The position numbers and the translations under genes were made by a program. The notes below the pieces were generated by a model. That model searched no databases. It had not been told where the DNA came from and saw nothing but the letters and a program-made list of their open reading frames with translations. From Blastococcus xanthinilyticus (GTDB taxonomy: Bacteria > Actinomycetota > Actinomycetes > Mycobacteriales > Geodermatophilaceae): 64,000 bases of DNA. Where the stretch lies: NCBI RefSeq assembly GCF_008124835.1, contig NZ_VNHW01000003.1, positions 186,001 through 250,000 of the forward strand. The letters run 5' to 3'. Below are positions 1 to 64,000 of this stretch, piece after piece. Position 1 is the first letter of the stretch, and each line of letters opens with the position of its first letter.

Positions 1-823
1 AGTGCGCGTCGAAGGCCGACCGGGCGAGCGCCACGGCCGCCTCGTCGGTCTCCGCGACGACGACGTGCCGCAGCATCCCGAACCGCGGCGGCGACCCGGG
101 CAGGCTGTACCGGACGCCGCCGTCGGCGGCGGACCGCGAGAAGTGCTCGAAGAACACCCGGCTCTGCTCGCGCACGACCTCCAGAGGCGGCGAGGCGAAG
201 CCGAAGCCGAACAGCACGTTGTAGCCCTCGTCGCCCAGCCGCGGGATCGAGGCCGCGTTGGACGTCGGGTACCAGAGCGGCGGGTGCGGGGACTGGAAGA
301 CGGGGACGTGCAGCGGGACCTCCGCGGCCGCGCCGTCGGCGCCCGGCCGGCGGAACGTCCCGGTCTCCAGCGCCTCGACGATCGCGGGGAACAGCTGCTC
401 GAACGACTCCGCGGTGCCGGCCGGGGTCAGCCCGTACATGGCCGCCTCGATGGGGGAGGAGCCCTTGCCCACGCCGATGTCCAGCCGGCCGTGGCTGAGC
501 TGGTCGAGCATGCAGATCTCCTGCACCAGCCGCAGGGGGTCGTAGAGCGGCACGATGAAGGTGGTCGGTGCGAGGCGGATCCGCTCGGTCTCCCGCGCGG
601 CGGCGGCGAGGAACACCGCCGGGGAGGGCGACAGCCCGAGCGGGGTGCCGTGGTGCTCGGCCAGGTGGTAGGTGCTGAACCCGCCCCGGTCGGCCTCGGC
701 GAGGACCCGGAGCCGGGCGTCGTAGACCTCGGCCGGCGACCGGCCGGGCACGGCGTCGATCCAGTCGAAGAGGCCGAACTCCAGGTCGCCGCGCACCGCG
801 TGCTCGGCCGGCTCTGCGGACAT
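1..823 (-). CDS. LLM-class flavin-dependent oxidoreductase (bacterial luciferase-like), 3' end cut by window
   Basis: Reading from the ATG at 823 gives 274 codons without a stop up to the window edge. The N-terminus (GDLEFGLFDWIDAVPG), the HLAEHHGTPLGLSPSPAVFL stretch, the DQLSHGRLDIGVGKGSS stretch and NVLFGFGFASPP are typical of luciferase-like monooxygenases, which oxidise organic substrates with O2 and reduced flavin supplied by a separate reductase. The family is usually about 340-360 residues, so roughly 70-80 C-terminal residues lie outside the window. It stands alone, in tandem with the next minus-strand gene but separated by about 110 nt. The substrate cannot be inferred. Confidence 0.88.
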   Translation of the reverse strand, partial: MSAEPAEHAVRGDLEFGLFDWIDAVPGRSPAEVYDARLRVLAEADRGGFSTYHLAEHHGTPLGLSPSPAVFLAAAARETERIRLAPTTFIVPLYDPLRLVQEICMLDQLSHGRLDIGVGKGSSPIEAAMYGLTPAGTAESFEQLFPAIVEALETGTFRRPGADGAAAEVPLHVPVFQSPHPPLWYPTSNAASIPRLGDEGYNVLFGFGFASPPLEVVREQSRVFFEHFSRSAADGGVRYSLPGSPPRFGMLRHVVVAETDEAAVALARSAFDAH

Positions 824-935
824 CGTCGTCCCCTCGTGTCGCGCGTCCGGGCCAGTGGGTCCGCCCCGGCAACGGAACCTACCCACCCACCTGCCCGTCC
901 GCCGACCGCGGCGACCGGGCGCCGGACGGCACCCG

Positions 936-2621
936 TCAGCGCGGGCCCTGGCCGCGGTCGGGTTCGGGGCGCGGCGGTTCCGCCTGCCGCTGCCGGTCCT
1001 CCGTCAGGTAGCCGCTGACCAGCTGCTCGGCGGTCGAGGCGGTGGCGGAGAAGCCGGTGATCGCGGAGACGAACGCCGGCCCGCTGAGGGTGGCGAGCTC
1101 GGTGTCCTCGAGGGCCCGGACGGTCGCCGTCCGCGGCACCGCGCGGAGCAGGGCGATCTCCCCGAAGGCGTCGCCGGCCCCGAGCCGGCGGATCTCCCGC
1201 CCGTCGACGAGCACGGCCACGCGGCCGGACTCGACGACGTAGAACCCGTCGCCCGGGTCGCCCTGCCGGAACACGTCGGTCTGCGCCGGGACGCCGACCC
1301 GGCCCAGGCGCTGCGCCAGGCCCTCGATGACGGGGACGGGCAGGAGGCGGAACATGCCGACCCGGCGCAGCAGCGTGATCCGGTCCTTCCGGACGCCGAT
1401 GTCGGCATCGATCGCCCGGAGCGCCGCCCAGCGCGCCACGACGGCCACCGGCAGGACGGCGCCGGTGGCGAGGAGCGCCCCGGTGCCGCCCAGCGCGGAC
1501 AGGACGAACGGGACGGCCAGCGAGCCCATGGCCAGAGCGAGGGAGAACACCGCCTCGGTGAGGGCGAGCACCCGCGCCAGCGTCTGGTCGGGGACCAGCC
1601 GCTGCAGCAGCGTGAACCCGGTGACGTCGACGATGGCGTTGGCCGCGCCGATGACCACGAAGGCGCCGATCGCCACGGGGCTGCCCGTCAGCAGGCCGAT
1701 CAGCACGAGCGGTGCACCCCACAGCGCGATCCCGGCACCGAACAGCGTGCCCAGCCGGGCGCTCCCCGCGGCGCCGATCGAGGCCATCGCCGCCAGGAAC
1801 CCGCCGACCCCGAAGGCCGCCCACAGGATCCCGACCCCGGGGCCGCCCAGGTCGGTGAGCTCCACGGCCACCACCACCGCCAGCACGGTGACCGCGCCCC
1901 GGACGAGGCACTGCGCGCCGCCCAGCACGATCACCTCGAGGGCGCGCGGGCGCCGGCGGAGCTCGCGCAGGCCCTCCACCACGTCGGCGACCACGCCACC
2001 CCGGCCGGTCGGCCCACCGGCCGCGGCGAGGTGCGGCGTCTCGTAGCGCAGCCGGGCGGCGAGTCCGCCGGCCAGCCCGGCGAGCAGGGCCACCGCGGCG
2101 AACGCGGCGGCCGGGTCGTAGGCCGCGAGCAGTGCGGCCGCGGCGAGCGGGCCGACGAGCGCGGCGGCCCCGTCGAGGATGGCCCGGACGGCGTTCACGC
2201 CGGTGAGCTCCTCCGGGGTGGTGCACAGCGTGGGGAACAGGGCGGCGAGCACCGGCCGGTAGGCGGCATGGCAGACCGTCGAGAGGGTGAGCAGCGCGTA
2301 CACCACCGCCGACTGGTCCACGGCGACCGCCGCCCCCGCCGCGGTGGCCGCCCGGAGCACGCAGGCGGCGACGAGCAACTGGCGGCGCGAGACCCGGTCG
2401 GCCAGCACGCCCAGCCAGGGGAGCGCGACCGTCGCCGGCAGCACGCGCAGGAACCCGACCAGACCCACCCCGGCCGCGCCGTCCTGGTCGAACGCGTACA
2501 CCGTCATCGCCGAGAGGAAGAGGAACTCGCCCGTCCAGGCGGCCAGCGACGACAACTGCGCGAGGCGCAGGTTCCGGTTGCCGGTCACCGACGCCCAGGC
2601 CTCGCGGTACGAGCCCGCCAC
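936..2621 (-). CDS. MFS transporter with C-terminal cyclic nucleotide-binding domain
   Basis: The product is about 561 residues. Residues ~1-410 are a hydrophobic MFS body of the EntS-like (MFS_3) type, with many membrane helices and a short loop GVLADRVSRRQLL between early helices. After a charged linker, residues ~425-540 form a CAP_ED/cNMP-binding domain: DVFRQGDPGDGFYVVESG, then a phosphate-binding cassette FGEIALLRAVPRTATV that keeps the Glu and Arg expected for binding a cyclic phosphate. I chose the GTG at 2621 because the frame upstream overlaps the divergent PIG-L gene and is not protein-like. Known family logic suggests an exporter gated or tuned by a cyclic nucleotide; the cargo is unknown. 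The neighbouring PIG-L protein carries a related domain. Confidence 0.85.
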   Translation of the reverse strand: MAGSYREAWASVTGNRNLRLAQLSSLAAWTGEFLFLSAMTVYAFDQDGAAGVGLVGFLRVLPATVALPWLGVLADRVSRRQLLVAACVLRAATAAGAAVAVDQSAVVYALLTLSTVCHAAYRPVLAALFPTLCTTPEELTGVNAVRAILDGAAALVGPLAAAALLAAYDPAAAFAAVALLAGLAGGLAARLRYETPHLAAAGGPTGRGGVVADVVEGLRELRRRPRALEVIVLGGAQCLVRGAVTVLAVVVAVELTDLGGPGVGILWAAFGVGGFLAAMASIGAAGSARLGTLFGAGIALWGAPLVLIGLLTGSPVAIGAFVVIGAANAIVDVTGFTLLQRLVPDQTLARVLALTEAVFSLALAMGSLAVPFVLSALGGTGALLATGAVLPVAVVARWAALRAIDADIGVRKDRITLLRRVGMFRLLPVPVIEGLAQRLGRVGVPAQTDVFRQGDPGDGFYVVESGRVAVLVDGREIRRLGAGDAFGEIALLRAVPRTATVRALEDTELATLSGPAFVSAITGFSATASTAEQLVSGYLTEDRQRQAEPPRPEPDRGQGPR

Positions 2622-2784
2622 GGCGCGGACGCTAGCAGCGATGCCGGGCCGTGAGGGCCGGCTGCGCCGCGGCCGCTGCTGGTGACCTGCCCGGCGAGGC
2701 GGTACCGTGCCGAACCCCGGCCGGCCGTCGACAGCTCCACCCCGCGCAGCCGGCGGCAGGATCGACGGGGATGGGGAAGCGCAC

Positions 2785-3945
2785 ATGTCTGAGGACCCGA
2801 TCGGGCGGCCGCCGCGCCTGCTGGGCATCTTCGCCCACCCGGACGACGAGACGATCTGCGCCGGCGGGACGCTCGCCAAGTACGCGAGCACCGGCGCCGA
2901 AGTCAGCGTGGTCGCGCTCACGAGGGGCGGGGCCGGGCAGATCAGGGACGCCGCCGTCGCGACCCGGGCCACCCTGACCGCGGTCCGGGAGCGCGAGCTC
3001 GCCGCGGCCGGCGAGGCGCTCGGGCTGACCCGGACCAGGTGTCTCGACCATCTGGACGGCGGCCTCGCCGACGTCGACGGCGAGAGCCTGATCGCGCAGG
3101 TGTCGGAGCTGATCACGGAGTTCGATCCCGACGTGGTGATCACGTTCGGGGCCGACGGGTTCTCCGGTCACCCCGACCACGTGGCCGTGGGCGCTGCGGT
3201 CACCGCGGCCTGCTACCGGCTGCGACCGGCGACCTCCCCGCGGCTGTTCCACTGCCACCTGCCGCGGAGCCGGATGCTGCTCCGCGACCGCCTGGCCGCC
3301 TGGGTGGTCGAGCTGACGACCCGGTTCAAGGGCAGCCGGGACTTCGTGCGCGCCCTGTCGGTCTTCTCGCGCGAGACGGCGGGGCTGGGGTACGCGGCCG
3401 ACTTCATCGAGGTCGAGTGGTTCCCGGCCGGCTCCTACCTCATCGAGCAGGGGGAACAGGCGACGACGATGCACTTCCTGCTCTCCGGGACCGTGGAGAT
3501 CCGGCGGGAGGACGCCCACGGCCACGTGCAGGTGGTCGACCGGTCCGGCCCCGGTGAGTTCATCGGGGAGGAGGGCATCGCCACCGGCCGGCCGCGCAAC
3601 GCGCACGTGGTGGCCGTCGACGACGTCACCAGCCTGACGTTCCTGGCTGCGGAGCCCTTCTCCGCCGCCGACGGGCAGCGGGATCCGGCGCTCCCGCTGC
3701 TGACCCGGACGCTGCCCTCGGGGGACCGGGTCGACGCCCGGGTGAGCACCTGCATCGACGTCTCGGACTTCGTCGGGCACAAGATCCGGGCGACGGCGGC
3801 GCACCGGTCCCAGTACCCGATCGACCCGGCGATGTTCCCCGACTCGATCCTCCGCGAGATGTTCGGCGTCGAGTACTTCATCCAGGTGCTGCCGGAACGC
3901 GCGCTGGACGCGTCCCTCCTCGGCGACGGCGCCTCAGGTCGCTGA
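2785..3945 (+). CDS. PIG-L (LmbE-like) deacetylase with an inserted cyclic nucleotide-binding domain
   Basis: The product is 386 residues. The PIG-L zinc motif AHPDDE is near residue 17 and the HPDH motif near residue 132, as in N-acetylglucosaminyl (MshB/LmbE-like) deacetylases. Residues ~205-300 are a CAP_ED-like domain (SYLIEQGEQATTMHFLLSG, then FIGEEGIATGRPRNAHV with the Glu and Arg of a phosphate-binding cassette). The end of the PIG-L fold follows it (DFVGHKIRATAAHRSQYP), so the sensory domain interrupts the enzyme. The ATG at 2785 is preceded by a GGGGA ribosome site. The gene is divergent from the MFS-cNMP fusion and overlaps the next gene tail-to-tail by 12 nt. Deacetylation of a small N-acetyl sugar conjugate under nucleotide control is inferred. 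Confidence 0.85.
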   Translation: MSEDPIGRPPRLLGIFAHPDDETICAGGTLAKYASTGAEVSVVALTRGGAGQIRDAAVATRATLTAVRERELAAAGEALGLTRTRCLDHLDGGLADVDGESLIAQVSELITEFDPDVVITFGADGFSGHPDHVAVGAAVTAACYRLRPATSPRLFHCHLPRSRMLLRDRLAAWVVELTTRFKGSRDFVRALSVFSRETAGLGYAADFIEVEWFPAGSYLIEQGEQATTMHFLLSGTVEIRREDAHGHVQVVDRSGPGEFIGEEGIATGRPRNAHVVAVDDVTSLTFLAAEPFSAADGQRDPALPLLTRTLPSGDRVDARVSTCIDVSDFVGHKIRATAAHRSQYPIDPAMFPDSILREMFGVEYFIQVLPERALDASLLGDGASGR

Positions 3946-4653
3946 GGCCAGCGCCCGAGACCGTCGGCGGGGGAGGACGTGGGGAAGGCCCCGGCCCACC
4001 ATGTCGAAGGTGGCACCGATGCGCAGGAGCAGCGACGGGCCCGGCAGGTCGGCGAGGGGTGCGGCGATGTCCTCGACGTCGATGTAGAAGCTCTGCACGG
4101 GGCCGATGCCCTCGAGGTCCTGGCCGATCTCGTGGGCGACCAGCTCGGCGGGGGCGGCGCCGCCGTTGCGCCAGAGGTCGTCGGTGACGAGCAGGTACTC
4201 CGGCACCGTCACGGGGTTCTTCAGCAGGCGGTGGACGTAGATGACGTCCATGCCGACGAGCTTCTTGCGGCGCCGGATCGTCTGGGTGGCGACGTCCCCG
4301 ACGTGCGCCACGAACTTCAGCTTCAGGGCGCCGGTCTTCGTGCAGCTCCCGCAGGGGCACATGTTGAGCTCGATCAGCCGGCGCTGCGCGTGGAAGGCGC
4401 GGTGCATGGCGACGGCGGCACCGGTGGCGGCGGAGAGGACCGCTGCGCCATCCAGGCCCTCGGCGTCGCGGGAGAGGAAGGCCGCATCGCCCTCGATCTC
4501 GATGAGGTCGAAGTCCCGTGCCGCGCCGACGATCTTGTCGAGCAGGCGTCTGGTCGCCGCCTCCGCGTGCCCCAGCATGCTGCGGTGGAACTGCATGTAG
4601 TCCGTGTAGCCGCCGATGTCGGCGATCAGGAGCAGCGCCCGCCGGGTCGTCAT
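3934..4653 (-). CDS. DUF2652 protein, class III nucleotide cyclase-like
   Basis: The product is 239 residues from the ATG at 4653. It opens with LLIADIGGYTDYMQFH and later has IEIEGDAAFLS; Asp12 and Asp56 are 44 residues apart, the same spacing as the two metal-binding Asp of class III adenylate cyclases. A Cys cluster CPCGSC (~residue 96) follows, then LKFVAHVGDVA, which matches the strand after the cyclase core. The family is annotated DUF2652 and its catalytic activity is not established. Its position beside two proteins with cNMP-binding domains makes a signalling role attractive, but residues fixing adenine or guanine specificity could not be assigned by eye. Confidence 0.8.
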   Translation of the reverse strand: MTTRRALLLIADIGGYTDYMQFHRSMLGHAEAATRRLLDKIVGAARDFDLIEIEGDAAFLSRDAEGLDGAAVLSAATGAAVAMHRAFHAQRRLIELNMCPCGSCTKTGALKLKFVAHVGDVATQTIRRRKKLVGMDVIYVHRLLKNPVTVPEYLLVTDDLWRNGGAAPAELVAHEIGQDLEGIGPVQSFYIDVEDIAAPLADLPGPSLLLRIGATFDMVGRGLPHVLPRRRSRALASAT

Positions 4654-4740
4654 GGGGGACAGTAACGCCGCCGGGCGGGGCGTGGGAGTCCTCGCCGTCC
4701 GGTGCCGGACGACTGGCGGCCGGGCCCTGGTCACCGCACG

Positions 4741-6339
4741 ATGGCCGCGGAGGTGGGGCCGGTGACGGCGCGCGCGGAGGGTCGTGGCCGGGGGCCGGAC
4801 GGGTACCGGGGCGATCCCGCGCTGGCCGACTTCCCGGACCGGGCCCCGGGGACGCGGCGCTGGTGCTTCGCCGATCAGCTCGGTCCGCACTTCCTCGACC
4901 AGCCTGAGCAGCCGGTGCTGCTGATCGAGTCGCGGGCGGTGTTCGCCCGCCGCCGGTTCCACCGGCAGAAGGCGCACCTGGTGCTCTCGGCGCTCCGGCA
5001 CCGCGCCGCCGAGCTGGGCGACCAGGCCGAGTTCCACCAGGTCGGCACCTACGGCGAGGCGCTCGACCGGGTCGGGGAGCCGCTGAGCGTCTGCGCGCCG
5101 ACCTCGTGGGGCAGCCGCGACCTCGTCCTGCGCCGCCCGGGCGTGCAGCTGCTCGCCGCCCGCGGGTTCGGGAGCTCCCACGCGGAGTTCGCGGCCTGGG
5201 CCGACGGCCGCGGGCGGCAGCGGCTGCTCATGGAGGACTTCTACCGCGACGCCCGGCGCCGGCACGACGTCCTCCTGGACGGCGCACAGCCGGTCGGTGG
5301 CCGCTGGAACCTGGACGAGGAGAACCGGCAGCCGCCGCCCGCCGACGGTCGTTCGCCGGCCCCGGAGCCGTGGTGGCCGGAGGAGGACGAGATCGACGAG
5401 GAGGTGCGCGCCGACCTGGACCGCTGGGAGGCGGCGGGTGACGTCTCGTTCGTGGGTGACGACGGTCCGCGGCTGTTCCCGGCCAGCCGGCAGGAGGCGC
5501 GGCACCGGCTGGCCGACTTCCTGGACAACCGGCTGGGCGCCTTCGGCCCGCACGAGGACGCGATGCTGGCCGGCGAGCGGTGGCTGGCCCACTCGCTGCT
5601 CTCGCCCGCGCTCAACCTCGGGCTGCTCGACCCGCTCGACGTCGTCGCGCAGGCCGAGCGCCGCTACCGCGACTCGGTCTCGGACGGGGATCCGCTGCCG
5701 CTGAACAGCGTCGAGGGCTTCGTGCGGCAGGTGCTGGGCTGGCGGGACTACATCTGGCACATGTACTGGCACCTCGGCCGCGACTTCCGGACCCGCAACG
5801 CCCTGGCCGCGCACGCCGACGTGCCGGACTGGCTGGCCGGGCTCGACGACACCGCCGTCGACGCCGCCTGCCTGTCCGACGTCCTGGGCGACCTGCGCCG
5901 CGACGGCTGGGTGCACCACATCCCGCGGCTGATGGTGCTCGGCAACTACGCGCTGCAGCGGGGGATCGACCCCTCGGCGATGACCGACTGGTTCCACGAG
6001 AGCTTCGTCGACGGCTACGAGTGGGTGATGGTCGCCAACGTCGTCGGCATGAGCCAGCACGCCGACGGCGGCCTGCTCGCCACCAAGCCCTACGCCTCCG
6101 GCGGGGCCTACATCCACCGGATGAGCGACTACTGCGGCGGCTGCCGCTACGACCCGAGGAAGCGGCTGGGGGACGACGCCTGCCCCTTCACCGCGGGCTA
6201 CTGGGCCTTCCTCGATCGCACGCGCGACCGGCTGGCGGGCAACCCCCGCATGCGCCGGCCGCTGCAGGGCCTCGACCGGCTCGCGGACCTCGAGGCCGTG
6301 GTCGAGCAGGAGCGGCTCCGCGGCACGACGCCGCCCTGA
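4741..6339 (+). CDS. FeS-BCP-type (6-4) photolyase / cryptochrome-like protein
   Basis: The product is about 532 residues from the ATG at 4741; a GTG at 4702 would add 13 residues. The N-terminus (RRWCFADQLGPHFLD) is the antenna domain of the photolyase-related branch, and the C-terminal half carries the FAD-binding helices (RQVLGWRDYIWHMYW, NYALQRGIDPSAMTDWF). Four Cys fit the [4Fe-4S] ligands of the prokaryotic (6-4) photolyases (PhrB type): one in AACLSDV, then DYCGGCRYDP and GDDACPF, with C-x2-C-x12-C spacing. These enzymes use blue light and FADH- to repair (6-4) pyrimidine photoproducts. It is a single gene with no photolyase partner nearby. Confidence 0.9.
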   Translation: MAAEVGPVTARAEGRGRGPDGYRGDPALADFPDRAPGTRRWCFADQLGPHFLDQPEQPVLLIESRAVFARRRFHRQKAHLVLSALRHRAAELGDQAEFHQVGTYGEALDRVGEPLSVCAPTSWGSRDLVLRRPGVQLLAARGFGSSHAEFAAWADGRGRQRLLMEDFYRDARRRHDVLLDGAQPVGGRWNLDEENRQPPPADGRSPAPEPWWPEEDEIDEEVRADLDRWEAAGDVSFVGDDGPRLFPASRQEARHRLADFLDNRLGAFGPHEDAMLAGERWLAHSLLSPALNLGLLDPLDVVAQAERRYRDSVSDGDPLPLNSVEGFVRQVLGWRDYIWHMYWHLGRDFRTRNALAAHADVPDWLAGLDDTAVDAACLSDVLGDLRRDGWVHHIPRLMVLGNYALQRGIDPSAMTDWFHESFVDGYEWVMVANVVGMSQHADGGLLATKPYASGGAYIHRMSDYCGGCRYDPRKRLGDDACPFTAGYWAFLDRTRDRLAGNPRMRRPLQGLDRLADLEAVVEQERLRGTTPP

Positions 6340-6348
6340 CGGGGTCGA

Positions 6349-7791
6349 CTAGACCGAGATGCCGACGAGCTTCGTGTCGAGGTACTCGTCGATGCCCTCG
6401 TACCCGCCCTCGCGCCCCAGCCCGCTGGCCTTGATGCCACCGAACGGTGCGGCAGCCGACGTGGGGTTGATGTCGTTGACCCCGACCATCCCGAACCGCA
6501 GCTTCTCGGTGACCCGGATCGCCCGCGACAGGTCGTTGGTGTAGACGTACGCGGCCAGGCCGTACTCGGTGTCGTTCGCCCGGGCGACGACCTCGTCCTC
6601 GTCGTCGAACGGCGTGACCGCGGCGATGGGCCCGAAGGTCTCCTCGCGGGAGATGAGCATGTCCGGCGTCACGTCGGCCAGCAGCGTCGGCGCGAAGAAG
6701 GTCGTGCCGTCGAGCCCGTCGACCTGCAGGCGCTCGCCGCCCGCCACCACCCGGGCGCCCCGGGTGCGGGCGTCGAGCACCTGGGCCTCCATCTTGGCCA
6801 CGGCGCGCTCGTCGATCAGCGGGCCGATCGAGACGCCGTCGTGGTCGCCCCTGCCGACCCGCAGCGCCGCGATCCGCTGCTCGAGGGTCGCCACGAAGGT
6901 GTCGTAGACCGAGCGGTGGACGTAGATGCGGTTGGGGCTGATGCACGCCTGGCCGGTGTTGAGGAACTTCACGAGCGCGGCCCCCTTGGCCGCGCGGACC
7001 GGATCGGCGTCGGGGAAGACGATGAACGGCGCGTGGCCGCCCAGCTCCACCGACACCCGCTTCAGCGTGGCGCCGGCCTTGGCCGCCAGCATCTTCCCGA
7101 CCGCGGTCGACCCGGTGAACGTCAGCTTCCGCACCACCGGGGACTCCAGCAGCGCGTCGCCGACCTCGCCGGGGCGCGTGGTGGTGACCAGGTTGACCAC
7201 CCCGGCGGGGACGCCTGCGTCGGCGAGCAGCTGGACGGCGCACAGCGGGGTCTGGTCGGCGGGCTTGAGGACCGAGGTGCACCCGGCGGCGATGGCCGGC
7301 GCGAGCTTGCGGGTCAGCATCGAGATCGGGTAGTTCCACGGGGTGATCGCCGCGACGACGCCGACCGGCTGGCGCATCGTCACGAAGCGCTGGTCCGCCC
7401 GCGCCGAGGGGATCGTGACCCCGCCGATGCGCTTGGCCTCCTCGGCGAACCACGCCAGGAAGTCCGCGGCGTACGCCACCTCGTTCATCGAGGCCTTCAG
7501 CGGTTTGCCCTGCTCGCGGGTCATCAGCGCGGCCAGGTCCTTCCGCCGCTCCCGCATCAGCGCGTCCGCCTTCGCGAGGACGGCCGCGCGCTCGTAGGCG
7601 GTGGCGCCGGACCAGGCCGGCAGCGCGCGATCAGCAGCGGCGATGGCCGCCCGGGTGTCCGTCGCGTCGCCGTCCGCGGCCTGCCCGATCACGTCGCCCG
7701 TGGCCGGATCCGTCACGGGGAACACCCGGCCACTCTCGGCCGGGCGCCACTGCCCGTCGATGTAGAGGGTCTGTCCTGGCTCATGCGTCAT
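6349..7791 (-). CDS. NAD(P)-dependent aldehyde dehydrogenase, succinate-semialdehyde dehydrogenase type
   Basis: The product is 480 residues from the ATG at 7791, which has GGAGG 7-11 nt upstream; an in-frame GTG at 7806 overlaps that ribosome site. The family signature is complete: ITPWNYPI, FTGSTAVGK, catalytic Glu in VELGGHAPF and catalytic Cys in NTGQACISPNR. The sequence LYIDGQW at the start and the FGGIKASGLGREGGYEGIDEYL ending resemble succinate-semialdehyde and related dehydrogenases that oxidise C4 semialdehydes to acids. Exact substrate is inferred. The stop is 10 nt from the end of the convergent photolyase gene. Confidence 0.92.
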   Translation of the reverse strand: MTHEPGQTLYIDGQWRPAESGRVFPVTDPATGDVIGQAADGDATDTRAAIAAADRALPAWSGATAYERAAVLAKADALMRERRKDLAALMTREQGKPLKASMNEVAYAADFLAWFAEEAKRIGGVTIPSARADQRFVTMRQPVGVVAAITPWNYPISMLTRKLAPAIAAGCTSVLKPADQTPLCAVQLLADAGVPAGVVNLVTTTRPGEVGDALLESPVVRKLTFTGSTAVGKMLAAKAGATLKRVSVELGGHAPFIVFPDADPVRAAKGAALVKFLNTGQACISPNRIYVHRSVYDTFVATLEQRIAALRVGRGDHDGVSIGPLIDERAVAKMEAQVLDARTRGARVVAGGERLQVDGLDGTTFFAPTLLADVTPDMLISREETFGPIAAVTPFDDEDEVVARANDTEYGLAAYVYTNDLSRAIRVTEKLRFGMVGVNDINPTSAAAPFGGIKASGLGREGGYEGIDEYLDTKLVGISV

Positions 7792-7979
7792 CGCGGCTTC
7801 CTCCACGGACCGGTGTCCTCGGGTGGCGGAGGCCGGCGTCCGCGCCCCGCGCCGGTCGAGATCGTCCCATCCCGGTCTGGGAGGACGTGGCCGCGGTCAC
7901 CGCGCGCTGCCCCGGTGACCGGGCGGGGCGGGTGCGGCACGGGTCGCGCTCGTCGCCGGGCCGGGGCAGGCTGGGCGCG

Positions 7980-8921
7980 GTGAGGGTCCTGGTCACCGGT
8001 GCGTCCGGGTTCGTGGGCAGCCGGCTGGCCACCGCGCTGGTGGAGGCGGGCCACGACGTCCGCGCGATGACCCGCCGGCCGGAGCGCTACGAGGGGGCCG
8101 GCACCCCCGTCGCCGGGGACGTCGGGGACGAGAGCTCGCTGCGGGAGGCGCTCGCCGGCTGCGCGGCCGCCTACTACCTGGTGCACTCCCTCGACGACCC
8201 GGACTTCGAGCGCAAGGACGCCGAGGCGGCCCGCGCGTTCGCCCGGGCCGCGGCCGCGACCGGGGTCGGCCGGATCGTCTACCTCGGCGGCCTGGGCCAG
8301 GACGGCGACCAGCTGTCGCGGCACCTGCGCAGCCGCCGGGAGGTCGAGCGGCTCCTGGGCGGCACCGGTGTGCCGGTGACGGTGCTGCGCGCGGGCATCG
8401 TCGTGGGCCACGGTGGGGTGTCGTGGGAGATGACCCGGCAGCTCGTGGCCCACCTGCCGGCCATGGTCACCCCCCGGTGGGTCAGCACGCGGACGCAGCC
8501 GATCGCGGTCGCCGACGTCGTCCGGTACCTGGTCGGTGTCCTCGAGGCACCGGAGGCCACCGGGCGGGTGTTCGAGGTGGGCGGGCCCGAGGTGCTGACC
8601 TACCTGCAGATGATGAGCCGGGTGGCCGAGATCCAGAACCGGCACATGTTCGTCGTCCCCGTGCCGCTGCTCAGCCCGCAGCTCTCCTCGCGCTGGCTGA
8701 CCCTGGTCACCGACGTCGACCTGGCCACCGGCCGCTCGCTGATCGACTCGATGACCAACGAGGTGGTGGTCACCGACGACGCCATCCGCTCGGTCGTGCC
8801 CTTCGAGCCCATGGACTACGACGAGATGGTGATGACCGCGCTGGTCGAACGGGCCCGGGAACGACGTCGGCATGCCGGCGAGCGGCGCGGCGGGTGGCTG
8901 AGCCGCGGAGCGCGGCGGTGA
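7980..8921 (+). CDS. NAD(P)H-binding epimerase/NmrA-like protein
   Basis: The product is 313 residues from the GTG at 7980, chosen because VLVTGASGFVGSRLA, the Rossmann motif GxxGxxG, begins directly after it. The middle (YYLVHSLDDPDFERKDAEAA and IVYLGGLGQDG) is typical of atypical short-chain reductases of the NmrA/YwnB group, which bind NAD(P)H but often lack the YxxxK catalytic pair. Its stop overlaps the next gene's GTG by 4 nt (GTGA), so the two are translationally coupled. Role unknown. Confidence 0.85.
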   Translation: MRVLVTGASGFVGSRLATALVEAGHDVRAMTRRPERYEGAGTPVAGDVGDESSLREALAGCAAAYYLVHSLDDPDFERKDAEAARAFARAAAATGVGRIVYLGGLGQDGDQLSRHLRSRREVERLLGGTGVPVTVLRAGIVVGHGGVSWEMTRQLVAHLPAMVTPRWVSTRTQPIAVADVVRYLVGVLEAPEATGRVFEVGGPEVLTYLQMMSRVAEIQNRHMFVVPVPLLSPQLSSRWLTLVTDVDLATGRSLIDSMTNEVVVTDDAIRSVVPFEPMDYDEMVMTALVERARERRRHAGERRGGWLSRGARR

Positions 8922-9700
8922 ACCGGCGCCGGGCGGTGCGGGGGCTGCGGGCCCGGGCGTTCCGCGCGGCCGAGCCGCTGCTGCGCAGCGTGCCGCGCGA
9001 CCACCGGGAGTCTGACGCGGCCTTCCGGCGCCGCCGGCGGGTCACCGGCGCCGTCTCCGTGGCCGGCGCGTCACTGCTGGGGGTGTCGCTGTCGACGCCG
9101 CCGGGTTCACCGCGGTTCTACGGGCTGACCCTCGGGGTCGCCGGCACCTGGGTGGTCGGGGGACTGGCGTCCGGCCCGCTGCACCTGGGCCGGATGTTCG
9201 GGCCCGGCGACCGGTTGCGCCGGCCGGTGGTCACGCCGGTCGCCTCGGGGGTGGGCGCCTTCGGCGCCTTCTACGCCGCGGCGCTGGTCGCCCGGCGGAT
9301 CCCCGTCCTCGAGCGGGCCATCGGCTCGGTGCTCCGGTACGCCGACCAGGGATCGACCCCGCTGGTGGCGACCACCGCGCTGGCCAACGGCGTGGCGGAG
9401 GAGGTGTTCTTCCGTGGCGCGCTCTACGCGGCCGCGGGGGTGCGGCGGCCCGTGCTGGTCTCGACCGCGGTCTACGGGCTGGCCACCACCGCCACCCGCA
9501 ACCCGGCCCTGGTGCTGGCGAGCGTGCCGATGGGCCTGCTGTTCGCCCAGCAGCGCCGGATCACCGGGGGCATCCAGGCCTCGGTGCTCACGCACGTCGT
9601 GTGGTCGGCGCTGATGCTGCGCTACCTGCCGCCGCTGTTCGCCGACCGGCTCGCCGAGGAGCGGCCGACGGCACCCGCCGCGGACGACGGCCCCCGGTAG
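8918..9700 (+). CDS. CPBP-family intramembrane protease
   Basis: The product is 260 residues from the GTG at 8918, coupled by GTGA overlap to the upstream NAD(P)-binding protein. It has about six hydrophobic segments. The motif VAEEVFFRG (~residue 162) is the paired-Glu signature of CPBP (CAAX protease and bacteriocin-processing, Rce1/Abi) enzymes, and a later His in LTHVVWSALM fits the third conserved motif. Members cleave substrates inside the membrane or serve as immunity or scaffold proteins; the target here is unknown. Confidence 0.85.
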   Translation: MNRRRAVRGLRARAFRAAEPLLRSVPRDHRESDAAFRRRRRVTGAVSVAGASLLGVSLSTPPGSPRFYGLTLGVAGTWVVGGLASGPLHLGRMFGPGDRLRRPVVTPVASGVGAFGAFYAAALVARRIPVLERAIGSVLRYADQGSTPLVATTALANGVAEEVFFRGALYAAAGVRRPVLVSTAVYGLATTATRNPALVLASVPMGLLFAQQRRITGGIQASVLTHVVWSALMLRYLPPLFADRLAEERPTAPAADDGPR

Positions 9701-9772
9701 CGCCGCCACGTGGGGCAGGCCGGCACGGTCGCATCGGCGCGCGTACGCAGGGCGAGCACGTCGGCGACGGCT

Positions 9773-10375
9773 TCACAGCCAGTCGTGCTCCCGGGCGTAG
9801 CGGGCGGCCTCGTGCCGGGTGCGGGTCTGGGTCTTCTGCATGGCACTGGAGAGGTAGTTGCGCACCGTGCCGGGCGCCAGGTGCATGCGGCCGGCGATCT
9901 CGGCCACCGAGTAGCCGTCGCGGGTGACCCGCAGGACGTCGAGCTCCCGGTCGGTCAGCGGGCAGTCGTCAGCGATCGCCGCGACCGAGACGTCCTGGTC
10001 GATCCATCGCCGGCCGCCGTGCAGCGCGGCGATGACCGCGGCGATGTGCGCCGGTTCCGCGGACTTGCTGGCGAACCCCTGGATGCCCAGTTTGAGCGCG
10101 CTGCGCAGGACGCCCGGCCGGGCGTGGCGGGTCAGCATGAGCACGACCTGGCCGGGCAGCTCGCGACGGATGGCGGCGACCGCGTCCAGCCCGTCGACGC
10201 CGGGCATCTCCAGGTCGATCACCAGCACGTCCGGGCGGTGGGTGAGCGTCGCGTCCACCGCCGCCGCCCCGTCCGCGGCCTCCGCCAGCACCGTGATGTC
10301 ACCTTCGAGCGGCAGCAGGGAGGCCAGCGCCCTCCGGAGCAGCACCTCGTCGTCGACCAGGACGACGCTGGTCAT
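9773..10375 (-). CDS. NarL/LuxR-family response regulator (DesR-like)
   Basis: The product is 200 residues. The receiver domain has the acidic pair in VVLVDDE, the phospho-acceptor Asp in VLVIDLEMPG (~residue 52) and a Lys in FASKSAEP. The C-terminal helix-turn-helix is the LuxR type (LTDRELDVLRVTRDGYSVAEIAGRM...). Its start overlaps the stop of the histidine kinase by 4 nt, so both are one operon. The likely targets are the triplicated palindromes in the intergenic region 11636-11696 upstream of this operon and of the divergent ABC exporter. Confidence 0.93.
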   Translation of the reverse strand: MTSVVLVDDEVLLRRALASLLPLEGDITVLAEAADGAAAVDATLTHRPDVLVIDLEMPGVDGLDAVAAIRRELPGQVVLMLTRHARPGVLRSALKLGIQGFASKSAEPAHIAAVIAALHGGRRWIDQDVSVAAIADDCPLTDRELDVLRVTRDGYSVAEIAGRMHLAPGTVRNYLSSAMQKTQTRTRHEAARYAREHDWL

Positions 10376-11607
10376 CGGCGGGCCTCCCCGGCCGTCGCCG
10401 GCTGCGCGGCGGACGTCGGCGCGGGGAAGGTCGCCGCAGTGCGGAACCGGCCGCCCTCGAGCTGGACGGTGAGCTCGCCGCCCTCGTCGGACACCCGGTG
10501 CCCGAGCGTGGCCAGGCCCCGGAGCTCCGGCAGCACGTCGTCGATGGCGCCGTCGTTGACGACGCTGATGCTGTGCTCGCAGATCGCGATGTGCACCAGC
10601 GTCGCCCGTGAGTGGCGCAGGATGTTCGTCGTCGTCTCCCGGAGCACCTGCGCCAGCAGGTCGTCGGCGGGGGCGCCGGCGTCGCCTTCGGAGTCGACGC
10701 GGACCTGGGCCCCGGCGGCCTCGAGCAGGTTCTTCGCGTTCTCCAGCTCCGCGGCGAGGTTCAGCCGGCGCTGCCCGTACGCGAGCTCCCGGGTCTGGGC
10801 GATCGTGTCCCCGACCAGTGCGTACATCTCGCCCAGCTCCTGCTCCGCCCGTTCGGGATCGCTGTGGATCAGCTTGCGGGCCAGCGCGATCTTCAGCTTC
10901 ACGACGTGCAGGGTGTGCCCCTGGATGTCGTGCAGGTCGCCGGCGAAACGCATCCGCTCCCGCATGACCGCCAGCTCCGCGTCGCGCTCCCGGGCCTCCT
11001 CGAGGTCGGCCACGACGTCGTAGAAGCGCTTGTTGGGGAACATCAGCCCGGTGACGATCGCGGTGAAGCCGGTCGGCAGGATCACGTACTCGATCACGCC
11101 GTCCGCGTCGGCCGGGCTCTGCGTCAGCAGGCCGATGAGGCCGACCGCGGCGACGTAGACGACCAGGCCGCTCGCCGCTGGACCGCGGTGGCGGGGCAGC
11201 TGGGACACCACGAGGGAGCCGACGACGGCGATCGCGTAGAACGCCCCCTGGTTCCTGCTGTCGACCACGAGCAGGCCGAAGGGCCAGGTCCCGGCGGCCA
11301 CGGCCAGGCAGGGGACCGCGACGCGGGCGACGTCGCCGGCCGTCCACCGCTCGAAGGCGACCAGCGCCGCCACGATCCCGAGCCCGAGGACGGCGGCCTG
11401 CCCCCAGCTCTGGGCCTGCCGCGCCACCAGGAGCGCCCCGACGGTGGCCAGCAGCGGCAGGAAGAGGGCGAGGTTGAGCGTCCGGAACCGCCGTCGCGAG
11501 ACCTGCGTCGCGGCGGCCGATCCGGCTGTGGTCGGCTCCGGGAGTGCCGGACGGGGGCTTCGATCCACGGGCGGCCTTCCGGGGCGGGGAGCAGCGGTGC
11601 GCATCAT
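10372..11607 (-). CDS. Sensor histidine kinase, DesK/HisKA_3 type
   Basis: The product is 411 residues; ATG codons at 11607 and 11604 are both possible. Five or six hydrophobic helices (~residues 45-200) precede the dimerisation helix with the phospho-His in GDLHDIQGHTLHVVKLKIA, and a HATPase_c domain follows (ETTTNILRHSRA for the N-box, and an ATP-lid region before RFRTAATF). The organisation is that of membrane thermosensor or envelope-stress kinases such as DesK. It is divergent from an ABC-2 exporter that it probably controls through the downstream regulator. Confidence 0.92.
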   Translation of the reverse strand: MMRTAAPRPGRPPVDRSPRPALPEPTTAGSAAATQVSRRRFRTLNLALFLPLLATVGALLVARQAQSWGQAAVLGLGIVAALVAFERWTAGDVARVAVPCLAVAAGTWPFGLLVVDSRNQGAFYAIAVVGSLVVSQLPRHRGPAASGLVVYVAAVGLIGLLTQSPADADGVIEYVILPTGFTAIVTGLMFPNKRFYDVVADLEEARERDAELAVMRERMRFAGDLHDIQGHTLHVVKLKIALARKLIHSDPERAEQELGEMYALVGDTIAQTRELAYGQRRLNLAAELENAKNLLEAAGAQVRVDSEGDAGAPADDLLAQVLRETTTNILRHSRATLVHIAICEHSISVVNDGAIDDVLPELRGLATLGHRVSDEGGELTVQLEGGRFRTAATFPAPTSAAQPATAGEARR

Positions 11608-11635
11608 CCTCGACCCCGGCGCCTACGCCCCGGTA

Positions 11636-11696
11636 GTGACGCCGCGTCATGGAGGGTGCCGTGACGACGTCATGCGAGCGCCGTGACGACGTCATG
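11636..11696. promoter_or_regulatory. Three tandem palindromic operator sites (GTGACGnCGTCATG)
   Basis: The 146-nt region between the kinase and the ABC ATPase holds three near-identical sites: gtgacgccgcgtcatg at 11636-11651, gtgacgacgtcatg at 11661-11674 and gtgacgacgtcatg at 11683-11696. Each contains the dyad TGACG..CGTCA. Starts are 25 and 22 nt apart, about two helical turns, so dimers would line up on one face of the DNA. DesR-type regulators bind such arrays; assignment to the adjacent response regulator is inferred. Confidence 0.75.
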
Positions 11697-11753
11697 CCAT
11701 GAGCTGACACCACGACACTGGGCCGCCCAGACGGACGCCTGTCCCATGGAGGC

Positions 11754-12650
11754 ATGTCCACGAACCCGGTCATCGACGTCGACGAGCTGAACGTCAGGTA
11801 CGGCGACTTCCACGCCGTCAAGGACCTGTCCTTCCAGGTCGAACCCGGGGAGCTCTATGCGCTCCTCGGCACCAACGGAGCAGGGAAGACCTCCGCCCTG
11901 GAGGTGATCGAAGGGCACCGGGAGGCGGCATCGGGAACGGTGCGCGTCTTCGGCCAGCCCCCGACGGACCGGGGCGCCATCCGGCCCCGGACGGGGATCA
12001 TGCTCCAGGAGAGCGGCTTCTCGGACGATCTCACCGTCTCGGAGTCCGTCCGGCTGATCGGCCGGCTCACCGGGCGGGTCGACGCCCTGGACGCCGTGCT
12101 GAAGACCGTCGATCTCTCCCACAAGACGGACACGCGGGTGTCCCAGCTGTCCGGCGGCGAGAAGCGACGACTCGACTTCGCCACCGCCGTCTACGGCAGG
12201 CCGGAGCTGATCTTCCTCGACGAGCCCACGACCGGGCTGGACATCCAGTCCCGGGACGCCCTCTGGGACGTCGTGCAGCAGCTGCGCGAGGACGGAGCCA
12301 CCGTCGTGCTGACCACGCACTACCTGGAGGAGGCCCAGCAACGGGCCGATCGCATCGGCCTGATGCACCAGGGCACCTTGCGCCAGCAGGGCACCGTGTC
12401 GGAGCTGACCCGGGCCCTGCCGGCGTCCATCCAGTTCTCCCTGCCACCCGGCACCGCGACGCCGCCGATGCACTCCGCCCCGGTCTCCGGGAACGCCTAC
12501 GTGGTCGAGACCTTCGACATGCAGCGCGACCTCAAGCAGCTGCTCGACTGGGCCGACGACCACGCCGTCGAGCTGCTCGGGCTGTCCGCGGCGCCCACCC
12601 GCCTGGACGACGTCTTCCGCGCCGTCGGCTCCGAGCCCGCCACCTCCTGA
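11754..12650 (+). CDS. ABC transporter ATP-binding protein (ABC-2 exporter, drug-resistance type)
   Basis: The product is 298 residues with Walker A GTNGAGKTS, signature LSGGEKRRL and Walker B LIFLDEPTTGLD, followed by the switch His in LTTHYLEEA. The extended C-terminus (~residues 225-298) is the usual regulatory tail of DrrA-like ATPases. It lies 23 nt before its permease. It powers export through that permease; cargo unknown. The upstream triple operator implies control by the divergent two-component system. Confidence 0.93.
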   Translation: MSTNPVIDVDELNVRYGDFHAVKDLSFQVEPGELYALLGTNGAGKTSALEVIEGHREAASGTVRVFGQPPTDRGAIRPRTGIMLQESGFSDDLTVSESVRLIGRLTGRVDALDAVLKTVDLSHKTDTRVSQLSGGEKRRLDFATAVYGRPELIFLDEPTTGLDIQSRDALWDVVQQLREDGATVVLTTHYLEEAQQRADRIGLMHQGTLRQQGTVSELTRALPASIQFSLPPGTATPPMHSAPVSGNAYVVETFDMQRDLKQLLDWADDHAVELLGLSAAPTRLDDVFRAVGSEPATS

Positions 12651-12673
12651 CCCCGTACCGAAGGGAATCCGTC

Positions 12674-13393
12674 ATGCTCCCCATCGCCCGCAGCGAACTG
12701 ATCCAGATCTTCCGCAACCGGTCCGTGCTGATCGCCAATCTCCTCATGCCCGCTGCCGCGGCGGCCTTCTTCATCTACAGCCGCGACCTGCTCGAGGGAG
12801 CCGGCGGGCTCGGCTACATCGGGGCGGTGCTCGTGTTCACCGTCGGCGCGTTCAGCCTCTACGCCACGGTCGTGACCGTGCTGGCCGCCCGCCGGCAGAC
12901 CCTCTTCCTCAAGCGGCTGCGGTCCACCGCCGCCAGCGACCCGGCCATCCTGATCGGCCTGGTGCTCCCGGTCAGTGTCATCGCGGTGGTGCAGGTGGCG
13001 GTGATGCTGACGGTCTTCGCCGCGGTCAGCGGGCGCCCGTCCGACGTGGTGCTCCTGGTCACGGCGATCGTCGCGGCATTCCTCATGCTGCTGGCCCTGG
13101 GGCTCGCCACGGCCGGGGTGACCAGTTCCCCCGAGCAGGCGCAGGTCACCACCCTGCCGATCAGCCTGGGCGCGATCGGCGTGGCGAGCTGGATCGGCAT
13201 CGCCGGGACGGCGGACCTCACCTGGCTGAAGCGGCTGGTGCCCGGCGGCTCGGCCACCGAGCTGGTCATCGACGCCTGGAACGGCGGCGTCCCGGTCGCC
13301 GACTCGCTGCTCCTGCTCGGCCCGACGCTCGGCTGGGTCGTCGTGGCGGTCGTGCTCGCCGCGCGGTTCTTCCGCTGGGAGCCGCGCCGATGA
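12674..13393 (+). CDS. ABC-2 type transporter permease
   Basis: The product is 239 residues with six predicted membrane helices and the pattern of ABC-2 permeases, including AARRQTLFLKRLRSTAASDPAI as the cytoplasmic coupling segment between helices 2 and 3. The AAGGGAATCC upstream of the ATG is a plausible ribosome site. The stop overlaps an ATG (ATGA, 13390) that opens only a 14-codon reading frame, probably meaningless. It forms the exporter with the preceding ATPase. Confidence 0.9.
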   Translation: MLPIARSELIQIFRNRSVLIANLLMPAAAAAFFIYSRDLLEGAGGLGYIGAVLVFTVGAFSLYATVVTVLAARRQTLFLKRLRSTAASDPAILIGLVLPVSVIAVVQVAVMLTVFAAVSGRPSDVVLLVTAIVAAFLMLLALGLATAGVTSSPEQAQVTTLPISLGAIGVASWIGIAGTADLTWLKRLVPGGSATELVIDAWNGGVPVADSLLLLGPTLGWVVVAVVLAARFFRWEPRR

Positions 13394-13441
13394 CCGCGGC
13401 GGAACTGCTGATCGTCTCGACCGCCACCCGGTGAGGACACG

Positions 13442-13729
13442 ATGAACAGCCCCGAGCCGGCATCGGTCACGGCCGCCCGGCAGCTCGCGGCGGACTCCCG
13501 GGCGGGGCGGCGACCCGTCCGGCGCCGTCTGCCCGAGCGGACTGCGGGGCTACCTGCCATCCGTTCCCTCGGGCGCCCGGTGGCCGAGCACCCCGACGTG
13601 ACCGGTTCCGCCGTTGACCCGGCGAGGCCCGCGTGGCGGCTCGACCGAGCCGCTGCCGCGGGAGATGCCGGACTGGACGAGCCGTCGGCGGCGGAGTCGC
13701 ACCCGCCGCCGGACGAGACGTCGGCGTGA
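13442..13729 (+). CDS. Hypothetical protein, 95 aa, proline/arginine-rich
   Basis: The frame has strong third-position GC bias and a GAGGAC ribosome-like site before the ATG. Its TGA overlaps an in-frame GTG of the next gene (GTGA at 13726), which would give translational coupling. No domain is recognised; the sequence looks disordered (many Pro, Arg and Ala). It could be a spurious frame. Confidence 0.4.
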   Translation: MNSPEPASVTAARQLAADSRAGRRPVRRRLPERTAGLPAIRSLGRPVAEHPDVTGSAVDPARPAWRLDRAAAAGDAGLDEPSAAESHPPPDETSA

Positions 13730-13740
13730 GGGGCGGAGGA

Positions 13741-14388
13741 GTGTTCGAGGAGGTGCGACGGCGTCGGGCCGCCAGGCGCGTGAAGCCCGGGAACGGGCGC
13801 CCGCTGCAGCCCTTCCGGTGGTGGCAGCTCAGCCGTTCCCTGTTCTACCTCTCCCTGCTCGACGCCGACGATCACCGGACCGTCTACGCCGTCGATCTCC
13901 GGCCGGCGGGCGACGAGGACGGCCGCGTCCTGGCCGAGCTCTACCGGGACGGCCGGCACCACGCCACGTCGAAGGTCCCCGCGGCCTTCCCCGTCGAAGG
14001 CGGCGTGATCGAGGTGGCCGCGAGCATGTTCGGGCTCAAGCGCTGCCACTACGTCACGCCGGACGGGGGAGAGCGGCAACTCGTCCCGGACCCGCGCTCC
14101 GCGGCGGGGCGTCGGGCTCGCCTCGAGCACGACCATCCGGCCCTGAGCCGGTTCATCGGCGCCGCGTCCGTGACGCTGCTCGTCCTCGGCGTGGGCGTCG
14201 TCGTCCTCGAGCTCGTGGACGCGATCGGTCGGATCCCGCCCGTGGTCGACCGCTACGGGGGCTTCGACGCCCCGCTCCAGCTGCCGCTGTGGCTCACGAT
14301 CACCCTGGGCGTGGGTGCGGCGGCGGCCAGTGCGGAGCGAGCGCTCCGGCTCCGGTACCACTGGCTGCTCGACGGCGCCGCGAACTGA
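13741..14388 (+). CDS. Two-helix membrane protein of unknown function
   Basis: The product is 215 residues from the GTG at 13741; a GTG at 13726 that overlaps the upstream TGA is an alternative. The soluble N-terminal half (PLQPFRWWQLSRSLFYL, then HHATSKVPAAFPVEGG) is followed by two membrane helices near residues 140-165 and 180-200 and a conserved-looking tail RLRYHWLLDG. Coding bias is strong. No family recognised. The next 130 nt hold one copy of the ACCGACGCGA motif. Confidence 0.72.
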   Translation: MFEEVRRRRAARRVKPGNGRPLQPFRWWQLSRSLFYLSLLDADDHRTVYAVDLRPAGDEDGRVLAELYRDGRHHATSKVPAAFPVEGGVIEVAASMFGLKRCHYVTPDGGERQLVPDPRSAAGRRARLEHDHPALSRFIGAASVTLLVLGVGVVVLELVDAIGRIPPVVDRYGGFDAPLQLPLWLTITLGVGAAAASAERALRLRYHWLLDGAAN

Positions 14389-14461
14389 CGCGCTGCCGGA
14401 ACGCGGACCGCCGCGGTGATCGCCCCAGGGCGATCGGGCCTGCGTCGGTAGCGGTCACCTG

Positions 14462-14498
14462 CGTACACAGGGGGTTCTACCGACGCGAGCGTGCCGCG
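14462..14498 (+). promoter_or_regulatory. Intergenic ACCGACGCGA motif, copy 1
   Basis: The segment gtacacagggggttctaccg then acgcgagcgtgccgcg shares the core ACCGACGCGA and a GTG-rich stretch about ten bases upstream with sites at 18864-18895 (reverse), 18949-18975 and 23451-23484. All four are intergenic. It precedes the small ORF at 14519 and the SDR-like gene at 14793. Confidence 0.6.
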
Positions 14499-14518
14499 GT
14501 CGACGGGAACCTGACGGC

Positions 14519-14746
14519 ATGGCCACGACGACCCGGCTCGAACAGTCCCCGGCGTACGCAGCGCGCGGGCGTGCGGCGTCCTACCCCGAGCCCCCTGTCG
14601 TGGTCGTCCGGCACCACCGCCGACCCGCCACTCCTCGTGCGGCCGGCAGTGCATCCATGGCCTCGCTCCGGTGGGAGTTCGCCTTCTACGGAGGCTTCTT
14701 CTTCATCCCCGTCGGGATGGCCGCGGCCAGCTGGCTCGGGCCGTGA
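14519..14746 (+). CDS. Small hypothetical protein with one C-terminal membrane helix (75 aa)
   Basis: The frame starts 21 nt after the ACCGACGCGA motif region. Residues ~50-72 (LRWEFAFYGGFFFIPVGMAA) form a single hydrophobic segment, and codon bias is consistent with coding. The N-terminal half is Arg/Pro-rich without recognisable domain. There is no clear ribosome site, so a chance frame cannot be excluded. Confidence 0.42.
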   Translation: MATTTRLEQSPAYAARGRAASYPEPPVVVVRHHRRPATPRAAGSASMASLRWEFAFYGGFFFIPVGMAAASWLGP

Positions 14747-14792
14747 CCGACGGCGCGGGGACGTGGTCGGACACGCGGCGAAGGAGCCCGTG

Positions 14793-15443
14793 GTGAGGGT
14801 CTTCATCATCGGGATCAGCGGCGCCGTCGGGGGGCTCCTGACGAGGGACCTGACCGGTAGGGGGGACGTCGTGTCCGGACTGGTGCGTCGGGACGAGCAG
14901 CGCGCCGAGCTCGCCACGCGGGACGTCGAGGTGCGGGTCGGCGACATCGGTGTGCTGACCGCCGAGTCGCTGGCAGCCATGCTCGGCGGGGTCGACGCGG
15001 TGGTGTACACCGCAGGGTCCAACGGTGGGCGGAGGGACGTCACGGACGCCGTCGACGGCGAAGGTGTCGTCACGGCGCTCGAGGCCACCCGGCTCGCCGG
15101 GGTGCGGCGCTTCGCGCTGGTCTCGGTGCTGCCCGAGGCGTGGCGCGAGCGCGACCTCGGCGACGACGAGGAGCACTACTTCGCGGTGAAGAAGCTCACC
15201 GACGTCGCGGTGAGCCTGAGCGACCTCGACTGGCTCATCCTCCGGCCCTCGATGCTCGTCGATCGCGGCGGGACCGGGAGGGTCGCCCTCGGCCCTGCCC
15301 AACCGCACGATGAGATCCCGCGCGAGGACGTCGCGGCCACCCTGGCCGAGCTCCTGCACGAACCCCGGATCCGCCGGCAGATCCTGGAGCTCAACGCGGG
15401 GGAGACGCCGATCGCCTCCGCCGTCCGGGGGAACCTCCGATGA
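14793..15443 (+). CDS. NAD(P)H-binding oxidoreductase, YwnB/NmrA-like
   Basis: The product is 216 residues. AAGGAG lies six nt before the GTG at 14793 (another GTG is at 14790). It begins VFIIGISGAVGGLLTRDL, a Rossmann GxSGxVG motif, and continues with LEATRLAGVRRFALVSVLPE and ILRPSMLVDRGGTGRV, as in the small NAD(P)-binding proteins YwnB/BVR-B. Such proteins reduce or sense small flavins or quinones. It is followed at once by a decayed esterase gene. Confidence 0.85.
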   Translation: MRVFIIGISGAVGGLLTRDLTGRGDVVSGLVRRDEQRAELATRDVEVRVGDIGVLTAESLAAMLGGVDAVVYTAGSNGGRRDVTDAVDGEGVVTALEATRLAGVRRFALVSVLPEAWRERDLGDDEEHYFAVKKLTDVAVSLSDLDWLILRPSMLVDRGGTGRVALGPAQPHDEIPREDVAATLAELLHEPRIRRQILELNAGETPIASAVRGNLR

Positions 15444-16110
15444 GGCGGCCGTGGGTCGCAGCGGGTGTCGTGGCCGTCCTGGTCGCCGCAGCCGTCGCCG
15501 TGCTGAAAGTGGTCCATCTCGGGTTGCCGTGTTGAGGCGGGGAAGGCGACTCCTTCCACGTCCACCGCGGCGCGGGCGGCACCCGGCAGCACTACCAGGT
15601 CCACCTGCCGCCGCAGTACGACGGGCGCACCGGGCTCCCCGTGGTGATGGCGATCCACGGGTGCGGGATGACCGGCTTCGGGGTGAACTCGATGAAGAGC
15701 ACCACGCAGTTCGACGTCCTCGCCGACGGCGAGGGTTTCATCGTCGTCTACCCGACCCAGCGGCCCTCCGAGAACCTGATCAACTGCTGGAACTCGTCCG
15801 ATCCGCGGAACCAGCTGCGCGGAGCCGGTGAGGCTGCCCTCCTCGCGGGGGTCGCACGGTCTGTCCAACGACAGGCTCGCGCTCACCGCCACCACGACCT
15901 CCGTTCCGGCTGCGGTTGACCGCCACGCGTACGAGCGCACCGTCCACGAGACCTCCGCGGGGCGCACGCTCGTCGAGTACTACCTGGTGCACGGGATGGG
16001 CCACGCGTGGCCGGAGCCCGACGGGGAAGGCCTCTTCACCGGTCCCGCCGGACCGGACGCCGCCGCGCTCACCTGGCGGTTCGCGCCACGCCACGACCTC
16101 GGCCTGCCAT
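15440..16110 (+). pseudogene. Decayed PHB-depolymerase/LpqC-type secreted esterase
   Basis: An ATG at 15440 starts a signal peptide (hydrophobic stretch over residues 6-22), but a TGA at 15533-15535 interrupts the frame. The same frame resumes with HYQVHLPPQYDG, VVMAIHGCGMTG and NCWNSSDPRNQ, the N-terminal part of polyhydroxybutyrate-depolymerase esterases. After about 15835 an internal deletion and frameshift join it to a C-terminal block, EYYLVHGMGHAWPEPDG, which holds the catalytic His region. The nucleophile block (GxSxG) is missing. The gene is therefore inactive. Confidence 0.78.
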
Positions 16111-16112
16111 CG

Positions 16113-16615
16113 CGCTGGTGGGTGGCGATCCGGCATTTCCGGAGCTGCGTGATGGCCTCCGAGAATGCTGCTCGGCGGCCGGACCGGTGCTGGTCAGCGC
16201 GCACGAGCGCGCCCACGACCCGAGCGCCCACGGAGTGCCGCTGGCACGGGCTCGCGAGCTGAGCTGCTCCAGTGCGATGGCCGCACGGTCGGGCCGGCCG
16301 CCACGGGATGCCGCTTCGACGAGCTCGGGGAGGGCCACGTTGCTGTGCGTCATCTCGTAGGCCTCGCACGCCCGCGCCGCGGCATCCTGCGCCGCCGGGT
16401 AGTTCCCCGCCCGTTGTGCAGCACCGCCAGCGCGTAGTGGACGAACGCGACCTCGGTGCCCCGATGAGGTCCGCTTGCCGCGCCGAGATCGGCCGCGTGC
16501 AGCGCGGTCGTCTCCACCTGATGGCCGCGCCGCGCGGCGAGGGCGAGCTCGGCGTAGCGGGCCCCCGGGTGCACCCGCCTCAGCCGGCATCTGCGGCTCC
16601 GCGCTGCCGGTGAGC
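16113..16615 (-). pseudogene. Fragment of a LAL-type LuxR regulator
   Basis: Three minus-strand frames carry consecutive pieces that align with the middle of the intact LAL regulator at 20672-23443: FVHYALAVLHNGRG / NYPAAQDAAARACEAYE, LPELVEAASRGGRPDRAA, SSRARASGTPWALG, and EAITQLRKCRIA. At least two frameshifts separate them, and both the ATPase and DNA-binding ends are gone. It abuts the decayed esterase, so one deletion or recombination event may have damaged both. Confidence 0.75.
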
Positions 16616-16624
16616 GGAGCGCCC

Positions 16625-17572
16625 TCAGCGGTCGGAGACCGCTGGAGCCGGGTGCCACCGGAGGGGATCGTCCTCCAGCGCGGCCCGGTCCCAGCGTCCG
16701 AGCTGCGCGGCCGCCTCGTACGTGGTGCTGAGGAACTCGGCGACCGCGCGGTCGGGGTCGGGCGCGGCGCGGGCGACCTCGTAGGGCAGCAGGAACTGCT
16801 GGAACTCGGTGCTGAAGTAGGCCCCGTCGGGACCGATCGGCTGATCGGCGAAGCCGACGGGTGCGGGGTAGGCGTAGGAGTAGAAGGCGCCCTCCTCTCC
16901 GCCACCGGGCCAGAACCCGCAGCTGGACAGCTCCCGGGAGTAGCCCTCGACCATGACCCAGTCCCCGCAGTTGGGCGCCCCGCCGGGGTGTGCCGGAGCA
17001 GGGCGCCCGGAGAAGCGCGTGCAGGCGAGGTCCATCGCGCCCCAGAAGAAGTGCACCGGGCTGACCTTGCCGACGAAGGAGGACCGGAACTCGCCGATCA
17101 CCCGGTTCGCCTGCAACAGCTGTCGCCAGAAGAGGGTGACCGACTCGCCGTCGTAGGAGGAGTGCTCGTGGTCCTCGGCGAAGGGGATCGCCGGGTCGAC
17201 CTCGTTCGGGGAGGGCCGGATCGATGCCTCGATACCGAGCCGGGCGAGCACGTCCAGGGTCCGGGAGTAGAACTCGGCGACCGGCATCGGCCGGAGCGGG
17301 AAGCCCCCGACACCGCCGGTGCTGCTGCGGACCTCGAGCCGGTGGCCGAGGAAGTCGAACTCGATCTCGAAGGCTCCCGTCCCGTGCGGGATGGCCGACG
17401 TCGTCAATCCGCGCGGGCTGACGTAGAGGGTCACCTGCCACCAGTGGTTGAGCAGCGGGGTGTGGGCCATGCGGATCTTCCCCACGATCTGGGTCCACAT
17501 GTGCAGGGTGTCGCGGGTGGCGGTCCAGTCCGAGACCCGGAGGGTCGGCCAGTTCGTCGTCGGGTCGGTCAT
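16625..17572 (-). CDS. DUF5996 family protein
   Basis: The product is 315 residues from the ATG at 17572. The pattern WPTLRVSDWTATRDTLHMW at the start, WWQVTLYVSPRGLTTS and VHFFWGAMDLACTRFSGR is that of DUF5996, a family with no assigned reaction. It is soluble. The start overlaps the stop of the flavodoxin-like gene by 4 nt, so it is the last gene of a three-gene operon (GNAT, flavodoxin-like, DUF5996). Confidence 0.85.
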   Translation of the reverse strand: MTDPTTNWPTLRVSDWTATRDTLHMWTQIVGKIRMAHTPLLNHWWQVTLYVSPRGLTTSAIPHGTGAFEIEFDFLGHRLEVRSSTGGVGGFPLRPMPVAEFYSRTLDVLARLGIEASIRPSPNEVDPAIPFAEDHEHSSYDGESVTLFWRQLLQANRVIGEFRSSFVGKVSPVHFFWGAMDLACTRFSGRPAPAHPGGAPNCGDWVMVEGYSRELSSCGFWPGGGEEGAFYSYAYPAPVGFADQPIGPDGAYFSTEFQQFLLPYEVARAAPDPDRAVAEFLSTTYEAAAQLGRWDRAALEDDPLRWHPAPAVSDR

Positions 17573-18294
17573 CGGTACTCCGGGTTGGCGTGGTCGGGGT
17601 GCGAGCCGGCGTCCCAGGCCGTGCGCTGGTTGCCGTAGGCGGGGATACCGCCGGCGCGCCGCATCATGGACGCGAGGTGCAGCAGGTTGTAGGCCATGAA
17701 GGCGATGCTGCGGTTGGTGAAGTCGTTCTCCGGGCCGCCGGAGCCCTCGTCGAGGTAAGTGGGGCCGGGGCCGACCTCGCCCAGCCAGCCCGCGTCGGCC
17801 TGGGGCGGGACGGTGAACCCGAGGTGCTGCAGGCTGAAGAGGATGTTCATGGCGCAGTGCTTGAGACCGTCCTCGTTGCCAGTGAGCAGGCAGCCACCGA
17901 CCCGCCCGTAGTAGGCGTACTGGCCGTGCTCGTTGAGCACGCCGGAGTAGCCGTAGAGCCGCTCGATCACCCGTCGGGTCACCGAGCTGTTGTCGCCGAG
18001 CCAGATCGGTCCGGCGATGACCAGGATGTCGGCGGCCAGGACCCGGGTCAGCAGAGCCGGCCACTCGTCAATCTCCCACCCGTGCTCGGTCATGTCCGGG
18101 CGGACGCCGGTCGCGATGTCGTGGTCGACAGCGCGGATCTGGTCCACCGATGCGCCGTTCGCCTCCATGATCGCCACGCTGCGATCGATCACGCCCTGGG
18201 TGTGGCTGCGTTCGGGGGAGCGGTTGAGGGTGCAGTTGACGTACGTCGCGCGCAGCCCGGAGAAGTCGGGCTGCTCGATCCTGGCCGGGGCCAC
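17569..18294 (-). CDS. NADPH-dependent FMN reductase / flavodoxin-like protein
   Basis: The product is 241 residues from the GTG at 18294. ATYVNCTLNRSPERSHTQG is the FMN phosphate-binding loop of the flavodoxin-like reductases, and VIAGPIWLGDNSSVTRRVIERL fits the second flavin-contact region. Members reduce FMN, quinones or nitro compounds with NAD(P)H. It overlaps the genes on both sides (1 nt and 4 nt), a tightly coupled operon. Confidence 0.87.
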   Translation of the reverse strand: MAPARIEQPDFSGLRATYVNCTLNRSPERSHTQGVIDRSVAIMEANGASVDQIRAVDHDIATGVRPDMTEHGWEIDEWPALLTRVLAADILVIAGPIWLGDNSSVTRRVIERLYGYSGVLNEHGQYAYYGRVGGCLLTGNEDGLKHCAMNILFSLQHLGFTVPPQADAGWLGEVGPGPTYLDEGSGGPENDFTNRSIAFMAYNLLHLASMMRRAGGIPAYGNQRTAWDAGSHPDHANPEYR

Positions 18295-18617
18295 TAGTCC
18301 GTGGCCTTGGCCGGAGGAGCGTTGAAGAGCAGGTCGCGGTACTCGTGGTGGTTCCGTAGCCAGCCGAGGATGAAGGGGCAGATCACCAGCGCCCTCAGCC
18401 CGCGGTCGCGGATGTCGTCCAGCGCGGCGCGGGCCAGCGCGCTGCCGACTCCTCGGCCCTCGAACGAGGCCTCGACCTCGGTGTGGGTCAGCACCACCAG
18501 CTCGCTGGTCTCCTGGTGGTCGATGAAGCCCGCGATCGTGGTCCCTCCGGCAGAGGCCTCGTAGCGCCGCCGGTCGGGGTTCCTGGTCACGGTGATGTCA
18601 GCCGACATGATCGTCAT
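18294..18617 (-). CDS. GNAT-family N-acetyltransferase, YjdJ-like small type
   Basis: The product is 107 residues from the ATG at 18617 (ATG at 18608 is also possible). RRYEASAGGTTIAGFIDHQ and LTHTEVEASFEGRGVGSAL contain the acetyl-CoA pyrophosphate loop (R-G-x-G-S), and VICPFILGWLRNHHEYRDL is the C-terminal signature of the small GNAT group (COG2388). It heads the operon with the flavin reductase and DUF5996. The acceptor is unknown. Confidence 0.85.
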   Translation of the reverse strand: MTIMSADITVTRNPDRRRYEASAGGTTIAGFIDHQETSELVVLTHTEVEASFEGRGVGSALARAALDDIRDRGLRALVICPFILGWLRNHHEYRDLLFNAPPAKATD

Positions 18618-18863
18618 GCCCTTCTGCCGTAGGTGGTGGGGTCCGGAGTGCCGGCGGCCGGCGGCGGGTGTGCCGTCCGGCCCCCGGGTCCACGGCCGGT
18701 CGCGATGCGCATCGGGTCGACGTCGATCCCTCTCCGGTCGTGTCGGCGCGGATGGCGGGACCGCCGGCGTCGTGGCGGTGTCCGGACCCGGTCTGCCGCC
18801 GCGATACCCGATCGGCACGCCCGTGCTCTTCCCCTGCCGCGCCGTCAGACTGACAGCGGCGTC

Positions 18864-19934
<1,071 letters not shown>

Positions 19935-20095
19935 GACAGCGCGTGCCCAGAAGCGTGGGACCCGAGCAGCCCGGGACCACCGGACGGCGGGGCCGCGCCT
20001 GATCCGGTGGACGGCCGGCCGCTGCCCCCGGGGGTGGGCGGCTGGCTTTCCCGGCCGTCGTTCCCAAGCGCACTCCCGCGGAAGGGGGCGAGCAC

Positions 20096-20653
20096 GTGCG
20101 AGACGTGTCGGACGCATTCCTGCTCAGCACGGCCGGGATCTCCGCGACCCTGCTCGGCACGTTCACCGTCGGGGTGCTCTTCTACCTCAACTCCTCGCTG
20201 CACCACGCGCGCGGGTCGGGCGGGGCCGCGGACCGCTACATGCGGTCCGGCGCCCGGTGGGTGCTCGCGGCCTACAGCCTCCCGCTGCTCGTGCCGATGG
20301 TCCTCGTGGGGATGGGACCCGTTTGGGCTGCGGCCTCGTTCGCACTGCTGGGCGCGGCGCTCGTCGCGGCGACCGTCGACACCTCCCGCCGGATCATGGC
20401 GAGGGGGGCGACGCACATGTCGCCGTCCGTCGCCGTGAACGAGATCGCGACGACCGTCCTGGTCCTCCTGCTGGTGGTCCTGCCGTGGGCCGCCGCGGGG
20501 TGGCTGCCTCCTCCGTCGGCATTCGTCCCGTCGCTGCTGCTCGCGCTCGTCGCCGCCTTCACCAGCACGGCGACCGTCGTCATGTACACCTTCGACCGCG
20601 CCGAGGACGAGGCGGCGGAGATGGAGGAGCGACGGTCCTCCGCGGCCGGGTGA
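20096..20653 (+). CDS. Four-helix membrane protein of unknown function
   Basis: The product is 185 residues from the GTG at 20096, preceded by GAAGGGGG. Four hydrophobic segments lie near residues 10-32, 57-80, 83-97 and 113-160, with a charged tail after DRAEDEAAEMEERR. No family recognised. It stands 161 nt after the hydrolase and is convergent with the LAL regulator. Confidence 0.75.
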   Translation: MRDVSDAFLLSTAGISATLLGTFTVGVLFYLNSSLHHARGSGGAADRYMRSGARWVLAAYSLPLLVPMVLVGMGPVWAAASFALLGAALVAATVDTSRRIMARGATHMSPSVAVNEIATTVLVLLLVVLPWAAAGWLPPPSAFVPSLLLALVAAFTSTATVVMYTFDRAEDEAAEMEERRSSAAG

Positions 20654-20671
20654 GGGGAGCCGGCGCCTCGG

Positions 20672-23443
20672 TCAGGGGAGCCGGAGTTCCCTGAGCTGTC
20701 GGCGGGACGTGATGCCCAGTTTCCGGAAGATGTTGCGCAGGTGGGCCTCGATCGTGCGAGGGCTGAGGAAGAGTTGCGCGCCGACCTCGCGCGACGTGGC
20801 GCCCGTGGCCACGAGCCGCGCGATGTGCAGCTCCTGGGCGGTGAGCGCATCGGTCGGCTGCGCGGTCCGGCTGCGCGGGTGCTCCCCGGTGGCGCGCAGC
20901 TCGCGGGCGGCGCGTGCGGCGAACGCGGCGGCCCCCATGCGCGTCAGCTGGTCGTGCGCGGTGCGGAGCTGGTCCCGGGCGTCCTGACGCCGGCCCTCGC
21001 GGCGCAGCCACTCGCCGTAGACGAGGTGGGTGCGGGCCAGGTGGGCCGCCATCCGGGAGTTCGTGAGCTCCTCGATCGCCTCGCGGTAGTCGTCCTCGGC
21101 GGTCGGGCCGGTGCCGATCAGGGCTCGCGAGCGGGCCGCCAGCCCGAGCGCCCAGGGGGTCCCGGCGGCGTCGGCTCGGGAGCTGAGCTCCTCCGCCGCG
21201 GCAGCCGCCTCCTCCGGTCGACCGGCACGGACGCACGCCTCGACCAGCTCAGGGAGACCCGCGCTGCTCAGCGACAGTTCCCGGGACCCGCACAGCCGTG
21301 CCGCGGCCTCCCGCGCTGCCGGGTAGTCGCCCAGCCCGTTGTGCAGCACCGCCACCGCATACCGGGCCAGGAGGATCTCCGTGCCCTCGTCGGGGTAGGC
21401 CACGTCCTCGGCGATGGTGGCGTCGAGCGCCGTGGTCCCGGCGGAGTCGCCACGCCAGGCGCTCAGGATGACGTGCGCGTGCCGCAGCCGGACGCCGCCG
21501 GTGGCCAGCGTGATCGTGGTCGCCTCGGTGGCGAGCTCGTCGGCTCGGGCGAGCTCGCCCATCAGGACCGACGTGATGGACAGGAAGCTCAGCGCCGCGG
21601 GGAGCGTCGCCAGCCCCCCGGCCTGACGAGCCAGCTGGACGTTGCGACTGGCCAATGTGGAGAGCAGCCCGTCGTCGAAGACCGCCACCGCGTTGCGGGC
21701 GGCCAACCACAGCCAGTGGTCGCTCCGGCGGTCCTGCTCCGGCTTCGTGAGCGGGGCGTCGCGGAACGCCTCCAGGGCACGCCGCAGCCCGGGTGCTCCC
21801 GCCGCGTAGCCACCCGTCAGGGCCTCCGCAAGGCCATCGAGGAGCAGATCGACGGGTCGCGCCGGTGTCTCGGCCGGGGGAGCGGCCAGGGCTGCCCGGG
21901 CGATCTGCACGGCGTCGCCCTCACCGTTGATGACCGCTGCGTCCAGAGCGTGCAGGTAGGTCTCGCGGGACAGCGCGGGATCCAGCGGGGCGAGCATCTT
22001 GGCCGCGTCCAGCAGCATCCCCGGCACGGTGCTGTCGCGGGTCAGGTGGAACGCGATCTGGGCCCGCAGCAGTTCGAGGCGGGCGTGCTGCAGGGCGTCC
22101 AGCGGTCCGGCCGCTGCGATCGCCAGCAGCTCCAGCGCGACGGCGGACGCGCCGGCCTCGTGCTTGGCGTAGGCGGCTTCCAGTGCCCGTCTCGCACGGG
22201 TGGCCGGCTCGGGGGTCAGCTCGGCCGCGTGCTGCAGGTACGCGCCCGCGGCGGCCACCCCGCCCCGGGCCTGTGCCCGGCCGGCCGAACGCTCCAGCGC
22301 CGCGGCGGCTTCCTCGTCGACTCCGAGCACCGCCCGCGCGCGGTGCCAGGCACGGCGATCTGGGTCGACCTGCGGATCGGTCGCCTCGGCCAGCGCACCG
22401 TGGGCGCGGCGACGATCCGGTGGGGTGGCCGCCTGGTACACCGCCGAGCGCACCAGCGGATGACGGAACCGCACCCGGATATCGATCTCCAGCAGCCCGG
22501 CGATCTCCGCCGGCGCAGCTGCCTCGCGGCCGATCCCCAGCCGTTCGGCCGCGCGCCAGAACACCTCCGCCTCGCCGGTCGGCTCGGCCGCGGCGACCAG
22601 CAGCAGGAGCTGCGTCTCGGCCGGCAAGCTGCCCGAACGGTGCTGGAAGCTGTCCTCGACGCGGCGAGGGACGTCCGGCCCGTCGGGCAGCTCGAACCCG
22701 CCGGCCAGGTGTGCCGGCTGCGCGCTGCGGGGCAGCTCCAGCAGCGCCAACGGGTTGCCACGTGCCTCGGCGACGATGCGGGCGCGGACGACCTCGTCCA
22801 GCGGTACGCGCGAGGTGGCGGTCAGCAACGCCCACGCGTCGGTCTCGCCGAGCCGATCCAGACGGAGCTCGGATATCCCGGAGAACGGGGAGACCTCGTC
22901 CCCCTCGGGGTCGCGCACCGCGAACAGGAGCGCCAGACGTTCGGCGCCCACCCGCCGGGCCACGAACGCCAGGACCTGCGCGGACGCCTGGTCCAGCCAC
23001 TGCGCATCGTCGACCAGGCACAGCAGCGGGTCCTCCTCGGCGATCTCGGCCAGCAGGTGGAGCACGGCCAGGCCGACCAGGAACCGGTCCGGCACGGCAC
23101 CGCCCCGCAACCCGAACGCCACGCCGAGGGCGGCCTGCTGCGGTTCGGGCAGCGCACCCACGCGATCGAGCAGGGGTGCACACAGCTGGTGCAGGCCGGA
23201 GAAGGCGAACTGCGCCTCCGACTCCGCCCCGACCGCATGTTCCACCCGGAACCCGGCGGAGACCGCGGTGCCGCGGACGTGCCCCAGCAGCGCGGTCTTG
23301 CCGATGCCGGCTTCCCCGCGCACGACGAGGGCGGCGCTGCACCCGGCACGCGCGCCGGCGAGCAGCTGCCCGACCACCTCGCGCTCGGCGCGCCGGCCCA
23401 CGAGCTCCACCAGGGCTCCCCGTCCGTCGCCGGCTGCCGTCAT
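20672..23443 (-). CDS. LAL-family (large ATP-binding LuxR-type) transcriptional regulator
   Basis: The product is 923 residues. The N-terminus has an AAA ATPase with Walker A GEAGIGKTALLGH (~residue 45) and Walker B LLCLVDDAQWLD. A long TPR-like helical middle (~residues 300-840) probably senses a ligand or partner. The C-terminus is a LuxR helix-turn-helix (TAQELHIARLVATGATSREVG). LAL proteins activate local gene clusters. A decayed paralogue lies 4 kb away, and the ACCGACGCGA motif sits 8-41 nt upstream of this start and before the nearby operons, so it is the likeliest regulator of those genes. Confidence 0.92.
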   Translation of the reverse strand: MTAAGDGRGALVELVGRRAEREVVGQLLAGARAGCSAALVVRGEAGIGKTALLGHVRGTAVSAGFRVEHAVGAESEAQFAFSGLHQLCAPLLDRVGALPEPQQAALGVAFGLRGGAVPDRFLVGLAVLHLLAEIAEEDPLLCLVDDAQWLDQASAQVLAFVARRVGAERLALLFAVRDPEGDEVSPFSGISELRLDRLGETDAWALLTATSRVPLDEVVRARIVAEARGNPLALLELPRSAQPAHLAGGFELPDGPDVPRRVEDSFQHRSGSLPAETQLLLLVAAAEPTGEAEVFWRAAERLGIGREAAAPAEIAGLLEIDIRVRFRHPLVRSAVYQAATPPDRRRAHGALAEATDPQVDPDRRAWHRARAVLGVDEEAAAALERSAGRAQARGGVAAAGAYLQHAAELTPEPATRARRALEAAYAKHEAGASAVALELLAIAAAGPLDALQHARLELLRAQIAFHLTRDSTVPGMLLDAAKMLAPLDPALSRETYLHALDAAVINGEGDAVQIARAALAAPPAETPARPVDLLLDGLAEALTGGYAAGAPGLRRALEAFRDAPLTKPEQDRRSDHWLWLAARNAVAVFDDGLLSTLASRNVQLARQAGGLATLPAALSFLSITSVLMGELARADELATEATTITLATGGVRLRHAHVILSAWRGDSAGTTALDATIAEDVAYPDEGTEILLARYAVAVLHNGLGDYPAAREAAARLCGSRELSLSSAGLPELVEACVRAGRPEEAAAAAEELSSRADAAGTPWALGLAARSRALIGTGPTAEDDYREAIEELTNSRMAAHLARTHLVYGEWLRREGRRQDARDQLRTAHDQLTRMGAAAFAARAARELRATGEHPRSRTAQPTDALTAQELHIARLVATGATSREVGAQLFLSPRTIEAHLRNIFRKLGITSRRQLRELRLP

Positions 23444-23450
23444 GGCCAGC

Positions 23451-23484
23451 CTAGGTGCCCTCCACCGACGCGAACGTGCCGCGC
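23451..23484 (+). promoter_or_regulatory. Intergenic ACCGACGCGA motif, copy 4 (LAL promoter)
   Basis: CTAGGTGCCCTCCACCGACG then CGAACGTGCC lies immediately upstream of the LAL regulator start. It keeps the CTAnGTG and ACCGACGCGA blocks at the same distance as the other copies, but is oriented away from the LAL gene. The position suggests autoregulation, possibly negative because it would overlap the promoter. Confidence 0.6.
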
Positions 23485-23581
23485 GACGTCCCTCGCGTAC
23501 AGCAGTCCCGTCGCTTCGGGAGCCCAGGCCCCCGGTGATGCCGATGTCGCTCCGCCCCTCGGACAGGCATCAGGCCGCTGG

Positions 23582-24214
23582 TCAGCCGAGGATCCCGCGC
23601 TCGTAGGCCGTGGCCACGGCGGCGGCGCGGTCACGTACGCCGAGCTTCTCGTAGACGTGGACGAGGTGCGTCTTGACGGTCGCCTCGCTGACGAACAGCT
23701 CCTCGGCGATGGCCCGGTTCGACGTCCCCTGGGCGACGAGGGCGAGCACCTGCCGCTCGCGGGCGCTCAGCGATCCGGCCGCGGACGGCGTCCGGACGTG
23801 CGAGGCGAGCCGGCCCACGACGGCGGGGGAGAGCACCGTCTCGCCGACCGCGGTGGCGCGCACCGCCTCGAAGAGCCGTTCGGCCGGGGTGTCCTTGAGC
23901 AGGTAGCCGGTGGCCCCGGCCTCGATCGCGGCGATGGTGTCGGAGTCGGTGTCGTAGGTCGTGAGCACGAGGACGGCGGCGCGCAGCCCCTCCGCGCGGA
24001 GGGCGCGGACGGCGTCGACGCCACCGCCGCCCGGCATCCGCAGATCCATGAGGACCACGTCGGGGTCGGTGGCGCGCACCTGGGCCACGGCCTCGGGGCC
24101 GCTGGCCGCCTCACCCACGACCTCGAAGTCGGGAACCCCGGCGAGCATGCTGCGCAGGCCGTCACGGACGACGGGGTGGTCGTCGGCGACCACGATCCGG
24201 ATGGTGCCGGGCAT
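23582..24214 (-). CDS. NarL/LuxR-family response regulator
   Basis: The product is 210 residues. Receiver: acidic pair in VVADDHPVVRDGL, phospho-Asp in VVLMDLRMPGG (~residue 56), Thr in VLVLTTYD, Lys in YLLKDTPAE. LuxR helix-turn-helix: LSARERQVLALVAQGTSNRA. Its ATG overlaps the stop of the upstream histidine kinase by one nt. It is the last gene of an operon of ABC ATPase, permease, kinase and regulator. Confidence 0.95.
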   Translation of the reverse strand: MPGTIRIVVADDHPVVRDGLRSMLAGVPDFEVVGEAASGPEAVAQVRATDPDVVLMDLRMPGGGGVDAVRALRAEGLRAAVLVLTTYDTDSDTIAAIEAGATGYLLKDTPAERLFEAVRATAVGETVLSPAVVGRLASHVRTPSAAGSLSARERQVLALVAQGTSNRAIAEELFVSEATVKTHLVHVYEKLGVRDRAAAVATAYERGILG

Positions 24215-25371
24215 CAGGCCGCCTCCCTGGCGAGCTTCGGCAGCCGGACGGACACCGCGGTCCCGGCACCCGGCCGGGACTCGAGGGTGAGCCGGCCGGC
24301 GAGGCGCTCGGCCCGCTGGCGCATGCCGCGGAGCCCGAACGAGCTGGCCGTCGTGGGAGCGGAGGCGTCGAAGCCGGTGCCGTCGTCCCGGACGTCGAGC
24401 ACCACCTCGTCGCCGTCGTAGGACAGCGTCACCCCGACCCGGCCGGCCGCGGCGTGCTTGGCCACGTTGGTGAGCGCCTCCTGCGCGACCCGGAGCACGG
24501 TCGCCTCGACCTCCGGGTGCAGGGGCACGGCGTCGCCGACGACCACCACGTCGGCCCGGACCGCCCGGTCGGCCGCCCAGTCGTCGACCACCGACGTGAG
24601 CGCCTCGGGCAGGGTGGCGCCGTCGAGGTCCCGGGGCGCCAGGCCGAGCACCGAGCGGCGTGCCTCGCCGAGCGCCTCCCGCGCCAGCCGCAGCGCCCGC
24701 TCCTGGCGCTCGCCGCCGACGGCCGCCTCGAGCTGGGTCACGATGCCGGCGAGCCCCTGGGCGATCGTGTCGTGGATCTCGCGCGCCAGCCGCTGCCGCT
24801 CTTCCTGGACGCCGGCCTCCCGCGCCTGGACGAGCAGCTGCGCGTGCAGTGCGGCGTTCTCGTCCAGCAGCCGCTGCAGGTCGGCGTTGAGCCGCTCCAG
24901 CTCTGCGTTGCGCTGTTCGGTCTGCTCCGCCAGCCGCATGAACACCGTCACCAGCCCGGCGTTGAGCCCGACCAGTGCGAGGAAGACCACGATCTGGATC
25001 GGCTCGTCCGGTGGGAACCCGCCGGACTGGGCGCCGGCCTGGGTGATCGCCACGACGGCGACAGCGACGTAGATCCAGGCGCCGCGCAGGGCCGAGTACG
25101 CGTCGATGTAGCCGATCCAGGCGAAGATCGCGTACCACGGGTTGAGCCAGCACAGCGCGAACGCGAGAGCCGTGCGCCCGACGTAGTTCGCCGCGCCCGG
25201 GGCGGGCGTGAGCGCCATCCACGCGGCCGTGAGGCCGGACAGCGCCAGGGTCACCCGGACGTCGGCGGCGTCCCCGATCTCGGGGGCGGCGATCGTGGCG
25301 ACCGCGGTGCCCAGCGCGAGCAGGGCGAACGGCAGCAGCCGCAGCACCTGCGCCTCGGTCATGACGGGCAT
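24214..25371 (-). CDS. Sensor histidine kinase, HisKA_3 type
   Basis: The product is 385 residues (ATG at 25371; a second ATG at 25362). Five or six membrane helices (~residues 10-165) are followed by a coiled coil (NAELERLNADLQRLLDENAA), the phospho-His in LAREIHDTIAQGLAGIV and a HATPase_c domain with VAQEALTNVAKHA and DDGTGFD. It signals to the overlapping response regulator. Unlike the pair at 10 kb, it sits in the same operon as its ABC exporter. Confidence 0.94.
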   Translation of the reverse strand: MPVMTEAQVLRLLPFALLALGTAVATIAAPEIGDAADVRVTLALSGLTAAWMALTPAPGAANYVGRTALAFALCWLNPWYAIFAWIGYIDAYSALRGAWIYVAVAVVAITQAGAQSGGFPPDEPIQIVVFLALVGLNAGLVTVFMRLAEQTEQRNAELERLNADLQRLLDENAALHAQLLVQAREAGVQEERQRLAREIHDTIAQGLAGIVTQLEAAVGGERQERALRLAREALGEARRSVLGLAPRDLDGATLPEALTSVVDDWAADRAVRADVVVVGDAVPLHPEVEATVLRVAQEALTNVAKHAAAGRVGVTLSYDGDEVVLDVRDDGTGFDASAPTTASSFGLRGMRQRAERLAGRLTLESRPGAGTAVSVRLPKLAREAA

Positions 25372-25386
25372 CCTGGCAGCCGGCCG

Positions 25387-26171
25387 TCACTCCCAGCGGA
25401 ACGCGCGCACGGAGACCAGCGCGAGCACCGCCGTCCAGCCCATCATCACGGCGAGGTCGGCGCCGTCCGGGGTGCGGCCCACCAGCGCGTCGTTGAGCGC
25501 CTCGGCGGCGGCACCGAGGGGCGTGCGCACGACGACGTCGTGCAGCCAGCCGCCCATCGACTGCACCGGCAGCCACACGCCCGCGGTGAACATCGTCGGG
25601 AAGAAGACGATGGTGCCGACCGTCTGGACGGCCCGGGCGCTCCTGGCCGAGGCGGTGATGACGGCGCCGATGGCGAACGTCGCCGCCGTCGCGAGCACCG
25701 TGCAGAGCGCGTAGAAGGCCAGGCTGCGGGGGAGCAACACGCCGTAGGCGAGGCGGGCGACGCCGAGCGCCAGGACCACCGAGACCAGGACGGCGGCCGC
25801 GTGCAGGCCGACCTGGGCGGCCAGCAGCGCCCCGGGGTGCACGGGGGTGGTGCGCAGCCGGCGCAGGACACCGTGCTCGCGGTAGCCGGCGATCACCGCC
25901 GGCATGGCCAGGATCGCGGCCATGATCATGGCCAGGAGCACGGCGATCGAGGCGTAGAGGTCGACGACGCGCTGGCCGCCGAGGCTCGGGTCCGCCTCCC
26001 GGAAGTCGGGGATCGCGCCGAGGATCAGGAGCAGGATCGTCGGGAACAGCAGGATCCAGAACAGGGAGCCGAGCTCCCGGCCGAAGAGCCGGGCCTCGGC
26101 GCGCAGCACCGCGGCGCCGGCACCGCCGGTGCCGGATCGGGTGTCGGTGGTCGGGGTGGTGTACATGGCGG

Positions 26172-26175
<4 letters not shown>
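25387..26175 (-). CDS. ABC-2 type transporter permease
   Basis: The product is 262 residues with six membrane helices, the coupling segment AGYREHGVLRRLRTTPVHP and the C-terminal YPxxLGxAVEA-like stretch VVVRTPLGAAAEALNDALVG of ABC-2 exporters. The ATG at 26175 overlaps the ATPase stop by 4 nt. It exports an unknown compound together with the ATPase; the downstream kinase may sense that compound or its damage. Confidence 0.92.
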
Positions 26176-27116
<941 letters not shown>

Positions 27117-27263
27117 GCGTCCAGCCTCGTGACCGGCGCCCGCTCGGACATCGGACGACCGGCGACGATCGGGATCCATCGATCGGTGGATGTCCGTCCG
27201 GCCCTCGGCGTCCGCACGGCCGGAGCACCCCCGGGCGGGCGGGTCCCCTGGCAGACTCACGCC

Positions 27264-28139
27264 GTGACACGCCAGGGGTTCGGGGCGACACGCCAGGAGT
27301 TCGGGGCGGCCCTGCGTCGCGTGCGGGAGGGCACGGACCCCACGACCGTCGGGCTACCGGCGGGCGGCCGACGGGTGCCCGGGCTGCGGCGGGAAGAACT
27401 CGGTGAGCTCGCCGGGATGTCCGCGGACTACGTCCGCCGATTGGAGCAGGGGCGCAGCCACCCCTCGGCCGGTGTGGTGAACGCCGTCGCCCGCGCCCTG
27501 CGGGTCGGGCGTGCCGACTACGAGCGGCTCAGCGCGCTGGCCGGGTACGCCGCCGCGGACGGGCAGGTGCCGACCGACCTGGGGCCGGGAGCCACGCGGC
27601 TGCTGGAGCGGTTCCCGGACACGCCGATGATCGTCACCGATGCGGCGATGAACGTCGTCGCGGTCAACAGCGGGTTCCTGGCCCTGGAGCACTGGGACCT
27701 TCCCGGGGAGCGCTGGGAGTGGAACGTGGCCTGGCGCATCTTCTGCCACCCGTTCACCGCCTTCCAGCAGTCCGACGCCGACGCGACCGCGCACGAGGCG
27801 ATCCAGGCAGCCCAGCTGAGAGCCGCGCTGCTGCGCTACCCCGGCGATGCGTCGCTCGCCGCCCTCGTCGACGAGATGCGGACCCGGAGCCGGCGGTTAG
27901 ACACGCTGTGGCGGGCACCGCGACCGGTGGGGGCCTACGAGAGCAGCGCGACCTTCACCCAGTCCGACGGGGACTCCGTCACGCTCGTCGGGAACCTGAT
28001 CGCGATCCCCGGGGACGACCTGGCGGCCGTCATGCTCACCGCGGCGCCGGGTTCGCGCGATGCGACCCGGCTGGCGGAGGTGGTCGGCGCAGCCGATGGA
28101 CCGGCGGTCGTCAGGGTGGGCCAAACCGGCCCAGGATGA
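27264..28139 (+). CDS. XRE-family regulator with MmyB-like C-terminal domain
   Basis: The product is 291 residues from the GTG at 27264. Helix-turn-helix: LGELAGMSADYVRRLEQGRS (~residues 45-65). The C-terminal domain (DTPMIVTDAAMNVVAVNSGF and ERWEWNVAWRIFCHP) is the MmyB-like ligand-binding domain, a PAS-like fold proposed to bind fatty acids or similar ligands. The first 14 residues derive from a 21-nt tandem duplication (see findings). Its target may be the quinone reductase 66 nt downstream. Confidence 0.88.
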   Translation: MTRQGFGATRQEFGAALRRVREGTDPTTVGLPAGGRRVPGLRREELGELAGMSADYVRRLEQGRSHPSAGVVNAVARALRVGRADYERLSALAGYAAADGQVPTDLGPGATRLLERFPDTPMIVTDAAMNVVAVNSGFLALEHWDLPGERWEWNVAWRIFCHPFTAFQQSDADATAHEAIQAAQLRAALLRYPGDASLAALVDEMRTRSRRLDTLWRAPRPVGAYESSATFTQSDGDSVTLVGNLIAIPGDDLAAVMLTAAPGSRDATRLAEVVGAADGPAVVRVGQTGPG

Positions 28140-28205
28140 CCGCGCTGCAACCTGCCACGTTGGGTGCCGTCCCGAACGACACACCCGAGAGAGCAGGTCC
28201 AGGCG

Positions 28206-29138
28206 ATGAAGGCAGTTCGTTTCTCCGAGGTCGGCGGTCCCGACGTCCTGCGGTACGAGGACGTCGACCAGCCCACGCCCGGCGCGGGCCAGGTGCGGGT
28301 GCGGGTGGCGGCCTCGGCGTTCAACGCCGCCGACGCGGGCATGCGCGGCGGTTTCCTCCCGATTCCGGTCGTGCTGCCGCACGTGCCCGGCTACGACGTC
28401 TCGGGCACGGTCGACGCGCTCGGTGAGGGCGCGGGCGGGCTGCGGGTGGGGGACGCGGTGATCGGGTTCCTGCCGATGGAGCGCGACGGGGGAGCGGCGG
28501 AGTACGTGATCGCCCCGGCCGACGCGCTGGTCCCGGCCCCCACGACCATCCCGCTGCCCGACGCGGCAGCGCTCCCGTCCGTGGCGCTGACGGCCTGGCA
28601 GGCCTTGTTCGACGACGGCAAGCTGACCGCCGGGCAGCGGGTGCTGATCAACGGTGCCGGCGGCGTGGTCGGCAAGTACGCCGTCGCGCTGGCCAGGCGG
28701 GCCGGCGTGCACGTCGTGGCGACCGCCAGCCCGCGCAGCGACGCCGCCGTCCGCGCGGCCGGCGCCGACCAGATCGTCGACCACACCACCACGGACCTGC
28801 TGGACGCGGTCGACGAGCAGGTCGACGTGCTGCTCAACCTCGCCCCGATCGATCCCGACCGGTTCGCCGCGCTCGTGGCCCTGGTGCGCGACGGTGGCAA
28901 GGTCGTCAGCACCACCGCCTTCATGGCCACGCCCGGTGACGAGGCCCGCGGCGTCAGCGCGGCGACGGTGTTCGTGCTGCCCGACCGGAACCGCCTCACC
29001 GAGCTGGTGTCCCTGGTCGACGGCGGGGCGCTGCAGGTCGAGGTCACCCGCCGCATCCCGCTGGCCGAGCTGCCCGCGCTGCACGCCGAAGCCGCCGCCG
29101 GTCGCATCGAGGGCAAGGTCGTCGTCCAGCCGGCCTGA
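28206..29138 (+). CDS. NADP-dependent zinc-independent quinone/alcohol oxidoreductase (MDR family)
   Basis: The product is 310 residues. MKAVRFSEVGGPDVLRYEDV at the start, VRVAASAFNAADAGMR, HVPGYDVSGTV and the NADP motif INGAGGVVGKYAVALA are those of the quinone oxidoreductase branch of the MDR superfamily. Catalytic zinc ligands are absent. It reduces quinones or enones with NADPH. It follows the XRE/MmyB regulator on the same strand, a common pairing for these two families. Confidence 0.93.
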   Translation: MKAVRFSEVGGPDVLRYEDVDQPTPGAGQVRVRVAASAFNAADAGMRGGFLPIPVVLPHVPGYDVSGTVDALGEGAGGLRVGDAVIGFLPMERDGGAAEYVIAPADALVPAPTTIPLPDAAALPSVALTAWQALFDDGKLTAGQRVLINGAGGVVGKYAVALARRAGVHVVATASPRSDAAVRAAGADQIVDHTTTDLLDAVDEQVDVLLNLAPIDPDRFAALVALVRDGGKVVSTTAFMATPGDEARGVSAATVFVLPDRNRLTELVSLVDGGALQVEVTRRIPLAELPALHAEAAAGRIEGKVVVQPA

Positions 29139-29191
29139 CCCGGGCTGCCCGAGCACGGGCCCGCGGCGACGCCGGCGGGGGAGCTCCTCCG

Positions 29192-29740
29192 TCAGCGGAC
29201 CTCCGTCACGCGGTCGGGTGCGCGCCGGAGAAGGCGCCGAGGGCTGCTGCCCTGGCGCGCGAGAACCGTGCCCGTGTCGGACAGCCGCCAGGTCGCTGCC
29301 ACGACCCGGCCGTCGCGCAACCAGTCCTCGCGGACGACGGGACGGCGGAGCTGACGCAGGAGCCACTCCGCCGCCCAGGTGGCGTGCTGCTCCGGGGTGG
29401 CGTCCACCCCGATGACGGTGAGGCACTCCGGGGAGTTGCCGTCGTGGTCGTCGAGAGGGTGGTCGTCGCCCCAGACACCCTGCAGGACGTACCCGCCGGA
29501 ACGTCCTGCCGAAGGTCCACCGGTCCAGAAGCCGACCTGCAGAGGACGACGCAGTTCCGAAAGCCCGGGCACGTCGATGTCGATGTAGAGGGGGAGGCCG
29601 ATGTCAGCCGCCCACGTATGGCCCGGTGAGAGCCCATCGAGGGTCCAGCCGCCGACTTCCTCACGCAGCCGGGCCAGGTAGGCGGTCTCAGCCTCGTTCC
29701 GCCCCGGTTGTCCGCCGAACCACTGGGTCTCGCCGCTCAC
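29192..29740 (-). CDS. Hypothetical protein (182 aa), second gene of a coupled pair
   Basis: The GTG at 29740 overlaps the upstream gene's stop (GTGA). The sequence contains LPLYIDIDVPGLSELRRPLQVGF, which looks like a beta-rich core, and ATWAAEWLLRQLRRPVVREDW, an amphipathic helix. No domain is recognised. It is soluble with no signal peptide. Coding bias and the coupling argue that it is real. Confidence 0.68.
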   Translation of the reverse strand: MSGETQWFGGQPGRNEAETAYLARLREEVGGWTLDGLSPGHTWAADIGLPLYIDIDVPGLSELRRPLQVGFWTGGPSAGRSGGYVLQGVWGDDHPLDDHDGNSPECLTVIGVDATPEQHATWAAEWLLRQLRRPVVREDWLRDGRVVAATWRLSDTGTVLARQGSSPRRLLRRAPDRVTEVR

Positions 29741-30198
29741 ACCGGCTCGCCACCGTGCGCAGACCCCTGATCGCCGACTGCCTCGTCGATGGCCCGGCGG
29801 TACTGGCCCCCGTCGAAGACGAAGGGGCCGAAGTCGGTGTAGTCCCGGCGGGGGCGGTGCGGCTGCTCGAAGCGATCCCAGACGACCCGGCCTGCGGAGC
29901 GGCGGATGCGGGCCCGCAGGGGCCAGCACCCCGGAAAGCCGCAGTCGCAGTCCAGGAGCGAGACGGACGGGGCGGGCCACGGCCGTTCTCGTCCCAGGAA
30001 CCGCTGTGCGTCACCCAGGTCGGCCAGGATGGCACGGTCGTATCCGCCCACGACGTCGAAGGACCGGGCGCCCTCGTAGGCGGTCACCAGCTCGGTGAGC
30101 GGGACGTCGTCCACGTACGGCATGACCTCCCAGGCTCCCTCGTGGGAGGCGAGGACGAAGCGCACGGACGCCCCGCTCCATCCACTGGGGTCCGCCAC
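29737..30198 (-). CDS. Hypothetical protein with CxCGxxGC motif (153 aa)
   Basis: I start it at the GTG at 30198 because upstream residues are Arg/Ser-rich noise. It carries LLDCDCGFPGCWPLRARI (~residues 83-100), a compact Cys cluster that could bind zinc or a metal, followed by WDRFEQPHRP and DFGPFVFDGGQYRRAIDE. Overlap of 4 nt with the next gene makes a two-gene unit. Function unknown. Confidence 0.7.
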   Translation of the reverse strand: MADPSGWSGASVRFVLASHEGAWEVMPYVDDVPLTELVTAYEGARSFDVVGGYDRAILADLGDAQRFLGRERPWPAPSVSLLDCDCGFPGCWPLRARIRRSAGRVVWDRFEQPHRPRRDYTDFGPFVFDGGQYRRAIDEAVGDQGSAHGGEPV

Positions 30199-30597
30199 GC
30201 CGGCAGGGTAATCGGGACTACGCAGCCAGCTGCTGGAACGACACCACAGCGGTTCGCAGCTCAGCTGCCGCCGGAACAGCGGCGGAGAACCTCTTGCGGT
30301 GGTCGTCGTCCGGCGTTCCAACGTGGCTTCACCACCGTGGCCAGACGGCTCCCCGCAGACCGACGAGAGGGATTGCGCGCTCCGCTGTCCGGGATCAGCA
30401 GCTCCATGACGCGGGCGCGCCCGAGGAGGCGACGTCGCCGTGGCTGCCTCGAGCCGGGCGGTGCTCGTGACCGTCGAGCGCCGGCTGGACGAGTTGCTCC
30501 CGGGGGAGAGGAGCAGGAGCGGGTACTTGGGCCCTTACGAGCTGTCACGCTCCTGCCACGCTGGACAGTCGATGCGTCGGTCGGGAGGGAGGCGGCG
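30199..30597. other. Intergenic region, no convincing gene
   Basis: About 400 nt between the divergent hypothetical pair and the SARP-type gene. Frames here lack recognisable domains. A good ribosome site (GGGAGGGAGG) lies at its right end before the ATG at 30598. No repeat or structured element seen. Confidence 0.5.
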
Positions 30598-31347
30598 ATG
30601 GACGTCGATGCACCACGGGTGGCGTTGCTCGACGGTTTCCTGATCCACGCCCCGGTCGAGCGGCGTGGTGGCGGCGAGCTCCCGCACACGGTCCAGCGGC
30701 TCGTCGCCCACCTGTGCCTGTGCGGTCGCACGCCCCGGTCGGCACTCGCCGGTCAGCTGTGGCCCGAGGCGTCCGAGGACCACGCGCACGGCAGCCTCAG
30801 ATCGGCCCTGTGGCGGCTGCAGAAGGCGCTGCCCGGGCTCGTCCGCGTGTCCGGCGTCCACCTCTGCCTCGCCGACGGTGTGCGGGTCGACGTCCACGAG
30901 TTGGCGCACTGGGCCGCGCGACTGCGCGACCCGCGGTCGCCGCTGGACGACGTGGCGGTCCCGGCTGCGGCGATGCGGGGCGAGCTCCTCCCCGGTTGGT
31001 ACGACGACTGGGTCATCCTCGAACGGGAGCGGCTGCGGCAGCTGCGCCTGCACGCGCTCGAACTGGTCGCGGCGCGGCTGATCGCAGCGGGGCGCTTCGG
31101 TGACGCGCTCGAGGCCGCGTACGCGGCGGTCGGCGCCGAGCCCCTCCGGGAGAGTGCGCACCGCACGGTCATCCAGGTGCACATGGCCGAGGGGAACGTC
31201 GCCGAGGCGCTACGGGCGTACGAGTACTTCCGCCACCTCTTCGACCGCGAGCTGGGGGTGCGGCCGAGCGGGCAGATGAGTCGTCTCGTCGCGGGCCTGC
31301 TCGGTGTCCCGTCCCCCCGGCCCGGGGGACGCGTTCCCCAGCGCTGA
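30598..31347 (+). CDS. SARP/BTAD-type transcriptional activator
   Basis: The product is 249 residues. The N-terminal ~90 residues resemble an OmpR-like winged helix (LPHTVQRLVAHLCLCGRTPR, ALWRLQKALPGLVRVSG). Residues ~100-240 form the BTAD helical repeats: RGELLPGWYDDWVILERERL, LRESAHRTVIQVHMAEGN and LRAYEYFRHLFDRELG. Such small activators usually control secondary-metabolism or stress genes; no biosynthetic cluster is next to it. It is convergent with the peroxidase across a strong hairpin. Confidence 0.88.
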   Translation: MDVDAPRVALLDGFLIHAPVERRGGGELPHTVQRLVAHLCLCGRTPRSALAGQLWPEASEDHAHGSLRSALWRLQKALPGLVRVSGVHLCLADGVRVDVHELAHWAARLRDPRSPLDDVAVPAAAMRGELLPGWYDDWVILERERLRQLRLHALELVAARLIAAGRFGDALEAAYAAVGAEPLRESAHRTVIQVHMAEGNVAEALRAYEYFRHLFDRELGVRPSGQMSRLVAGLLGVPSPRPGGRVPQR

Positions 31348-31355
31348 CGCGCCTC

Positions 31356-31392
31356 CGGCAGGTCGGCCCGGCCGTGCCGGGCCGACCTGCCG
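31356..31392. terminator. Perfect 17-bp hairpin between convergent genes
   Basis: The arms CGGCAGGTCGGCCCGGC (31356-31372) and GCCGGGCCGACCTGCCG (31376-31392) pair perfectly across a 3-nt loop. It lies 8 nt after the stop of the SARP gene and 37 nt from the stop of the convergent peroxidase gene, so it can serve both transcripts. Confidence 0.85.
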
Positions 31393-31429
31393 CGAACCGC
31401 AAGGGCCGCGGCCTCAGCTCCTCAGCGGC

Positions 31430-32989
31430 TCAGGGCTGCATGGCGAACCGGAGGAGCTGCGGCATGTCGAAGCTGCCGTCGTCCCGCGCCATGGGCGCGG
31501 CCGGCGTCCAGTTCGGCTCGACGTTCACGTAGGACAGCGGATCGTTCGCGAGCAGTCCCAGCAGCACCTCGGCGACGATGCGCCCGCCCACCGGACCGAG
31601 CATCCGGCCCCCCTCCAGGAGCTCGGCCTCCTTGAGCACGTAGAACCACAGCGGCGGATGCATGGCCAGAGCCGCGTCCAGATCGGCCAGGCCGAGCTCG
31701 TTGGCGGAGAGCGGCGTGATGCCCATGGCTCGCGCGACCGCCGTCCCGGACGGCAGTGCCAGCCGCAGGCCCCGCTGGAGGTTCCGCTCGGCGAGCGAGT
31801 GCGGCGGGTCCGACGCGATCGAGCGCGGCAGGTCGGCCAGTGCGCCGGCCAGCGACGTGTCGATCTGCAGGCTGGGCATCGGGTCCGTTCCCGACCCGGG
31901 CATGTCGAAGAGGAACTTCCACTCGACGGCCCACTGCCCCGGCAGGCGGCGGAAGCCGTTGAGGTTCGACAGCTCGTCGGGCGGGTTCTGCGGGCCGAAG
32001 ACGGGGATGGGCCCGGTCTGTCCCTTCACGAAGTCGTTGATGAAGTAGCGGCCCCGGATCATCGAGTGGCCGAACCGGTACGCGGCCACCGCGAACTCCA
32101 CCGGGATGTAGGCGCTGTTGGTCGGCTCGTAGAAGCGGAACCGCGGGCGCAGGAGCGCGATCGCCGGCCGGCCGTGGACGACGAGCTCCTCGACGCGCAG
32201 GATGTCGTCGACGACCTCCTGCCCGACCACCCGCGGCAGGAAGTCGTGCACGACCACCCACTGGTAGTGCCACCGGACCAGGCGCTGGACCTCCTTGAAC
32301 AGGTTGTCACCGGTCAGCGGACTGGTCTGTGCCACGGCCTCCATCACCTTGTTGTGGAACCGCAGCATCGTGCAGTGCAGCTGGGACACCAGCAGGTTCT
32401 CGTCGTTGCGCGGGTCGCCGATCAGCGCCCGGCCGAAGAAGTTCTCGTGGCTGCCGCTGCGGCGGGGGATGTTGCGCGGTAGGTCCGGGCCCGCACCGCT
32501 CGCCTCGCCCGGGACCTCGCCGACGTCCTCACCGAGCAGGAAGCGGGTCAGGCCACCGGACTCCTCGTACATGTAGGGCTGGTCCGCCGGGCCGCGGCCG
32601 TAGACGGAGTCGAGGTCGAACCGAGGCGTCCGGAAGTTGTGCAGGGCATCGGGGTCGTTCTGGCGCTGGAGGCTGGAGACGGGGTCGAAGGTGATGTCGT
32701 GGTCGATGAACTGACCGAGGTAGGTGTACCCCGACGGGATCGTCGCGTTCTCCCTCGGCTGCCCGGGGGCCGTCATCCTCGCCGCCAGGGCGGTCAGGGC
32801 ACCCGGCTGGTGCTCGAAGACCGGGAGGTGGCGGAACATCCGGCCGAACCGGCCGCTCGTGAAGGAGGACGACGGCAGGACGTCGACGCCCCGGTGCAGC
32901 CGCGAGTGTCGCTTGGGCTGGGTGGGTGTGGTGTTGGACGGGGTGATGACGTCGGGGCGTCCGACGTCCTCGGCATCGCGGGTGGTCAT
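31430..32989 (-). CDS. Animal-type heme peroxidase family protein
   Basis: The product is 519 residues. GQFIDHDITFDP (~residue 93) holds the distal His and the calcium-loop Asp of the peroxidase-cyclooxygenase superfamily; proximal His is in AAYRFGHSMIRGRY. NDENLLVSQLHCTMLRFHNKV and LRPRFRFYEPTN are also typical. No signal peptide is visible. Bacterial members oxidise halides or phenols and may have antimicrobial roles; the substrate is not known. It is a single gene. Confidence 0.9.
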   Translation of the reverse strand: MTTRDAEDVGRPDVITPSNTTPTQPKRHSRLHRGVDVLPSSSFTSGRFGRMFRHLPVFEHQPGALTALAARMTAPGQPRENATIPSGYTYLGQFIDHDITFDPVSSLQRQNDPDALHNFRTPRFDLDSVYGRGPADQPYMYEESGGLTRFLLGEDVGEVPGEASGAGPDLPRNIPRRSGSHENFFGRALIGDPRNDENLLVSQLHCTMLRFHNKVMEAVAQTSPLTGDNLFKEVQRLVRWHYQWVVVHDFLPRVVGQEVVDDILRVEELVVHGRPAIALLRPRFRFYEPTNSAYIPVEFAVAAYRFGHSMIRGRYFINDFVKGQTGPIPVFGPQNPPDELSNLNGFRRLPGQWAVEWKFLFDMPGSGTDPMPSLQIDTSLAGALADLPRSIASDPPHSLAERNLQRGLRLALPSGTAVARAMGITPLSANELGLADLDAALAMHPPLWFYVLKEAELLEGGRMLGPVGGRIVAEVLLGLLANDPLSYVNVEPNWTPAAPMARDDGSFDMPQLLRFAMQP

Positions 32990-33257
32990 GAGCGGATCCC
33001 CTTCTGCGTCGGGTGCTTCGCGGGGGAGCGCTACGGCTCGGGCCGGTCGACCGCCGGCGGCCGATCCCGTGCGCTCATCCCCGCGCGCTGATCCTGGGCG
33101 GCGGGCGTCACTCCTCCGTCACGACCGCGTCAGCGCAGCCGACGTCCCCGCCGGCTGGGCTGGTTCCCCACCGGCGGCGACGTCCGGGCAGGACCTGGAA
33201 CGCAGTCCCGACCGCCGGGCACCACCGGACAGGTGGACCTGGCTCAGCTCGCAGGGC

Positions 33258-34697
33258 TCAATTCGCAGAGCTCAGCGAGCAGGTGTTCAGCAGCTCCGGG
33301 TCGGTGGCGCCGTTGCCGGCCGGGCGGGGCACGGTCGTGCTCGCCGGCGGCCGCTCGCGGTCCTCGACCCAGGCGGTGAGGGCGTCGAAGGCGGTCCGGA
33401 AGCAGGGCAGCATCGGGCGGAGGGTGTCGGGGTCCAGCCCCACCAGGCTGTCCACGTGGTTGCCGCCCTCGATGCGGTAGTAGCGGTGCAGCCGGCTCCG
33501 GTACTGGTCGGCGACCATCTCGGCGTAGACGTCGCTGTCGGTGCTGATCGGCAGCAGGGTGTCCAGCGTCCCGTGCAGGGTCAGCAGCGGCTTCTTGATC
33601 TTGCCGGTCAGGCTGATCCGGGCCAGCGCTCTGTGCACGTCCTCGGACTCGGGGCCGGCGAACCACGCGTCGTAGGCGGCGTCACTGGGGCACGGTGCCA
33701 GGATCTCGGCCAGCGTCGTCCCCGCCGTCGCCCCCGGGCAGTCCGGGTCGTACGCCGGGTCGAACTCGGCCCGGTAGATCTTCTGCGTCAGGCTCCAGTA
33801 CACCTGCTGGTGGTAGGGCCACAGCGCCTCGGACCCGCGGGCGAAGCCGGCGGCGTACATGTCCTCCGCGTCGGCCTGGCCCAGGACGTAGCGCACGGCC
33901 GTGGGCAGGTAGGTGAACAGGTTGGGCCCGTCCGGCGTGAACAGGGTGCCTTCCCAGTCGACGCCGCCGTCGTAGAGCGGCGCGCGGTTCTCCAGCTGCC
34001 AGCGCACCAGGTAGCCGCCGTTGCTGATGCCGGCCATGTACGTCCGCTCGGGCCGGTGGCCGAAGCGCTCGCGCAGCGCGCCCTGGGCAGCGATCGTGAG
34101 CTGGGTGACCCGGTCGTGCCACTCGACCACGGCGTCGCCGGGCCGGTCGCCGTCCAGGTAGAAGTCGGGACTGTTGTTGCCCTTGTCCGTGGAGGCGAAG
34201 GCGAAGCCCTGGGCGAGGACGAAGTCGGAGATCAGGAAGTCGTTGGCGTACTGCTTGCGGTTGCCCGGCGCGCCGGTCACCACCAGGCCGCCGTTCCAGT
34301 CGTCCGGGATGCGCAGCACGAACTGGCTGTCGTGGTTCCAGCCGTGGGTGGTGTTGAAGCTCGAGGTGTCCGGGAAGTAGCCGTCGACCTGCAGCCCCGG
34401 CACACCGCTGGGGTTGGCCGTGCCGGGCGCGTGGAGGGAGAGCCAGTCCGTCTGGTCGGTGTACTGGCCCGCGGGTGCCTGGAGCAGCCCGGCGGTGGTG
34501 ATGTCCGGCAGGCAGGCGGTGACGGCCAGCTCGGCGCCGGGCACGTGCACCGTGTCGTCGGCGGTGCAGGGCTCGCCTCCCGGACCGTGGCCGGGCCCGT
34601 GGCCGCCCGGGTGCGCGGCTGCCGGCCCGGCCGGCAACGCGAGTGCCACCGCGGTGCCGAGAGTGAGGAGCAGGGTGGGACGTCGTCGCAGGCGCAT
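33258..34697 (-). CDS. Secreted alpha/beta hydrolase, tannase/3-hydroxybutyrate oligomer hydrolase-like
   Basis: The product is 479 residues. A signal peptide covers residues 1-28 (twin hydrophobic block ending AGPAAAHP), followed by a His/Gly-rich linker. WNGGLVVTGAPGNRKQY and the nucleophile elbow MAGISNGGYLVRW (Ser ~195), LTLHGTLDTLLPI (acid) and IEGGNHVDS (His) give a complete catalytic triad. Several Cys may form disulfides. It probably works outside the cell on esters or oligomers. Confidence 0.86.
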   Translation of the reverse strand: MRLRRRPTLLLTLGTAVALALPAGPAAAHPGGHGPGHGPGGEPCTADDTVHVPGAELAVTACLPDITTAGLLQAPAGQYTDQTDWLSLHAPGTANPSGVPGLQVDGYFPDTSSFNTTHGWNHDSQFVLRIPDDWNGGLVVTGAPGNRKQYANDFLISDFVLAQGFAFASTDKGNNSPDFYLDGDRPGDAVVEWHDRVTQLTIAAQGALRERFGHRPERTYMAGISNGGYLVRWQLENRAPLYDGGVDWEGTLFTPDGPNLFTYLPTAVRYVLGQADAEDMYAAGFARGSEALWPYHQQVYWSLTQKIYRAEFDPAYDPDCPGATAGTTLAEILAPCPSDAAYDAWFAGPESEDVHRALARISLTGKIKKPLLTLHGTLDTLLPISTDSDVYAEMVADQYRSRLHRYYRIEGGNHVDSLVGLDPDTLRPMLPCFRTAFDALTAWVEDRERPPASTTVPRPAGNGATDPELLNTCSLSSAN

Positions 34698-34835
34698 CAG
34701 TTCTCCCTCGGCGGATCGGCCCCGAGATCGTGACGCAGGTCACGGCGCAAGGCAAGGGTCAGCCCTGAAGACGCTCGACCGGCGACAGGATGCCCGTATC
34801 GACTTATATAAGGAGGGGAGGTAGGGTCCCGGTTC

Positions 34836-35243
34836 GTGTACGCGTTCGACGTCCTCGGCGACCCGGTGCGGCGACGAATACTGGAGCTGCTCGCCGACGG
34901 CGAGCAGACCTCCGGTCAGCTCACGGACGTGATCCGGGCCGAGTTCGGACTCTCCCAGCCGGGTGTCTCACAGCATCTGCGCGTGCTGCGTGACAGCGGG
35001 TTCACGTCGGTGCGACCCGAGGGTGCTCGCCGGTTCTATGCCGTCGAGCCCGGGCCGCTGAGCGAGGTCGACGCATGGTTGGACCGGTTCCGCCGGTTGT
35101 GGCAACACCGCCTCGACGCCCTGGAGACCGAACTGGCCCGGGGCAGGCGAGCGGCTCGGTCTCCGGCCGGCGGGGAGCCCACCCGACCGGCCGGGCCTGG
35201 CATCGATGTGGACGAGACCGATCCAGCTGCGAAGGGAACCTGA
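34836..35243 (+). CDS. ArsR-family transcriptional regulator
   Basis: The product is 135 residues from the GTG at 34836. The winged helix is clear: VLGDPVRRRILELLADGEQT and LSQPGVSQHLRVLRDSGFTS. No metal-binding Cys pair is seen, which fits the ArsR group paired with SRPBCC/AHSA1 proteins. The stop is 2 nt before the GTG of the SRPBCC gene. A TATATAAGG stretch at 34805-34813 may be the -10 region. Confidence 0.9.
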   Translation: MYAFDVLGDPVRRRILELLADGEQTSGQLTDVIRAEFGLSQPGVSQHLRVLRDSGFTSVRPEGARRFYAVEPGPLSEVDAWLDRFRRLWQHRLDALETELARGRRAARSPAGGEPTRPAGPGIDVDETDPAAKGT

Positions 35244-35244
35244 C

Positions 35245-35889
35245 GTGAAAGACCTGCTGGACCAACTGGCCGCCACGCAGCGGGCGATGGGCAAGGGCAG
35301 CGTGCCCGCCGGCGAGGCGTACACCATCGAGTTGCGGCGGCGGTACGAAGCGCAGATCGACGACGTCTGGGACGCCGTCACCAGCCCCGAGCGGTTGCAC
35401 CGCTGGTTGAGTTCGGTCACCGGGGATCTGCGGGTCGGCGGGAAGTTCGCGTTGGACAGCGGCGAGCACGGCGAGATCCTCCGGTGCGAGCCGCCGCGTC
35501 TGCTGAAGGTGTCCTGGCTCTTCGGGCCGGACGCCGACGCCTGGCCCGGCACGAGCGAGGTGGAGGTGCGCCTGGTCCCGGTCGCGACCGGGACCACCCA
35601 TGTCGAGCTGATCCACGCAGCGGTCGTCGAGGAACCGCTCTTCCCGACCTACGGCCCCGGTGCCGGCGGCGTCGGCTGGGACCTGTACCTCCTCGCCCTG
35701 GCCCGGCTGTTGGCCGGTCGCGAGACCGCCGACCACGAGGTGGTCCAGCAATCGCCCGAAGGGCGCGAGTTCATCCGCCGCAGCGCTGCGGCCTGGGGCG
35801 ATGCGCACCTGGCCGCCGGTGGCGAACCGGAGCACGTCGCGGCTGCAGTCGAGGCCACCAGCACGTTCTACGCGCCCGACCCGAGCTGA
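35245..35889 (+). CDS. SRPBCC/AHSA1-family protein
   Basis: The product is 214 residues. YTIELRRRYEAQIDDVWDAV, then LHRWLSSVTGDLRVGGKF and LKVSWLFGPDA are the START-like fold of activator of Hsp90 ATPase (AHSA1) proteins, which bind hydrophobic ligands. It is co-transcribed with the ArsR regulator, a pairing seen in many actinobacteria, and the ligand may be the regulator's signal (inference). Confidence 0.9.
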   Translation: MKDLLDQLAATQRAMGKGSVPAGEAYTIELRRRYEAQIDDVWDAVTSPERLHRWLSSVTGDLRVGGKFALDSGEHGEILRCEPPRLLKVSWLFGPDADAWPGTSEVEVRLVPVATGTTHVELIHAAVVEEPLFPTYGPGAGGVGWDLYLLALARLLAGRETADHEVVQQSPEGREFIRRSAAAWGDAHLAAGGEPEHVAAAVEATSTFYAPDPS

Positions 35890-36043
35890 CATTCCCGCTG
35901 CGGTGGGCTGATCGGCATTCCCGGCGGTCGCGCAGCCGATGCGAGGTGTCGATTCGCGAGACGAACGTCAGACCGCGTCCGTCGAGGAGCAGGACGAGCA
36001 GCACAACAGGCAGGTCATCCCACAGCCAGGAGGAACGGGCGAC

Positions 36044-36535
36044 ATGAAGTACACCAACTCGATCGAGATCGCCCTGCCGCGGGAGAAAGTGGCTCAACTG
36101 CTCGCCGACCCGGCACACCTACCGAAGTGGCTGCGGGGCCTGGTGCTGCGCGAGCCCGTGAACGGGGTGCACGGGCAGCTCGGCACCAGGTCGCGGGTGG
36201 TGATGCAGTGGGGGCAGCGGAAGACCGAGATGACCGAGACGATCACCCGCCGGGATCCGGCGGACCTGCACGGGATCCCGACCGACAGCGTCGTCCACTT
36301 CGACCGCGAGATCGTCGGCGCGGGCATGCGGAGCGTCCAGCGTGATCGGCTGACCGAGGCCCACCCGGACACGACGCTCTGGGAGAGCGAGAGCGAGTAC
36401 CGGTTCAGCAGCCTGCCGATGCGGCTGGTGGCGCTGCTGATGCCCGGCTCCTTCCGCAAGCAGTCGCAGCAGCACATGCAGGACTTCAAGGCGTTCGCCG
36501 AACAGGGAAAGGATGTCCGCGAGAGCGAGAACTGA
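36044..36535 (+). CDS. SRPBCC-family protein
   Basis: The product is 163 residues; AGGAGG lies 7 nt upstream of the ATG. NSIEIALPREKVAQLLADPA followed by WLRGLVLREPV and TLWESESEYRFSS fit a START-like lipid- or aromatic-binding fold. It is 154 nt after the AHSA1 gene and possibly part of the same unit. Confidence 0.85.
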   Translation: MKYTNSIEIALPREKVAQLLADPAHLPKWLRGLVLREPVNGVHGQLGTRSRVVMQWGQRKTEMTETITRRDPADLHGIPTDSVVHFDREIVGAGMRSVQRDRLTEAHPDTTLWESESEYRFSSLPMRLVALLMPGSFRKQSQQHMQDFKAFAEQGKDVRESEN

Positions 36536-36662
36536 GCTGCCGCGACGGGCAGCCAGAATCTCCGGACGGCTGTCAGCCGCTGCTTGGAGGCCCGCTGCGT
36601 GCGCACACGGCTGAGGCGGCCCGGGGGCCATCGCGAGTGTCCACTCCTTCCTCGCGCGGTCC

Positions 36663-37061
36663 ATGTCTGACGGGCGGGTGCCCGTTATCGGATGGCCACG
36701 CGAAGCGGCGCGCTGGGATCGTTCCGGCATGCCGCCCGGCGACGTGCGCCCGCCGTTCGATCAGTTCCTGCTCACCGCCGAGGCGGTTGCTCGCGCTCGG
36801 CCCGACGTGGACGTCGAGATGGCTCGCGAGGTGTTCCGCGAGGCGGCGACCCTGCTCGACGACGGGCTGGCCCTCGAGGGTCTGGACTCCCACGACGCCG
36901 GTGCGCTCGTCGCTGGGCTGTGCGTCGATCTCGTGGCCGAGGATCCTGGCGCCGCCGTGCGCGCTCGATCGCGGGCGGTGCTGGAGAACCCGGGAGACCT
37001 GCACGATCCAGCGGGCGTCTCCGCGGCGTATCTGTTCGCGGCATCGGTCCTTCAGCTGTGA
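36663..37061 (+). CDS. Hypothetical protein (132 aa, shorter if started at 36729)
   Basis: Coding bias is good and the product is acidic and helical (AEAVARARPDVDVEMAREVF, SHDAGALVAGLCVDLVAEDP). The ATG at 36729 (MPPGDVRPPFDQF) may be the true start because the first 22 residues are less protein-like. No domain recognised. Confidence 0.6.
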   Translation: MSDGRVPVIGWPREAARWDRSGMPPGDVRPPFDQFLLTAEAVARARPDVDVEMAREVFREAATLLDDGLALEGLDSHDAGALVAGLCVDLVAEDPGAAVRARSRAVLENPGDLHDPAGVSAAYLFAASVLQL

Positions 37062-37237
37062 GCATCGGGTGCAGGACCTGCGCCGTCCCGAACACGCCAC
37101 GTGATCGCCCGCGGGAGACTCAACGGCGCGGCAGGTCCGACGCCTGCGCCCCGCCTGCTCGTCCCCCTGGACGAGACGGCGCGGTACGCAGCCAGGGACG
37201 CGTCACAGGACGGGTCGGAGCCACGACGGCCCATCGG

Positions 37238-38296
37238 TCAGCGACCGATGGGCCTCGCCCTGTCCTGGTCGGGCCACCGGCTGGCGACTGGGAGCGATCC
37301 GGGCAGCCCGAACCACGGGAGCACGCCGCTCTCGAACCGGGTCATGGCGCATATGCGGTCGCCGGCCACGGTGAGGACGTAGAGGCCGGCTGCGCGGCGG
37401 GCGCCGGTAGAGGCGCGGAGGTAGGCCCCCAGGGCCGGCTGACCGTTGGCTCGGGTCGGGACGAGGTCGAACCGGCGGCCGGATCCGAAGATGCTGCCGC
37501 ACAACCGGATCGCAGCATCGCGGCCCGTGTACTCGAAGGGGATCGGCGGCATGGAGACGAAGACGTCGTCGGTCAGCAGGGCCACGAGCGCATCGAGGTC
37601 GGCGGACTCCCAGGCGCGGACGAAGCTGCCGACGATCGCGGCCTCGTCCGGTGAGCCAGGGGCGGGTGGCGGTTCTCGGCCGGCACCCTGCAGGCGGCGC
37701 TGGAGTCCGCTGCGCGCCCGCTTGAGCGCGCTGTTGACCGAGTCGACGGTCGAGCCCAGCATGCCGGCCACCTCGCGGGAGTGGAACCCGAGGACGTCCC
37801 GCAGGATCAGGACGGCGATCTGGCGCGGGGGGAGGACCTGCAGGGCCGTGACGAAGGCCAGGGAGATGGACTCGGTCAGTTCGTAGCGGGATTCTGGACC
37901 GGATGCCCCCTCGATCGGACTGCCGATGAGGGCGTCGGGACAGGGCTCGAGCCAGGTGACCTCGCCGAGGCTCGTCGGCTCGGGCGGTTCGACGTCGGGC
38001 ACGTCCCACGCCGTGGCGGGCCGCCGACCGGCCGCTCGGCGCGCGTTGAGGGACTGGTTCGTCGCGATGCGGTAGAGCCAGGTGCGGAGCGTGGCCCGCT
38101 CCTCGACGAACCCGCCGATGCCTCGCCAGGCCGCCAACAGCGTCTCCTGGACGACGTCCTCGGCGTCCTGGAGGGACCCGAGCATCCGGTAGCAGTGCAC
38201 CTGGAGCTCCCGCCGGTGCGGCTCGGTGAGCTCCCGGAACGCGCCGCCGTCCCCGGCCTGCGCCTTCGAGATCAGGTCGGATCTCACCGCGGTCAC
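37238..38296 (-). CDS. ECF sigma factor with C-terminal SnoaL-like domain
   Basis: The product is 352 residues. Region 2: QVHCYRMLGSLQDAEDVVQE; region 4: LPPRQIAVLILRDVLGFHSR followed by DSVNSALKRARSGL. Residues ~205-335 resemble a SnoaL-like fold (FVRAWESADLDALVALLTDD, YLRASTGARRAAGLYVL), as in the SigG/SigJ-related ECF groups that lack a classical anti-sigma factor. The C-terminal domain is thought to control activity. The divergent gene is a DHFR-like protein. Confidence 0.9.
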   Translation of the reverse strand: MTAVRSDLISKAQAGDGGAFRELTEPHRRELQVHCYRMLGSLQDAEDVVQETLLAAWRGIGGFVEERATLRTWLYRIATNQSLNARRAAGRRPATAWDVPDVEPPEPTSLGEVTWLEPCPDALIGSPIEGASGPESRYELTESISLAFVTALQVLPPRQIAVLILRDVLGFHSREVAGMLGSTVDSVNSALKRARSGLQRRLQGAGREPPPAPGSPDEAAIVGSFVRAWESADLDALVALLTDDVFVSMPPIPFEYTGRDAAIRLCGSIFGSGRRFDLVPTRANGQPALGAYLRASTGARRAAGLYVLTVAGDRICAMTRFESGVLPWFGLPGSLPVASRWPDQDRARPIGR

Positions 38297-38472
38297 AGGC
38301 GTCCCTCCGTCCGGGCCGTGATCACCAGGTCGTCCTGTACGTACACCGGGCGAGCGACGAAGTGGGCGGTTCCCGACCGCCCACTTCCCCGACGCCGCGG
38401 TGTCTGCCTCATCGATGCGGGCTTTCGGCGCCCGGCATCGACCGGAGCATCAGCGGACGAGGGAGAACCACG

Positions 38473-39078
38473 ATGGGCAGGATCGTCGTCAGCGACAACA
38501 TCACGATCGACGGAGTCGTCGAGGACCCGGCCGGTGACGAGGGCTCCCGGGTCGGCGGCTGGGTCGGCCGGATCACGGACCGTCCCCAGCTCGACAGGCT
38601 CACCCTCGACGAGGCGCGGGGTGCCGAGGCGCTGCTCCTCGGGCGCCGGAGCTACGAGTGGTTGGCGGCGCGATGGCCGTCCCGGACGGGTGAGCTGGCC
38701 GACAGGCTGAACAGCCTCCGCAAGTACGTCGTGTCCTCGACGCTGGAGGAGCCGGCGTGGGGCAACTCGACGGTTCTCCGGGGTGACGGGGCCGCCGCGG
38801 CTTCCGTCCTCAGGGAGGAACTGGCCGGGCACATCGTGGTGCTCGCCAGCTTCCAGCTCGTCCGCGGGCTGTTCGAGCAGGACCTCGTCGACGAGATCCG
38901 GCTCAAGGTCTTCCCGATCGTGCTCGGAGCCGGCGCGCGTCTGTTCGGCGAGGCCGGTCACCTGAGGCCGATGCGTCTCGTCGACGTCCAGGCCATCGAG
39001 GGCGGCGTCGCCGTCCTCACCTACGAGCGGGCCCGTGCGTCCGGAACCGACGGCCTCCGAACGAACGACGAACGGTGA
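38473..39078 (+). CDS. Dihydrofolate reductase-family protein (RibD C-terminal-like)
   Basis: The product is 201 residues. VVSDNITIDGVVEDPAG, LLLGRRSYEWLAARW and IRLKVFPIVLGAGARLFGE are the core of the YyaP/RibD C-terminal group of DHFR-like proteins, which bind NADPH. A folate role is unlikely. It is divergent from the ECF sigma factor, which may control it. Confidence 0.9.
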   Translation: MGRIVVSDNITIDGVVEDPAGDEGSRVGGWVGRITDRPQLDRLTLDEARGAEALLLGRRSYEWLAARWPSRTGELADRLNSLRKYVVSSTLEEPAWGNSTVLRGDGAAAASVLREELAGHIVVLASFQLVRGLFEQDLVDEIRLKVFPIVLGAGARLFGEAGHLRPMRLVDVQAIEGGVAVLTYERARASGTDGLRTNDER

Positions 39079-39516
39079 CGGCCCGGACGACGTCCGGTCC
39101 GTCCTGCCCAGGCGCGGCACGTACGGGCGCCCCGTCGTCCCATGGACGGACGTGCCTGGGTCGAAGCCTGCCCTGGAGCGGCAGCAGCCGGGCATCACGC
39201 CTCCGGAGGTGTCCAGCCGTTCAAGGGCAGCCATGCCGGACGTCATGGCCGGAAGCGGTGACCACACGCACCTGTGCCAGCCCCTAACCCCTCCTAGCGT
39301 CGGCGACGGCGGTGGGCGAGAGCCGCGTAAGCCGCCGGCCACCGTCCGCTCCGGAGTCGAGACGGACACCCCGAGGTGTTGGAGGACTGCCCCATGGACG
39401 ATCGAACCGACCGCACGGCCTGCCCCGTCCCCGGGTGCGCGGCAGGCGCTGACGGTGGGCGACGTGGCACAGCACGCCGCGATGCCGGGTCGCCGTCCAG
39501 CCGGGCGGCGCGAAGG
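39079..39516. other. Long leader region, contains regulatory motif, no clear gene
   Basis: About 440 nt between the DHFR-like gene and the most credible start at 39517. It carries one copy of the TGCCGGAMGTCATGGC motif at 39234-39253. The open frame upstream of 39517 is Arg/Gly-rich and may be untranslated. Confidence 0.55.
39234..39253 (+). promoter_or_regulatory. TGCCGGAMGTCAYGGC motif, copy 1
   Basis: TGCCGGACGTCATGGCCGGA matches the copy at 42786-42805 with one change in 20 (C for A). Similarity continues for about 25 more bases, including CACCTGTGC at the same distance (39270-39278 and 42822-42830). It is likely a site for the response regulator encoded at 40864-41520. Confidence 0.65.
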
Positions 39517-40281
39517 ATGGGCCGGGCCACCCACGTGGGGCGCCGCGTGAAGGTCACCGACCCGATCGCCGCCGCCCGGCCGTACGACTACGCCGACGCC
39601 TTCGAACTGCGGCTCGAGGGGCCGGATCACTGCTCGCCCGAGGAGTGGGTCCGCGCGGGAGTGGACGCCACACCGACCTGGATCAAGCGGATCGCCGGTA
39701 ACGCCGACGGCCTCGGCTCGGTCCGCATCGTCGAGTCCACTGCCGCTGTGGTCGTGCTGGAGGACTCCGACCGGCTGATGGACACGGTGATGGTCGCCCG
39801 CAACGTCGAACCGGGGCGCAGGGTGCTCACGACCATCCTGCGCTACCGGCGGCCGGTGCTCACGCGGGGGGTCTGGGCGATCGTCGGGATCCTCCACCGG
39901 AGGACCGCGCGGCGAGTCGTGACCGGAGGGCTCCGGCAAGCGACCGGCCCGTCGGCGGCTGCGGCGAGCAGTCTCGACCGGAGGGCCGCGCCGGAGTTCC
40001 GCCGGTCACTCCGGGTCGTCCGGGCCGAGCACCGGACCGCACCCAGCGGCACGGACCCGACCCACGCACCTGCCGTGCCGACGTCGCGGCGCTCGTCCTG
40101 CCCGGGGGACGTCGACGCCTCGCCGTCCGTCGTCCTCCGGCCGCGGGTGGCGGGCGCAATGCGTGGGCTGCACGTGACGGTGAACCCTGCGGAGGACGAC
40201 GGCCTCGTCACTCCCGCCGGCGGCGAGGGGGACACGGCGCCCGACCCGCCCCTCGTAGGACGGGACAGACCATGGCGCTGA
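39517..40281 (+). CDS. DUF2867-like protein with low-complexity tail
   Basis: The product is 254 residues from the ATG at 39517 (GAAGG just upstream; GTG at 39547 is an alternative, and the frame is open from 39376). The core (~residues 12-135: DPIAAARPYDYADAFELRLE, HCSPEEWVRAGVDATPTW, LRYRRPVLTRGVWAIVGI) looks like a small START/DUF2867-type domain. The last ~110 residues are Arg/Pro/Ala-rich with no fold visible. A response-regulator-like motif lies upstream. Confidence 0.68.
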   Translation: MGRATHVGRRVKVTDPIAAARPYDYADAFELRLEGPDHCSPEEWVRAGVDATPTWIKRIAGNADGLGSVRIVESTAAVVVLEDSDRLMDTVMVARNVEPGRRVLTTILRYRRPVLTRGVWAIVGILHRRTARRVVTGGLRQATGPSAAAASSLDRRAAPEFRRSLRVVRAEHRTAPSGTDPTHAPAVPTSRRSSCPGDVDASPSVVLRPRVAGAMRGLHVTVNPAEDDGLVTPAGGEGDTAPDPPLVGRDRPWR

Positions 40282-40460
40282 ACGTCGATGCATGCGTGAG
40301 CCTGGCTCGCGTCGTGCGCGGCCCGGGCACGGAACGCGTCGACACCACCGGCGGCTCCGACCGCGAAGGCCGCCCGCCCCGGGTTCGCGCTCAGGCGCCG
40401 GGAGCAGTCCGGCGGATGCTGGCTCGACTCCAGATGTCGCAGACCGGAGCTCCGCGATGA
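40272..40460 (+). CDS. Possible small ORF (62 aa) bridging two genes
   Basis: It starts inside the end of the preceding gene and its TGA overlaps the ATG of the following membrane-protein gene (ATGA). The geometry suits translational coupling, but the Arg-rich sequence has no domain. It may merely be a chance frame. Confidence 0.3.
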   Translation: MALNVDACVSLARVVRGPGTERVDTTGGSDREGRPPRVRAQAPGAVRRMLARLQMSQTGAPR

Positions 40461-40867
40461 GCACGGCGCCAGGCGGCGTGCCCCCGGTGCGCAGCGCGGG
40501 CCTCTGGACCGTGGTGCTGGGCGTCGCGCACGTCGCGTCCGTGCATGCCTTCTACCCCGAGTCCGTCCGCAGTGTCGTGGACGGGGGAGTGATCGCCTCG
40601 GTCGACGCGGACCCCGTGCTCACCGAACGCAGGGGCGTGGGGTTCTGGTACGTGACATCAGGACTCGGCGTGATCGGGTTGGGCGCGATCGTGCGGGGTC
40701 ACGAGAAGGTCCACGGACGCCCGCCTCCCGCGACGGCCACCGTCCTCGTCGCGACCGGGTTGTGGGGCGTCCTCCTGATGCCGGCCTCACCCTTCTGGCT
40801 GTTCCTGCCCATCGCGTGGCTGGCCCGCCGGTCCGCGAACATCGGCGGGCGATCCGGCCATCACTAG
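40457..40867 (+). CDS. DUF6463-like membrane protein
   Basis: The product is 136 residues with four hydrophobic segments (around residues 14-30, 62-80, 92-108 and 110-125). LWTVVLGVAHVASVHAFYPE and TERRGVGFWYVTSGLGVIGL match the small DUF6463 membrane family. Function unknown. Its stop overlaps the stop of the convergent response regulator by two nt. Confidence 0.78.
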   Translation: MSTAPGGVPPVRSAGLWTVVLGVAHVASVHAFYPESVRSVVDGGVIASVDADPVLTERRGVGFWYVTSGLGVIGLGAIVRGHEKVHGRPPPATATVLVATGLWGVLLMPASPFWLFLPIAWLARRSANIGGRSGHH

Positions 40868-41520
40868 GTGAGCAGCCTGAGTTCGAGCGCGCGGAGGACG
40901 GCTCGGATGCGGTCCCGCACCCCCAGCTTGAGCAGGACGCTGGACATGTGGTTCTTCACCGTCCCCTCGGCCAGGTGCAGCCCGTGGGCGATCTCCCGGT
41001 TGGACCAGCCGGCGGCTGCGAGCCGCAGCACGTCGAGCTCGCGGGCGGTGAGCGGCTCCGGCCGCTGGCTGCCCTCGATGATCTCCGGCCGCTCGACCAT
41101 CGCCTGCAGGAGTCGCTCGGTGAGCGCCGGCTGCAGGACCGTGCCGCCCGAGGCGAGCGACCGCACGGCGCTCACGAGCTGCTCGAGCGTGACGTCCTTG
41201 AGCAGATAGCCACGAGCGCCGCCGCGCAGCGCCTGCAGCACGAGTTCCTCGTCGTCGAACGTGGTCAGCACCAGCACGGGGACGTGGATGTCGCGCTCGC
41301 GCATCGCCTCCAGCGTGGCGATGCCGTCGCAGCCGGGCATGCGCAGGTCGAGGAGCAGGACGTCCACGTCGCACTCGTCGAGGAGGCGCAGGGCCTCGTC
41401 GCCGTCGGCGCCCTCACCGACCACGTCGACCTCCGGAGTGAGGGAGAGGAGGCCGCGGATGCCTTGTCGCACCAGGGTCTGGTCGTCGACGAGGAGGACG
41501 CGGACCGGCGCGTCGGTCAT
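40864..41520 (-). CDS. NarL/LuxR-family response regulator
   Basis: The product is 218 residues. Receiver: LLVDDQTLVRQGIRGLL, phospho-Asp in VLLLDLRMPGC (~residue 57), Thr in VLVLTTFDD, Lys in YLLKDVTLEQ. LuxR helix-turn-helix: LTARELDVLRLAAAGWSNRE. The start overlaps the kinase stop by 4 nt. Motif copies in front of the kinase, the NDH-like gene and the DUF2867-like gene are the likely targets. Confidence 0.95.
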   Translation of the reverse strand: MTDAPVRVLLVDDQTLVRQGIRGLLSLTPEVDVVGEGADGDEALRLLDECDVDVLLLDLRMPGCDGIATLEAMRERDIHVPVLVLTTFDDEELVLQALRGGARGYLLKDVTLEQLVSAVRSLASGGTVLQPALTERLLQAMVERPEIIEGSQRPEPLTARELDVLRLAAAGWSNREIAHGLHLAEGTVKNHMSSVLLKLGVRDRIRAVLRALELRLLT

Positions 41521-42680
41521 GTCGACCGTCCTGCGGGGATCCTCGCCGGCAGACGCCCGGTCGCGGTGAAACCGTGGCCGGGGCTGGAGCCGACGTGCAG
41601 GCTGCCACCGAGTGCCTGGAACCGTTCGCGCATCCCGGTCAGCCCGTTGCCGGGGACGATGACCGCGGTGCCCCAGCCGTCGTCCCGTGTCTCGACGCAG
41701 ATGCCCGAGGCGTCGGCGACCACTGTCACGTGCAGCTGTTCCGCCCCCGAGTGCCGCAAGGTGTTCGTGATCGCCTCCTGCACGCAGCGCAGCACCACCT
41801 GGGCCTGGTCCCCCTCGACCGGGCCCGCTTCCACGACCTGCAGAGACACGTCCAGTCCGGGCACGTCGCGCGCCAGGGAGTGGAGCATGGGTTCGAGGAC
41901 GCGCCCGCTCTCCCGCATCCGGCCGACGGTCGCGCGGACGTCACCGAGCAGGTCCTTGGCGATCGTCCGTGCTCCGCTCACGTGCTCGGCGCCCGTCCCG
42001 CTGACCAGATGGGAGGCGACCTCCAGCTCCAGGACGAGGGCGGTGAGCTTGTGACCGAGCACGTCGTGGAGGTCGCGGGAGATGCGCAGCCGTTCGGCGT
42101 CCCGGCTGGTGACCTCCAGCAGCGTGTAGGCGGCGCGCAGTTCGGCGTGGGCCACGGCGAGGTCCGTACGGGCCTCGGCCTCCCGCCGTGCGGTCCGCAC
42201 CAGGAGCGCGGCGAAGAACTGGAAGCTGCCGTCCGCCAGGACGGACAGCACGAGCTCCGAGACGGGCCAGCCCTTCGTCGCCACACCGATCCCGAAGGCC
42301 AGCCCGACTGCAGCGGTCTGGACGGCGATGACGGCCACGACGGCGCGCGGCGGCCAGACGAATGCCGCGCCCGCCGCCGTGACGACCAGCACGATCGCGG
42401 TCCAACCGGGGTCCGGGTACAGCATGAAGACGGCGATGCCGAGCGCGACCGCTGCGACGACCAACGCGTCGTCGGTCACCCCGGGCGGCCGCGGGAGGTG
42501 GTCGAGCATGACGAGGAAGACCACGACGTAGAGCAGGTAGGCCGTCCACCACCACGCCGGTCGCGCGGGCGAGGAGCCCGGATCCAGGTCCGACGCCGTC
42601 ATGAGCACGACCACGCCGACGGCGACGACCGAGACGAATGCGGCCGTGCCGATGGTCCGCACCGCGGCCCGGGACATCAT
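41517..42680 (-). CDS. Sensor histidine kinase, HisKA_3 type
   Basis: The product is 387 residues from the ATG at 42680, which has AGGAGG eight nt upstream; an earlier in-frame start (42743) has no such site. Several membrane helices (~residues 10-165), phospho-His in RISRDLHDVLGHKLTALVLE, N-box in VQEAITNTLRHSGAE and a G-box in GNGLTGMRERF. It is in one operon with the response regulator and diverges from the NDH-like gene. Confidence 0.94.
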   Translation of the reverse strand: MMSRAAVRTIGTAAFVSVVAVGVVVLMTASDLDPGSSPARPAWWWTAYLLYVVVFLVMLDHLPRPPGVTDDALVVAAVALGIAVFMLYPDPGWTAIVLVVTAAGAAFVWPPRAVVAVIAVQTAAVGLAFGIGVATKGWPVSELVLSVLADGSFQFFAALLVRTARREAEARTDLAVAHAELRAAYTLLEVTSRDAERLRISRDLHDVLGHKLTALVLELEVASHLVSGTGAEHVSGARTIAKDLLGDVRATVGRMRESGRVLEPMLHSLARDVPGLDVSLQVVEAGPVEGDQAQVVLRCVQEAITNTLRHSGAEQLHVTVVADASGICVETRDDGWGTAVIVPGNGLTGMRERFQALGGSLHVGSSPGHGFTATGRLPARIPAGRST

Positions 42681-42730
42681 GGCTGCCACCTCCTGCCCGG
42701 AGCGTAGGGACGACGAGGCCCTGGTGCGGG

Positions 42731-42746
42731 TGCCGGAAGTCACGGC
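42731..42746. promoter_or_regulatory. TGCCGGAMGTCAYGGC motif, copy 2
   Basis: TGCCGGAAGTCACGGC lies 51-66 nt upstream of the kinase start. It is the same as copy 3 at 42786-42801 except for one C/T change, and both sit in the divergent region before the NDH-like gene. It is the best candidate for autoregulation of the two-component operon. Confidence 0.6.
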
Positions 42747-42785
42747 TTGCGACAGCTGACCGCCGACTCCGTCCAGCGGACAGCC

Positions 42786-42830
42786 TGCCGGAAGTCATGG
42801 CCGGAACCGGTTACCGCCGGCACCTGTGCG
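42786..42830. promoter_or_regulatory. TGCCGGAMGTCAYGGC motif, copy 3, with extended similarity
   Basis: TGCCGGAAGTCATGGCCGGA followed by CACCTGTGC at 42822-42830 repeats the arrangement at 39234-39278. It lies about 170 nt upstream of the NDH-like ATG. The 45-base similarity suggests a complete promoter plus operator rather than a single binding site. Confidence 0.62.
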
Positions 42831-42995
42831 GTGCGGGTGGCCTTCCTACCGTCATCCAGGCAGGGCACACCGCGGACCAGCAGACCGCCGTTGGCTCGTG
42901 ATCACTGCGGTCGCCCCCTCGGCTGCGGCTGACGGCCGGGCCTGGTCACCCACGCGCCGTGCATCAACCCATCCCACTCGCCACGTGGAGCAACC

Positions 42996-44462
42996 ATGAA
43001 CGACCAGCACCGCACGAAGCCACGGCCGCGGGTCGTGGTGATCGGGTCCGGTTTCGGGGGCCTCTTCGCCACCAAGGCTCTGCGCCGGGCCGACGTCGAC
43101 ATCACGATGATCGACGCGACCGGTCACCACTTGTTCCAGCCGCTTCTCTACCAGGTCGCGACCGGGATCCTGTCCGAGGGTGAGATCGCCGCACCGACCC
43201 GGGAGATCCTGCGCCGGCAACAGAATGTTCGCGTCGTCCTGGGTGAGGTGACCGACATCGACCTGACCGCCCGCACGGTCACCTCGACCGTCCTCGGTCG
43301 CACGACGGTGCACGGCTACGACGAGCTGATCGTGGCCGCGGGGGCCGGCCAGTCCTACTTCGGCAACGACCGGTTCGCCGAGTTCGCGCCCGGCCTGAAG
43401 AGCATCGACGACGCGCTCGAACTGCGTGGCCGGATCTTCGGGGCCTTCGAGCTGGCCGAGCTGGCCGAGACGCAGGTGGAGATCGACCGGCTGCTCACCT
43501 TCGTCGTCGTGGGCGCCGGCCCGACGGGTGTGGAGATGGCCGGTCAGGTCGCCGAGCTGGCGCGGCGGACCCTGCGCGAGAACTTCCGCAACATCGACCC
43601 GGCCGGCGCCCGGGTCGTGCTGCTGGATGCCTCCCCGGGCGTGTTGCCGGCTTTCGGGGAGAAGCTCGGTGGCCTCGCCCGCCGTCGGCTGAGCCGCGTC
43701 GGCGTAGAGGTGCACGTCGGTGCCACGGTCACCGATGTCGACGCCGACGGCATCGAGATGGAGGACAGCGATGGCCACGGCCACCGGTTCGACGCCGCGA
43801 CCACGATCTGGGCTGCCGGTGTGCAAGCCAGCCCGCTCGCCCGGATCCTGGCCGACCAGTCCGGCGCGCACATCGACCATGCCCGACGAATCGTCGTGCA
43901 GCCCGACCTCACGCTGCCCGGCCATCCCGAGGTGCACGTCGTGGGCGACATGGCGGCGTTGGACGGACTGCCCGGGGTGGCTCAGGTGGCCATCCAGGGC
44001 GGCAGGTACGCCGCAGACGCGATCCAGCGTCGGCACACCGGAAAGGACCCGCGAGGGCCCTTCCGGTACTTCGACAAGGGCTCGATGGCCACGATCTCGC
44101 GCTTCTTCGCCGTCGTGCAGATCGGCAGGGTCGAGTTCGGGGGCTTCCTCGCGTGGCTCATGTGGCTGGCCGTCCACCTCTTCTACATGGTGGGGTTCAG
44201 GAGCCGCGTCGTCACGGTGCTCGACTGGCTGGTCAGCTTCCTCGGGCGCGGCCGAGCCCAGCGGGTGGCCACGCAGCAGCAGGTCTACGGCCGCATGGCG
44301 CTGGAGCGCCTGTTCGAAGAGTTCGAGGCGGCGGAAAGCGGGCCTGGCAGCCCCACGGTGTCATCGGGGTCGGCGCAGCCGTCCCCGGTCGTGGAGCCGC
44401 GTCGTCCAGGGGGCGCTGAAGCCAGCCGTCCTCCTGCGCGGACCTCCACCGAAAGGCAATGA
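42996..44462 (+). CDS. NAD(P)/FAD-dependent oxidoreductase, type II NADH dehydrogenase-like
   Basis: The product is 488 residues. FAD motif VVVIGSGFGGLFATKAL (~residue 15), NAD motif VVVGAGPTGVEMAGQVAEL (~170), the TIWAAGVQAS stretch and VHVVGDMA fit NDH-2 enzymes, which pass electrons from NADH to quinone without pumping protons. The C-terminal hydrophobic helix (GGFLAWLMWLAVHLFYMVGF) is the membrane anchor. The last ~40 residues are Pro/Ser-rich. Regulation by the divergent two-component pair is likely. Confidence 0.93.
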   Translation: MNDQHRTKPRPRVVVIGSGFGGLFATKALRRADVDITMIDATGHHLFQPLLYQVATGILSEGEIAAPTREILRRQQNVRVVLGEVTDIDLTARTVTSTVLGRTTVHGYDELIVAAGAGQSYFGNDRFAEFAPGLKSIDDALELRGRIFGAFELAELAETQVEIDRLLTFVVVGAGPTGVEMAGQVAELARRTLRENFRNIDPAGARVVLLDASPGVLPAFGEKLGGLARRRLSRVGVEVHVGATVTDVDADGIEMEDSDGHGHRFDAATTIWAAGVQASPLARILADQSGAHIDHARRIVVQPDLTLPGHPEVHVVGDMAALDGLPGVAQVAIQGGRYAADAIQRRHTGKDPRGPFRYFDKGSMATISRFFAVVQIGRVEFGGFLAWLMWLAVHLFYMVGFRSRVVTVLDWLVSFLGRGRAQRVATQQQVYGRMALERLFEEFEAAESGPGSPTVSSGSAQPSPVVEPRRPGGAEASRPPARTSTERQ

Positions 44463-44651
44463 CGGACGGGGCGGCAGCGACGGGGGGAGCGCGGGGACCT
44501 CGCCGGCGCTCTCCCAGCTCTGTCGCAGAGCTACGTCAGACCCGGCAGTGACCACCGCGCAGAAACGACGCAGGGCGCTCCGCTACGCGCGGGCGCCCTG
44601 TGCGTCGGCACTGGCGTGAGCCAGCGGTCCTGTGTCCGAGGGGGAGGGGAC
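44463..44651. other. Left edge of accessory island: hairpin module, copy 1
   Basis: Positions 44566-44644 contain an imperfect terminator-like hairpin (GCAGGGCGC ... GCGCCCTGTGC), the short hairpin CTGGCGTGAGCCAG and GTGTCCGAGGGGG, all in the same order as at 51137-51214. The module lies immediately before the IS3 left end. Confidence 0.6.
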
Positions 44652-44678
44652 TGCTGCACGAGTAGGTGACAGGTCGGG

Positions 44679-45566
44679 TCAGGCAGCCTGAGCGGCCAGT
44701 GTGGGGACGATGGTCTCGTACTCGATGGGCGTGAGTAGGCCGAGGGCGTCTTGCCGGCGCCGCCGGTGGTAGGTGCGTTCGATCCAGGTGACGATCGCGA
44801 TGCGCAGTTCCTGGCGAGTACGCCAGCGGCGGCGATCGAGCACGTTCTTCTGCAGCAGCGCAAAGAACGACTCCATGGCCGCGTTGTCGCCGGCCGCACC
44901 GACTCTGCCCATCGAGCCGGACAGCTGATGCCGGTTGAGGGCGTGGACGAATTTCCGGCTGCGGAACTGCGATCCGCGGTCGGAATCCACGATGCAGCCG
45001 GCCACGTCCGCGCCGTCGGCATTCCGCCGGGCGACGGCGTTGTCGAGCGCGGTGACCGCGAGCCGGGACTTCATCCGGGAGTCGATGGAGTAGCCGACGA
45101 TCCGGTTGGAGTGCACGTCCTTGATCGCGCACAGGTAGAGCTCGCCCTCGCCGGTGGCGTGCTCGGTGATGTCGGTCAACCAGACGGCGTTGGGCGCCTC
45201 GGCGGTGAACACCCGGTTGACCTGGTCGTCGTGCACCGGTGGGCCGGGACGACCGCCCTTGCCCCGGCGGGGCTTGCCGAATGCGCTCCACCAGCGGTTG
45301 GCCGCGCAGAGCGCCCACGCGGTGCGTGTCGCCATCGGCTGCCCGTTCGCTGCGGCCTCGTCGACCAGAAGCCGGTAGCCGAACTCCGGGTCGTCGCGGT
45401 GGGCGTCGAACAGCGCGTTGGCCCGGTGAGCCCGGAGGAGTTCGCTGGTGGTGACCGGCCCGGTCAGCCACCGGTAGTAGGGCTGGCGGGCGATCTTCAG
45501 GACCCGGCACGTCACCGCGACGGGGATTCCGTCGGCGGCGAGCTCTCGGACGAGCGGGTAGAACAT
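44679..45566 (-). CDS. IS3-family transposase OrfB (integrase core)
   Basis: The product is 295 residues. HTH_21 region near the start (YPLVRELAADGIPVAVTCRV) and an rve core with the catalytic Asp in WLTDITEHATG, the second Asp in IVDSDRGSQF and the Glu in AMESFFALLQKN. All three DDE residues are present, so it looks functional. Its ATG (45566) lies inside orfA at GGGAAAATG, a run of A that could allow -1 frameshifting. Confidence 0.93.
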   Translation of the reverse strand: MFYPLVRELAADGIPVAVTCRVLKIARQPYYRWLTGPVTTSELLRAHRANALFDAHRDDPEFGYRLLVDEAAANGQPMATRTAWALCAANRWWSAFGKPRRGKGGRPGPPVHDDQVNRVFTAEAPNAVWLTDITEHATGEGELYLCAIKDVHSNRIVGYSIDSRMKSRLAVTALDNAVARRNADGADVAGCIVDSDRGSQFRSRKFVHALNRHQLSGSMGRVGAAGDNAAMESFFALLQKNVLDRRRWRTRQELRIAIVTWIERTYHRRRRQDALGLLTPIEYETIVPTLAAQAA

Positions 45567-45865
45567 TTTCCCGGCAGGTTGGCCTGGGACAGGTAGGCCG
45601 CCGCCCGGCGCAGGACCTCGTTCTCCTGCTCAAGCAGCCGGATCCGCTTGCGCGCCTCACGCAGGTCCGCGTTCTCCGCCGCGGTGGTGCCGGGCTTGAC
45701 CCCGTCCTCGACGTCGGCGGCCTTCATCCAGTTCGTCAGGCAGGACTCGCTGATGCCGAAGTCGGCAGCGATCTGCTTCAGATGCTGGCCCGGCTCACGG
45801 TTGCGGGCGACGTTCACGACGTCGTCGCGGAACTCCTTGGGGTAGGGCTTGGGCACGGTGAACAT
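45512..45865 (-). CDS. IS3-family transposase OrfA (helix-turn-helix protein)
   Basis: The product is 117 residues from the ATG at 45865. YPKEFRDDVVNVARNREPGQ and LKQIAADFGISESCLTNWMK form the DNA-binding helix-turn-helix, followed by the leucine-zipper-like helix LREARKRIRLLEQENEVLRR. It overlaps orfB by 55 nt. It recognises the IS ends and may join OrfB by frameshift. Confidence 0.92.
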   Translation of the reverse strand: MFTVPKPYPKEFRDDVVNVARNREPGQHLKQIAADFGISESCLTNWMKAADVEDGVKPGTTAAENADLREARKRIRLLEQENEVLRRAAAYLSQANLPGKCSTRSSESSPPTESPSR

Positions 45866-45895
45866 CCTTCCAGCGGCACCTGTCGGCACCACAGA

Positions 45896-46174
45896 TCAGA
45901 TGTCACCTACTTGTGCAGCAATCCCGACCTCCCACCGGAACCCGGCTGCGGTCAGCGCCCGGTACAGCCCGAACCCGGTCGGCCCGGCCTCATAGGCGAC
46001 CGCAGTCGGACCCGGCAGGCTTTGCACCCAGGACCTGACGTGCTCGTAAGACGGGGTCAGCATGGTCTGGACCAACTCGCCCGTGACGCCGTCGATCGCT
46101 GCTGCCGCGACAGATCCTGCGTGCACGTCGAGCCCAACGCTCGTACGCTCGGTGAACACCGGAGCCTCCCACAA
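45896..46174 (-). pseudogene. IS110-family transposase fragment (N-terminal ~80 aa)
   Basis: The frame runs SVGLDVHAGSVAAAAIDGVT, then VAYEAGPTGFGLYRALTAAG, as at the start of DEDD transposases of IS110/IS1111. After FRWEV it enters the IS3 terminal repeat and stops, so the rest of the gene has been lost. The missing C-terminal part is not found on the other side of IS3. Confidence 0.82.
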
Positions 46175-46251
46175 CTGTTGGAGAGGCCGAGCAGGGCCTG
46201 CCCTACTCGGTAACCCACGACCAATTGTGAGTGGGCCCCGGCCTGCAACCC

Positions 46252-46920
46252 TCAGCAGCCCTGAGCGTTTAATCCATACCCTCTAGAGCGAGCCTCCGGG
46301 GGTAATGGACCGGCGGGAGCACTTACGAGGGCATCCCAGGCGCTGATGAAGCAGTCGACGGTGGACGTCAGCTGCTCCGGCGAAGCACCCGAGCGTGCGG
46401 CGAGCGCGAGTCCCTCCAGGACGGTGTAGACGAGGTCGGCCACCGTCTCGACCGGCGCGTCGGCTGTCAGTTCTCCTTCGTCGACCGCCTGGCGCAGCCG
46501 GGCAGCGATGGCGTCGCGCGACGCGGTACGGCACCGGTCGAGGAAGTCACGCACGCCCTTCTCGGAGTCGGGCACCGTGCTCACGCCGAGCACGACCATG
46601 CAGCCTCGGGGGTGGTCCGCGCGGGTGTAGGCACGGACGTTGCCCATCAGCAGCTCTTCGACGGCACCGCGCGCGGTCGGGCACCCGGCCAGTGCTGAAG
46701 CGGTAGCGGTGCTCTCGACCGCCTCGTAGCGGTTGACCGCCTCGGTGTAGAGCTCGGCCTTGGACCCGAAGGCGGCGTACAGGCTGGCGGGACCGAGCCC
46801 GGTCACGTCGGCGACGTCCCTCATCGAGCACGCCTCGTACCCGCGCTGCCAAAAAAGTGTCATGGCAGCCGTCAACGCCGTGTCACGGTCGAAGGAGCGT
46901 GGTCGACCACGGGTAGCCAT
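46252..46920 (-). CDS. TetR-family transcriptional repressor
   Basis: The product is 222 residues. Helix-turn-helix: ATRGRPRSFDRDTALTAAMT and CSMRDVADVTGLGPASLYAA. The C-terminal TetR_C_16/AefR-like part has DHPRGCMVVLGV, with a Cys that could sense electrophiles. It is divergent from the SDR/SMR operon, and two GAACGTTC palindromes lie between them (46936-46943, 46981-46988). Confidence 0.93.
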   Translation of the reverse strand: MATRGRPRSFDRDTALTAAMTLFWQRGYEACSMRDVADVTGLGPASLYAAFGSKAELYTEAVNRYEAVESTATASALAGCPTARGAVEELLMGNVRAYTRADHPRGCMVVLGVSTVPDSEKGVRDFLDRCRTASRDAIAARLRQAVDEGELTADAPVETVADLVYTVLEGLALAARSGASPEQLTSTVDCFISAWDALVSAPAGPLPPEARSRGYGLNAQGC

Positions 46921-46935
46921 CCATACCCCGTTCTA

Positions 46936-46988
46936 GAACGTTCGTTTTACAACTCCCTCGCTCGCCATTATATTCACAGCGAACGTTC
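46936..46988. promoter_or_regulatory. Paired GAACGTTC operators around a sigma-70 promoter
   Basis: TAGAACGTTCG (46934-46944) and CGAACGTTCTA (46980-46990) are inverted copies, each around the 8-bp palindrome GAACGTTC. Between them lie TTTACA (46946-46951) and TATATT (46969-46974) with a 17-bp spacer, a near-consensus promoter facing the SDR gene. A TetR dimer on these sites would block it and its own gene. Confidence 0.82.
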
Positions 46989-47009
46989 TACAAAAGGAGG
47001 GAGACCGAG

Positions 47010-47750
47010 ATGGGTGAGCTGGATGGAAGGGCGGCACTCGTGACCGGCGGGGGGCGGGGTATCGGCGCCGCGATAGCCCTTGCACTGGCTGAGTCGGGTG
47101 CCGACGTCGCGGTGACCTACCAGAGGTCCGCGTCGACAGCCGAGGACGTGTGCCGCCGCGTTCGTCAGCTCGGCCACCGGGGGCTCGCGCTGCGGGCTGA
47201 GGCTGCGGACGCATCGGCAGTGCGCGACTCTGTTCAGCAGACCGTCGAGGAGTTGGGACGTCTTGACGTCCTGGTGCACAACGCCGGGGTGTTCCCCTCC
47301 GGCCCCCTGGAGCAGGTGACATTGGCGGACCTCGACGCCGCGCTCGACGTGCATGCGCGGTCGGCTTTCCTCGCCGCCCAGGCTGCCGCACCCCACATGC
47401 AGCATGGCGGGCGGCTCATCTTCGTCGGGTCATGCTTTGCCGAGCGTGTGCCCTACGGGGGCATCACGGCGTACGCGATGAGCAAGGCAGCGCTCTCCGG
47501 CCTGGTGCGCGGGCTGGCCCGCGACCTCGGCCCGCGAGGCATCACTGCCACCGTGGTGCACCCGGGGTCCACGGACACCGACATGAATCCTGCAGACGGC
47601 CCGGATGCTGACGCCGAGCGCGACCTGATCGCGCTCGGGCGCTACGCCAGTCCAGCCGAGATCGCCGCGACGGTGGCCGCCTTGGCGGGACAAGCCGGCG
47701 CATATGTCAGCGGCACCGCCATCCTCGTCGACGGCGGTTTCGCAGCATGA
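47010..47750 (+). CDS. SDR-family oxidoreductase
   Basis: The product is 246 residues from the ATG at 47010, with AAAGGAGGG 8-16 nt upstream. NADP motif TGGGRGIGAAIA, NAG in LVHNAGVF, the Ser in GSCFAERV and the YxxxK pair in YAMSKAAL. Substrate unknown. It is first gene of the TetR-regulated operon and its stop overlaps the SMR gene (ATGA). Confidence 0.93.
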   Translation: MGELDGRAALVTGGGRGIGAAIALALAESGADVAVTYQRSASTAEDVCRRVRQLGHRGLALRAEAADASAVRDSVQQTVEELGRLDVLVHNAGVFPSGPLEQVTLADLDAALDVHARSAFLAAQAAAPHMQHGGRLIFVGSCFAERVPYGGITAYAMSKAALSGLVRGLARDLGPRGITATVVHPGSTDTDMNPADGPDADAERDLIALGRYASPAEIAATVAALAGQAGAYVSGTAILVDGGFAA

Positions 47751-48079
47751 CGCGCGTCGCGACGGCGTGGCTGCTGCTTCTGGTCGCGGCGGCCCTGGAG
47801 GTCGTCTGGGCCGTGGCGCTGCAGCGCGCGAACGGACTCACCCGCCCGGGCTGGGCGCTCACGGCCGTGACCGTCGCCGCGCTCAGCCTCGGCGCCTTGG
47901 CCCTGGCCCTGCGCGACCTGCCGGTCGGCACTGCCTATGCAGTGTGGACAGGTCTGGGAGCCGCAGGGGTAGCAACGGTCGGCATGGTCTTCTTGGGCGA
48001 GCACGTCACCTGGGCGCGAGGAACGTGTCTCGTGCTGATCCTCGCCGGCGCGGCCGGCCTGCACCTCCTCGAGACCTAA
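47747..48079 (+). CDS. SMR-family small multidrug/guanidinium exporter (Gdx/SugE-like)
   Basis: The product is 110 residues with four membrane helices. The essential Glu is in AALEVVWAVALQRANG (~residue 17), and TAYAVWTGLGAAGVATVGM has the WTG of the Gdx (SugE) branch rather than the WSG of EmrE. It exports small cations such as guanidinium or quaternary amines in exchange for protons. It is coupled to the SDR gene, so modification and export may act on the same compound. Confidence 0.9.
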   Translation: MTRVATAWLLLLVAAALEVVWAVALQRANGLTRPGWALTAVTVAALSLGALALALRDLPVGTAYAVWTGLGAAGVATVGMVFLGEHVTWARGTCLVLILAGAAGLHLLET

Positions 48080-48932
48080 CGGTCACAACCAGGCCGACGG
48101 GCGCACGTCCCGTCATGGGCGGCCGCCACGAAACCCGTTTCGCATGACTGTCCCGACACCGCCCTTGAACCCGAGCCCGCCCAGATGCGAACGTTCGAGA
48201 TGCCGTCGCTAGATGACTGATGCTCTGAAAGCGGATCGCCGCCTCGTGGTGTCCGAGGTGCTGGTAGAGGCCGGTTAGGCGCTCATCCTGCCGAAGGCCC
48301 TCCCATGCGACTCAGTGGTCAGCGGATCAGTCGACACCCGGAGGCGGTTCGTCCCACAAGACGAACGCCTTACGGGAATGGCGCAGGTCAGGCGGTGCGC
48401 CGTGCGGCGGACGTCCCGCATGCCCCGTCCGGTAACGATTCTCGCAGGGGGTCGCCAACCGGTACGTCTGCTGCGGCCTGGCCGTGGTCCTGGCGGTGAC
48501 GCTTGGCGCCGCCCCCACTTCGGCTGATCCCTTGCCAGTGAGCGGATGACCAAGACCCGTCCGAGGACCACGGCCAGCGGAGTTCGATGAAGTCCTTCAG
48601 GCGTCCAGCGGACGCGCCGGCGTCAGAAACAGGAGAAGCCCCACCGGCCTGAAGACCGTGGGGTTCAACTTGGTGTCCGAGGGGCGACTTGCTACATACG
48701 CACACGACTCAACCCACTGCGACGAGTCGCCTGTTGTCGTCGACGGGTGGTGGACACCCGCCTTCCAGATGCGACTGTTCGCGCGTGACGGGAGCCCGAT
48801 GGAAGATGCCACCCGCGATCTACCGGAACCTCTAGGGTCGCGTAGTCACCGCGACGCGGTCCGTCGGGCGTGCACGTCGCTTGTCGGCCGGACGTCCTGG
48901 TTCGGATGCGAAGGACGCGGGCTGAGGCCTGC
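48080..48932. other. Non-coding stretch in island, contains tRNA-3'-end-like repeat
   Basis: About 850 nt without a supported gene. Frames at 48597-48948 run through the repeat TGGTGTCCGAGGGGCGACTT at 48671-48690 and have no recognisable domain. That repeat matches the 3' end of the tRNA-Leu gene at 53307-53327 with one mismatch in 21, and is followed by GCTACATACGCACAC, also seen at 51221-51235. Confidence 0.6.
48671..48705. repeat. tRNA-Leu 3'-end-like repeat, copy B
   Basis: TGGTGTCCGAGGGGCGACTT then GCTACATACGCACAC. The first 21 bases equal the tRNA-Leu(GAG) 3' end including its CCA, apart from one C for G. Such copies are typical of attachment sites left by elements integrating in tRNA genes, though no integrase is present here. 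Confidence 0.65.
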
Positions 48933-49040
48933 TCACACGTTGAAGTAGACGAGCGCGCCGTAGACGACGGCTCCGAGTAGCACGGACGCCGTCGTGATGG
49001 TGGCCCAGAAGAGCACCTGCCCGAGCAGTCGCCGGTTCAC
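48933..49040 (-). CDS. Tiny membrane protein (35 aa) coupled to esterase
   Basis: A GTG overlaps the esterase stop (GTGA at 49037-49040). The 35-residue product has a short basic start (VNRRLLGQ) and one membrane helix (VLFWATITTASVLLGAVVYG). Start coupling and composition argue that it is a real small membrane protein; too short to assign a family. Confidence 0.5.
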   Translation of the reverse strand: MNRRLLGQVLFWATITTASVLLGAVVYGALVYFNV

Positions 49041-50077
49041 GTCGCCCTGGCCTCGACGAAGGCGACGACGTCCTCCAGGACGGTCTGTCCGGGAGCGGTG
49101 TCCAGGTCGAACTGGTACTCATGCGGCAGGTTCTCGCCGGTACCGGTCCAGTAGCGACTGGTGACGTCGACGCCTCGGGCGCGCAGGACGGCGTCGAACT
49201 CGTAGGCCTGGTCCTCGAACGGATCGCCGTCACCGACGGTCAGGTAGACGTCGGGGTAGTCGCTCGTCGCCGTGCGCACCGTGGAGAGTTCCTCGATCCG
49301 TGGGTGGGTCACCCAGTCGCGCCGGCCGAGGTACGCCCAGCCGAAGGTCCGCAGCGCGGGAAAGCCGGTGCGCATCACGGTGTCCATGTCGTGGAAGCCG
49401 CAGAACAGGATGACTCCGCGCAGGTGCTCCGATTCCAGGGCGGCGGTGAGGTGCATCCGCTCGCGCAACGTGCTGCTGGTCTGCAGTGCGGCGACCTGGC
49501 TGGCGATCTGAGCACCCGCGGAGTCCCCGCCGAGGAAGATCTGGGTCGGGTCGCCGCCGAACCGCGGGGCCTCGGTCCGCAGGTAGGTGAGGGCCGAGTT
49601 GGCCTGCTCGACCGGGACGGGGTACCGGGCGTCCGGCGCGACGGTGTAGTCCAGGCTCGCAACGGTGAAGCCTTGGGCGGCCAGGACGCGGGCGTAGGCG
49701 TCGATCTGGGTGGGGGAGCCGGAGATCCACCCACCGCCGTGCATCCAGAGGATGACGGGCCGCAGCGTCGCGTCGCTGTGGGGCGGCACGGAGAGGCGCA
49801 GGCGGGCCGCGGGGGTTCCGGGCAGGGTGACTTCGGTGACGTCGACCGCGGCGGCCTCCTCGGCGAACGGTCCGGCGGTGAGGTGGTCGGCTTCGAACAG
49901 CGCGCGGACGATGTGCGCGCCGGGTTGCACCGAAAAGGCGTGGACCAGCACCGGCAGCACGATCCCCACCAGCACGAGCAGCGCGGCCGCTCGGGTGCTT
50001 CGCCCCGGAAGGTGCCGTCGAGCCTTCCTCTGGTCGCTGCTGCCGGGGCTCGACACAGGGCTCCCCGCTCGGCTCAT
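49037..50077 (-). CDS. HSL-family alpha/beta hydrolase (esterase/lipase), membrane-anchored
   Basis: The product is 346 residues. An N-terminal membrane helix (ALLVLVGIVLPVLVHAFSV, ~residues 32-50) anchors it. HGGGW (oxyanion), GGDSAGAQ (nucleophile Ser ~195), GDGDPFED (acid) and a His in ENLPHEYQFD complete the hormone-sensitive-lipase triad. It hydrolyses short esters or amides. It is coupled to a 35-aa membrane ORF downstream, and another hydrophobic remnant ends at its start. Confidence 0.9.
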   Translation of the reverse strand: MSRAGSPVSSPGSSDQRKARRHLPGRSTRAAALLVLVGIVLPVLVHAFSVQPGAHIVRALFEADHLTAGPFAEEAAAVDVTEVTLPGTPAARLRLSVPPHSDATLRPVILWMHGGGWISGSPTQIDAYARVLAAQGFTVASLDYTVAPDARYPVPVEQANSALTYLRTEAPRFGGDPTQIFLGGDSAGAQIASQVAALQTSSTLRERMHLTAALESEHLRGVILFCGFHDMDTVMRTGFPALRTFGWAYLGRRDWVTHPRIEELSTVRTATSDYPDVYLTVGDGDPFEDQAYEFDAVLRARGVDVTSRYWTGTGENLPHEYQFDLDTAPGQTVLEDVVAFVEARAT

Positions 50078-50160
50078 CGCTCCGCGGCCACGAGCAGCGC
50101 GATGGCGGGTCCCGCCACGACGAGGTACATGAGCGCGAAGATAACGGTGTACGGGACGGC
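50074..50160 (-). pseudogene. Remnant of a small membrane protein upstream of the esterase
   Basis: A frame reading VPYTVIFALMYLVVAGPAIA to a TGA that overlaps the esterase ATG (ATGA) is clearly membrane-like, but it has no start codon before an upstream in-frame stop. It looks like the 3' end of a gene whose 5' part was lost at a rearrangement point near 50160. Confidence 0.35.
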
Positions 50161-50478
50161 ACTACCCGACGAGCGCGCCGGCGTTGCGCTCCATCATCAC
50201 GTGCGCGTGCAGCGTGCGGGTGAGCACGCTCGGGTGGGTGACGTGGCGGGGTCTCGACGGCGTGGAATTCGTGACCCTGGAGTACGTCGAAGTCGTTCCC
50301 GTGGCCGGGCTACTCGCCGCCGGTCGTGCCCACACGTAACCCGGTGGAGTTGACCCGCTTGCGTGGACACCTGCTTGCTGGGGTGACCATAGGCGGGGCC
50401 GGTAGCGGTCCACTGAGTGCAACGGGCGCGCCATGTGTCGGAGCATGGTGGCGGTCGTGCGTTCGACGTGTCCGCCAG
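50078..50478. other. Junction region with gene remnants, no intact gene
   Basis: About 400 nt. A 41-codon plus-strand frame at 50214-50339 (VTWRGLDGVEFVTLEYVEVV) faintly resembles the start of the putative glycolipid-binding family (WRGLDxxxxE...L) but ends early. Otherwise nothing recognisable; it reads as a patchwork of broken ends. Confidence 0.4.
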
Positions 50479-51030
50479 TCAGTCGCGCGGCAGCTTCCAT
50501 CCCCACTGCCAGGGCCAGAGGAACCGGCGACCGTGGTGGGCCAGCTCGTCGTACGGGAAGTCGGCCACTCGCGCATGGGCATCGACGAAGGCGGTTTCGT
50601 ACTGGTTGCGGTCGAAGATGATCGGCTGGTCGAGCTGATTCACCGGCCTGGGGTCGTAGATGCCGTCCTCCCAGAGGAAGTCCGACCACGAGACCTCGGT
50701 GTCTCCGAGGCCGAGCGCGGTGGTGAGCGCCCCGCATCCCAGGTCCCCGTCCACGACGCACACCAGCAGTGCCAGTCGGCCAGGCGCGAGGTCTTCGCTG
50801 GGACGACGACCGATGAATCCCTCGACCGCGTCTGGGATGCCCGGCAGCCACGGACGGTTCAGCTCCGTCACCAGGTCCGGCCCCGGGGTGGCCGCGACCG
50901 ACCGCAGCGACTGGCCGTTGACCACCAGGTCGAGGAAGCACGACTCGGGGTGGCGCGTGACGTTGCCGTCATGGAAGACCTGCTTCACGACAGCGGGCTC
51001 CAGGCGCAGGGTTGCCAACTCTGAGGTCAC
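50479..51030 (-). CDS. Hypothetical protein (183 aa)
   Basis: The GTG at 51030 starts a soluble acidic protein with PESCFLDLVVNGQSLRSVAA, WSDFLWEDGIYDPRPVNQLD and HHGRRFLWPWQWGWKLP. The style resembles immunity or orphan cargo proteins in accessory regions, but no family is recognised. It ends about 400 nt from the esterase region. Confidence 0.7.
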   Translation of the reverse strand: MTSELATLRLEPAVVKQVFHDGNVTRHPESCFLDLVVNGQSLRSVAATPGPDLVTELNRPWLPGIPDAVEGFIGRRPSEDLAPGRLALLVCVVDGDLGCGALTTALGLGDTEVSWSDFLWEDGIYDPRPVNQLDQPIIFDRNQYETAFVDAHARVADFPYDELAHHGRRFLWPWQWGWKLPRD

Positions 51031-51139
51031 GGCTGCAGTATCGCCATGCCGCGACGTCCCGACGCCCTGCCCGCAGATGATGGCGCGTCAGATCGGCAGG
51101 TCGATGATGACTGGGGCGGTGAGACTGGCTCGTTACCGA

Positions 51140-51172
51140 CGACAGGGCGCCCACGATGTGGGCGCCCTGTCG
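51140..51172. terminator. Perfect 15-bp hairpin (terminator-like)
   Basis: CGACAGGGCGCCCAC (51140-51154) and GTGGGCGCCCTGTCG (51158-51172) pair perfectly across a 3-nt loop. It is followed by CTGGCGTGAGCCAG, a second small hairpin. An imperfect copy with the same order exists at 44566-44644. Confidence 0.75.
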
Positions 51173-51203
51173 CGTTCGGTCCTGGCGTGAGCCAGGCATC
51201 TTG

Positions 51204-51240
51204 TGCCGAGGGGCGACACGCTACATACGCACACCCCTCG
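51204..51240. repeat. tRNA-Leu 3'-end-like repeat, copy C
   Basis: TGCCGAGGGGCGACACGCTA then CATACGCACACCCCTCG. It shares CCGAGGGGCGAC and GCTACATACGCACAC with copy B, but has lost the T in GTGTCC. It also forms CGAGGGG/CCCCTCG ends. Confidence 0.55.
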
Positions 51241-51536
51241 ACGCGCTTCGGTGACCTGCTCGGAATCCGAGCAGTCCCGTCCCAAAGCTGCTCATCGCAG
51301 ATGAGGATGTAGTCGGGGGCGGCGGAGCCCCCCGATCTCGAGAAGAAGTCTGGCGATGTACTTGGTGAGGCTGCGGAACCTGACGGCGGAGCTCGGTCAG
51401 CATTGCTGGAACACCGGAGCCGAGTACTGCGATCAAGGTGGTGCTTGTGGCCTTGCTTCGGGGGAATCTCCGTATGCGGTCGCCGTCGTGCAGGGAGCTC
51501 CCGGCGCAGCTGACCTGACCGTTGTCGGCGCTCAGG

Positions 51537-52442
51537 TCAGGTGAGTTGCTCGTGCTGAAACGTCTCGCCGTGGGGGTAGATGAGCTCGACCTCGAAGCTG
51601 TCTGCGGCGACATGCTCGAGGAAGCTGCGGGCGGTCCCGGTGGGTGCGGCCGGGAGCAGGACCGCGATGGACTCGACGGTGATCCGGTCGTCGAGGGCGG
51701 AGGTGTTCGCCGCGTACCGGTAGGCGGCTGCCTGAGCCCACGCGTGAGCGACGGTGACGACATCGGCGGCGGCTTTCGCCTCCACGATGCGCCGGACCGT
51801 CGGCTCGTACACGTCGGCTCGCAGTTCACCGATGGGATGCTCTCGGAGGTAGGGGTGCGGGAGTGTTGCGACGTACGCGGCGACAAGGTCCGCTTCCAGC
51901 TGCTGGCGGGCGGGTGAAGCCGGTGGTTGCTCGGCGACGGCTGCGGCCCGCTGAGCGAAGCGGCCAGCCGTGTCAAAGCGTGATGGCAGCTCGGTTCGCT
52001 GCCAGTACACGCGGCTGCTCTTGAGTTCGTGACCTTTCAGCAGGGTGTGCATGGCCTCGTAGACGTCGCAGTGCCGGTGACGGCCGCCGAGCTCCTCGAA
52101 CGCCTCCCAGATGGACCGGCTGCCGCCCGGTCGGTCGTTGCGGGTGCACGGCCACTGCAGAGACAGGACGGCGTTCGAGACCTCGTCGAGAGGTGCGGGT
52201 GCGGCGTCAGCGGGGCGGGGGCGGCGCATTCCCTCGAGCGCGTAGAACATCACGTCGGTGCGTTCGAGGTCCAGGACGGCGCGCGTGACCGCCACGGTGG
52301 CCTCATCGGTGTAGCCGCCCGCCTTGAGGTGGTCGATGACCTCCTGCCACTGCAGCGGATCTTCCCCGAGATGCTGCTCGATGTAGCGGGTCGCGACGGC
52401 AATGACGTGGTCGAGGTTCTGCGAGGCGGAGGTGGTGCTCAT
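51537..52442 (-). CDS. Orphan protein with restriction-nuclease-like D...ExK pattern
   Basis: The product is 301 residues from the ATG at 52442. The N-terminal half has helical segments and ERTDVMFYALEGMRR. At ~residues 205-250, LRADVYEPTVRRIVEAKAAA followed by VAHAWAQAAAYRYA fits the Asp ... Glu-x-Lys ... Gln-x3-Tyr pattern of PD-(D/E)XK nucleases. No other domain is recognised. Its place in the island between repeats and a VapBC pair suggests a defence or selfish-element role (inference). Confidence 0.7.
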   Translation of the reverse strand: MSTTSASQNLDHVIAVATRYIEQHLGEDPLQWQEVIDHLKAGGYTDEATVAVTRAVLDLERTDVMFYALEGMRRPRPADAAPAPLDEVSNAVLSLQWPCTRNDRPGGSRSIWEAFEELGGRHRHCDVYEAMHTLLKGHELKSSRVYWQRTELPSRFDTAGRFAQRAAAVAEQPPASPARQQLEADLVAAYVATLPHPYLREHPIGELRADVYEPTVRRIVEAKAAADVVTVAHAWAQAAAYRYAANTSALDDRITVESIAVLLPAAPTGTARSFLEHVAADSFEVELIYPHGETFQHEQLT

Positions 52443-52633
52443 GACCACGAACGCTACGACGATCACGGGCCCGTCGGAGACCGAGCGCAGGTCAGGTAAA
52501 TCTGAGTGCGAGCAGTTCGGCCCGGCTCCGCTGCCGGCTCCTCGCCGCCGCTCTGCACCACCCTCGACTGCGATGAGCCCCCGAAGCGAGCGTGGCCAAC
52601 GCGATCATGCGTGTATATGCTGCTGGGCCGATA

Positions 52634-52645
52634 GGCATATATGCC
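52634..52645. promoter_or_regulatory. VapBC operator palindrome
   Basis: GGCATATATGCC is a perfect 12-bp palindrome 13 nt before the vapB start, and GTATATGC at 52613-52620 repeats one half 21 nt upstream. AT-rich palindromes of this sort are usual VapBC binding sites, giving autorepression. Confidence 0.65.
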
Positions 52646-52658
52646 CGGGAGTTGTGCA

Positions 52659-52865
52659 ATGACCAAGCGCCTGATCGACCTCGATGACGAACTGCTTGCT
52701 CGAGCGCAGAGGGAACTGAACACCCGCGGGGTGTCGGACACGGTCCGCGCCGCGCTGTGGCAGGCAGCAAGCGCGGCCGCGCGTGCGCGGCAGGTTGCTT
52801 GGCTGCGAGAGGGTGGCTTGGAGACGTTGGCCGATCCGGAGAAGCGGACTGACGTGTGGCGGTGA
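52659..52865 (+). CDS. vapB: VapB-type antitoxin
   Basis: The product is 68 residues: TKRLIDLDDELLARAQRELN is the ribbon-helix-helix DNA-binding part of the VapB family, and the C-terminal tail with VAWLREGGLETLADPEK binds the toxin. Its stop overlaps a GTG of the toxin gene. Base composition is slightly lower in GC than surrounding genes. Confidence 0.9.
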   Translation: MTKRLIDLDDELLARAQRELNTRGVSDTVRAALWQAASAAARARQVAWLREGGLETLADPEKRTDVWR

Positions 52866-53278
52866 TCGCCCGGTTTCTCATCGACACCAGCGCGGCGGCC
52901 CGTATGCGCGTGGTTGCCGTCGCGGACCGATTGGAGCCGCTCATCACCGGCGGTCTGGTCGCCACTTGCGCCACCCTCGATGCCGAGGCGCTCCACAGCG
53001 CTCGCAGCCCGGCCGAGTACGAGCAGGTGCGTGCGGACCGCCGAGAGGCGTACGAGTACCTGCCCACCGACGACGTTCACTGGCAGCGTGCCTTCGACGC
53101 CCAGCGAACGCTCGCCCGAAGCGGGCGGCATCGAGCGGTGGGTATCGCCGATCTGCTAACGGCGGTGCTTGCCGCGGAACACGGGGTCACGGTCCTGCAC
53201 TACGACAGCGACTTCGAGATCGCCGCCGAGGTACTCGACTTCGAACACCGGTGGGTCCTGACACGAGGAATCGTGTAG
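52862..53278 (+). CDS. vapC: VapC-type PIN-domain toxin (ribonuclease)
   Basis: The product is 138 residues from the GTG at 52862 (GTGA overlap); GTG at 52856 would add two residues. PIN acidic residues: FLIDTSAAARM, TCATLDAEALHSAR, VGIADLLTAVLA and VLHYDSDFE. VapC toxins cleave tRNA or rRNA unless held by VapB. The pair lies 28 nt before the tRNA-Leu gene end, a common address for island-stabilising modules. Confidence 0.92.
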   Translation: MIARFLIDTSAAARMRVVAVADRLEPLITGGLVATCATLDAEALHSARSPAEYEQVRADRREAYEYLPTDDVHWQRAFDAQRTLARSGRHRAVGIADLLTAVLAAEHGVTVLHYDSDFEIAAEVLDFEHRWVLTRGIV

Positions 53279-53306
53279 TGACACCCATCAAGAGGTGTGC
53301 ATGAGC

Positions 53307-53394
53307 TGGTGTCCGAGGGGGGACTTGAACCCCCACGCCCGATAAAGGGCACTAGCACCTCAAGCTAGCGCGTCTGCCATTCCGCCACCCGGAC
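53307..53394 (-). tRNA. tRNA-Leu (anticodon GAG), CCA encoded
   Basis: On the minus strand it begins GTCCGGGTGGCGGAATGGCA. Anticodon arm CTAGC-TTGAGGT-GCTAG gives anticodon GAG, reading CUC/CUU. A long variable arm (TGCCC...GGGCG) is class II, as in tRNA-Leu. T-arm GGGGGTTCAAGTCCCCC and acceptor CTCGGAC close the fold, with A73 and an encoded CCA. Its 3' end is the right edge of the accessory region. Confidence 0.95.
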
Positions 53395-53462
53395 GAGTGC
53401 GAGGAGAAGACTACCTGACCCCCGGGGGCTGATCACGCACCCCCCGGCGGCGCCGTGGCGGG

Positions 53463-54494
53463 TCAGGCGGGAGCCAGGGCGACCCGTCCACGGCCGGCCC
53501 GCTTGGCGTCGTAGAGCGCCGCGTCGGCCGAGGTGTAGAGCGCGCGGCGGTCCCGCGAGAACCGGGGGAGGTGGGCCACGCCCAGGCTGATCGATAGCGA
53601 CAGCAGGGTGCCGTCGGGGAGCACGAGCGGCTCGGCGCGCACCGCGTGCAGCAGCTCCTCGGCGCGCCGGGCGGCGACGTCCACCGCGCACCCGGGCAGG
53701 AGGACGGCGAGCTCGTCGCCGCCCAGCCGGGACAGGACGGCGTCCTCCGCCCGGATCCGGCCGCGGAGCACCCGCGCGAGGTGCACCAGCACGTCGTCGC
53801 CCACCGGGTGCCCGTGGTTGTCGTTGATCGACTTGAACGAGTCGACGTCGATGAGCACCAGCGAGGTGCCGCCGGGCACCGGGTGGTGCAGCGCCGTCTC
53901 CAGCGCCTCGTCGAACGCCCGCCGGGTCGCCAGGCCGGTCAGCGAGTCGATGGTCACCTGCCGCTGCAGGGCCTCGACGAGGAGCGCCTGGGTGCGGTTG
54001 GCCCGGACCAGCAGCGTGGCGATGACGGCGAGCACGGCGCCGAAGAAGATGAAGTCGGCCAGCGCCGCGGCCGTCGGCAGCAGGATGAGCAGGGTGACCA
54101 GGTCGGTGAGCAGCGCGCTCGCCGTCACCAGGACCACGGCCGGCGTCCGCAGATGGATCGCCACCCACAGCACGGGGAAGGCGTAGAACGCCTGGGAGCC
54201 GGCGGAGGCGTCGCCGGTGAGCGTGTTGAGCGTCCCGATCAGCGCGATGCCGGCCAGGGCGATGGCCGGCACGACGTGCCAGCGCTCGAGCAGCTCGTCG
54301 GGCAGCACGTGGCAGGCCGCGGCGGCTCCGAGCAGGGCGACCACGCCGCCGAAGTGGATCAGCTTGGTGCCCACGCCCCCCATGGGGACGCCGAACAGCG
54401 GCAGCACCAGCAGCGCGAACGCGGTCACGACGAGGATGAGGGCGGCGCTGTGCCCGGCTCCCCGGGGCTCGTGGGCGCGCAGCGCGCGCGTCAT
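53463..54494 (-). CDS. Diguanylate cyclase (GGDEF), membrane-bound
   Basis: The product is 343 residues from the ATG at 54494. About six membrane helices (~residues 18-165) precede a GGDEF domain: LTGLATRRAFDEALETALHH, SLVLIDVDSFKSINDNHGHP and the active-site loop RLGGDELAVLLPG, GGDEL instead of GGDEF, an accepted variant. It makes cyclic-di-GMP from two GTP. An inhibitory I-site (RxxD) is not obvious. It is a single gene. Confidence 0.93.
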   Translation of the reverse strand: MTRALRAHEPRGAGHSAALILVVTAFALLVLPLFGVPMGGVGTKLIHFGGVVALLGAAAACHVLPDELLERWHVVPAIALAGIALIGTLNTLTGDASAGSQAFYAFPVLWVAIHLRTPAVVLVTASALLTDLVTLLILLPTAAALADFIFFGAVLAVIATLLVRANRTQALLVEALQRQVTIDSLTGLATRRAFDEALETALHHPVPGGTSLVLIDVDSFKSINDNHGHPVGDDVLVHLARVLRGRIRAEDAVLSRLGGDELAVLLPGCAVDVAARRAEELLHAVRAEPLVLPDGTLLSLSISLGVAHLPRFSRDRRALYTSADAALYDAKRAGRGRVALAPA

Positions 54495-54589
54495 CCTCAC
54501 GCCCGGATCATCGACGGCGGAGAGCGGCTGCTGTAGGCCTATTCACCCGTGGGGGGCAGGTGTCCTGGCGTTGCGGCACGATCGGGTGC

Positions 54590-55915
54590 ATGGCCGAGAC
54601 CCCCGCACCGCTCGCCGGCGCCCAGGCCGAGGTGGCCGAGCTGCTGTCGGACCTGATCCGGATCGACACCACCAACACCGGCAGCACGGCCACCGGCGCG
54701 GGGGAGCGGGCCGCCGCCGAGTGGGTCGCCGGCAAGCTCGACGAGGTCGGCATCGGGTCGCAGATCTTCGAGTCCGAGCGCGGCCGGGCCAGCCTGGTCG
54801 CCCGCATCCCGGGCGCCGACCGCAGCCGCCCCGCCCTCCTGGTGCACGGCCACCTCGACGTCGTCCCCGCCGATCCGGCCGAGTGGAGCGTGCACCCGTT
54901 CTCCGGCGAGGAGCGCGACGGCTACATCTGGGGCCGGGGCGCGGTGGACATGAAGGACATGGACGCGATGGTCCTGGCGCTGGTGCGCGACTGGGCCCGC
55001 ACCGGCGTCCAGCCGCCGCGCGACATCGTGCTGGCCTACGTGGCCGACGAGGAGGCCGGCGGCAAGCTGGGCGCGCACTTCCTGGTCGACGAGCACGCCG
55101 ATCTCTTCGAGGGCTGCACCGAGGCGATCAGCGAGGTCGGCGGCTTCAGCATCACCGTCCGCGACGACCTGCGCCTCTACCTGGTCCAGACCGCGGAGAA
55201 GGGGCTGGCCTGGATGCGGCTGACCGCCGCCGGCCGGCCCGGCCACGGCTCCTTCGAGCACGACGACAACGCCGTCACCCGGCTGTGCGAGGCCGTTGCC
55301 CGCGTGGGCGCGCACCGCTTCCCGCTCACCCTCACCCCGCCCATGCGGCAGTTCATCGCCGCGATCGAGGACGCCTACGGCGTCGAGATCGACCCGGCCG
55401 AGCCCGAGCTCGCCCTGGCGCGGCTGGGCAGCATCAGCCGGATGATCGGCGCGGCGCTGCGCAACACCGCCAACCCCACGATGCTCGACGCCGGCTACAA
55501 GGCCAACGTCATCCCCGGCAGCGCCAGCGCCACCGTCGACGGCCGCTTCCTCTACGGCCAGGAGGAGGAGTTCGAACGCCAGCTCGCCGCGCTGATCGGC
55601 GAGGGCGTGCAGCGCGAGTGGCTGGTGCACGACCAGGCGGTGGAGACGACGTTCGACGGTGCGCTGGTCGACTCGATGGTCGCCGCGCTCAAGGCCGAGG
55701 ACGACGGCGCCCGGCCGGTGCCGTTCACGATGAGCGGTGGCACCGACGCCAAGAGCTTCCAGCGCCTGGGCATGCGGTGCTTCGGGTTCTCCCCGCTGCG
55801 GCTGCCGCCGGACCTGGACTTCGCCTCGCTGTTCCACGGCATCGACGAGCGGGTGCCGGTCGAGTCGCTGCGCTTCGGCATCCGGGTGCTCGACCGCTTC
55901 CTGCGCGCCAGCTGA
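54590..55915 (+). CDS. M20/M25/M40-family metallopeptidase
   Basis: The product is 441 residues. Metal ligands: LLVHGHLDVVPA, VDMKDMDAM and YVADEEAGG, then RPGHGSFEHDDNA in the dimerisation domain, and the last His is near the C-terminus (FHGIDERVPV). It hydrolyses a dipeptide, acyl-amino acid or carbamoyl substrate with two metal ions. It is cytoplasmic, with no signal peptide. Confidence 0.93.
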   Translation: MAETPAPLAGAQAEVAELLSDLIRIDTTNTGSTATGAGERAAAEWVAGKLDEVGIGSQIFESERGRASLVARIPGADRSRPALLVHGHLDVVPADPAEWSVHPFSGEERDGYIWGRGAVDMKDMDAMVLALVRDWARTGVQPPRDIVLAYVADEEAGGKLGAHFLVDEHADLFEGCTEAISEVGGFSITVRDDLRLYLVQTAEKGLAWMRLTAAGRPGHGSFEHDDNAVTRLCEAVARVGAHRFPLTLTPPMRQFIAAIEDAYGVEIDPAEPELALARLGSISRMIGAALRNTANPTMLDAGYKANVIPGSASATVDGRFLYGQEEEFERQLAALIGEGVQREWLVHDQAVETTFDGALVDSMVAALKAEDDGARPVPFTMSGGTDAKSFQRLGMRCFGFSPLRLPPDLDFASLFHGIDERVPVESLRFGIRVLDRFLRAS

Positions 55916-55978
55916 CCGCCGCGTCGCGGTCCGCGGGTGGAAGGCTGTGCAGAGCGCCGGACCCCACGGAGGTGCCCG

Positions 55979-56359
55979 ATGACCCTGCTCAGCGCGGTGC
56001 CCGCCCTGCCGGTCCGCGACATCCGGCGGTCGGTCGAGCACCTCGTGGCCCGGTTGGGCTTCACCGCCGGCTACGTCGACGCCGACTACGGCGTCGTCAC
56101 CCGCGACCGGGTGGAGCTGCACCTGTGGCCGGCCGACTCGCCGGGCGTGGCGGGAGCCGAGCCGCACCTGGCGGGGAGCGGCTCGTGCCGGATCGCGGTC
56201 GCCGACGTGGCAGCGCTGCACGACGAGCTGCGTGCGGGTGGGGTGGTGCACCCGAACGGCGGCCTGGACGACGGCCCGTGGGGCCGGGAGTTCACCGCCC
56301 TGGACGCCGACGGCAACGCGCTCACCTTCTTCCAGCCGGAGCGCCCGGGGCCGTTCTGA
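55979..56359 (+). CDS. VOC-superfamily / bleomycin-resistance-like protein
   Basis: The product is 126 residues: ALPVRDIRRSVEHLVARLGF, VTRDRVELHLWPADSP and GREFTALDADGNALTFFQPE are the paired beta-alpha-beta-beta-beta units of vicinal oxygen chelate proteins, in the glyoxalase/bleomycin-binding branch. GGAGG precedes the ATG. It may bind a drug or be an enzyme; unknown. Confidence 0.9.
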   Translation: MTLLSAVPALPVRDIRRSVEHLVARLGFTAGYVDADYGVVTRDRVELHLWPADSPGVAGAEPHLAGSGSCRIAVADVAALHDELRAGGVVHPNGGLDDGPWGREFTALDADGNALTFFQPERPGPF

Positions 56360-56405
56360 GCCCCGCGGCCACCCTCCGGGACGGGGCACGTGGTGTGATG
56401 CGACC

Positions 56406-57209
56406 GTGACGACTCCCACACCTGCCGCCGGTTCCGTCGCTCTGATCACGGGAGGGACCGGTGGCTTCGGCCGCGCTCTCGCCACCAAGCTGCGGGCCCT
56501 CGACGTCACCCCGGTGCTCGCCGACCTCGACAGCGAGCGCAACCGGCAGGTGGCCGCCGACCTCGGCTGCCCGTTCGTCGTCCTCGACGTCACCGACCGC
56601 GCCGCCAACGAGGCGGTCGTCGCCCAGGTGGAGGCCGAGCACGGCCGGCTGGACGCCGCCTACCTCAACGCCGGCATCTCGGCGGCCAAGAGCGACGACG
56701 CCCTCGACATGGACGAGTTCATGCGGGTCGTCCAGATCGACCTCTTCGGCGTCGTCTACGGAGCCGAGGCGGCCCGCCCGGCGATCAAGCGGGCCGGGGG
56801 AGGGGCGATCGTGGTGACGGCGTCGCTGGCCGGCCTGTCGCCGATGGCCGGCGACCCCGGCTACAGCGTGGCCAAGGGTGGCGCCATCGCGTTCGCCCGC
56901 TCCATGGCCCCCCGGCTGCAGCGCGAGGGCATCACCATCTCGGCCATCTGCCCGGGCTTCGCCGACACCGCGATCATCGACCGGATCCGCGACCAGTTCA
57001 CCGCCGCGAACTTCCCGGTGCTCACCGCCGAGGAGGTCGCCGACGCCATGGTCATGGCCTGGACGTCGGCCGAGCCCGGCGCCGCCTACGTCATCCAGCC
57101 GGGTGTGGGCACGGTGCCCTACAGGTTCAAGGGCGTCCCGTCGGCGAAGACCGCGAGCGGCGAGACCGCCGTCGTCCCCGAGGCGCTGCGCCCGCCGTCG
57201 ATGCGCTGA
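56406..57209 (+). CDS. SDR-family NAD(P)-dependent oxidoreductase
   Basis: The product is 267 residues from the GTG at 56406. LITGGTGGFGRALATKL, YLNAGISAA, the Ser in VTASLAGLS and the YxxxK pair in GYSVAKGG. The C-terminal tail (~residues 235-267) is longer than in the simplest SDRs. Substrate unknown. Confidence 0.92.
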   Translation: MTTPTPAAGSVALITGGTGGFGRALATKLRALDVTPVLADLDSERNRQVAADLGCPFVVLDVTDRAANEAVVAQVEAEHGRLDAAYLNAGISAAKSDDALDMDEFMRVVQIDLFGVVYGAEAARPAIKRAGGGAIVVTASLAGLSPMAGDPGYSVAKGGAIAFARSMAPRLQREGITISAICPGFADTAIIDRIRDQFTAANFPVLTAEEVADAMVMAWTSAEPGAAYVIQPGVGTVPYRFKGVPSAKTASGETAVVPEALRPPSMR

Positions 57210-57212
57210 GGC

Positions 57213-57776
57213 TCAGTCCTGCCGGCAGGCGAAGAGGAACGCCGGCGGGACGTTCCACGGCGTGATCCGCCAGCGCACCGAGGCGAACCGCTTCCGCAGC
57301 TCCGGCAGCAGCAGCGGCGAGTACTGGATGACCACGGTGGTGCCGCTGGGGGCGACCGCCCCGGGCAGCACGTCCAGTATCCGCCGCCGCAGGCCGGGCT
57401 CCAGCGAGGTGTAGGGCAGCGCGGACACGACGACGTCGGCGCGCGCGTCGCCCAGGTGGGCGCTGAGGTTCTCCGCGGAGTCGCAGACCACCTGCACGCG
57501 CGGATCGTCGAAGCGCTCGTCGAGCAGCTTCGCCAGCCGGGGGTCGATCTCCAGCGTGATCAACCGCGCCCCGGGTCGCAGGCGGGCCAGGATCTCCTGG
57601 GTCTGCGCCCCGGTGCCCGCCCCCAGCTCGACGACCAGGCCGGCGGCCGGCACGTCGGCCATGTCCAGCATGTCGCGGACCGCCGCGCGCGAGGTGGGCA
57701 GCACCGCGCCGACCTGTCGCGGGTGGGCCAGGAACGCGCCCAGGAAGCGCAGCCGGTCGGTCACGTGCTCGATCAT
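57213..57776 (-). CDS. Class I SAM-dependent methyltransferase, PmtA-like
   Basis: The product is 187 residues. RLRFLGAFLAHPRQVGAVLP at the start is typical of the phospholipid N-methyltransferase/rRNA-dimethylase-like group; motif I is VVELGAGTGAQTQEI, followed by LEIDPRLAKLL and VVVSALPYTSLE. It transfers a methyl group from SAM; the acceptor may be a phospholipid (inference). Confidence 0.88.
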   Translation of the reverse strand: MIEHVTDRLRFLGAFLAHPRQVGAVLPTSRAAVRDMLDMADVPAAGLVVELGAGTGAQTQEILARLRPGARLITLEIDPRLAKLLDERFDDPRVQVVCDSAENLSAHLGDARADVVVSALPYTSLEPGLRRRILDVLPGAVAPSGTTVVIQYSPLLLPELRKRFASVRWRITPWNVPPAFLFACRQD

Positions 57777-57896
57777 CGGTTCCCCTCCCGGGGCCGCCGG
57801 GAGGACAGCCACCGCTGCGCACCCTGGCACGCCGACGCCACCCGGGCCAAGCGGCCCCCGTGACGGCGGTCACGGGGTGTCTGGCAAGGTCGGGGC

Positions 57897-58853
57897 ATGC
57901 GTGCATGGCGGGTCCACGAACTCGGTGATCCCTCGAAGGTGATGAGCCTCGACGAGGTCGAGCAGCCCACCCCCGGTGAGGGCCAGGTGCTGGTGAAGGT
58001 GCGGGCCGCGGCCCTCAACTTCCCCGACGTGCTCATGGCGATGGGCACGTACCAGGAGAAGCCGCCGCTGCCCTACACCCCGGGTGTGGAGCTGTGCGGC
58101 GAGATCGTGGGCACCGGGCAGCGGGTCATCGGCTCGCCGGCCGGCGGCCCGGGCGCCTTCGCCGAGTACGCGCTCATGGACGCCGCCGCTGCGTTCCCCG
58201 CGCCCGAGGGGCTCTCCGACGAGAAGGCCGCCGCGCTCTACCTGACCTACCAGACCGGCTACGTCGGCCTGCACCGCCGGGCCGGCATCGCCGCGGGCGA
58301 CTGGGTGCTCGTGCACGCCGGGGCCGGCGGCGTCGGGACGGCGGCGATCCAGCTGGCGAAGGCCGCCGGCGCGAAGGTCATCGCCACCGCGGGCGGCTCC
58401 CGCAAGACGCAGGTGTGCACCGACCTCGGTGCCGACCACGTCGTCGACTACACGACCGAGGACTTCGTCCCCATCGTCAAGGAGGTCACCGGCGGGCACG
58501 GGGCGGACATCGTCTACGACCCGGTCGGCGGCGACGTCTTCGACAAGAGCACCAAGTGCATCGCCTTCGAGGGGCGGATCGTGGTCGTCGGGTTCACCAG
58601 CGGCCGGATCCCCGAGGCCCGGGCGAACCACCTGCTGGTCAAGAACTACAGCGTCGTCGGGCTGCACTGGGGGCTCTACCGCAAGCACGACCCGGCGGTC
58701 TTCGGCATGGTCCACGAGCAGCTGACCCGGCTGGTCGCCGACGGGCACGTCGACCCGCTGGTCGGCGCGGTGCACCCGCTCGAGGAGGCCCCGCAGGCGC
58801 TGGCCCGGCTGGCCTCCCGCGAGACCGTCGGCAAGGTCGTGCTCGTCCCCTGA
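57897..58853 (+). CDS. NADPH:quinone oxidoreductase family protein
   Basis: The product is 318 residues. VRAAALNFPDVLMAMG, YTPGVELCGEIV, the NADPH loop VLVHAGAGGVGTAAIQLAKA and DIVYDPVGGDVFDKS are typical of the zeta-crystallin-like MDR branch without zinc. It reduces quinones or enoyl compounds. It is divergent from the methyltransferase across 120 nt. Confidence 0.93.
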   Translation: MRAWRVHELGDPSKVMSLDEVEQPTPGEGQVLVKVRAAALNFPDVLMAMGTYQEKPPLPYTPGVELCGEIVGTGQRVIGSPAGGPGAFAEYALMDAAAAFPAPEGLSDEKAAALYLTYQTGYVGLHRRAGIAAGDWVLVHAGAGGVGTAAIQLAKAAGAKVIATAGGSRKTQVCTDLGADHVVDYTTEDFVPIVKEVTGGHGADIVYDPVGGDVFDKSTKCIAFEGRIVVVGFTSGRIPEARANHLLVKNYSVVGLHWGLYRKHDPAVFGMVHEQLTRLVADGHVDPLVGAVHPLEEAPQALARLASRETVGKVVLVP

Positions 58854-58893
58854 GGCCGGGGCCCGGCGGGACCCGGCCTAGCCTGGTCCCGCC

Positions 58894-59712
58894 ATGCCCT
58901 CCGACCCGCTCCCCGTGATCGACGACCGGTCGCACCTGCGGGCGGACTGCTCGCGGTGCGCCGGGCTCTGCTGCGTGGCGCCGGCGTTCGCCGCCTCGGC
59001 GGACTTCGCAATCGACAAGCCGGCGGGCACGCCCTGCCGGCACCTGGCCGACGACTTCCGCTGCGGCATCCACGACCGGCTGCGCGACGAGGGGTTCCCC
59101 GGCTGCACGGTGTTCGACTGCTTCGGCGCCGGGCAGCGGATCACCCAGCAGACCTTCGGCGGCCGCAGCTGGCGGGAGACGCCGGAGCTGGCCCGGGCGC
59201 AGTTCGCCGTCCTGCCGGTGATGCGCCAGCTGCACGAGATGCTCTGGTACCTCACCGAGGCGCGGGCGCTGCCCGCGGCCGGTGCGCTGGCCGGCGAGGC
59301 CGCGCGGCTGCGGGACGACGTCGAGGCGCTGACCCGCGGCACCGCCGACGAGCTGACCGGCCTCGACGTCGGAGCGCTGCGGGCCGCGGTGGGCGAGCTC
59401 CTGGGCCGGGTCAGCGACCGGGTCCGCGGGCGGGGGCGGGACCGGCGCGGGGCAGACCTCATGGGCCGCGACCTGCGCCGGACGGATCTGCGGGACGCCG
59501 GGTTGCGCGGCGCCTACCTCATCGGCGCCGACCTCCGGGGCGTCGACCTGGGGGCGGCGGACCTGCTCGGCGCCGATCTGCGCGCCGCCGACGTCCGGGG
59601 CGCCGACCTCGGCCGCTGCCTGTTCCTCACCCAGCCGCAGGTGTCGGCGGCCCGGGGGGATGCGGCGACGCGGATCCCGGCGGCGGTGCACCGCCCGGCG
59701 CACTGGGGCTAG
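58894..59712 (+). CDS. Cys-rich N-terminal domain fused to pentapeptide repeats
   Basis: The product is 272 residues. Residues ~18-70 carry eight Cys, including DCSRCAGLCCVAP, PCRHLAD, RCGIH and GCTVFDCFGAG, like the YkgJ/zinc- or iron-sulfur-binding group. Residues ~190-250 form pentapeptide repeats (ADLMGRDLRRTDLRDAGLRG ...), about 12 units making a right-handed helix. The fusion is recurrent in actinobacteria; role unknown. The stop overlaps the DUF5703 stop on the other strand. Confidence 0.88.
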   Translation: MPSDPLPVIDDRSHLRADCSRCAGLCCVAPAFAASADFAIDKPAGTPCRHLADDFRCGIHDRLRDEGFPGCTVFDCFGAGQRITQQTFGGRSWRETPELARAQFAVLPVMRQLHEMLWYLTEARALPAAGALAGEAARLRDDVEALTRGTADELTGLDVGALRAAVGELLGRVSDRVRGRGRDRRGADLMGRDLRRTDLRDAGLRGAYLIGADLRGVDLGAADLLGADLRAADVRGADLGRCLFLTQPQVSAARGDAATRIPAAVHRPAHWG

Positions 59713-59912
59713 ATGACCGGCTTGGGCAGGTAGGACAGCCGCGCGCGGCGCCGCAGGATCACCTTGCGGGTGCCGTCGGCGTGCAGCTGGAGGCGGGCCA
59801 GCTCCCAGCCGCCGACGTCGGACTGGAGGCTCAGCATGGTGGCGGCGGCGGACCGGGAGGTACCCGGCGGGATCCGCATCGGCGCGAACTCGTAGTCCCC
59901 AGCGGTGTTCAT
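59709..59912 (-). CDS. DUF5703 family protein (67 aa)
   Basis: DYEFAPMRIPPGTSRSAAAT and GWELARLQLHADGTRKVILR match the short DUF5703 proteins of actinobacteria, which often lie near M20 peptidases. No function assigned. Convergent with the pentapeptide gene. Confidence 0.85.
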   Translation of the reverse strand: MNTAGDYEFAPMRIPPGTSRSAAATMLSLQSDVGGWELARLQLHADGTRKVILRRRARLSYLPKPVI

Positions 59913-60047
59913 CCCGAGCGATTGTGCCTGCCGTTCCCGCTCCGGTCACGTCGTCGTCGCCTCCCTCACACCCGCCCGCCCTGCCGGGTCGTCGCCGGGA
60001 CGGCACGATGGGGACCGACCGAACCGCCTGCACAAAGGGAGGACGAC

Positions 60048-60320
60048 GTGACCCAGCCCGGTTCCACGAGCGACGTGCCCGACGCCGACCGCGCGGAGCA
60101 GGAGGCGCTCCTCGACCCGCCCGCCGTGGTCCGCACCGCGGAGGCCACGCCGCCGGCGGAGGACGTGCCCGAGGCCGACGCGCTCGAGCAGCAGCTGTCC
60201 GCCCGCCCCGGCGAGGCCGGTGGCCCCCGCGGACCGGTGGGCTACCGGGAGGCCGACGACGCCGACGTGCTGGAGCAGGAGACCGACGTCCCGATCGAGG
60301 ACGACCAGCCGGGGGAGTGA
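60048..60320 (+). CDS. Small acidic repeat protein, DUF5709-like (90 aa)
   Basis: GTG at 60048 follows AAAGGGAGG. The product repeats a unit of the form D-x-P-[DE]-A-D-x-x-E-Q three times (SDVPDADRAEQE, EDVPEADALEQQ, DDADVLEQETDVP). It is strongly acidic and probably disordered, as in the DUF5709 family. Function unknown. Confidence 0.75.
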   Translation: MTQPGSTSDVPDADRAEQEALLDPPAVVRTAEATPPAEDVPEADALEQQLSARPGEAGGPRGPVGYREADDADVLEQETDVPIEDDQPGE

Positions 60321-60522
60321 CCCCGGATCGGCAGCGGCTCGCGACGGGGCCCGGCGGTGCATCCGCCGGGCCCCGTCGCCGTTCCCGGGCCTCGTCGTCT
60401 CCCGTCCCGCCGCCGGCCGCACGGGTCCGCCGGGTGGGTGAAAGCCGCGGTTCCGGCCTGCCGGCCCGCCGGGGCGGGGGCAGGGTGGGACGACGGACGA
60501 CGCGACGGGGAGGTGGCCGGCG

Positions 60523-60834
60523 GTGACGGCGGACGAGCACGGCCGGGCTTCGACCGATGCGGAGGTGCGGGCCGCGGCCGAGCGCTGGGCGCGGGCCGCC
60601 GGGGTCCCGCCGTCGGTGGCGTTCGATGCCACCCCGCGGACGTCCACGACCGCCCGGTTCAGCCGCGGGGTGCTCCTGGGCCTGGCCGCCGGGGCCCTGC
60701 TCGCCACCCTCGCCGTGCTGGTGCAGGGCGCAGCGACGACCGCGGGCGCCTGGCCGCTGCTGGTGCCGGGCGTCGGCCTGCTGCTCCTGCACCTGGCGCG
60801 GCAGCGCCGCCGGACGGCGGGTCCGGCGAGCTGA
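60523..60834 (+). CDS. Small membrane protein (103 aa)
   Basis: GGGGAGG lies 9 nt before the GTG. A soluble N-terminus (EVRAAAERWARAAGVPPSVA) precedes two membrane helices near residues 48-68 and 74-92. No family recognised. Confidence 0.7.
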   Translation: MTADEHGRASTDAEVRAAAERWARAAGVPPSVAFDATPRTSTTARFSRGVLLGLAAGALLATLAVLVQGAATTAGAWPLLVPGVGLLLLHLARQRRRTAGPAS

Positions 60835-60857
60835 CGGCTCTTCTCACCACCGCCCGG

Positions 60858-60876
60858 TGTGGTTAGGCTGCCCTAA
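60858..60876. promoter_or_regulatory. IdeR/DtxR-like iron box
   Basis: TGTGGTTAGGCTGCCCTAA agrees with the consensus TWAGGTTAGSCTAACCTWA at 15 of 19 positions. It lies 17-35 nt before the DUF2470 start, where a bound repressor would block transcription or overlap the transcription start. It implies repression when iron is abundant. Confidence 0.7.
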
Positions 60877-60893
60877 CTACCCGAGGAGGGGTC

Positions 60894-61724
60894 ATGCCGA
60901 GCAGCCCGAGCCACCCAGTGCCCCCAGGCCACCCCGTGCCGCCGAACCCTCCTGTGCCGGAGCGCCGCCCCGAGCCGGTCGCCGTCGGCCCGGACGCCGC
61001 CGAGCGCGCCCGCACCGTCGCCACCCGCCCGGCGGCGACGGTGTGCGCCCCCGGCATCCAGGGCGGGCGGGTGCTCGCGCACACCGTCACCCGCGACGGC
61101 CAGGTGCTGCTCGTCGTGTCCCGCGACGGAGACCTCGCCACCGCGGTGCGCGCCGCGCCCGGCCAGGACCTCTCCACCCTGCTGATGGTGAGCGACCACG
61201 CGCCGGTGCCGCTGCGCTGCCCGGTCCGGGCGCAGCTGTGGCTCTCGGGCTGGGCCACCCCCGTCCGGCCGGCCGACCGGCGGACCGCCGTCCTCGCCTT
61301 CGCCGAGCAGCGCCCCGACCCGTCGCTGCTCGACGTCGGGCGCACCGCCGAGCTGCTGCGCCTGGACCTGGCGGAGGTGGTGCTGGGCGAGGCCGGCGCG
61401 GCCGCCGACGTCGGGCTGCAGGAGTTCCTGGCCGCCCGTCCCGACCCGCTGGCCGGCATCGAGGCCGAGCACCTCACGCACCTGGCCGCCGACCACGCCG
61501 ACGTGCTCGCCCTCCTGGCCGGCCGCCTCCCGGCCGGCCTGCTCGGCCCCGGCGACGTGCTCCGGCCGCTGGCCCTGGACCGGTTCGGCTTCCGGCTGCG
61601 GGTGGAGCGGCGGTTCGGGCACGTCGACGTCCGGGTGCCCTTTCCGCGGCCGCTCACCTGCGCCGGCCAGCTCGGCCCGGCGGTCGCCCGGGTGCTCTGC
61701 GCCGCCCGGGCCGCGCGCGGCTGA
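60894..61724 (+). CDS. DUF2470 / HugZ-like heme-iron utilisation protein
   Basis: The product is 276 residues from the ATG at 60894, preceded by GAGGAGG. The first ~30 residues are Pro-rich. Residues ~35-170 resemble the split-barrel flavin-like fold (LLVVSRDGDLATAVRAA, VLRCPVRAQLW-like core), and ~190-270 are the DUF2470 domain (EAEHLTHLAADHADVLALLA, DRFGFRLRVERRFGHVDVRV). Relatives include heme-degrading HugZ-type enzymes. The IdeR-like box upstream supports a link to iron or heme. Confidence 0.85.
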   Translation: MPSSPSHPVPPGHPVPPNPPVPERRPEPVAVGPDAAERARTVATRPAATVCAPGIQGGRVLAHTVTRDGQVLLVVSRDGDLATAVRAAPGQDLSTLLMVSDHAPVPLRCPVRAQLWLSGWATPVRPADRRTAVLAFAEQRPDPSLLDVGRTAELLRLDLAEVVLGEAGAAADVGLQEFLAARPDPLAGIEAEHLTHLAADHADVLALLAGRLPAGLLGPGDVLRPLALDRFGFRLRVERRFGHVDVRVPFPRPLTCAGQLGPAVARVLCAARAARG

Positions 61725-61726
61725 GT

Positions 61727-63697
61727 TCAGCCGGGAATCTCGCGCAGCAGCTCGGCGAGCCGGGTGCGGCGCGGCCGGACGTCGACGTCGCGCACCGCCC
61801 GGGCCAGCGCCCCGCCGCTCGCGTGCACGATCGACAGGTGCCGCTGGGCGCGGGTCAGGGCGGTGTAGACCAGCGGCCGGGAGAGCATCCCCCCGGCCTC
61901 GGGCGGCAGCACGACCACGACGCCGGGCCACTCCGAGCCCTGCGCCCGGTGCACGGTGATCGCCCAGCCGTGCCGGAGGTCGAACAGCGCCTGCCCGGAG
62001 ACCGTGACCGGCCCCGAGGCGAAGGCGACGTCCATCGACCCGTCGCCGGTCTTGGTGACCACGCCGACCTCGCCGTTGGCGAAGCCGGTCGGCTCCAGGT
62101 CCATGTGGTTGGCGGTCGCGACCACGCGGTCGCCGGGGTCGAAGCCGAACACCGCGCCATCGCCGGGGTTCAGCTTCGCCTTGAGCGCCTTGTTCAGCTC
62201 GATGGTGCCGGCCGGCCCGCGGTGCACCGGCGTCACCACCTGCACCGCCCCCGGCTCGATGCCCAGCGCCCGGGGGATGGAGTCGGTGACCAGCTGCACC
62301 ACCCGGCGGGCGGCCTCCGCGCTGCCCGTGGCGGGCACCACCACCACCTCGCGGTCGGGGGAGTCCACCGGCGGCAGCTCCCCGCCGCGCACGCCCGAGG
62401 CGAGCCGGGCGATCGCCCCGCCCTCGGCCTGCCGGTAGAGGGTGGTCAGCTCGGTCACCGGGACGGCGCCGGAGTCGATCAGGTCGCCGAGCACGTGCCC
62501 GGGGCCGATCGAGGGCAGCTGCGCCGGGTCGCCCACCAGCAGCAGGTGCGTGCCGTCCGGGCAGGCCTCCAGCAGCGCGGCGGTCAGCTCCACGTCCAGC
62601 ATCGAGGCCTCGTCGACCACGACGACGTCGGCGTCCAGCGGCCACTCCTCGGTGCGGGCGAAGCCACCCGAGGCACCCTGGGCGCCCAGCAGCCGGTGCA
62701 CCGTCACCGCCGGGTGGTCGGTGAGCTCCTCCAGCCGCTTGGCCGCCCGGCCGGTCGGAGCGGCCAGTGCGACGTCGGCGCCCTTGGCCCGCAGCAGCTT
62801 CACCACGGCGGCGACCGTGCGGCTCTTCCCGGTACCCGGCCCACCGGTGAGCAGGCTGACGCCGGCGGTGAGCACCTGGGCGACCGCCTGCTTCTGCGCC
62901 TCGTCCAGGCCCTGGGCCACCGACCGCACCGACGCCGGGTCGGCGATCCGCTCGGCGGAGGCCGCCAGCCGGGCGACGCCCTCGGCCACCGCCTCCTCGG
63001 CCATGCCGAACCGGGCCAGCGAGAGCGTCCGGAGCGCCGGATCCGGTTCGGGCAGCTCTGCGCCGTCTTCCCCGCCCACCCGGTCCTCGTCGACCTCCGG
63101 CTCGGGGGGCTCGTGCTCCAGCACCTCGCCGGAGTCGACGGCGGCCACCACCGCGGCCACCGGGTCGCCGATGCCCTCGGCCCGCAGCGCCGCCACGACC
63201 AGGTCGACCGGCAGCACGGTGTGCCCGTCCCGGGTGGCGGTGCGCAGCGTCAGCCCGACGATCGCCCGGCCGCGGCGGGTGTCCTGCCGGTCGGCGCCCT
63301 TGAGGACGGCGATGGCCAGCCGGTCGGCGTCGGCAAGGGCCACCGCGGGCAGCCCGAGCAGCGCCCACGGGTCGTCGCGCAGCCGGCGTGCGGCGTCGGG
63401 TCCCAGCCCGTCGGCGACCCCGGACGCGAGCTTGGCCGGCAGCCCGGCCGCCACCAGCATCTCGACGACCTCGTAGGTCGGGGCGGCGGCCAGGAAGCTG
63501 GAGAACAGCCGCTCGGCCCGCTGCCGGCCGACCCGGGGCAGCTTCACCAGCCGGTCGGCCGTGACGTCGTCCGGGGTGGTGATGCCGGCGGCCGGGAGGT
63601 CGGCGGCGGTGCGCTTGCCGAGCCCGGGCCACAGGCCCGCGGTGCAGAACGCGGCGAAGACCAGGTCCGGGCCGGGGGTGGGCGCTTCGGGCGTCAC
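61727..63697 (-). CDS. RecD2-like ATP-dependent DNA helicase
   Basis: The product is 656 residues from the GTG at 63697. Helix-hairpin-helix type N-terminal domain (ITTPDDVTADRLVKLPRVGR), Walker A LTGGPGTGKSRTVAAV (~residue 325), Walker B VVVDEASMLD, VGDPAQLPSIGPGHVL and the C-terminal VHRAQGSEWPGVVVVL with YTALTRAQRHLS. This is the SF1B RecD/TraA group; it unwinds 5'-to-3' in repair. It is coupled by GTGA to the aldo/keto reductase. Confidence 0.92.
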   Translation of the reverse strand: MTPEAPTPGPDLVFAAFCTAGLWPGLGKRTAADLPAAGITTPDDVTADRLVKLPRVGRQRAERLFSSFLAAAPTYEVVEMLVAAGLPAKLASGVADGLGPDAARRLRDDPWALLGLPAVALADADRLAIAVLKGADRQDTRRGRAIVGLTLRTATRDGHTVLPVDLVVAALRAEGIGDPVAAVVAAVDSGEVLEHEPPEPEVDEDRVGGEDGAELPEPDPALRTLSLARFGMAEEAVAEGVARLAASAERIADPASVRSVAQGLDEAQKQAVAQVLTAGVSLLTGGPGTGKSRTVAAVVKLLRAKGADVALAAPTGRAAKRLEELTDHPAVTVHRLLGAQGASGGFARTEEWPLDADVVVVDEASMLDVELTAALLEACPDGTHLLLVGDPAQLPSIGPGHVLGDLIDSGAVPVTELTTLYRQAEGGAIARLASGVRGGELPPVDSPDREVVVVPATGSAEAARRVVQLVTDSIPRALGIEPGAVQVVTPVHRGPAGTIELNKALKAKLNPGDGAVFGFDPGDRVVATANHMDLEPTGFANGEVGVVTKTGDGSMDVAFASGPVTVSGQALFDLRHGWAITVHRAQGSEWPGVVVVLPPEAGGMLSRPLVYTALTRAQRHLSIVHASGGALARAVRDVDVRPRRTRLAELLREIPG

Positions 63698-64000
63698 CGG
63701 TCCGACCGCCGCTCGGGGTAGGTGAACGGGGGCGCCGAGACGTCCTCGAGCGCGGTGCGGATGGCCGCGGGGAGCCGCACGCCGTCGGCGTCCAGGGAGG
63801 CCTGGAGCTGGCCGGCCGTCCGGGCGCCCACCACGGGGGCGACGACGCCGGGCCGGTCGCGCACCCAGGCCAGCGCGACGGCGAGCGGGCTGGTGCCCAG
63901 CCCCTCGGCCGCGGTGATCACCGCCTCGACGATCCGGTCGGACTTCGCCGACCGGAGCCCGTCGATGAAGCCCTGCCACTGCGGGGAGGCGCCCCGGGAC
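63694..64000 (-). CDS. Aldo/keto reductase, 5' end cut by window
   Basis: Only the last 101 residues are visible, ending SAPPFTYPERRSDR. AAEGLGTSPLAVALAWVRDR and VVAPVVGARTAGQLQASLDA are the C-terminal helices and the NADPH adenosine-binding loop of the AKR family. The stop overlaps the helicase GTG by 4 nt. The catalytic tetrad lies outside the window. Confidence 0.88.
   Translation of the reverse strand, partial: SRGASPQWQGFIDGLRSAKSDRIVEAVITAAEGLGTSPLAVALAWVRDRPGVVAPVVGARTAGQLQASLDADGVRLPAAIRTALEDVSAPPFTYPERRSDR

Follow-up and report, generated by a model that had tools for sequence, protein, structure and literature searches.

Gene organization of the locus

The window analysed here is a stretch of 64,000 nucleotides from Blastococcus xanthinilyticus (contig NZ_VNHW01000003.1, positions 186,001 to 250,000), and it carries three adjacent genes with domains related to cyclic-nucleotide signalling. 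The first, on the minus strand (936..2621), starts with GTG and encodes an MFS transporter of 561 amino acids with a cNMP-binding (CAP_ED) domain at its C-terminus, as seen from matches to the Pfam models MFS_1 (93.5 bits) and cNMP_binding (73.3 bits, residues 444-520; 1062..1292, minus strand), both above the curated cut-offs. A divergent intergenic region of 163 bases (2622..2784) separates it from the second gene, which starts with ATG on the plus strand (2785..3945) and encodes a PIG-L/LmbE deacetylase of 386 amino acids with an internal cNMP-binding domain (PIG-L 115.3 bits, residues 15-143; cNMP_binding 65.3 bits, residues 211-285, again above the curated cut-offs). The third gene (3934..4653, minus strand) encodes a DUF2652 protein of 239 amino acids with a predicted class III cyclase fold, and its 3' end overlaps that of the deacetylase gene by 12 bases. 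The protein matched PF10851 at 130.9 bits, against a cut-off of 22.1, over residues 36-153 (4195..4548, minus strand), a segment which contains D56, the E52/K131 pair, a CxCxxC motif (residues 99-104) and R142. The positions and Pfam matches thus bear out the original prediction, made from the DNA alone, of three neighbouring genes with these domains.

The whole genome (4.6 Mb, searched at E 0.001) contains four cNMP_binding domains and a single DUF2652 domain. Two of these four lie less than 3.5 kb from DUF2652, with a chance probability of about 1e-5 under random placement and for a distance picked post hoc, which argues that the proximity is not accidental. A CRP operator in the divergent promoter was considered and rejected, because no CRP-like palindrome was found in the 163-base region when up to two mismatches were allowed; over the entire window, 5 sites with two mismatches were observed versus 11.4 expected.

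The transporter and the deacetylase with a nested cNMP domain

Both cNMP domains match PF00027 and both keep the Glu and Arg of the phosphate-binding cassette, as had been claimed: the cassette runs G487-E488 ... R497-T498-A in the transporter and G261-E262 ... R271-N272-A in the deacetylase. Among homologues, the Glu and Arg were kept in all 33 transporters, and the deacetylases kept the Glu in 11 of 12 and the Arg in 12 of 12.

The deacetylase presents an unusual arrangement of its domains. Its PIG-L core (2827..3213, plus strand) carries the motifs AHPDD and GHPDH, which begin at residues 17 and 128, the cNMP-binding domain is inserted behind it (3415..3639, plus strand), and a C-terminal PIG-L segment resumes after the insertion (3706..3900, plus strand) with AAHRSQ from residue 338. 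The structural model aligned with MshB over residues 4..370 (Z 23.0) and with CRP over residues 209..287 (Z 13.4), these scores, like those for DUF2652 below, re-ranking only Foldseek's own matches; the model places the cNMP domain inside the PIG-L fold and not at its end. A profile of the C-terminal part of the deacetylase matched 12 of 21 generic PIG-L ORFs at E <1e-3, and the other nine weakly or not at all. AHPDD and the residues H129, D131, H132 and H340 are invariant in 12/12 of these deacetylases, and the protein agrees with the PIG-L/LmbE family in its fold and its zinc-site motifs.

The DUF2652 protein and the class III cyclases

Structure prediction, which had been proposed as a check of the cyclase claim, gave for the DUF2652 protein an AF2 model of high confidence (pLDDT 91.3) with the fold of class III cyclases. 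This model aligned with the adenylyl cyclase CyaC over 183 residues (Z 19.5, 2.4 Å) and with the guanylyl cyclase Cya2 over 182 residues (Z 19.0). In these models the kinship is visible only by fold comparison: an argument from sequence was rejected after phmmer, a profile search and hhalign (probability 0.5%) all turned out negative, and the protein presented no match to PF00211, PF10851 being its sole Pfam match at E 0.1.

The residues expected of a cyclase are in part retained. D12 and D56, which the original prediction had pointed out for their spacing of 44 residues, are indeed so spaced, and both are present in 81/81 DUF2652 sequences; they align with the Asp pair of canonical cyclases in an hhalign alignment that is itself not significant. 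The positions E54, C99, C101, C104, K113, H117, H141, R142 and K145 are likewise invariant, and R142 would be the transition-state Arg, an equivalence based on motif spacing and on PMC4886424. The position of the transition-state Asn is occupied by Ile138 (Ile in 80 sequences and Val in one), and the canonical Asn is thus absent from the whole family. The CxCxxC motif, invariant in DUF2652 sequences, is absent from the three canonical cyclases that were aligned. Loss of the metal-binding or cassette residues in homologues had been named beforehand as a point against the pathway, and they proved to be conserved.

Conservation of the module

The three genes also occur together outside B. xanthinilyticus, as the original prediction had proposed to verify. 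In a sample of 249 genomes of the order, DUF2652 was found in 16, the deacetylase fusion in 9 and the transporter in 9, all three being present in the same 8 genomes (Fisher 3e-10 to 2e-13, for genomes that are not independent). In these 8 genomes, the deacetylase lies on a contig other than that of DUF2652 in two cases and the transporter in one. Among 36 named loci of the DUF2652 clade to which the protein of the window belongs, the transporter was found in 33 (including L092, where it is cut by the contig end), and in 24 it is co-directional with and upstream of DUF2652. The deacetylase was found in 11/36 loci, or 12/36 when counting loci or genomes, and is therefore an optional part of the module. 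At least one of these two cNMP-binding partners is present in 35/36. A further conserved partner gene was sought in the clade, but every other family was confined to at most 7 loci, as judged from 503 of 3684 ORFs left by a codon-position filter which kept the DUF2652 gene itself in only 32 loci and the transporter in 29.

A wider sample of 394 genomes of the class contained DUF2652 in 12, and in 4/4 of those outside family f8 the transporter lies close by; 7 of the 11 genomes with this type of transporter lack DUF2652. In at least two of eight transporter genomes without DUF2652, a canonical PF00211 cyclase is located one gene from the transporter, in a kind of partner swap. The order sample, the class sample and the named loci share assemblies (e.g., L086/G237, L089/G140 and L110/G225). 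In the distant DUF2652 group, a cNMP-binding ORF was found in the flanks examined of 0/44 loci, a set in which 12 loci are shorter than 11.5 kb and which does not include M. tuberculosis. This suggests that the pairing of DUF2652 with cNMP domains is specific to the clade, against which stand the cNMP neighbours Rv2564 and Rv2565 that PMC4886424 lists for Rv2561 of M. tuberculosis. The conserved module is real, and it is the putative pathway built on it that needs to be weighed.

Choice of the nucleotide

Inside the clade linked with cNMP domains, position 52 is Glu in 37/37 DUF2652 proteins and position 131 is Lys in 36/37; outside it, Lys52 and Glu131 are each found in 39/44. Three proteins outside the clade (L123, L124 and L128) also present Glu/Lys, and a fourth (L121) Glu/Arg, with no cNMP ORF in the flanks examined. 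Because of these exceptions, and because the clade is one branch whose residue features count as a single event, the Glu/Lys pair was rejected as a marker of cNMP linkage. On the side of the receptors, the transporter cassettes read R-T-A in 33/33. A Thr in the cassette is of cGMP type, and an argument for cGMP was drawn from it and then rejected by a control: the host's CRP-like protein carries R-T-A as well, and so do transporters lacking a DUF2652 partner, some of which lie close to canonical cyclases of the Lys type. The signature of the receptor pocket does not discriminate between cGMP and cAMP.

Both base-contact pairs of DUF2652 had been published earlier (PMC4886424), in a study whose Table 1 includes I4EWW4 from Modestobacter marinus and which assigned Glu/Lys DUF2652 proteins, one from this species among them, to guanylyl cyclases. 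In the cyclase Ma1120, replacement of the Lys and Asp by the residues of guanylyl cyclases moved the activity from ATP to GTP (PMC4215837).

Proposed mechanism and alternatives

The reading that we prefer, with a probability of about 0.6, is that of a self-contained cyclic-nucleotide module having DUF2652 as the cyclase and the transporter and deacetylase as its targets. The DUF2652 protein would make a cyclic purine mononucleotide, its substrate being more likely GTP than ATP in view of the Glu52/Lys131 base-contact pair. This messenger would bind the C-terminal domain of the transporter, where it would gate flux, and the domain nested in the deacetylase; since this domain interrupts the enzyme fold, with the core before it and the C-terminal segment behind, occupancy by the nucleotide could act as an allosteric switch of catalysis. 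The analysis establishes the genes, their adjacency and co-occurrence, the predicted folds and the residue conservation; the activity of the cyclase, the identity of its product, its binding, the gating and the substrates are steps that we infer. Tentatively, and with some doubt, one may go further and see in the locus an actinobacterial cGMP pathway apart from the cAMP circuit of the host, in which a DUF2652 guanylyl cyclase devoid of the Asn, with a swapped Glu/Lys pair and with CxCxxC as a possible metal or thiol sensor, would gate the transporter and the nested-domain deacetylase. A cysteine-synthase-like enzyme, found as a partner in 6 genomes, would then tie the module to thiol metabolism in these genomes. 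The pathway of the original prediction therefore stands in part: the kept residues, the predicted fold and the co-occurrence speak for it, and the absent Asn, the optional deacetylase and the transporters without DUF2652 qualify it.

An active adenylyl cyclase running a second cAMP circuit would agree with the module described above in everything except the nucleotide. cAMP is the usual product of class III cyclases in actinobacteria, and R-T-A, shared by the host's CRP-like protein and by cNMP domains close to Lys-type cyclases, would suit it, but the clade-wide Glu52 occupies the position of the adenine-contacting Lys and the published assignment is to guanylyl cyclases. This option is rather improbable. 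It is unlikely that DUF2652 is a dead cyclase homologue, sensing a nucleotide or, through CxCxxC, a metal. The family-wide replacement of the Asn and a motif foreign to the canonical cyclases aligned are compatible with such a role, and the host has one canonical class III cyclase (L180, with K/D and N/R) and the CRP-like protein (109 bits over the length of the CRP model, below its cut-off of 266), so that cAMP from this source could feed the same cNMP domains. The active cyclase Rv1900c also has its Asn replaced (PMC4886424), however, and a dead enzyme would not need the invariant metal aspartates and Arg. The tight linkage of DUF2652 to cNMP-binding genes is a further argument against it.

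Pycsar anti-phage systems combine a class III cyclase with cNMP-domain effectors, and the locus is alike in this class of architecture; a cyclase firing upon infection would here act on toxic effectors. The PADLOC models of Pycsar match both cNMP domains, but these matches cover the cNMP domain only and the DUF2652 protein has none at E 0.01. The partners are a transporter, a deacetylase and, in 6 genomes, the cysteine-synthase-like enzyme, and the four neighbouring genes scanned are of metabolic or repair type. An anti-phage function is very improbable.

Comparison with known systems

The clade offers candidate receptors right beside DUF2652, mostly in named soil or environmental strains, which opens the questions of whether DUF2652 is a cyclase, and for which nucleotide, directly to bench work. 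A cNMP domain inside a metabolic deacetylase would also be an unusual wiring of a second messenger to metabolism. The mycobacterial proteins Rv3239c and Rv3728 present the MFS-cNMP(-patatin) architecture, which the transporter of the window shares as to the MFS and cNMP domains; unlike them, it has no patatin match and its type pairs with DUF2652. An MFS-cNMP-patatin protein was found in the locus L199. Mycobacterial Pat is a cAMP-gated acetyltransferase with its domains in series. It has in common with our deacetylase an acyl-handling enzyme under a cNMP domain, through which alone NCBIfam NF058543 (mycobacterial Pat) matches the latter, but the deacetylase has its domains nested. With the zinc deacetylases MshB, BshB and LmbE it shares the fold, AHPDD and the zinc-site residues, but its fold is interrupted by the cNMP-binding domain and it scores under all the equivalog cut-offs for MshB, Mca, BshB1 and BshB2 (108 of 195 bits for BshB2). 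In the literature searched, nothing was found on MFS-cNMP proteins linked with cyclases, on PIG-L or LmbE proteins with a cNMP domain, nested or not, or on a transporter or deacetylase as partners of DUF2652.

DUF2652 is a table entry in PMC12828279, and the literature also lists encapsulins with cNMP domains. Bacterial cGMP pathways have been called "poorly understood" (PMC3770947). The pathway of Xanthomonas campestris described there (XC_0250/XC_0249) also links a class III cyclase gene to a gene fusing a cNMP domain to an enzyme, but its effector is a GGDEF enzyme and activity was demonstrated there, whereas the putative effectors here are a transporter and a deacetylase. The closest precedent is the work of Ramakrishnan et al. 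(2016, PMC4886424), which presented DUF2652 as cyclase-like from its sequence, with a class III fold and a Glu/Lys pair suggesting GTP. It concerns the same Pfam family, with the two metal Asp and the Arg kept and the Asn missing; it gives predictions only, the words transporter, deacetylase and operon are absent from its main text, and it does not report that members of the clade are paired with MFS-cNMP and PIG-L-cNMP genes. To the cyclase-like nature of DUF2652, already predicted in that study, the present analysis adds its conserved cNMP partners and the domain nested, according to the model, in the deacetylase.

The three-gene locus and its cNMP-binding domains

The trio named in the original prediction was found in the window (C3:186001-250000 of a 4.6 Mb genome, probably that of a geodermatophilaceous actinobacterium to judge from its closest named relatives, Blastococcus and Geodermatophilus), where positions 936-4653 are filled by the genes of an MFS transporter with a C-terminal cNMP-binding domain (first, minus strand), a PIG-L deacetylase with a cNMP-binding domain (plus strand) and a DUF2652 protein (minus strand). 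The transporter and deacetylase genes are divergent, with 163 bases between them, and the deacetylase and DUF2652 genes are convergent, their 3' ends overlapping by 12 bases. The flanking genes scanned encode a luciferase-like monooxygenase, a photolyase-related protein, an aldehyde dehydrogenase and an NAD-binding protein; the photolyase-related gene (DPRP, PF04244; 4702-6339, plus strand) adjoins DUF2652.

The Glu and Arg of the phosphate-binding cassettes, pointed out in the window proteins, are also kept in homologues: Gly-Glu and Arg in 33/33 transporters and, among deacetylases, Glu in 11/12 (Gln at locus L092) and Arg in 12/12. The residue following this Arg is Thr in transporters and Asn in deacetylases; Thr was dropped as a ligand indicator after a control comparison showed it to be uninformative. 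The window genome has two other cNMP domains, one in a CRP-like protein and one in a long open frame.

Pfam matches in the deacetylase cover residues 15-143 (PIG-L) and 211-285 (cNMP domain). When residues 308-372 were turned into a profile, it matched the C-terminal portion of generic PIG-L proteins (best E 4.5e-9; under 1e-3 in 12 of 21), where a short gap separates the core from the matching segment. The predicted structure, of moderate quality (mean pLDDT 69.6), aligns with MshB over residues 4 to 370 (Z 23.0) and with CRP over residues 209 to 287 (Z 13.4). Because the MshB alignment spans the CRP-like part and the C-terminal PIG-L segment then resumes, the cNMP receptor domain is, in this model, located within the enzyme fold. 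AHPDD, H129, D131, H132, H340, R341 and Q343 are invariant in 12 deacetylases down to 45% identity, and the window protein scores under the thresholds set for the enzyme families of mycothiol and bacillithiol metabolism.

Fold and residues of the DUF2652 protein

The predicted DUF2652 structure (mean pLDDT 91.3, built from 48 sequences) has class III cyclases as its top structural matches (adenylyl CyaC, Z 19.5; guanylyl Cya2, Z 19.0), in agreement with the cyclase resemblance first proposed from Asp12 and Asp56 and undetected by sequence methods alone. Both aspartates are retained without loss in the 80 named loci (the best 80 of 540 matches) and the window protein, as are E54, C99, C101, C104, K113, H117, H141, R142 and K145. 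In the same set, the position of the transition-state Asn is occupied by Ile in 80 sequences and by Val in one; catalytic and base-contact positions were equated through their spacing from D56 and R142 and a published structure-based alignment. The base-contact residues are Glu52 and Lys131 in the window protein and mostly Lys and Glu (39/44 each) in the 44 named loci outside its clade, which we took as 36 loci (L086-L120 plus L122) and which forms a single branch (support 99/99) in a tree built on 37 selected rows, of which the clade, with the window protein, supplies 18.

Inside the cyclase fold, a CxCxxC motif (residues 99-104) is invariant in 81/81 sequences (window plus loci L086-L165) and was not seen in any of three canonical cyclases aligned; it could serve metal binding or thiol sensing. 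In 9 of 11 phylum-sample loci with a distant DUF2652 (L075-L082, L085), the frame extends at least 150 residues past the match, and PMC4886424 mentions one DUF2652-polyketide-cyclase fusion. The same paper calls DUF2652 cyclase-like, describes both base-contact pairs (Glu/Lys and Lys/Glu) and predicts the Glu/Lys proteins to be guanylyl cyclases. Among papers on DUF2652 or on Rv2561 and cyclases, no report of measured activity was met in the parts of PMC4886424 and the one passage of PMC12828279 consulted.

Co-occurrence and possible exchange of partner genes

Co-occurrence reaches beyond the host. Among 249 genomes of the order sample, DUF2652 is present in 16, the full-length deacetylase fusion in 9 and the transporter (E 1e-60) in 9, with all three together in 8. 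G134, the ninth genome with the deacetylase, has a completeness of 82% and yielded neither DUF2652 nor transporter at the thresholds used, and the ninth transporter genome (G100) has copies only 35-37% identical. The remaining eight DUF2652 genomes all belong to genus g15 of family f8, and neither partner was found in them at the same cut-offs. Of the nine genomes sampled from genus g4, five carry the complete trio and four carry no member of it. The deacetylase and DUF2652 lie on different contigs in G048 and G225, as do the transporter and DUF2652 in G140; therefore, the genes co-occur there without linkage. Identity to the window's transporter is just 42-45% in G140, G225 and G124. Fisher values for co-occurrence (3e-10 to 2e-13) were computed as if genomes were independent, an assumption that does not hold. 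The class sample (n=394) has DUF2652 in 12 genomes, the transporter in 11 and both in 4, which are all its DUF2652 genomes outside f8; the two genes are close in 4/4 and adjoin in three, whereas the deacetylase intervenes in the window. In the phylum sample, searched for DUF2652 only, it occurs in 13/346.

The clade, which includes Blastococcus, Geodermatophilus, Kribbella, Agromyces, Microbacterium, Nocardioides, Cellulomonas, Microlunatus, Rhodococcoides and other genera, has the transporter in 33/36 loci (only a fragment at a contig end in L092). It stands upstream of DUF2652 in the same direction in 24, directly in 23 and with the deacetylase between in L094. The deacetylase is present in 11/36 loci and, for L110, elsewhere in the genome (34 of 36 clade genomes scanned). 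Kribbella sp. VKM Ac-2568 (L099) and Rhodococcoides trifolii (L114) present transporter, DUF2652 and deacetylase in this order on one strand; in L089 and L090, the deacetylase is accompanied by an additional cNMP ORF, with no transporter within the locus. L107, covered for only ~150 bases upstream, is the sole clade locus without a partner. Some named loci and order-sample genomes are the same assemblies (L086/G237, L089/G140, L110/G225). Within the flanks covered, none of the other 44 named loci has a cNMP-binding ORF near DUF2652 at E 1e-3 (a single weaker match has E 0.014). In places, the trees of transporter and DUF2652 disagree: at L094 a DUF2652 of the window type is accompanied by a transporter of the Agromyces/Kribbella type, and the very divergent, long-branched transporters of L095 and L118 are placed unsurely. 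The disagreement suggests that different transporters were recruited when the pair formed anew, and a functional tie would therefore be favoured.

Comparing transporter surroundings in eight genomes without DUF2652 (seven of the class sample, and G100), we found a canonical cyclase (PF00211 with AAA_16) one gene from the transporter gene in G826 and G887, and therefore a canonical cyclase and DUF2652 can take the same slot. The count is at least 2/8, as the Pfam comparison was confined to suspicious neighbours; no cyclase motif was seen around the transporters of the others. At L195 (5791-17589), a canonical class III cyclase-AAA protein is flanked by two MFS-cNMP genes, possibly a parallel module with an ordinary cyclase. 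At L199 (150-3518), a single 1123-residue protein carries MFS, cNMP-binding and patatin domains, and its gene adjoins two more cNMP-domain ORFs, one matched by the transporter query. A cysteine-synthase-like PLP enzyme (PF00291; 213 bits to cysKM, cut-off 344) and a stand-alone cNMP-binding protein lie beside the deacetylase in 6/45 chosen genomes (L089, 10733-12338; likewise L090, L099, L048, L052 and L056), 6/6 with the deacetylase fusion; the enzyme was not found in the window genome at E 1e-60. At most, these neighbours hint that the module may be tied to thiol or amino-acid metabolism.

Proposed mechanism and known systems

From the gene content, predicted folds, residue conservation and co-occurrence observed, we infer every chemical step of the module: DUF2652 would produce a cyclic nucleotide, whose binding by the transporter and deacetylase would alter their activity. 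To an active DUF2652 cyclase feeding both cNMP domains we give a probability of about 0.6. The host also encodes a separate canonical cyclase (K/D, N/R) and a CRP-like protein; therefore, the module either shares cAMP with that circuit or uses another nucleotide. Glu52/Lys131 would tip the substrate of DUF2652 towards GTP, the receptors giving no independent support, and the full cGMP reading of the module appears less likely than not.

Neither the nested PIG-L/cNMP enzyme nor the clade-wide pairing of DUF2652 with MFS-cNMP was found in the literature searched, whose coverage leaves out most subscription journals. The cyclase idea for DUF2652 is already present in PMC4886424, to which we add more sequences and the connection with partner genes. 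A class III cyclase with a linked cNMP effector is itself a known kind of system, as described for Xanthomonas XC_0250/XC_0249 in PMC3770947.
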